From positions 1 to 22,446 of the IMG/VR virus record IMGVR_UViG_3300020215_000144: a DNA stretch of 22,446 nucleotides; one strand, given 5' to 3'. Below are positions 1 to 22,446 of the stretch, piece after piece. Position 1 is the stretch's first letter. Every line of letters begins with the position of its first letter. The translations under genes and the position numbers were made by a program. The notes beneath the pieces were generated by a model. It was given only the letters and a program-made list of their open reading frames with translations. It did not search any database and was not told the DNA's origin. The stretch comes from a virus.

Positions 1-270
1 ACCGTTGCCGACGTCGAATCTTTTCCGAGCAGCGAGCTTTCCAATTCAAAAGCCAAGACTTTCTCCGTTACAGCCGGCGCCAGCGAATACCTCGTGTGGG
101 CCTCGCCGACACGCCTTGGGACCGTCACCTTCTTCGCCGGCGGGTTTGAAGGTGGATTTCTTCCGCCGGAAACGGTCTCCATCACCAACGCCAACGCCTA
201 TACGGAAAACTACTACGTGTACCGATCCGTCAACTCGAATCTCGGCACGGTAAATCTGGTGACCGAATGA
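1..270 (+). CDS. C-terminal end of a phage structural (tail/fibre-like) protein, 5' truncated by the window
   Basis: Frame 1 is open from the first base to a TGA at 268-270, giving 89 residues of a protein whose start lies outside the window. The end is rich in Asn, Tyr, Thr and Val, with a motif reading NAYTENYYVYRSVNSNLGTV close to the stop. This beta-rich, Asn/Tyr-rich composition is typical of the last domain of phage fibre or head-tail accessory proteins, but I cannot assign a family. Its stop overlaps the ATG of the following fibre gene by four bases (ATGA), so the two are probably translated together. A role in the virion is inferred from position and composition only. Confidence 0.7.
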   Translation, partial: TVADVESFPSSELSNSKAKTFSVTAGASEYLVWASPTRLGTVTFFAGGFEGGFLPPETVSITNANAYTENYYVYRSVNSNLGTVNLVTE

Positions 271-3200
271 GAAAGATTGCGCTTTTCCTGATCGGGTTAT
301 TTGGCTTGGCGATTCACGTAAGAGGGGCGGACGGCACGGTGTTGGTGATCGACAAGATCGCACCCAAAAACGGCGCTTTCGTGGGCGTCGTGGACTCGTC
401 CCAAACCGTCAACAACGTCACCAATTTCAATGGCAATCTTTCCAGCGCCGACGACACCGTGCAAAAAGCCCTCGACACGCTGGACAACCTGAGTGTGTCG
501 GGCGGTGGCGGCAGCGGAGTCTCCGCCTTGGCCGTCGCCACCGGAACGGCCAGCGGATTTGTGGGCACCATCTCCACTCCGACGGCTGTTATTAATTTCA
601 ATTCCAGCCAGTTCACGGGAACACTTGGCGCGAACGCGACCGCGTTTATTTCCATGAATCAGGTCTCGCTATCGAGCGGCGTCACGGGTTCGCTCCCCGC
701 GGCCAGCGTCGCGGCGGGATCTTTGGGTGCCTCCGTATTGGCCTCGTCGTTCCCTATTTCCGGCGTCACTGCCGGGAGCTACATCAACACCAACCTGACC
801 GTGAACGCTCAAGGAATTATCACGGCGGCAAGCAACGGGTCAGGGGGAAGCGGCGGGTCCTCGACGTTGGCGGTCGCCGATGATGGCGTCGTTGTTTCTA
901 GCCCGACGGTGGCGATTGATGTTGTCGGTCTCGGCCTAGAGGCACACCTTTCCGGATCGACAACCGCTCAGCTCCGCTTGATTGCCGGCTCAACCCACTA
1001 CATCCAAAACTCCTCAACGCTTCAATCCGGCGCGACGTTTCACGTCGCCGTCGGAACGGTGGCCGGTCCCTTCTACGTCACAGGCGCGGACGCGACATTC
1101 AACGTCAGTCAGCTTCGCATGACGGACGGACACGGAATGTATTGGGGCGATACGTCGGTCTACGGTTACGACGCAGCCGGCGGGTCCGGGCCTCGGGTTC
1201 GATTCGATATCAACGGATCGGAGCGGATTCGGGCGACGGCGTCCGGGCTCGTTGCTTCACGCGGCCAAATGATCGCGGACAACGACATCGACTCGACGCT
1301 TGAGGTTTACACCGACGGCGAGTTTTCTAGGCCCGGTATCAACGTCGTAACGGTCAACAGCAACACGAGCGAGGCGCCCGTTCTTCTCCTGGAAAACCAG
1401 GATGCCCCGCAAGACAACGGAACGGCCATCGGCTTCTATTCCACTGGAACGCAGCAAGGAATAATCGGCTTCTCTTGGGTTGGTGCGTCCACCAACACCG
1501 CGAAAATGCAGATCTATCTGCAAAGCGGGGGAAACTCGGTCCCTGTCATCAAAGCGCTTTCTTCTGGCGCCACCGGATACCCTTATTTCCTCGTCGGCGC
1601 TCCGCACATCCACAACCCAGGCGCGACTTTGCACGTGGCCTCTGACAACGGAGACGTGGATTCTGGAATACGGATCGAACGCGGGGCCGGAGATGCTCGC
1701 TACAACTTTTTTATCGATTCCTCGGGCAATCTGAAAATTCGAGAAGTGGACGTCACCGGATTTCCGATAACCATCGCCAAAGGCACGGGAAAGGCGACGT
1801 TCGCGAACACAATAACGGGGAGCCTGGGCGCGAGCGTGTCTACGTTCACGATTACGTCTCTTACGTCAAAGAATTGTCTCGGGACCGATAGCAGCGGAAA
1901 TGTTCAAGAGGGATCGTGCGGCGGTGGCGGGAGCGGGACATCAACTCTTGAAGTGTTTTCCAATTTCGACGCCACCCGGTCCAGCCCAACCGCGTCAATC
2001 TCCGTCGGCGATTCGCTTAAACTTTCCGTCACCGGCTCAACCGCCGTCGTTGCCGTTGATTTCTCTTCCGTCACCTCGCGCTCGGACGTGATTCTCCTTC
2101 AAAACACCCTTCAAACAGGAGCAACGTTCTACGTTTCCAGTGGCGCGGTGAACGGGCTTTTGTCCGCTGGTTCGCTCAACGTGACCGCCGGCGTGGTCGA
2201 CGTGGCGTCCGGCGGACTTTCTTTAACGGTAGGCGCCGACAGCGCGGCATCCACACGAACAAACAACACAACGAAACTCGGCCGGATCGCCGGCTATCAC
2301 TACACCAACGCCGAAGAACCCGTCGGTATGGTTATCGCGTCCAACGATTCAACGGACAACGTGATAAGTGTCGGCGGTGGGAGCGCCCTTGTGAACGCGG
2401 CCACTGTCGTCCGGATGTACACAGCGGCCAACAGCACGACGACCACCGGATCGGAAAGGATGCGGATTACGTCTTCCGGGAATGTTGGCGTCAACACCAC
2501 AAACCCGACGTCCCGGTTTGACGTGGTGGACGGCTCGGTAACGATTCGGGGAACCGCAGCCGCGCTCATCATTGCACCGCTCAACTGCTCAGGGAACGCG
2601 AACGGCGGTGCCTTGACCACCGACGCGAACGGATTGGTTTCTTGCTCGGACGATGATTCCGGCTCAGCGACCGACCCGCTTACCGTTTCAACTTTAACCA
2701 TTGTTCGTCAGTTAAAGATTCCCGCGACCTCCACGCATACCGCCTCGTCCATCGGCCTCGTCGCGATCGATACGAATGCGATCTCGAACACCGGCGGCAC
2801 AATGGTTTTTCACGATGGGACCAATCAATATTTCGTGGTCGCTACGACCGAAACGCCAACCGATGGTCAAGTCGTCCAGTACCGAAGCGCGAACGGTTTC
2901 GCGTCTTGGGAAAGCATCCTGAACGCTTCCAACACGATAACGCAGATTTTCCGACCCGAGACGGCGAAGCTACCCGGCACGAATCCCTGCATTATTTCCA
3001 ATTCCACAACCTCCGTTTTCCCGATGCTTTTGTGCGATGCGTCGACCGACGAAAGCGCGACGTGGATCTCGGCCGCGAAACCCCTGGTTTACGGCTCCTC
3101 TCTCACGGCCTACGTCTTCTACACGATGGCAAGCGCGACCAGCGGCAACGTGGTTCTCGACTTCTCGGTGATGGCGGTCTCCGATGGAGATGCAGCCGAC

Positions 3201-3956
3201 GTGGATACCGAAAGTTTTGCATCCGTTAACAGTGTCACGAAAGCGGTTCCGGGCACGGCGGGGCATTTGGACGTCGCCGTTATTCCGATCACGAACCACG
3301 ACAGTCTGACCCTCGACGATTTGGCCGCCTGGAAAATCAATCGGGACGCAAACAACGGCTCGGACACAGCAACCGGCGATATTGAGATCCGAATGATCGT
3401 TATCGCTGAACCGGACATTGAGGGCGGAAGCGGCAGCGGCGGCGATTGCGGCGAGTGCGTAGGCGGCGGAGCAACGGAGCGCGATCTTTATCTTTCAGCC
3501 TCGGCGGGTCTGTGTCAATTAACGACCGGATGCGTCGATCCGGACCAATACCAGACGTTGACCACGAGCACGGCCTACGTGGCGGCGGGGTTTCTTTCGG
3601 GGACTACCAGCTTTTGGCAGAGCAGTTGGACGCTTCCGGATGACTATGAAGACGGCAGCACGTTTCAGGCAATTCTCGAATGGACCTCAACAGCGACCAC
3701 TACTTCGACCACCTGGCATATCGACATGAAAGCCGTAAGCGACGACGACAGCCTCGACAGCGCATGGGGAACGGCGGTTTCCGTGGCCGATGCGACGACG
3801 GCCGTTGGGGATTTGATGAGAACGGCGACAACCGGAGCAATTACCGCCGCCGGATCACCCGTAAGCGGAGACCGACTTTTCGTTCGCGTGTATCGCGGGG
3901 ATTCATCGGGAGACGCGCGGTTCGCAGGAATTCAACTGAAGTATCAACTCGACTAG
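267..3956 (+). CDS. Large modular tail-fibre/adhesin-like protein with an N-terminal signal peptide
   Basis: 1229 residues, built from Ser/Thr/Gly/Ala-rich beta-structured modules joined by Gly-Ser linkers (around residues 79, 193, 552 and 1053). Residues 62-77 carry SADDTVQKALDTLDNL, a phrase common in phage fibre proteins. Residues 738-757 (GNVGVNTTNPTSRFDVVDG) match the GIGTTSP-like repeat found ahead of chaperone-type fibre ends, but no S74 endosialidase chaperone domain follows. Two related beta-sandwich-like domains close the protein (about 910-1050 and 1090-1229). The first 22 residues look like a Sec signal peptide (RK, then a hydrophobic run, then VRG|AD), which is odd for a cytoplasmically assembled virion protein. 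The ATG overlaps the previous stop. Receptor binding is the likely role; a secreted adhesin is the alternative. Confidence 0.75.
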   Translation: MRKIALFLIGLFGLAIHVRGADGTVLVIDKIAPKNGAFVGVVDSSQTVNNVTNFNGNLSSADDTVQKALDTLDNLSVSGGGGSGVSALAVATGTASGFVGTISTPTAVINFNSSQFTGTLGANATAFISMNQVSLSSGVTGSLPAASVAAGSLGASVLASSFPISGVTAGSYINTNLTVNAQGIITAASNGSGGSGGSSTLAVADDGVVVSSPTVAIDVVGLGLEAHLSGSTTAQLRLIAGSTHYIQNSSTLQSGATFHVAVGTVAGPFYVTGADATFNVSQLRMTDGHGMYWGDTSVYGYDAAGGSGPRVRFDINGSERIRATASGLVASRGQMIADNDIDSTLEVYTDGEFSRPGINVVTVNSNTSEAPVLLLENQDAPQDNGTAIGFYSTGTQQGIIGFSWVGASTNTAKMQIYLQSGGNSVPVIKALSSGATGYPYFLVGAPHIHNPGATLHVASDNGDVDSGIRIERGAGDARYNFFIDSSGNLKIREVDVTGFPITIAKGTGKATFANTITGSLGASVSTFTITSLTSKNCLGTDSSGNVQEGSCGGGGSGTSTLEVFSNFDATRSSPTASISVGDSLKLSVTGSTAVVAVDFSSVTSRSDVILLQNTLQTGATFYVSSGAVNGLLSAGSLNVTAGVVDVASGGLSLTVGADSAASTRTNNTTKLGRIAGYHYTNAEEPVGMVIASNDSTDNVISVGGGSALVNAATVVRMYTAANSTTTTGSERMRITSSGNVGVNTTNPTSRFDVVDGSVTIRGTAAALIIAPLNCSGNANGGALTTDANGLVSCSDDDSGSATDPLTVSTLTIVRQLKIPATSTHTASSIGLVAIDTNAISNTGGTMVFHDGTNQYFVVATTETPTDGQVVQYRSANGFASWESILNASNTITQIFRPETAKLPGTNPCIISNSTTSVFPMLLCDASTDESATWISAAKPLVYGSSLTAYVFYTMASATSGNVVLDFSVMAVSDGDAADVDTESFASVNSVTKAVPGTAGHLDVAVIPITNHDSLTLDDLAAWKINRDANNGSDTATGDIEIRMIVIAEPDIEGGSGSGGDCGECVGGGATERDLYLSASAGLCQLTTGCVDPDQYQTLTTSTAYVAAGFLSGTTSFWQSSWTLPDDYEDGSTFQAILEWTSTATTTSTTWHIDMKAVSDDDSLDSAWGTAVSVADATTAVGDLMRTATTGAITAAGSPVSGDRLFVRVYRGDSSGDARFAGIQLKYQLD

Positions 3957-3965
3957 GAGGACTCT

Positions 3966-4298
3966 ATGCCAGCTACAGACGCACAGGTTCAGCAATACGT
4001 GAATGAACGTTTTCGAGTGAGAGCGGAACAGGCTCGCGCTCTTTATCTTGCAATCAAAGACGACAAGGCCGTGATCGACGATGTTTACGCGAACGTTTCG
4101 GCGGGTTCGCCCACGTGGACCGATTCCCGCCCCAACGACGCGCCACCTCACTTGCTCACGCCGAGCGATGTCCTCGCTTACAACACATTCATGGACATGT
4201 TCATCGCCTTCATCGAAGGGACGTTGACCAACGACAATAAGAACTCCGGCGCGGCTCAATGGCCGGTGATTCAGGACGCTTGCGTTAGATCCCTGTAA
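3966..4298 (+). CDS. Small conserved-looking phage protein of unknown function
   Basis: 110 residues. The start is well supported: an AGGAGG ribosome-binding site lies directly after the fibre-gene stop, about six bases before the ATG. The protein is mostly alpha-helical in appearance (charged N-terminal half with QQYVNERFRVRAEQARALYL, then a helical segment near residues 70-85) and has no signal peptide or membrane segment. I recognise no family. Lying between two adhesin-type genes, it may be a fibre chaperone or a small connector, but this is inference from position. Confidence 0.75.
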   Translation: MPATDAQVQQYVNERFRVRAEQARALYLAIKDDKAVIDDVYANVSAGSPTWTDSRPNDAPPHLLTPSDVLAYNTFMDMFIAFIEGTLTNDNKNSGAAQWPVIQDACVRSL

Positions 4299-4301
4299 AG
4301 A

Positions 4302-4454
4302 ATGAGTTACACCGAGTTTTACATACAGCCGAAAGGCGCAGCGGTCTTCACAGGCGAAGACCTGGATAATAAGGACTTGTTGCGGGCTGATTGGGACGAC
4401 TTCGGATTCCTGTTCACTTCAATCGCCAACGCGCTCGCGGCTCATAGCGATTAA
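4302..4454 (+). CDS. 50-aa protein sharing the N-terminal motif of the following beta-helix tailspike
   Basis: A short ORF, M-SYTEFYIQPKGAAVFTG to ...AAHSD, ending two bases before the next start. Its first eight residues (MSYTEFYI) match those of the 462-aa tailspike-like protein that follows (MAYTEFYV), after which the two diverge. The frame fills the gap between neighbours exactly, which supports a real gene. The shared N-terminus suggests either a common docking peptide for the same tail site or the remnant of a duplication. No membrane segment or known domain is visible. Confidence 0.6.
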   Translation: MSYTEFYIQPKGAAVFTGEDLDNKDLLRADWDDFGFLFTSIANALAAHSD

Positions 4455-4456
4455 CC

Positions 4457-5845
4457 ATGGCTTACACCGAGTTCTACGTCCAGACCACAGGCAGCAACCT
4501 AAACGCCGGTTCGACAACTGCGAACGCGGCCTCTCTGACCTATGCGTCTGGGAATTGGGTTGCAGCGACGGGCGTATTCACGGTGGCCTCCGGCAATCCC
4601 ACGAGCGACGGTGTTGCCGTGGGGGATTTCGCCTCAGTTTATGCCGACGGAGCGACGGCCACGGCGTTTGTTGGTCGAGTAACGGCCAGGGATGCAACGA
4701 CGATTACCGTATCACTCACCGCCGTATCGGGAACCCCGCCAGCGGATGGAACGGGAAATCGAACGTTAAAAATCGGCGGTGCTTGGGCGGGACCTTCGGG
4801 CGCGGTTATTTTCCCGTTTGGTTTTGTGGTCGGAACAATGACAAATGCGGCGGGCGATCCAACGCGCGTCAACGTTAAGAATGGCGTTACCTATTCGTAT
4901 AGCTCCGCGCTCACTTCGCCAAATCTTGGCGCATTGACCTGGCAGGGTTATACCAGCACGCCAGGTGACGGGGGCCGTGCCGTCTTTGACGTGAGCACAA
5001 ACGCAATTACGGGAATGACCATCGCCGGATCGCGAAACGCCGTTATCGATTTCGAATTTACGAGTTCCGCCAGCAGCGGCACTCAACCGGGAATAAACGC
5101 GAGCGGGGACGCTCTGATTTTTCGCAACAAAGTTACCGGGTTTCGCGGGGCCGGGATTGCGGCCAGCGCACTCGCAGTTATTGGGGAGAACGAAATATCG
5201 GGGTGCAATACGGCCAACACGACCAATATTGGCGGTATCACGCTGAGCAGCGGGTCGCACGTGACTATTCTCCGCAACTACATCCATGACAACACCGGGA
5301 GCAATGCTTCCGGAATTGTGACATCGCCTACGGCGGATGCAACTGCCCAGATCATCGGCAATGTCATCAAATCAAACGGCCGCTTCGGAATCTTCCTACA
5401 AAATCGTTCGGGCGTTTACGTCATCATTGGAAACGATTTCTACAACAACACGCTCGACCACATACGGACATCGACCAGCACCAATGGCTCGCTTGTTTAT
5501 ATGGAGAACAACAACTTTATCGCCGGGGCTGCCTGGGGGATGTTACGCAGCGATGCTTTCACCGATCACCTTTTCTATCTGACGAATAACGGGTTTGGGA
5601 GCGGAACGGCGGCGAACTCCTCCGGAACAACCTCTGGCATTCCAACCGTCTTAGACAGCGTTCAATATCCCGCCGACGAGATGCCCTGGGTTTCACCGGC
5701 CACTGGGGACTTTCGAATCAAACTCGCTCAAGCCCGAAACGCGGGACGCGGCACGTTCCTCGGATTGACTAACGCCGCGGGTTATCCCGATATCGGGGCG
5801 GTCCAATCCAAGAAAACCAGAGCGTCGGGGGCGGTCAGTGCTTAG
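4457..5845 (+). CDS. Right-handed parallel beta-helix (pectate-lyase-like) tailspike/adhesin
   Basis: 462 residues. An N-terminal domain (about 1-115) opens with MAYTEFYVQTTGSNLNAG, a phrase I associate with beta-helix proteins in phage genomes. The middle (about 160-390) has the repeating short-strand, Asn-rich pattern of a right-handed beta-helix, for example VTILRNYIHDNT, AQIIGNVIKSNG and YVIIGNDFYNNT. The end contains GYPDIGAVQ, resembling the DIGAxE/Q closing motif of such proteins. The family typically binds or cleaves surface polysaccharide; catalytic residues cannot be assigned by eye. The start follows the 50-aa gene by two bases, and the stop lies inside the start region of the next gene (8-bp overlap). 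Confidence 0.85.
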   Translation: MAYTEFYVQTTGSNLNAGSTTANAASLTYASGNWVAATGVFTVASGNPTSDGVAVGDFASVYADGATATAFVGRVTARDATTITVSLTAVSGTPPADGTGNRTLKIGGAWAGPSGAVIFPFGFVVGTMTNAAGDPTRVNVKNGVTYSYSSALTSPNLGALTWQGYTSTPGDGGRAVFDVSTNAITGMTIAGSRNAVIDFEFTSSASSGTQPGINASGDALIFRNKVTGFRGAGIAASALAVIGENEISGCNTANTTNIGGITLSSGSHVTILRNYIHDNTGSNASGIVTSPTADATAQIIGNVIKSNGRFGIFLQNRSGVYVIIGNDFYNNTLDHIRTSTSTNGSLVYMENNNFIAGAAWGMLRSDAFTDHLFYLTNNGFGSGTAANSSGTTSGIPTVLDSVQYPADEMPWVSPATGDFRIKLAQARNAGRGTFLGLTNAAGYPDIGAVQSKKTRASGAVSA

Positions 5846-6584
5846 GTCCTTCCTCTTCCTATCGCTCCTTCTGCCGTCCTGTCCCCAAGTGGTCTCCGCC
5901 GCCATGCAATTCTCCGGCACGGGCGCGTCTTACGTTCATATCTCGACGGGAAAGGTGGGAAACTATTTCAACGGCGGAAATCCGGTTACGGTCGGTGCGT
6001 GGGTGAAATTGGAATCGACATCAACGGGTCGAATTTTGACCGTTTACCGCACCGGGTCAACCGTCGGGTTCTATATGGGGTTCAACGCGGGAAATTTGGA
6101 GTGCAGCATTACGGCTTGTGCCGGAGGGATCGCCTCCGTCGCGGCGCCGGCTCTGAACGAATGGCACCACGTCGCTTGCCGCGCGGACGAGAATTCAGAA
6201 ACAACCCGGATCTACGTAGATGGAGTTGATAAAGGCGGAACGTTCCAAACCTGCCCCGGTAGCTGGGTTCAAGGGACGCCCACGGTCGGCGATTACATCG
6301 GATCGGCGGATGGCTCAACGAATCTTTTCAAGGGCCAGATGGACGACCTCCGGATCTATCGGAACGATCTCGGCGCTACTCGAATCGAAGCCTGGGCAAA
6401 ATCGCGAATTCGGATGGGGACCCTTCCCAACGCGGTCGCCCACTATCCCATGGACGAGGCCGTTGACGGCACGGGATCAACCGCCGCCGATTCGGTGCTG
6501 GACCGCAGCGGAAACGGGATACATGGAAAACCGGGATCGGCGACGGAAGTTCTTTGGCGAAATTCGGAAATACCGTACCCATGA
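5838..6584 (+). CDS. LamG/concanavalin A-like lectin-domain protein with a predicted signal peptide
   Basis: 248 residues from a GTG start overlapping the previous gene. Residues 1-21 are a signal-peptide-like segment (LRSFLFLSLLLP...VVSA|AM); a lipoprotein reading at LPSC is less convincing. The rest is a LamG-like jelly roll: YVHISTGKV, VTVGAWVKLES, NEWHHVACRADE, TRIYVDGVDKG and GQMDDLRIYRNDL are typical strands, the last two being the strongest landmarks. It ends with a second short segment (AHYPMDEAVDGTG...DRSGNGIHGKPG) that is also LamG-typical. Such domains bind carbohydrate. Setting among tail genes suggests a receptor-binding accessory. An internal ATG at 5904 would remove the signal peptide, but I see no good ribosome-binding site before it. 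Confidence 0.8.
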   Translation: MLRSFLFLSLLLPSCPQVVSAAMQFSGTGASYVHISTGKVGNYFNGGNPVTVGAWVKLESTSTGRILTVYRTGSTVGFYMGFNAGNLECSITACAGGIASVAAPALNEWHHVACRADENSETTRIYVDGVDKGGTFQTCPGSWVQGTPTVGDYIGSADGSTNLFKGQMDDLRIYRNDLGATRIEAWAKSRIRMGTLPNAVAHYPMDEAVDGTGSTAADSVLDRSGNGIHGKPGSATEVLWRNSEIPYP

Positions 6585-6593
6585 GAGCGATCA

Positions 6594-6848
6594 ATGCCGA
6601 CCGCGATTAAATTTGATGTTGAGACTGGATACGTTGAAGTCGCCTACATTTCCGTTCCGGAAATCGGACCCTACGAAGGGAAGCCGGGATTTTTGGTGTT
6701 TGACGAACACACGGACCCGACGGACGAATCGATCCGGGTTCTGGTTCGAGAAAACGGCGAGGGACGTCTGATCGTCAAAAACGGCGCGGTTGTCGTTATG
6801 AACGAATCCGAGAAAGCAGCGCGGGATGCTTACTGTGAAGCGGAATGA
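6594..6848 (+). CDS. Small phage protein of unknown function
   Basis: 84 residues, acidic, with beta-strand-like stretches (GYVEVAYISVPEIGPYEG, RLIVKNGAVVVMNES) and a short helical charged end. No membrane segment or metal motif. It starts nine bases after the LamG-gene stop, with only a weak ribosome-binding site, and precedes the adaptor gene by 15 bp. It may be a small tail or head-tail accessory protein by position; I do not recognise it. Confidence 0.65.
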   Translation: MPTAIKFDVETGYVEVAYISVPEIGPYEGKPGFLVFDEHTDPTDESIRVLVRENGEGRLIVKNGAVVVMNESEKAARDAYCEAE

Positions 6849-6863
6849 TTTGAGGGAGGATTC

Positions 6864-7829
6864 ATGGCAAACGAACTTTTTATCTTAGGGGCGGCGGATC
6901 GCACCGTTTATTTCCTGATTAAAAACCGCGCCGGCCTTTTTTGGAACGGAACCACGTTCGAAACCTACGCCACCGCGAACCGGGCTAACTACGACGTCGC
7001 GGCGACAGAATTGGGGACGAGCAGCGGGCTTTACGCGGCGGACTTCCCGGTGTTGATAACGACGGGGGGAACCTACGAAGGGCTCGCCTTCATCCAAGCC
7101 GGCGGATCGCCAGCGGAAGCGGATCTTAAACTCGGAGCGTGCAAAGTCGATTGGACCGGCACAGCTTCTGTTTCCGGTGGAACGGGGGCGATGACGGGCT
7201 CTGAGTGGCGCGATTACGTTCTCCGCCGGGGTTTCAAGCGAACCGACAAGGACACCGAGCTTTATGAGGCCACAACGGACGCGATCCAGGAAATGCGCCG
7301 GCGCTTCATGTTCGACGAGGCGGAAACCGAAGCGACCACGACCGATACGATTTCCGTCCTTGGGGATTTCAAGCTAACCGTTGAAAACGATTTGGGTCTT
7401 GTCCTCGGAGTGGTTCTTGAGGACGATGACACGGGAACTCCTCTTGATCGCGTAACCAAAGCGCAGTTCGATCAACTCTATTCCAGCATCAACGTCGAAA
7501 GCGACCGTGGATATCCGCGTCACTACTGCCTCTACGCGGGCCAGATCTATATCGGTCCCAGGCCCGACCAAACCTCCTACGCCTACCGGATAAGCTATTC
7601 GCGGCGCGCCGGAACGATCACCTCGTCAACAAGCGGCGTCCCGTTCACCAATCTTTACCGGGACGTTCTCAAAGACAACGTTCTCGGTCGCCTTTATACG
7701 GACTTGGAAGAGTGGGACAAGGCCAACTTTCACAAACAAGCGTTTGAAGATGGGTTTCTTTTGTCAACACGGCGCGAGCGCGTCAATTCCGGCGAACACT
7801 GTTTCAACGTTCGCCCCTATGGATGCTAA
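6864..7829 (+). CDS. Head-tail adaptor-like protein with an extra N-terminal beta domain
   Basis: 321 residues from an ATG preceded by GGGAGGA. Residues 1-110 form a beta-rich module (TVYFLIKNRAGLFWNG... GLYAADFP...GGTYEGLAFIQAG) of a kind I recall as a separate module in other phage proteins. After a Gly/Ser/Thr linker, residues 115-321 look like a podoviral adaptor: an acidic/Arg helical start (DAIQEMRRRFMFDEAETEA), a beta middle (HYCLYAGQIYIGPRPDQ, AYRISYSRR) and a helical end (DVLKDNVLGRLYTDLEEWDKA). Adaptors link the portal ring to the tail hub, and the next gene is a hub candidate, which supports this. No sequence hallmark is decisive. The stop is directly followed by the next ATG. Confidence 0.6.
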   Translation: MANELFILGAADRTVYFLIKNRAGLFWNGTTFETYATANRANYDVAATELGTSSGLYAADFPVLITTGGTYEGLAFIQAGGSPAEADLKLGACKVDWTGTASVSGGTGAMTGSEWRDYVLRRGFKRTDKDTELYEATTDAIQEMRRRFMFDEAETEATTTDTISVLGDFKLTVENDLGLVLGVVLEDDDTGTPLDRVTKAQFDQLYSSINVESDRGYPRHYCLYAGQIYIGPRPDQTSYAYRISYSRRAGTITSSTSGVPFTNLYRDVLKDNVLGRLYTDLEEWDKANFHKQAFEDGFLLSTRRERVNSGEHCFNVRPYGC

Positions 7830-9371
7830 ATGCCCCAAAAACTGAACATACCGCTACCGAGTAAAGGGCTCGTCGTTGACCGGCCCGGCGAGTACGTCGA
7901 TTCTCGCTCGGCAACGGCAATCAAGAATATGGAGTTTAGCCGCTCCATCATTCAGAAGCGGCCCGGCACAACCGCCGTCGGTGATTCTTTGGGCGAGCGG
8001 ATCATGCGGTATTTTGAGCTTCAAGTCGGAAACGAAACTCGGCTCATTCGCGTGGGCCTTACCAAAGTTCAAGAACTCAACAAATCAACAAACGTGTGGA
8101 GCGACGTTCATCACGCGGTTCTCACCGGATCGCAACAGGATATCGTTGATTTTGCGTTTCCGCTTTTGAGTGGCGAGAAGATCGCGGTTTTCACGAACGG
8201 GATTGATGCCATCCGGAAAATTGAAATCACCGGCAACACGGCGGTTTTGGGCGGAACCCCGCCCAAGGCGAGGTTTGTCCGGGCGTTCGGGCCTTATTTG
8301 GTTCTGGCGTACATTGTGGACGACGGCAGTGGTAACACGTTTTACAGTCGCGTTCAATGGTGCGATACGGGTCTTCCCGAGACGTGGAGCGGAGGAAACG
8401 CCAACTCGCAGGATCTCTTGGAAGATCCGGACGACATCACGGGGATGGGCGTCTTTGGAAGTTTTCTGACGATCCACAAAGCGAAATCAATCACGCTTGG
8501 GCAACTTGTAACGACTTCCGATGTTTTCCGGTTTGACCGTAAACCCACGGGCGTGGGCACGGTTTCCGGCGCCACCATTGAAAACATTCCTTCGGGCGAG
8601 CAGATCTTCCTGGCGACCGACGGACTGCATTTGTTCAACGGACTAACGGCGCCGCTGATTGATTCGCCCGTCCAAGACGAGTTACGCGAGCAAATGAACC
8701 CCGCCTATCTGTACAAAGCCCATGCCCTGTACGTTCAAGAGCGTGACGAATATTGGGTGGCCGTTCCGATCGGCTCCGAAACGGAACCATCGACGATTTA
8801 CAAATACAACTGGCGAACCCGGCAGATCTACAAAGACGAGCGATCGCTTCAAACGGCCACGGGATTGTTTCGGAACATCAGCGGCGACACTTGGGACAGC
8901 CGAATCATTGCGTGGAACTCCGACATAACGCGGTGGAGTTCTTCGGAAAACTTGAGCCTGAACCCCGTGCCGATGTTCGGCGACTCGTCCGGAAATTCCA
9001 CGAAAAGAACGCCGAACGCCAACAACGACGCCGGAACGGCGATCGATGGAATTTTCGACACGAAGGATTTTACGGCGGAGGATTTCGGGCTACCCGATAT
9101 CGACCGGATGATGCGATGGAAGGGCCTAGAGGTTTGGGCCAAAGGGAGTTCCGTCAGCGTTTATTACTCGACGGATTCCGGCACGTCGTGGACTCTCGCC
9201 ACCACGTTAACGCTCACGTCCGACTATCCCGACGACGATGCGCCGGCACCGGTTTATTTCGACATCGTGAAATCGAAGATCCGTTTCCGCTTCCGGAACA
9301 ACACGGCGGGGGAATCCTTTACCTTGAAAAAGTACCAGATCGAAGCAACGCCGAGAGAGGCGCGAAAATGA
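7830..9371 (+). CDS. Tail hub/nozzle-like beta-propeller protein (P22 gp10-like head completion/stabilisation)
   Basis: 513 residues. The opening (IPLPSKGLVVDRPGEYVDSRSATAIKNMEFSRSIIQKRPGT) is characteristic of podoviral hub/stabilisation proteins, which begin with a similar 'ample N...RPG' segment. Next come repeated beta-propeller-type strands (FLTIHKAKSITLGQL, GEQIFLATDGLHLFNG, DEYWVAVPIG, IYKYNWRTRQIY). The C-terminal 110 residues resemble a beta-sandwich (MMRWKGLEVWAKGSSVSVYY...TLTLTSDYPDDD...FRFRNNTAGESF). In this family the protein closes the portal channel and carries the tail needle or spikes. No ribosome-binding site is evident, so it is probably coupled to the adaptor gene. Its stop overlaps the next ATG (ATGA). 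Confidence 0.7.
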   Translation: MPQKLNIPLPSKGLVVDRPGEYVDSRSATAIKNMEFSRSIIQKRPGTTAVGDSLGERIMRYFELQVGNETRLIRVGLTKVQELNKSTNVWSDVHHAVLTGSQQDIVDFAFPLLSGEKIAVFTNGIDAIRKIEITGNTAVLGGTPPKARFVRAFGPYLVLAYIVDDGSGNTFYSRVQWCDTGLPETWSGGNANSQDLLEDPDDITGMGVFGSFLTIHKAKSITLGQLVTTSDVFRFDRKPTGVGTVSGATIENIPSGEQIFLATDGLHLFNGLTAPLIDSPVQDELREQMNPAYLYKAHALYVQERDEYWVAVPIGSETEPSTIYKYNWRTRQIYKDERSLQTATGLFRNISGDTWDSRIIAWNSDITRWSSSENLSLNPVPMFGDSSGNSTKRTPNANNDAGTAIDGIFDTKDFTAEDFGLPDIDRMMRWKGLEVWAKGSSVSVYYSTDSGTSWTLATTLTLTSDYPDDDAPAPVYFDIVKSKIRFRFRNNTAGESFTLKKYQIEATPREARK

Positions 9372-9733
9372 CGGCCTACAGTGGACCCAACCTTCCGGCG
9401 ATTTTCACCGAGAATTTCGGGAAGCTCCGCGAGTTCGATAAGAACCTCGTCACTGAACTTTCGCGGTGGGACTCGATTCTTAAAGCGATTCTGGACAGAG
9501 GAGTTTCGTTCAGTGACAACGTCGACAGCGTTTCAATTTCGTTCACGTCTTCGGGGACGCCAGACGCGGAGAACACGGTCGCGCATACGCTCGGGAAAGC
9601 GCCAACGGGATTTTTGGTTTACGACATCAACAAAGGGGCTGTCGTGTATCGCGGATCAACCGCATGGACGGCGGCGAATATTTACCTCAAGGTGAACACG
9701 GCAACAACCGCCGTCAAAGCCTGGGTTTTCTAG
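9368..9733 (+). CDS. Small tail protein with a beta-structured C-terminal domain (needle/tip-like)
   Basis: 121 residues starting at the ATG overlapping the hub-gene stop; the frame is open further upstream inside the hub gene, but that part is a shadow. Residues 1-50 are helical (NFGKLREFDKNLVTELSRWDSILKAIL). Residues 51-121 form a beta domain, FTSSGTPDAENTVAHTLGKA-PTGFLVYDINKGAVVYRGSTAW-TAANIYLKVNTATTAVKAWVF, closely resembling a C-terminal domain common in podoviral tail proteins (HxLGRxPTGY...WTxxxIYLK). A helical stem plus beta tip right after the hub gene suggests the tail needle or a tip-binding protein, by inference. The following gene starts 11 bp later. Confidence 0.75.
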   Translation: MTAYSGPNLPAIFTENFGKLREFDKNLVTELSRWDSILKAILDRGVSFSDNVDSVSISFTSSGTPDAENTVAHTLGKAPTGFLVYDINKGAVVYRGSTAWTAANIYLKVNTATTAVKAWVF

Positions 9734-9744
9734 GGAGGCTCTAA

Positions 9745-10542
9745 ATGTCTTGGGATACAGCGGTACCAGCGGGATCAGATCTTATTTCTCAGGGTGACGA
9801 CGTCATCCGGCAATTCAAAACCGACATTCAAACTGCTCTACGCGGAAACGCGACGGACGGAGACGAAGCGAAGTTCCCCGGATCGGACCCGGCGAATCCG
9901 GTCTTTCGATATCGCGGCCTTAAGGGAACGACGGGAGCGAGGCCGGCGGCGGGGCAATACGGCCTTTACATCAACACGACCACCAACACCTTGCAACGCG
10001 ACAACGGTTCCGCGTGGCAAGACGTGGCCACTCTCATTCCTCAGAACACGATCATGGTTTTTGCGAACTCCTCGGTTCCTACCGGGTGGACGCTCGTCAC
10101 ATCTTTGGACGGAAAGATCATGCGAATTATCAACGGAGCGGGTGGAGGAACCGGGGGCTCCCATGATGTGAGTAGCGCGATTACTCTGGCTCATACTCAC
10201 ACGGTGGCCAGTCATACGCATGATCTGGGCAACCATACGCACTCCCTTACCAATCATCAACATCAGCTCGATTACACCTTAACTAACCTCCAAGATGATG
10301 GCTCCGGAGCGAATACCGTCATCGCTAACAACTCTGATGGAGCCGCTATCAGAACAAGAGTCGAGGCCGGAGGATCGACGGATTACCGAGTTCCGAAAAT
10401 CCAGACGGCGAGCGACGGCGGTGGCGGGGCTTCGGGAGCCCCATCGTCCAATACATCAGGTTCTGCGGCTCCCGCCACAGACTCTTCATTAACGAATGTC
10501 TCGCTCGCCTACGTCAACGTCGTCCTGGGGTCAAAAGACTAA
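9745..10542 (+). CDS. Tail-collar-like fibre protein with a fourfold HxH metal-binding repeat
   Basis: 265 residues from an ATG after GGGAGG. The N-terminal region (SWDTAVPAGSDLISQGDDVI) and residues 100-140 (IMVFANSSVPTGWTLVTSLDGKIMRI) follow the phage tail-collar layout, where a Gly-Trp strand region precedes a His-rich segment. Residues 150-173 hold four 7-residue repeats of the form H-x-H-x-hydrophobic-x-x. In T4 gp37 and related fibres, HxH motifs coordinate iron inside a trimer, so a metal-bound trimeric needle is expected here. The end is Ser/Gly/Ala-rich and finishes in a beta strand (SLAYVNVVLG). The next ATG overlaps its TAA by one base. Confidence 0.8.
   Translation: MSWDTAVPAGSDLISQGDDVIRQFKTDIQTALRGNATDGDEAKFPGSDPANPVFRYRGLKGTTGARPAAGQYGLYINTTTNTLQRDNGSAWQDVATLIPQNTIMVFANSSVPTGWTLVTSLDGKIMRIINGAGGGTGGSHDVSSAITLAHTHTVASHTHDLGNHTHSLTNHQHQLDYTLTNLQDDGSGANTVIANNSDGAAIRTRVEAGGSTDYRVPKIQTASDGGGGASGAPSSNTSGSAAPATDSSLTNVSLAYVNVVLGSKD
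10192..10263 (+). repeat. 21-bp tandem repeat encoding H-x-H heptads
   Basis: Three full 21-bp units beginning CATAC plus a partial fourth (CATCAACATCAG) encode consecutive seven-residue units HTHTVAS, HTHDLGN, HTHSLTN and HQHQ. The repeat is in frame with the collar-like gene, so unit number could change without breaking it. The DNA units have diverged while the HxH codons are kept, pointing to selection on the protein. Confidence 0.85.
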
Positions 10543-10928
10543 TGGAACACGCTCAAAAACCGACAATTCAGGCCTGTTACATAAATGGCCAAACGTGCCG
10601 GAACGGGAAACGAGATGATTTTTCTGTCGATCCAATGACGGGGGAAAAGTTCTTTTGCAACAAGTGGGTGAAGCTCGTTTGTTCCGATCCACAAACGGGC
10701 CACCCGATTGATACGTGGTGCTGCAACGAGTTCGCAAAAGTGAAGCTCGGACTAGAGCAAGCGAACATGACGCGCCTGAACACGGCCTCGACGGACAAGG
10801 TAGCGACGGAAGTCGCCAAGCACCACGCAACTTTCTTAGGCGTTTTGAACAACGACGCACAACAACGGCTCCTGGATGCCGACCCGAGAATGCAACTCGA
10901 AAGTAAAAACGGACATACAGGAGCTTAA
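10542..10928 (+). CDS. Cys-rich small protein of unknown function, with DPxTG...C..W motifs
   Basis: 128 residues. The first half has seven Cys (positions 12, 19, 39, 47, 60, 61 and nearby) in two similar units, VDPMTGEKFFCNKWV (29-43) and SDPQTGHPIDTWCCNEF (48-64), which suggests an internal duplication forming a metal- or disulphide-stabilised fold. The second half is helical and soluble (KVKLGLEQANMTRLNTA...HHATFLGVLNNDAQQRLLDADPRM). There is no signal peptide. The first unit matches residues 29-43 of the lipoprotein encoded at 14603-14812. Function unknown; by position it lies between the collar gene and the ejection-protein block. Its start overlaps the upstream stop by one base. Confidence 0.75.
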   Translation: MEHAQKPTIQACYINGQTCRNGKRDDFSVDPMTGEKFFCNKWVKLVCSDPQTGHPIDTWCCNEFAKVKLGLEQANMTRLNTASTDKVATEVAKHHATFLGVLNNDAQQRLLDADPRMQLESKNGHTGA

Positions 10929-10931
10929 ACC

Positions 10932-11819
10932 ATGCCAGTACCTTACGCCGCCATCGCCGCCGCTGCGGCCCCTTCGATCGCCGGAGCCTTCGGAAAGAAA
11001 AAGAAAACCAAGCAACAGCCGCTCGTCCCTCCTCAAGTGCTTCATGCGATGGACCGGCTGAACGACTTTTCCCGAACCGGAACCTTTGGAGACTTCACCG
11101 CCGGCGCAGAGGTTCCGCTTGAGTATGGGGATTTCAACGCTTCGGACATTGAGCAACAGGGGTTGTCGAGCCTTCAGCAACTCCTCGGCTCAGGCGTTCC
11201 CGATCAATTTCGGGTCGGCGACGAAGCGCTCACCGGTCTTATCAATCAAAGACCGGAGGACATCAACGCGCAATTCGATCCGTTTCGCGCTCAGGTTCAA
11301 AGGCAGATCCGGGATTCCAATGACGCCCTAAAGAGAAGCGCCGGTTTCGCGGGAAATCTTTATTCCACCGATACCGTTAGACGCCTGGGCGATATCGAAG
11401 CGCGAGGAAACGAGACGTTGACGGCAGAACTCGCTCGGCTTACCAACGACGCGATGAACCGCCGAACCAACACGATTCTAAGCGCGGCGCCCCTCCTCTA
11501 TGGTTCCGGGGAATCTCAAGAGGGTATTCGCTCGAACCGCATCGGCTCAGCGTTTCAATACGGCGGCCTCACGCGACAACTGAACGACCAAGCCCGGAAA
11601 TCACGCGACGCGGAAATCTTGCGCCGGCGCCAGGAACTACAGCTTCCTATTCAGGCTTCGCAAACGGTCGCGGGATTCTCGCCGCCCTATGGCGTTCCGG
11701 AGATAGAGACGAGCCCGTTCGATGACATTCTCGGTCTCGTCGGTCAAATCGGCGGGAATTATCTGGGAAACGAATTGTCGATGCGCCAGTACGCGCGCCA
11801 CTTCCCGCAAGCGAGGTAA
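10932..11819 (+). CDS. Candidate DNA-ejection/internal virion protein 1
   Basis: 295 residues from an ATG with GGAG upstream. The N-terminus is Ala-rich and apolar (VPYAAIAAAAAPSIAGAFG), followed by a lysine cluster (KKKKTK). The rest is a long, charged, helical body rich in Gln/Arg/Asn (DINAQFDPFRAQVQRQIRD, RLGDIEARGNETLTAELAR) with a small apolar C-terminal segment. Apolar-Ala N-termini with helical bodies are typical of podoviral ejection proteins that enter the cell envelope with the DNA. It is the first of three consecutive genes with this character, a common arrangement (compare P22 gp7/gp20/gp16, by position only). No catalytic motif is visible. Confidence 0.6.
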   Translation: MPVPYAAIAAAAAPSIAGAFGKKKKTKQQPLVPPQVLHAMDRLNDFSRTGTFGDFTAGAEVPLEYGDFNASDIEQQGLSSLQQLLGSGVPDQFRVGDEALTGLINQRPEDINAQFDPFRAQVQRQIRDSNDALKRSAGFAGNLYSTDTVRRLGDIEARGNETLTAELARLTNDAMNRRTNTILSAAPLLYGSGESQEGIRSNRIGSAFQYGGLTRQLNDQARKSRDAEILRRRQELQLPIQASQTVAGFSPPYGVPEIETSPFDDILGLVGQIGGNYLGNELSMRQYARHFPQAR

Positions 11820-11823
11820 CACC

Positions 11824-12813
11824 ATGGCCAGCGTTCAAGAACTTCTACTCGCCGCGGAAACGAAAAAGAGCCCTTTCATCAAGCTATTGGAAGGCGCGGC
11901 GCAGGGTTTCGGGCAAGCGCAACAGGGCGGATTGGACCGGACAATCAAGATGATTCAACTCGATCAGATGCGACAGGAAATGGCGCAACAAGCGGAGATG
12001 CAAAAAGAGATTCAAATGCAACTGTCCGCACAGCAAGAAAGCGCGACGCAGCGCGGACTTAAATCGGTAGCGGGAGCGCCCGCGGCGGTCCTGCCCACCC
12101 AGAAGCTGAAGCAGAAAATATCTCAGGACGAGAAAGGACGATACTCGCGGTCCTTCGAGATGGTGGAGCCAAAAGAACCCGCTTCGCTTGATGCCATCGT
12201 CGCCGGGAAGGTGGATCGCGGTGAAATGACGCTTGAGCAAGCCTACGCCTTGAAAAATAGATCGGAGGGCATTTCGCCGAGTCTCAATTATCAAATGCAA
12301 AAGGACGCCGAGAAAAGGGTGACGGAAGAAAAAGGCCGAGTTATTCCCGGATATCAAAGCACAGGCGAAGTGGTTGTCGACGACACGGAGGCCAAAAATC
12401 TCCGCTCAGGCGTCGCGGAATTCGAGACGTTCAAATCAGGCATATCCGAGTACAAGAATCTCATAAAAAAATATGGGACGACGGAGCCGACAGACAGGCG
12501 GGCTCAGGGCCAGTTAAGTGCTTACGCAAAGAACCTTCAATTAAGGGTCAAAAATTTGGCTCAGCTCGGCGTTTTGTCGGCGTCGGACATTCCGTTTATC
12601 GAAGAACAGCTGCCGGGACCGGGCGTTTTCAGGACGAAAGAAGGAATGCTCGGTGCGCTCGATACCGCTGAGAAGCTGATGACGACCTCGATCAACAAGA
12701 AATTGAAAACAAGCGGATACGTCGCCACTGAGCAAACGCCTCCTCTTAATAACAGCGATCTATCGAGCATGACCGACGAAGAGTTAAAGCGAATCGCTAA
12801 CGGAGAACAATAA
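11824..12813 (+). CDS. Candidate DNA-ejection/internal virion protein 2
   Basis: 329 residues. I place the start at ATG 11824, just after the previous stop with GAGG upstream; an ATG at 11722 lies inside the preceding gene and is not needed. Residues 30-85 are Gln/Met-rich and strongly helical (MIQLDQMRQEMAQQAEMQKE), predicted coiled coil. A central soluble helical region follows, with a conserved-looking GQLSAYAKNLQLRVKNLAQL segment. The protein ends LSSMTDEELKRIANGEQ, a tail that recurs in phage internal proteins. No enzyme motif is seen. It overlaps the next start (TAATG). The ejection role is inferred from order and composition. Confidence 0.6.
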   Translation: MASVQELLLAAETKKSPFIKLLEGAAQGFGQAQQGGLDRTIKMIQLDQMRQEMAQQAEMQKEIQMQLSAQQESATQRGLKSVAGAPAAVLPTQKLKQKISQDEKGRYSRSFEMVEPKEPASLDAIVAGKVDRGEMTLEQAYALKNRSEGISPSLNYQMQKDAEKRVTEEKGRVIPGYQSTGEVVVDDTEAKNLRSGVAEFETFKSGISEYKNLIKKYGTTEPTDRRAQGQLSAYAKNLQLRVKNLAQLGVLSASDIPFIEEQLPGPGVFRTKEGMLGALDTAEKLMTTSINKKLKTSGYVATEQTPPLNNSDLSSMTDEELKRIANGEQ

Positions 12814-14405
12814 TGGCCATTACTCCGGAACAGGCTAGGAGAGAACTAGCGAGACGGGAACTCGAGAGGAGAAAGGCCGCTAAGCCTTCTTCCATTCTAT
12901 CGAAGGCCAACAACGTCGCGCTAAACGTCGCTCAGACGGGTATGGAAGCGCTGGCCGCTCCGTTCGAATTGGCCGGTGAAGCGATCCGCGCCCCACTTGA
13001 ACAAGACGCGCCCCGGGCGCCTTCGATCCTTCAAAGGTTCGCCCCTAGCACGAAAACCGAGAGGCCGCCGGTTACGCCGTTTGAAGTGGGAAATCGATTG
13101 CTTAGAGCGGCTGCTGGTGGCGCTGCGGGGATTCCCTCGGGAACTCCTCTTGAATCGGCACGGGCGGCTTATCACGCGGATCGGGGAATTCTCGGGAATG
13201 TCGAAGACTTCGCCGCATCGGCATTGGTGGGAAGAATCTCTCCGAAAGTGGCCAACGCCCCAACAGAGGCGGCCATTGAAGGCATAGCAAGCGCCGCCGA
13301 AAAGGCAAAAAACGCCACTGGGTTTTTGGGAAAGAAAGCAATCCGCGCGGGACTAGGGCCGACCGAAGAAGCGCAAGCCGCGCTTTTCAATCGACCGCAA
13401 GCGGTTAAGAACGCCCCGAGCAAATTCGACGACTTGGCCGACGATTTTGCGACCACGCTGAACGGGCTTCAGAAGCGTGTCGAATCTCTGGATGACGAGG
13501 CTTGGGGATCTCTTCTTAAGCTCAAAGCGGAACCTCGCAGCAAGATAATTCAATTCCTGAAAGACACGAAATCCGAAATCAAGGTTAAGGGGGGCGGCGC
13601 CGTCGGAGATGCGGATCGTCGCGCCATAGCGACCCTCGACCGCCTCATTGATGACGTCAAAGCAATCAAGCAGCCCGGTTCGAATAAACAAACCGAACAA
13701 ATGCTGGATCAGCAGCAAATCCGCCAAATAATTCTGGCCGCTCGACGAAACATAAATTGGCAGGACGATTCGGCTACCACCACGAACAACGCGATTAAAA
13801 CTTTCCAGGGAAAGCTCGATTCTTACCTCAAAAAAGAAAATGACGAATACGAAAACATCATGAAACCACTCGCCGCTGCGACCGATGCGCTCGAATCGGC
13901 CGCGTCAAAGTTTCGGGTGGGGGCAAAACCAGGGAAAGGATTCGTGTCGTCCGATACCGCCGCCCAAAAACTGTCTTTGGTTGGAGGGGAGAAAAAACCA
14001 GAAACGAATCGAATCCTCGAAAACCTGAAACGAGAAACCGGCAGGGACTTTCAAGACGAGGCTCGGCTTACCCGATTTAAATCGGAATTTAAGCCGGGAC
14101 GGCAGCAAACAGCGGGCTCTCGTCGAGCGGTGGCAGGAGGCGTGATTGGCGAGGCTGCCGGGAGAATGGTCGGCTTGCCTCCGGTTTTTGGAGGCGCGGC
14201 GGGAGCGGCGACGGGCGCGAGTCTTGATTACTACGGCGGATCGATCGCGGCGAAAATTATCGAAGCGCTATCTCAAGGGGGAACGAAAACAGGCGAGCTG
14301 ATGAAAGCGGCCCGTCAGGGGGCGAAGCGGACGAATTTGGATTTACTGCTCGAACTGGCGCGGAAATATTCGCCGGCTATTTCCACCCTTCAGGGGGCTC
14401 GGTGA
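12813..14405 (+). CDS. Candidate DNA-ejection/internal virion protein 3
   Basis: 530 residues, starting on the last base of the previous stop. The N-terminus (MAITPEQARRELARRELERRK) is a charged helix. The middle is helical with Ala-rich stretches. Residues around 440-480 form a Gly/Ala-rich, weakly hydrophobic segment (AVAGGVIGEAAGRMVGLPPV, FGGAAGAATGASLDYYGG) that could insert in a membrane. Large helical proteins with glycine-zipper-like stretches are typical of the last ejection protein in podoviruses. I see no lytic transglycosylase or peptidase motif. Its last 29 bases overlap the 3' end of a minus-strand gene. Confidence 0.6.
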   Translation: MAITPEQARRELARRELERRKAAKPSSILSKANNVALNVAQTGMEALAAPFELAGEAIRAPLEQDAPRAPSILQRFAPSTKTERPPVTPFEVGNRLLRAAAGGAAGIPSGTPLESARAAYHADRGILGNVEDFAASALVGRISPKVANAPTEAAIEGIASAAEKAKNATGFLGKKAIRAGLGPTEEAQAALFNRPQAVKNAPSKFDDLADDFATTLNGLQKRVESLDDEAWGSLLKLKAEPRSKIIQFLKDTKSEIKVKGGGAVGDADRRAIATLDRLIDDVKAIKQPGSNKQTEQMLDQQQIRQIILAARRNINWQDDSATTTNNAIKTFQGKLDSYLKKENDEYENIMKPLAAATDALESAASKFRVGAKPGKGFVSSDTAAQKLSLVGGEKKPETNRILENLKRETGRDFQDEARLTRFKSEFKPGRQQTAGSRRAVAGGVIGEAAGRMVGLPPVFGGAAGAATGASLDYYGGSIAAKIIEALSQGGTKTGELMKAARQGAKRTNLDLLLELARKYSPAISTLQGAR

Positions 14406-14598
14406 AGTATTTATCAACCATCATGAAAAGGCCAACCACAACGAGAACGGTGATTAAGCCAATCGTTAATTTTTTCCAATCGTCCGCTACCGTACTCAGA
14501 GAGGCCAATCCCAACGCCAGCGCTCCGTTCGTGCGTTCCCTGTTCGTGTACTTCTTTTCATGCGGGATCTTGATGGTTTTGAAATCGTCGTCGTTCAT
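14377..14598 (-). CDS. Small single-span membrane protein
   Basis: 73 residues. A charged cytoplasmic-looking N-terminus (MNDDDFKTIKIPHEKKYTNR) is followed by an Ala/Leu-rich amphipathic stretch and one clear membrane helix (about 44-61, LTIGLITVLVVVGLFMM), then a short acidic/Pro tail. Long inside, one span, short outside is not the usual inner-spanin layout, but fits a holin regulator, antiholin or superinfection-exclusion peptide. It begins four bases after the lipoprotein gene stop, so it is likely coupled. Its end overlaps the 3' end of the convergent ejection-protein gene by 29 bp. No named family recognised. Confidence 0.65.
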   Translation of the reverse strand: MNDDDFKTIKIPHEKKYTNRERTNGALALGLASLSTVADDWKKLTIGLITVLVVVGLFMMVDKYFTEPPEGWK

Positions 14599-14602
14599 TT
14601 CT

Positions 14603-14812
14603 CTAGGGAAGGCTGGGTCCGTAATTTGGCGAGCTACAAGGGCTCAAGGGTTCGGCTCCCGGCAAATAATTTCCCGGTGGCGGCACCCACTCGGAACACT
14701 TTTTCATTTGTCCCGTCACGGGGTCGAGGTAAACAGCTTCGCCGTCCGAAATCGAGTTATGGCCTTTGCACGATGACAGCACAAGAAAAATGAGCGCGAG
14801 AACGGTTTTCAT
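14603..14812 (-). CDS. Small lipoprotein, candidate outer-spanin-like or exclusion protein
   Basis: 69 residues from the ATG at 14812, chosen over an upstream in-frame start because AAGGA lies eight bases before it and the signal peptide begins there. Residues 1-15 (MKTVLALIFLVLSSC) are a lipoprotein signal with lipobox LSSC; the mature protein would start at Cys15. The mature part is short, Pro-rich (WVPPPGNYLPGAEPLSP) and has two more Cys. Short Pro-rich lipoproteins next to endolysin genes are often outer spanins, though no matching inner spanin is obvious. Residues 29-43 share LDPVTG...C..WV with the protein at 10542-10928. Confidence 0.7.
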   Translation of the reverse strand: MKTVLALIFLVLSSCKGHNSISDGEAVYLDPVTGQMKKCSEWVPPPGNYLPGAEPLSPCSSPNYGPSLP

Positions 14813-14822
14813 AGGGGAATCC

Positions 14823-14903
14823 TTAAAGAGACGTTGCGCGGAGGTACTTGGTCTGTGAGAGGTTGGGTGCGAAAGCGATGAGTATAGCAAGAAAGAGCTG
14901 CAA
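14823..14903 (-). CDS. Possible 26-aa hydrophobic peptide (TTG start)
   Basis: A TTG at 14903 is preceded by a near-perfect ribosome-binding site (AAAGGAGG, five bases away) and opens a 26-codon frame whose product is hydrophobic at its start (QLFLAILIAFAP) and polar at its end. It stops ten bases before the lipoprotein ATG, completing a compact three-gene leftward operon. It may be a tiny holin-like or toxin-like membrane peptide, or a leader peptide that couples translation. The strong ribosome-binding site is the main support; the rare start codon lowers confidence. Confidence 0.4.
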   Translation of the reverse strand: MQLFLAILIAFAPNLSQTKYLRATSL

Positions 14904-14963
14904 GACCGCCTCCTTTCGGAACGTAGGACGCGACATTAATCCAATCACCCAGAAAAGGCAAGC

Positions 14964-15392
14964 GTGAAGCACTCGGAAATTAACTGGCCGCGGTTGATCG
15001 AATTGGGACGGCGCCTGATCGGGAAACCCTACAACTTGGGGGCGGAAGTGAACCTTAAAGACCCCGACCCGGATCACATTAAAGCGATTGATTGCTCCGA
15101 ACTCGTCGAATGGCTCTACGCCCAGATCGGAATTTCCGTTCCCGACGGCTCCTACAACCAGGCGAAAGTATGCCGAGAAATCAAGGAGGAACAGCTTTTG
15201 ATTGGGGACCTCGGCTTCAAGTGGTTCCCTGATACCCATGCCATCCATCATGTCGGCGTTTTTCTTGGGGGGAACGATGTTTTGGAGGCGAAGGGGAAAC
15301 AGTGGGGAACCAAAATAACGCCGATCTCTACCTACATGGCCTCCTCCCATTTCGCTCACTGGGGACGGCTTAAAGTCGTCGAGGACGCCTAG
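14964..15392 (+). CDS. NlpC/P60-type cysteine peptidase, candidate endolysin
   Basis: 142 residues from a GTG start with AAGG six bases upstream. The NlpC/P60 layout is clear: a helical start with LIGKPYNLGAE (10-27), AIDCSELVEWLYAQIG with the nucleophile Cys near residue 44, a beta segment LLIGDLGFKWF, and HHVGVFLGGNDVLEAKG holding the catalytic His. These enzymes cut peptide stems of peptidoglycan, mainly the gamma-D-Glu to diamino acid bond. A compact single-domain form without signal peptide followed by membrane proteins is a typical phage endolysin arrangement. The next ATG starts on the base after its stop. Confidence 0.85.
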   Translation: MKHSEINWPRLIELGRRLIGKPYNLGAEVNLKDPDPDHIKAIDCSELVEWLYAQIGISVPDGSYNQAKVCREIKEEQLLIGDLGFKWFPDTHAIHHVGVFLGGNDVLEAKGKQWGTKITPISTYMASSHFAHWGRLKVVEDA

Positions 15393-15866
15393 ATGACCGA
15401 AGACCTCGACAAAAACTATCTGACGTCCCTCGACCGCCGCGTGAGCGAACACGATTCGAAACTCGCCGGTCTTCAGCGCGAGTACGAGCGGGAGACAACG
15501 CAACTGCGCCAGGAAATCAAAGAGGTTACGAACCGCGTGAACATGGGATTAAGCCCATCGGTGCAAAGCGTCATCCGAGAAAACGCCCAAAGCCAACTCT
15601 TGATTAAGGATCTCGAAAGGACGCTCGATAAGGCCATCAACGAAATGCGGAGTGTCGTTCGCGAGAGCGCGGAACTTACGAAATTGATGGTCAGCAATTT
15701 CGATGAGCACAAACTTGGGCCCGTGAAAGAAGAAGTCGGACTCATGAAAAAGACATTGATCTATGGGTTGGTCGGGGCGCTCTTGTGTTTCGCGGGACAG
15801 AAGGGAATCAACATTTTGTGGGACCGGGTGTTTGAGAAGCGCACGGTTGCGCCGGCGGCGCCGTGA
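15393..15866 (+). CDS. Coiled-coil protein with C-terminal membrane anchor (XhlA/holin-accessory-like)
   Basis: 157 residues. Residues 5-125 are heptad-patterned coiled coil (LDRRVSEHDSKLAGLQREYE, LIKDLERTLDKAINEM). One membrane segment follows (about 126-146, LIYGLVGALLCFAGQKG), then a short basic/Pro-Ala tail. XhlA-type lysis accessory proteins have the same coiled-coil-plus-anchor layout but are shorter. It begins directly after the endolysin stop, so the two are a transcriptional unit. Likely a holin or holin partner, or a spanin-like tether; the sequence does not decide. Confidence 0.7.
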   Translation: MTEDLDKNYLTSLDRRVSEHDSKLAGLQREYERETTQLRQEIKEVTNRVNMGLSPSVQSVIRENAQSQLLIKDLERTLDKAINEMRSVVRESAELTKLMVSNFDEHKLGPVKEEVGLMKKTLIYGLVGALLCFAGQKGINILWDRVFEKRTVAPAAP

Positions 15867-15898
15867 AGTTTTTTCAACTGAGCTAATGACAGGAGACC

Positions 15899-16594
15899 AT
15901 GGAACGAAAATGGGTGGTCGTGGCGTGCGGCGACATTCGCGGGTTCGGAGCTTGGACGTACCGGGCGGTGAACTCGCCGGAAGTGAAGGAGCCGTTCATT
16001 TCCCGGTTTTATCGGACGATGGAAAGCTACGTCCGGAGGCACACCGACTATCACTTTAAATATCTCGGGGACGGTTTCATGACGCTCCGAGAATTCACGG
16101 TGGAAGAGAGGCGAAATGGAGCGATTGCCAAATTCATCGGAACCCTTCTCAGAATTACAAACGGGGTCCGACAAGATATCGCCGAATGCGACTACCCATC
16201 CCCCGACGGGTTTCGAATCCGCTTCATGGATGGACACGCTTACAAGCTCATGGTTCTGGACCCGAACGATCCGGCACGAAAACGGACGATCCCGGAGTAC
16301 GTGGAATATCCACTCAATACGGCCCAACGCTTATTGGAGGTAAACCCTGATGAGATCTGTCTTGCAACGGAGGGGATTGTTAAGAGGCTTCGGCGACACC
16401 GATCCGTTTTTCGGGTGCGGCCACTTGGGAAACCGTCCTGTTATCCGAAAGGTGTCAATCGAGAGGATGTCGACGGCCTTTGGGTTCTGGAATCTTTTAG
16501 GAAGGCTTTTCAGCGGAAAACTTCGCATCGGGATAACGGTCCCCTTGGGGACGTTTTCCGAACGAAACAAAAAAGAAAAAAGGAGCGGCCATGA
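15899..16594 (+). CDS. Stand-alone class III nucleotidyl cyclase
   Basis: 231 residues; AGGAGA five bases before the ATG. The fold's landmarks appear in order: first metal Asp12 in GDIRGF (11-16); FISRFYRTMESYV helix; FKYLGDGFMTL (53-62) with Lys54 at the base-recognition position and second metal Asp58; FRIRFMDG strand; YPLNTAQRLLE with Asn140 and Arg144, the transition-state pair (N-x3-R); EICLATEGIVKRL; and the closing KGVN...GLWVLES. Lys54 is the adenylate-type residue; seven before Asn140 is Glu133 rather than the common Asp, so the base made is uncertain. There is no sensor or membrane domain; residues 205-231 are a basic tail. It lies within the lysis cassette, and its stop overlaps the next ATG. 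Close relatives in kind are bacterial cyclases, including the small Pycsar type. Confidence 0.8.
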   Translation: MERKWVVVACGDIRGFGAWTYRAVNSPEVKEPFISRFYRTMESYVRRHTDYHFKYLGDGFMTLREFTVEERRNGAIAKFIGTLLRITNGVRQDIAECDYPSPDGFRIRFMDGHAYKLMVLDPNDPARKRTIPEYVEYPLNTAQRLLEVNPDEICLATEGIVKRLRRHRSVFRVRPLGKPSCYPKGVNREDVDGLWVLESFRKAFQRKTSHRDNGPLGDVFRTKQKRKKERP

Positions 16595-16881
16595 TAAAGA
16601 AACTGATCGTCACGCTGATCGGGAAAACGCTGGCGAAGAAAATAAAGCTCGTTGACGACACGGCGGAGACGGTCCCTCAACCGGGCCAGCCCTTAACCAA
16701 GGTCCCTTGGTACCAGAGCAAGGCCAAAATCTCCGCCATCCTTATGGTCGTCGTTATCGGCGTAAACAAACTTTCGCCCGTGTTCGGCCATCCGGTTGAA
16801 ATCCCGAACGAGGTTTTCATGATTCTTGAAGCGCTCGGAATCTACGGCCTTCGGGACGCGATGAAAACACCGGGAGCCTAA
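16591..16881 (+). CDS. Small membrane protein, candidate holin
   Basis: 96 residues from an ATG with AGGAG six bases upstream, overlapping the cyclase stop by four bases. An amphipathic basic N-terminus (MIKKLIVTLIGKTLAKKIK) leads to a Pro-rich link, then one clear membrane helix (about 46-60, KISAILMVVVIGVNK) and a second weaker apolar helix (74-87, EVFMILEALGIYGLRDA). WYQSK ahead of the helix and the final YGLRDA are reminiscent of phage holins. Coupling to a cyclase raises the alternative that it is an effector responding to a cyclic nucleotide, though no cyclic-nucleotide-binding domain is visible in so short a protein. Confidence 0.7.
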   Translation: MIKKLIVTLIGKTLAKKIKLVDDTAETVPQPGQPLTKVPWYQSKAKISAILMVVVIGVNKLSPVFGHPVEIPNEVFMILEALGIYGLRDAMKTPGA

Positions 16882-16901
16882 GCGCACAACAGAACGATGA
16901 G

Positions 16902-17354
16902 ATGTTTCGGGAACGGTACTTTCAAAAGACAAAGCTCCAAACGTGCCAATGCGATCATGATCGCTTGGAACATTTCCCGAATTACTCTCAGTGCCATTCT
17001 TGCTCGTGTGCGAAGTTCCGCCGTGTTTCTCGGAATAAGTACTTCGCGCAGAGAGCGGAGTATCAGGGGGGAACGTACCACTCCAAACGTGAGCGTGACT
17101 ACGCCTTTGAACTGGATCTCCGTTTACGCGCGGGAGAAATCAAAGCAATCCGCCGGCAAGTCCCGATCCGGCTCGACGTAAACGGGTCGCATATCTGCAA
17201 CTACGTTATCGACTTCGTCGTCGAGTACCCCGACGGAGTCGAAGAGTTTATCGAAGTGAAGGGTTTCGAAACGCAGGAATGGCGGTTTAAGTGGCGGGTT
17301 TTCGAGGCTCTTTATAAGGACCGGGCGAATACGCGGCTTTTGGTGGTGCGGTAA
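16902..17354 (+). CDS. DUF1064-like PD-(D/E)xK nuclease with an N-terminal Cys cluster
   Basis: 150 residues. The C-terminal two-thirds match the DUF1064 pattern: YHSKRERDYAFELDLRLRAG (59-78), RRQVPIRLDVNG, then the nuclease core Asp104 in YVIDFVVEY and Glu118-Val-Lys120 in FIEVKGF, a PD-(D/E)xK arrangement. The first 40 residues add a cluster (Cys15, Cys17, His19, Cys31, Cys34, Cys36) that probably binds zinc. Phage members are thought to act on branched or packaged DNA, but this is not established. The start has a weak ribosome-binding site. A 285-bp frame beginning at 16897 is a shadow of this gene. It converges on the minus-strand regulator with four bases between. Confidence 0.75.
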   Translation: MFRERYFQKTKLQTCQCDHDRLEHFPNYSQCHSCSCAKFRRVSRNKYFAQRAEYQGGTYHSKRERDYAFELDLRLRAGEIKAIRRQVPIRLDVNGSHICNYVIDFVVEYPDGVEEFIEVKGFETQEWRFKWRVFEALYKDRANTRLLVVR

Positions 17355-17358
17355 GAAG

Positions 17359-17619
17359 CTACGGCATTATTACCGGGAGCCCCTTCCGTCGTTTCTTTAT
17401 CGGCGTGACGAGCTTCCTTTTTTGAATCACTTCTTCCTTACTAAACATGCGGAAATTTGGCGGCAAAATCTCAACCACCTTGATTAAGCCTTTCTTTACG
17501 TATTTGTCGAACGTCCTATTATCCACGCCCCAAATTTTCGCGGCCTCAGAGATGAAAATCTTGGTCAATGGTGTCTCCTGGTCGTACAGCCTACCTACCT
17601 CGTTCGCGATAACTAACAC
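17359..17619 (-). CDS. Small helix-turn-helix (MerR/excisionase-like) DNA-binding regulator
   Basis: 86 residues from a GTG with AAGGGAG about nine bases upstream. Residues 19-65 form a winged-helix-type reader (IFISEAAKIWGVDNRTFDKY with the turn at WGVDNR, then VKKGLIKVVEIL and FRMFSKEEVI), followed by a basic tail (KRKLVTPIKKRRKG). It could be a repressor, activator or excisionase. It faces away from the replication/recombination genes across a region with two overlapping opposed promoters, the classical place for a lysogeny/early-gene switch. The opposing 17652-17680 promoter would drive it, so autoregulation is plausible. Confidence 0.7.
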   Translation of the reverse strand: MLVIANEVGRLYDQETPLTKIFISEAAKIWGVDNRTFDKYVKKGLIKVVEILPPNFRMFSKEEVIQKRKLVTPIKKRRKGLPVIMP

Positions 17620-17629
17620 ATTTTCTCCC

Positions 17630-17658
17630 TTGACAAGAATGTTGTACCTATGTTATAC
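17630..17658 (+). promoter_or_regulatory. Rightward sigma70-type promoter for the early operon
   Basis: TTGACA (17630-17635), 17-base spacer, TTATAC (17653-17658) with TG ahead of it. It would start transcription near 17665, giving a leader of about 125 bases before the gene at 17791. The same TTGACA-N14-ATGTTA pattern recurs at 20704. Confidence 0.6.
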
Positions 17659-17680
17659 CATACACACGGTAGGGCTTCAA
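17652..17680 (-). promoter_or_regulatory. Leftward promoter for the regulator, sharing its -10 with the rightward promoter
   Basis: On the minus strand TTGAAG (17680-17675), 17-base spacer and TATAAC (17657-17652, five of six). Its -10 lies on top of the -10 of the opposite promoter, so only one can be occupied by polymerase at a time. Start near 17645, about 25 bases before the GTG of the regulator. Confidence 0.55.
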
Positions 17681-17775
17681 CGGGGATTTAAAACCCCGGC
17701 CTTGAGAGTGAAAAGGTTGTTCTTGGAGAGGGAGCAGCCCGAGTAAACAGCGGGCCGGGGTTAATTTGAAAAAAG
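17681..17775 (+). promoter_or_regulatory. Structured leader element A with two mutually exclusive stems
   Basis: CGGGG (17681-17685) can pair with CCCCG (17694-17698). The latter also lies in AACCCCGGCC (17692-17701), which is an exact 10-bp complement of GGCCGGGGTT (17753-17762), so the two stems exclude each other. The outer stem ends just before AATTT and the ribosome-binding site. Its ends match leader B (18146-18220). No U-run follows, so it is not a simple terminator. Confidence 0.5.
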
Positions 17776-17790
17776 GAAAGGGAGGAAGTT

Positions 17791-18138
17791 ATGGGATTGT
17801 TTGAAGGTTCGGCAGCGAATGCGGCGTACGACCGGTTTTTTGAATCCAACTCAGAGGATCATGATCCTTGCGAGTGCGAAGATTGTCATGGGGCGGGCTC
17901 ACACGCGGTTGTTTTGGACTGGTACAGAAAGTGCCCCCATTGCGAAATCATCGCCATGGATCAGGTTCGGTTCACGGAAATCCACCCGACGTTCAACATG
18001 ACAGATCTGGCGCGGGCGGAGAGTTGGGCAAAAGAGAATGGGTACAACTACGCTTCGGTACCCGAGCTAATGGCGGATGCATATCTCTCGCAAATAATTA
18101 AGCCATCGAAACGGCAGATTCTCAGCGTGCACTGCTGA
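17791..18138 (+). CDS. Small zinc-ribbon-like protein of unknown function
   Basis: 115 residues from an ATG preceded by GGGAGGAA. Cys29-x2-Cys32-x-Gly-x-Gly (DnaJ-type knuckle CEDCHGAG) and Cys48-x2-Cys51 (CPHC) would form one zinc site. The second half is helical (TDLARAESWAKENGYN, SVPELMADAYLSQIIK). First gene of the rightward early operon, ahead of the RecA-like ATPase and SSB, so a role in replication, recombination or regulation is plausible, but nothing in the sequence shows it. Confidence 0.75.
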   Translation: MGLFEGSAANAAYDRFFESNSEDHDPCECEDCHGAGSHAVVLDWYRKCPHCEIIAMDQVRFTEIHPTFNMTDLARAESWAKENGYNYASVPELMADAYLSQIIKPSKRQILSVHC

Positions 18139-18145
18139 CAATTTT

Positions 18146-18220
18146 ACCCCGACCTGCGGCTTGAAGCGGAAGCGGGCCCGTAAAAGGGGAGGCGGCGGCC
18201 AGCGAGGCGGGGTTCAATTT
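18146..18220 (+). promoter_or_regulatory. Structured leader element B, similar to element A
   Basis: ACCCCG (18146-18151) complements CGGGGT (18208-18213), with CCT (18153-18155) and AGG (205-207 of the same run) extending the stem beyond a one-base bulge. The flanks CCCCG[AG]CCT and GGGGTT[AC]AATTT are shared with element A at nearly identical separation (about 63-64 bases), while the middles differ. It lies between the zinc-ribbon gene and the ATPase gene. Confidence 0.45.
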
Positions 18221-18261
18221 AAATGAGTGCGCCGTCACTTAAAAACGGCAAGGAGAGCAAA

Positions 18262-19140
18262 ATGCTGAAAGCAATAAAGCCGGAAATAGTTAAGCCATCG
18301 AAACCGAAATTCCTGATATCAGGAAAGTCGGGCGTAGGGAAAACGCGGTTCGCCATCTCGTTCGAGAAGCCGTACTTCATTGACACGGAAGGCGGAGCGG
18401 TTCGCAAGCAGTACATGTCGAGCCTCATCAACTCGCAGGGAGGTTACTTCGGGAAAGAACAGGGGAGCCAAGACTTCAATATCGTCATCGAAGAAATAAA
18501 AACACTGGCGACTACGAAGCATGACTACAAGACGTTGGTTCTTGACTCGTTCTCGAAGCTATACAACATGGCTGCGGCAATAGCAGAGGGGGAAGTTGGC
18601 AGCGATTACGGTCGCGACAAGAAGGAAGCCAACAAGCCTACCCGTCAGCTTATGCGTTGGTTGGAGAAAATCGACATGAACGTGATTCTCGTCTGCCATC
18701 AGAAAGACAAATGGGAGCGAAAGGGGAAAGACATCGCTTGCGTCGGTACCACTTTCGATGGGTGGGACAAACTTGAATACGATCTTGATTTATGGATCGA
18801 GATTCAGAAGATGGGAACCGAGCGTTTCTTCACCGTGAAAAAGAGTCGCATCGATGCTTTTCCGGAAGGGCAGGAATTCCCGCTCGAATATAAAAAGTTC
18901 TGCGAGCTCTATGGTGAAGACGTGATTAATGCGCCGGTGAGTCCGCTGATTATGGCGACTCCGGCTCAAGTGGCGGAAATAAAGCGACTGATTGAAACGG
19001 TTCGCTTAGATGAGGAAATCATCAAAAAGTGGCTCGCAAAGGCGAACGTTGAAGACTTCGATGAGATGTCATCGGAACAGATCAATAAGTGCATCGCGTT
19101 CATTAAATCGAAGTTGAAAGACGTTGGGGAGGCCGCATGA
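18262..19140 (+). CDS. RecA-like ATPase, Sak4-type recombination protein candidate
   Basis: 292 residues. I place the start at ATG 18262 because AAGGAGAG lies five bases upstream; an in-frame ATG at 18223 has no ribosome-binding site. Walker A is GKSGVGKT (21-28); Walker B is TLVLDS with Asp95; a Q-containing segment (VILVCHQKDKWERKGKD) fits sensor/loop regions of AAA_24/RecA-type phage ATPases. The C-terminal part (about 235-292) is a small helical domain (PAQVAEIKRLIETVRLDEE, SSEQINKCIAFIKSKLKD). Sak4-type proteins anneal or exchange strands and work with a cognate SSB; an SSB-like gene follows with a four-base overlap, which supports this assignment. Confidence 0.75.
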   Translation: MLKAIKPEIVKPSKPKFLISGKSGVGKTRFAISFEKPYFIDTEGGAVRKQYMSSLINSQGGYFGKEQGSQDFNIVIEEIKTLATTKHDYKTLVLDSFSKLYNMAAAIAEGEVGSDYGRDKKEANKPTRQLMRWLEKIDMNVILVCHQKDKWERKGKDIACVGTTFDGWDKLEYDLDLWIEIQKMGTERFFTVKKSRIDAFPEGQEFPLEYKKFCELYGEDVINAPVSPLIMATPAQVAEIKRLIETVRLDEEIIKKWLAKANVEDFDEMSSEQINKCIAFIKSKLKDVGEAA

Positions 19141-19577
19141 GCTTCCGGCATGATTCAACAGGGATAAGCGCCGACACCGAGTTCGAGCTTCTTCCAGAGG
19201 ACTGGTACGCATTTCGAATCCACGATGCTGAAGAACAAGAGTCGTCGAAGGGAAACGATATGATCCTCTGTAAGTGTCGGGTTATCAATAATCAAAAGTA
19301 TAAGGACGCCGAGATATGGCACTACGTCACGTTCCTGCCGAAGGAAAACAAAGGCGCCGGGATTTCCGTTCAATTTCGGAAATGTATCGGTGTGGCCCAT
19401 GGTGGGAATGACATCGTTGACGCTGAGGAGTGGAAGGGAAAAACATTTCTCGGTTTCGTCGTGCAAGATACTTACGAAGGAAAAACCAGGAACAAGATCG
19501 CGAAGGTTGCGCCACCATCGGGCCCGGAGAGTGCAGCCTCTCCCTCGCCGGCCGTAGATGAGGAGGTTCCCTTCTAA
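19137..19577 (+). CDS. ssb: Single-stranded DNA-binding protein (DUF669-like, SSB-type tail)
   Basis: 146 residues overlapping the ATPase stop by four bases. The body follows the DUF669 pattern: FELLPEDWYAFRIHDAEEQ, ESSKGNDMILCKCRVINN, KYKDAEIWHYVTF, EWKGKTFLGFVVQDTYEGK. A Pro/Ser-rich linker then leads to the acidic-hydrophobic tip DEEVPF, closely like the DDDIPF tail by which bacterial SSBs recruit partners. It would coat single-stranded DNA and load the neighbouring ATPase. A strong terminator follows five bases after the stop, so it closes the early operon. Confidence 0.75.
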   Translation: MSFRHDSTGISADTEFELLPEDWYAFRIHDAEEQESSKGNDMILCKCRVINNQKYKDAEIWHYVTFLPKENKGAGISVQFRKCIGVAHGGNDIVDAEEWKGKTFLGFVVQDTYEGKTRNKIAKVAPPSGPESAASPSPAVDEEVPF

Positions 19578-19581
19578 GCAT

Positions 19582-19624
19582 AAAACCTGGCGCCGGGGGG
19601 TAAGTCCTCCGGCGCCAGGTTTTT
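19582..19624 (+). terminator. Strong rho-independent terminator after the ssb-like gene
   Basis: A 15-bp perfect stem, AAAACCTGGCGCCGG (19582-19596) with CCGGCGCCAGGTTTT (19609-19623), a 12-base loop and a T-run. The A-run on the other side means it could also act on leftward transcripts. Confidence 0.9.
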
Positions 19625-19708
19625 CTGTTTCTCACTTACAAATCCCTTACCGTAAATTGTCTTTGCGTTTTACCCTTCCAGTGATTTAATCCGCGGCTTC
19701 AATCTGAG

Positions 19709-19734
19709 TCCCTCACAAACCTACCTTGAGGGGG
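19709..19734 (+). promoter_or_regulatory. Hairpin occluding the integrase ribosome-binding site
   Basis: CCCTCA (19710-19715) pairs with TGAGGG (about 19727-19732), and the 3' arm includes the GAGGGGG that is the only ribosome-binding site before the integrase ATG at 19745. If formed, it would limit integrase translation. A weak promoter (TTGCGT, 16 bases, TTTAAT, 19663-19690) lies upstream. Confidence 0.4.
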
Positions 19735-19744
19735 CTTCGGATTT

Positions 19745-20707
19745 ATGTTTCCCATCGACAAAGATTCACCGATTCAGTTGGAGCTTTTTTCGACTGGACC
19801 GTTTACGCTGCGTTGGCCCATGCCGGACGCATTGGCCTTTTTCTGGGCAAACTATTGGTGTTTCCTACCGAAAGCAAAAACCTCGAAAAAGCCGATGGCC
19901 CGTCTCGTCCAATTTTTCGCGGGCCGGTACGCCGACGAGATTTCAAAAACCGACGTCGAAGCTCTGCGCCGGCACCTGGCCTCCCTTGGGCTCAAAGCCA
20001 ACACGATCAACACCCACCACGTTTTGCTGACGCGGTTTTTCAACAAGCTCGCGGAGTGGAAAGAGGGCGGTTCGTTCAATGGCCTGGATTTCTCAAAGAT
20101 AACCCTCCCTTTGAAAAATCCAGGTTCTTTGGTTCCCAAGGTGGACGAGCGTCAATTCGCGCGAAAGGTCGCGTGGCCTAAGCGCCTTGTTTACAAACTC
20201 ATAAATGTTGCGAACGTTTTGAATTTGCCTGAGGTCGCCGACGCGATTGAAATTCTTTACCTCTCGAAGCTCCGACCGGGCGACGTTTGGAATTTGAGCG
20301 AGCGGAACATTGATTTCGCGCACATGATCCTTTCGGGAATTCAGCACAAAACAATCACCTCGCGGATGCCTTCGGGAATTCCGTACATGATCGCGTTGAC
20401 GCCGCGAATGGCGACGATCCTAAAAAGACGGCTCGCGGAGGGGGAACCTTTGTTTTCCAAGAAGCGCGTCGAGGCGGGATTCAAAATCGTTCGGAAAGCG
20501 GCGGGCGCCCGATTGGTTCAGATTCGCGACTTTCGGCCTTCGTCCGCAACGCTTCTGCTCGACAATGGAATTGATCCCGAAACGGTAAGCGAGAGCCTGG
20601 GCCATACGACCCCGCGAATGCTGCCGACCTACGCGCCGCGCTCGATTGTGCATCAGCGGAAGGCTCAGGCGGTCCTGGAAAAGGAAGAGACCGAGATTCT
20701 TTATTGA
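19745..20707 (+). CDS. int: Tyrosine recombinase (phage integrase)
   Basis: 320 residues. The N-terminal half has a SAM-like core-binding domain (FFAGRYADEISKTDVEALRR, NTINTHHVLLTRFFNKLAEW). Catalytic residues: Arg177 in LYLSKLRPGD; Lys202; Arg264 in RDFRPSSATLLLDNG; His287 in SLGHTTP; nucleophile Tyr296 in LPTYA. The usual first His of the HxxR box is Arg261, a deviation seen in some members. It would integrate and excise the phage. The adjoining tRNA-Gly(GCC) 3' half at 20911-20956 is the expected attP target, and an alternate excisionase could be the small regulator at 17359-17619. The start follows a ribosome-binding site that may be held in a hairpin. Confidence 0.85.
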   Translation: MFPIDKDSPIQLELFSTGPFTLRWPMPDALAFFWANYWCFLPKAKTSKKPMARLVQFFAGRYADEISKTDVEALRRHLASLGLKANTINTHHVLLTRFFNKLAEWKEGGSFNGLDFSKITLPLKNPGSLVPKVDERQFARKVAWPKRLVYKLINVANVLNLPEVADAIEILYLSKLRPGDVWNLSERNIDFAHMILSGIQHKTITSRMPSGIPYMIALTPRMATILKRRLAEGEPLFSKKRVEAGFKIVRKAAGARLVQIRDFRPSSATLLLDNGIDPETVSESLGHTTPRMLPTYAPRSIVHQRKAQAVLEKEETEILY

Positions 20708-20733
20708 CATCGTTACGCGCCCCATGTTAGAAC
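20704..20733 (+). promoter_or_regulatory. Promoter overlapping the integrase stop
   Basis: TTGACA (20704-20709), 18 bases, TGT then TAGAAC (20728-20733; extended -10). Predicted start near 20740, at or beside the ATG of a short ORF, so a leaderless message or small RNA is possible. Same TTGACA-N14-ATGTTA pattern as 17630. Confidence 0.45.
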
Positions 20734-20739
20734 CTCGGC

Positions 20740-20837
20740 CATGCGAGGAACAGGTTCATACAAAGCCGAGGCGAGACACGAACATCGCGTCGGTTTTTTT
20801 ATCCCAATTAAAGCCCGTGCCGCCTGTTTCTCGCATG
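20740..20837. repeat. 15-bp inverted repeat enclosing the terminator-like hairpin
   Basis: CATGCGAGGAACAGG (20740-20754) and CCTGTTTCTCGCATG (20823-20837) are complementary in all 15 positions if one G-T pair is allowed. The G-T position suggests selection at RNA level, or an imperfect protein-binding repeat. Confidence 0.65.
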
Positions 20838-20896
20838 AATCAGTAGGCGCGGGCGATTTTATTCCAAGGCGGAGCGAGCCTATCCTTATTGTATAG
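20741..20896 (+). CDS. Possible 51-aa basic protein (leaderless)
   Basis: ATG 20741 to TAG 20894-20896 gives MRGTGSYKAEARHEH...SEPILIV, Arg/His-rich with one Cys. No ribosome-binding site precedes it, but the promoter at 20704 would start transcription within a base or two. Against it, a terminator-like hairpin with seven Ts lies inside the frame, and the ATG sits in a 15-bp inverted repeat. It may equally be a noncoding RNA. Confidence 0.3.
   Translation: MRGTGSYKAEARHEHRVGFFIPIKARAACFSHESVGAGDFIPRRSEPILIV
20766..20800 (+). terminator. Terminator-like hairpin with seven Ts
   Basis: CCGA-g-GCGA (20766-20774) pairs with TCGC-g-TCGG (20785-20793), ten-base loop, then seven Ts (20794-20800). 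It lies 59 bases after the integrase stop and could end that transcript, or a short RNA of about 60 bases from the 20704 promoter. It also lies in the 51-aa frame, where the Ts encode Phe-Phe. Confidence 0.5.
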
Positions 20897-20991
20897 GCGG
20901 GGAAGGCGTCCGACCTTGCCAAGGTCGAGACGAGGGTTCGATTCCCTTCACCCGCTTATTAATGTTCTTTTAATGGATAGGTTCGCTCCGC
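20869..20991. repeat. 17-bp inverted repeat flanking the tRNA-like core
   Basis: GCGGAGCGAGCCTATCC (20869-20885) and GGATAGGTTCGCTCCGC (20975-20991) are complementary apart from one G-T pair, and lie on either side of the tRNA-Gly 3' half. A further ATAGGC at 20893-20898 pairs with GCCTAT at 20878-20883. The recurring ATAGG element is a candidate integrase arm-type site. Confidence 0.6.
20911..20956 (+). other. 3' half of a tRNA-Gly(GCC) gene: probable attP core
   Basis: From 20911 the sequence folds as a tRNA anticodon arm (CGACC/GGTCG, loop TTGCCAA, anticodon GCC at 20918-20920), a four-base variable region, a T-arm (GAGGG, TTCGATT, CCCTT; 20932-20948), an acceptor 3' strand (CACCCGC; 20949-20955) and U as discriminator, as in bacterial tRNA-Gly. 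The upstream bases give no D-arm or matching acceptor strand in the right place. A half tRNA beside an integrase gene is the usual form of a phage attachment site, restoring the host tRNA after integration. Confidence 0.75.
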
Positions 20992-21033
20992 GAAAGCGAA
21001 GCGAACTTGAAGCAAGCACCTAACAAACATCTG

Positions 21034-21087
21034 GCCCCTTCATCCGCCTCATCATCGCTGACCCTACGCGGTGGTGGGGCGTTTTTT
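21034..21087 (+). terminator. Weak two-part terminator-like hairpin before a small gene
   Basis: GCCCC (21034-21038) with GGGGC (21076-21080), inner CCGC (21044-21047) with GCGG (21068-21071), then G and seven Ts (21082-21088). It has a large loop and directly precedes an ATG at 21089, so an attenuator is possible. Confidence 0.3.
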
Positions 21088-21088
21088 T

Positions 21089-21319
21089 ATGCCCTTTGAT
21101 TTCGTGGTCGGTGGCCCGCGCTCTTATTTCGCGGACGACAAAACTGCGACTTGCCACTACTGCTGCGGCAATGTTTTCTTTCGTCCTCATTCCCCGCTTC
21201 CCTTGATTGGATATTTGTGTTCGACGTGCGCCCGTACCGAGATGACGAAAACCGGTATTGAAGTTGTCACGACCACAGAAACACTCCGCGAGGTTGCTCA
21301 GTGGTTGCGGAGGAATTGA
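21089..21319 (+). CDS. Small zinc-ribbon-like protein of unknown function
   Basis: 76 residues from ATG 21089; a GTG at 21071 would add six residues. Cys22-x2-Cys25 (CHYC, with Cys26 beside it) and Cys44-x2-Cys47 (CSTC) form a likely zinc ribbon, followed by a helical end (ETLREVAQWLRR). The only ribosome-binding candidate is GGTGGTGGGG at about 11 bases. It lies between the attachment region and the replication initiator, as early accessory genes often do. No family recognised. Confidence 0.6.
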   Translation: MPFDFVVGGPRSYFADDKTATCHYCCGNVFFRPHSPLPLIGYLCSTCARTEMTKTGIEVVTTTETLREVAQWLRRN

Positions 21320-21374
21320 TGGGCCCCCAATTTCACCCGTCGTCGGCTTTCGGTAGGGAGTCGGCGGCGGCCCA
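21320..21374 (+). promoter_or_regulatory. Structured leader of the replication gene
   Basis: CCGTCGTCGG (21337-21346) and TCGGCGGCGG (21361-21370) form a 10-bp helix with three G-U pairs and a 14-base loop. TGGG (21320-21323) and CCCA (21371-21374) can close it. The ribosome-binding site (AGGTGG, 21384) lies just beyond, leaving it free when the hairpin forms. Confidence 0.4.
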
Positions 21375-21395
21375 ATTTTGTCCAGGTGGGATTTA

Positions 21396-22367
21396 ATGGC
21401 CTGGATAAAAGTCGATCCCATCGAAGTAAAGAAGCATCCGAAGTTTCACGCCTTCAAGAAAAAGCTCGGCTGGGAATCTCACCAAGCCTTCGGCTTTCTC
21501 GGCGCCTTATGGGGAGAAGTGGCCAATACCGAAGCGAACGAATCCGGCGACATAAGCGATTGGACGCCGGATTACCTTGCTGATCGGATTGGTGTCAGAC
21601 ATGACCCCGATAGCCTGTGGGAAGCGCTTGTGCCTGGTTACATCGAGGTCCGACCAAACGAACGGTTTTTTGTTCGGGACTGGTTGGAGCTCGCCGGGGA
21701 TTTTCTCCGAGAAAAATGGCGAGGTCGCAAAGGTGGACACGAACACCTCACCCAAATCTGGGCTAATTACGGCCGGATCTATGGGCGAAAACTGTCCTCC
21801 GAAAGCGATCCTACTGAGGATTCTCCGGGGCGCCCCGATACGCCCACTGATGATCAACAGAAAACCCACAGTGATTTCACTGTGGGTGAGAAAGACGCAA
21901 AAAACCGCACAATTCCCACCCCGGAAAAATTCCCCCCCGGTTATCCCGTCTTACCCCCCAGAGAGGACTTAAAGGCATCTATCCCCTTCGGGAGCGAAGA
22001 ATCGCCGCCGGATAAACCCGTTGCGGCTGTCTCGATTCTGCAAAGAGAATTCCTGGCCGGCTTAAAAGCCAGGTTGGAAGAAGACGGCGAGGCCCCGGTT
22101 GATTTTAATTACGGGAAAGCCGGCAGCGTCTTCAAGAAAATTCTCGATTGCGGCTACGGAGTCCAAGACATCGTCTCCCGTTTCGGGTCGTGGTTCAAAT
22201 CTACCGATCCGCATATCGTCAAACATTCGTACAGCGTCACGCTTCTTCCGCGTTACTTCAACACCCTCAAAGACGGACCAATCTCTAACCAGGGGCCCTC
22301 CAATGGAATCAAAACCTACCAAGATGGATACGCCACAGCCGGACGAGAACACGAAATTCCCTGTTAA
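21396..22367 (+). CDS. Phage replication initiator-like protein (lambda O/DnaD-type organisation)
   Basis: 323 residues. Start at ATG 21396 because AGGTGG lies five bases upstream; an earlier in-frame start at 21378 is less likely. An N-terminal winged-helix-like domain (about 1-125: KHPKFHAFKKKLGWESHQAFG, TPDYLADRIGV, WLELAGDFLREKWRGRKG) is followed by a low-complexity Pro/Asp/Lys linker (130-215) and a C-terminal helical domain (SILQREFLAGLKARLEEDGE, KILDCGYGVQDIVSRFGSWF, YSVTLLPRYFNTLKDG). This two-domain plan with a disordered linker fits phage initiators that bind an origin inside their own gene and recruit helicase loader through the C-terminus. Two palindromes lie in the linker-coding part. 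Confidence 0.65.
   Translation: MAWIKVDPIEVKKHPKFHAFKKKLGWESHQAFGFLGALWGEVANTEANESGDISDWTPDYLADRIGVRHDPDSLWEALVPGYIEVRPNERFFVRDWLELAGDFLREKWRGRKGGHEHLTQIWANYGRIYGRKLSSESDPTEDSPGRPDTPTDDQQKTHSDFTVGEKDAKNRTIPTPEKFPPGYPVLPPREDLKASIPFGSEESPPDKPVAAVSILQREFLAGLKARLEEDGEAPVDFNYGKAGSVFKKILDCGYGVQDIVSRFGSWFKSTDPHIVKHSYSVTLLPRYFNTLKDGPISNQGPSNGIKTYQDGYATAGREHEIPC
21826..21887. repeat. Two perfect palindromes in the linker-coding region (candidate origin)
   Basis: CGGGGCGCCCCG (21826-21837, perfect 12-bp palindrome) and ACCCACAGTGA-tt-TCACTGTGGGT (21864-21887, 11-bp arms). A-rich and C-rich runs follow at 21899-21960. Lambda-type initiators bind sites within their own gene at just this place. Confidence 0.5.
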
Positions 22368-22446
22368 GCCGCACGAGTACGAGCGCGTCATGAACGAAAA
22401 GCGCGAGCGTGAAAGGCGGAAGGGGGAGATTGAGCGGCGGGAAAAC
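22303..22446 (+). CDS. Start of a further gene, truncated by the window
   Basis: ATG 22303 with AGGGG seven bases upstream opens a frame to the last base (48 codons, continuing). The visible part is highly charged and disordered (ESKPTKMDTPQPDENTK, then YERVMNEKRERERRKGEI). It overlaps the initiator gene in another frame. A helicase loader often follows such initiators, but no ATPase motif is reached. An ATG at 22324 is an alternative start. Confidence 0.55.
   Translation, partial: MESKPTKMDTPQPDENTKFPVKPHEYERVMNEKRERERRKGEIERREN

Follow-up and report, generated by a model that had tools for sequence, protein, structure and literature searches.

A tRNA-Gly(GCC) 3'-half block beside a phage tyrosine integrase gene is a probable attP core and points to Elusimicrobiota as the most likely host phylum

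The window, i.e., the whole stretch of DNA analyzed here, comprises an entire virus record of 22,446 bases, which is a linear fragment. Profile searches against Pfam and PHROGs identified genes for an SU10-type adaptor, a virion structural protein, an NlpC/P60 protein, a Sak4-like AAA protein, an ssDNA-binding-like protein, and a replication initiator. None of the window proteins tested matched a terminase or a major capsid protein, and thus the record is probably a fragment of a phage genome. The features discussed in this study are the following:

17359-17619, minus strand: gene of a small helix-turn-helix-like protein, possibly an excisionase or repressor
19745-20707, plus strand: tyrosine integrase gene, 320 aa
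20869-20885: left arm of an inverted repeat, 17 nt, 94% complementary to 20975-20991
20911-20956, plus strand: probable attP core block, 3' half of tRNA-Gly(GCC)
20911-20915 and 20923-20927, plus strand: presumed core-type sites CGACC and GGTCG
20916-20922, plus strand: anticodon loop TTGCCAA, presumed 7-bp overlap region
20975-20991: right arm of the inverted repeat, pairing with 20869-20885
20998-21006, minus strand: third GTTCGYTCC-like motif with one mismatch, possibly an arm-type or accessory protein site
21378-22367: replication initiation-like phage gene, to the right of the block

The integrase matches Pfam PF00589 and PHROG 1 and carries the catalytic residues R177, K202, R264, H287, and Y296. 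The usual histidine of box II is replaced by arginine, which also occupies this position in three integrase relatives from Elusimicrobiota; the integrase of the related phage L002, described below, has lysine there. Only about 25 residues precede the core-binding helices, such that the usual N-terminal arm-binding domain seems to be absent. No match to such a domain was obtained for the window integrase, whose AlphaFold model is poor and of low confidence outside residues 21-120. This apparent absence seems to count against an attP next to the gene, as the arms of a classical attP would require an arm-binding domain. The small protein encoded at 17359-17619 has no family match in Pfam or PHROGs, and its possible role is suggested by a weak HTH_17 match of the L002 protein in the corresponding position.

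The block lies 203 bp downstream of the integrase gene and occurs once in the window. Its 46 bases read CGACC, TTGCCAA, GGTCG, AGAC, GAGGGTTCGATTCCCTT, CACCCGC, and T, and extend from the anticodon stem to the discriminator base of tRNA-Gly(GCC). They comprise the anticodon arm CGACC-TTGCCAA-GGTCG with the anticodon GCC, the variable loop AGAC, the T arm GAGGG-TTCGATT-CCCTT, and, at the 3' end, the acceptor 3' strand CACCCGC followed by the discriminator T. This anatomy confirms the initial annotation, which had assigned the block to the 3' half of this tRNA. A complete tRNA, which would have spoken against that assignment, was not predicted in the window by ARAGORN. The Rfam tRNA model scored 28.2 bits against 20897-20956, just below its gathering score of 29 bits because the D arm is absent; its match includes GCGGG at 20897, part of a 5' acceptor strand, which is able to pair with the acceptor 3' strand. 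A chance match is dismissed, since 45 of the 46 bases, together with the TA past the discriminator base, equal a genuine Elusimicrobia tRNA-Gly(GCC) gene.

A search of IMG/VR for exact copies of 39 bases of the block returned one other record, 3300020215_000880, a 43.8 kb contig referred to as L002. Its block, likewise single in its record, is identical to that of the window over these 39 bases and lies in the same place behind an integrase gene. The two integrases, both encoded upstream of the block, are 50% identical, the AAA_24/Sak4-like proteins share 56% identity, and the inverted repeat framing the block is paralleled as well. The two phages differ in the flanks of the block, which have diverged, and in its end: the block of L002 runs on into CCA, whereas that of the window does not. 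L002 was also the only record returned by integrase-seeded scans of IMG/VR. No relatives of the integrase were detected by tblastn among 50,697 phage records, and apart from L002 none of the relatives seeded by AAA_24 revealed a related integrase. The common 3' end is also present in the tRNA-Gly genes of phages L004 and L005; being whole genes located in tRNA clusters, these are unrelated to the window block.

Some further observations were made in these phages. Both the window (15899-16594, plus strand) and L002 (5469-6107, minus strand) encode a cyclase-like protein of 212-231 aa with motifs resembling class III nucleotidyl cyclases (GDxxGF..., H.KYL.DGF). It has no match in Pfam, PHROGs, or NCBIfam; five PDB profile matches are weak (E 0.07-1), four of them being nucleotide cyclases, and its AlphaFold model is poor. 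The related phage contig L054 contains a tRNA-like gene with a long variable arm at 12223-12346, which is not called by ARAGORN. Low-complexity proteins are encoded in two relatives sharing AAA_24, one with runs of AGAAEAAGAAW (L059, 13938-14765) and one with repeated SVGD/SVWD-like units (L054, 12900-13070).

In the window, the arms of the inverted repeat pair over 17 nt including one G-T pair. L002 has an equivalent inverted repeat of 14 nt around its block, where the arm sequences differ from those of the window and pairing is retained. Arm scores as high as these were reached at random places of the same sequences in 3 (window) and 15 (L002) of 800 draws each. Either figure is modest by itself but gains weight from the occurrence of both repeats around the same core. 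A GTTCGYTCC-like motif occurs once in each arm and once downstream, with the same order and orientations in both phages. Two of the three window copies carry one mismatch, the counterpart of the third motif in L002 lies at 522-530, and the left copy in L002, GGACGAACC, is recognizable by eye only. No enrichment of the motif is seen in the full window, and interest in it is due only to its placement around the core. The framing repeats may serve as arm sites, may be bound by an excisionase or repressor, or may form an RNA or DNA hairpin.

These repeats bear on the question whether the block is instead the attR (or attL) of an integrated prophage with host DNA on one side. The record is indeed a linear fragment, and the 3' half is present alone, as it is at an attR. 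However, the two sides of the repeat pair across the block and recur with another sequence in L002. This co-variation across the core in two phages implies that both flanks are phage DNA, as is expected for attP and not for attL or attR. With the replication initiation-like phage gene to the right of the block as additional evidence, this alternative is largely refuted and we regard it as very unlikely.

The same comparison is informative about a second alternative, namely a decayed phage tRNA gene or a part of a structured regulatory RNA unrelated to integration. Such an origin would account for the partial 5' acceptor strand, and the fold of the region is much more stable than those of shuffled sequences, with z scores of -6.8 in the window and -3.8 in L002. 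Yet 39 bases of the tRNA half are identical between the phages while the surrounding stems have diverged, a pattern consistent with a constraint from a host gene rather than from structure. As an attachment site is also indicated by the location downstream of an integrase gene and by other elements that use this site (see below), a decayed gene or regulatory RNA appears extremely improbable, and an attP core remains the preferred reading.

If the block is an attP core, its sequence should indicate the host, and the initial annotation had proposed that an exact match to the 46 bases would reveal the host directly. No such match exists in the genomes of 84,980 species. With one base free, the 39-mer was found in this set only in two Elusimicrobia and one member of the Actinomarinales. 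The tRNA-Gly(GCC) gene of Elusimicrobia RIFCSPLOWO2_01_FULL_60_11 is one of the two nearest, with 45 of 46 bases identical and the TA beyond the block also in common. At up to three mismatches, the 46-mer occurs in 35 of 341 Elusimicrobiota genomes, two of these at 45/46. Since the best match is 45/46, a likely phylum was obtained and the host species was not reached; the sequence matches point to the Elusimicrobiota as the most likely host group.

A host outside this phylum, e.g., from a lineage with no sequenced genome in the search set, was also considered. It would be consistent with the missing exact match and with the 39-mer carried with one difference by an Actinomarinales tRNA. Moreover, tRNA sequences are shared between lineages, and a short attachment-site match generally gives only a weak indication of the host (PMC5831537). 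On the other hand, the Actinomarinales tRNA differs from the block at two of 46 bases and is the only match among 396 Actinomycetota genomes, the other 395 being devoid of the sequence. Distant relatives of the integrase, by comparison, occur in three Elusimicrobiota genomes, twice beside tRNA-Arg(CCT) and once beside tRNA-Gly(CCC); at the same cut-off none were found in 198 Actinomycetota genomes, which is weak evidence. Together with the insertions at tRNA-Gly(GCC) described next, these relatives make a host from another phylum unlikely.

Six Elusimicrobiota genomes contain a whole tRNA-Gly(GCC) gene and, on the same strand, a displaced copy of its 3' half at a distance of 4.1, 4.4, 6.4, 7.9, 10.7, or 16.9 kb. 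The elements between the whole tRNA and the displaced half are located as follows:

L062, 5034-15764
L065, 1140-18074
L066, 1481-9492
L067, 140-6609
L068, 1165-5604
L069, 1366-5495

Exact repeats of 41-49 nt are present in four of the six genomes and begin at CCTTGCCAAGG or TTGCCAAGG, in or adjoining the anticodon loop, while those of the 4.1 and 4.4 kb elements are broken by mismatches. Four of the six elements encode a tyrosine integrase similar to our queries between the tRNA copies. The other two, which showed no related integrase, are therefore weaker cases. The geometry of the 10.7 kb element (G080) is much like that of the window, its integrase gene ending about 120 bp before the displaced half. 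In two further genomes (G104 and G128), tandem whole tRNA-Gly copies were taken as gene duplications, not insertions. The L065 element carries apparent type I restriction-modification genes.

tRNA-Gly(GCC) is thus an insertion hot spot that is repeatedly used in Elusimicrobiota, and prophages and islands can be searched for there directly. The earlier suggestion to look for prophages at this gene was borne out for other elements in these six genomes and not for the window phage, of which no lysogen was seen in the 341 Elusimicrobiota genomes.

The anatomy of the block, the second phage, and the insertions of other elements in six Elusimicrobiota genomes all support the attP next to the integrase gene that the initial annotation had proposed. 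The features of a tRNA-type attP are found here: an adjacent tyrosine recombinase, a partial tRNA only, phage DNA on both sides, and an identity block that agrees with Elusimicrobiota tRNA-Gly(GCC) genes at 45 of 46 bases. Hence, we hold with high confidence that the block represents the core of a temperate phage's attP and would recombine with the 3' half of a host tRNA-Gly(GCC) gene, the host most likely belonging to the Elusimicrobiota.

Where tyrosine recombinases target tRNA genes, the overlap region is often the anticodon loop, with the inverted core sites in the anticodon stem (PMC8371274). Accordingly placed, CGACC and GGTCG would be the core-type sites in the window. The integrase would recombine the block with the 3' half of the host gene (attB), and strand exchange would take place at the borders of the anticodon loop (TTGCCAA), judging from where the repeats of the integrated elements begin. 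Upon insertion, the 5' half of the host tRNA would be joined to the 3' half supplied by the phage, such that an intact gene is retained, and the original host 3' half would come to lie at the distal end of the prophage. In this scheme, we infer where the strands are cleaved, what the flanking repeats do, and that the window phage itself integrates. A more specific joint reading combines an Elusimicrobiota-specific phage group, a conserved palindrome around the tRNA core (arms of 14-17 bp plus the third GTTCGYTCC-like motif), and an integrase devoid of an arm-binding domain, where the repeat is bound by another protein or forms a hairpin that shapes or regulates integration. We consider this combination conceivable but rather doubtful.

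A literature search revealed no dedicated account of Elusimicrobiota phages among the titles listed. For this uncultured temperate phage and one of its relatives, our analysis provides a likely host phylum, the little-studied Elusimicrobiota.

In comparison with known systems, the site in the window largely corresponds to a classical tRNA attP as reviewed in PMC8371274: the tRNA 3' half lies beside the integrase gene, the block starts at the anticodon stem, and, as it reaches the tRNA 3' end, the host gene would be restored. In contrast to the classical case, a palindrome surrounds the core, and an arm-binding domain is seemingly missing from the integrase. The integrated elements of Elusimicrobiota, e.g., that of G080, share with the window the tRNA and the start of the repeat at the anticodon loop. 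Their integrases are 19-25% identical to that of the window and no other window gene is shared, so that kinship is limited to distant integrase similarity. What is new in this otherwise classical tRNA attP is the likely link to an Elusimicrobiota host.
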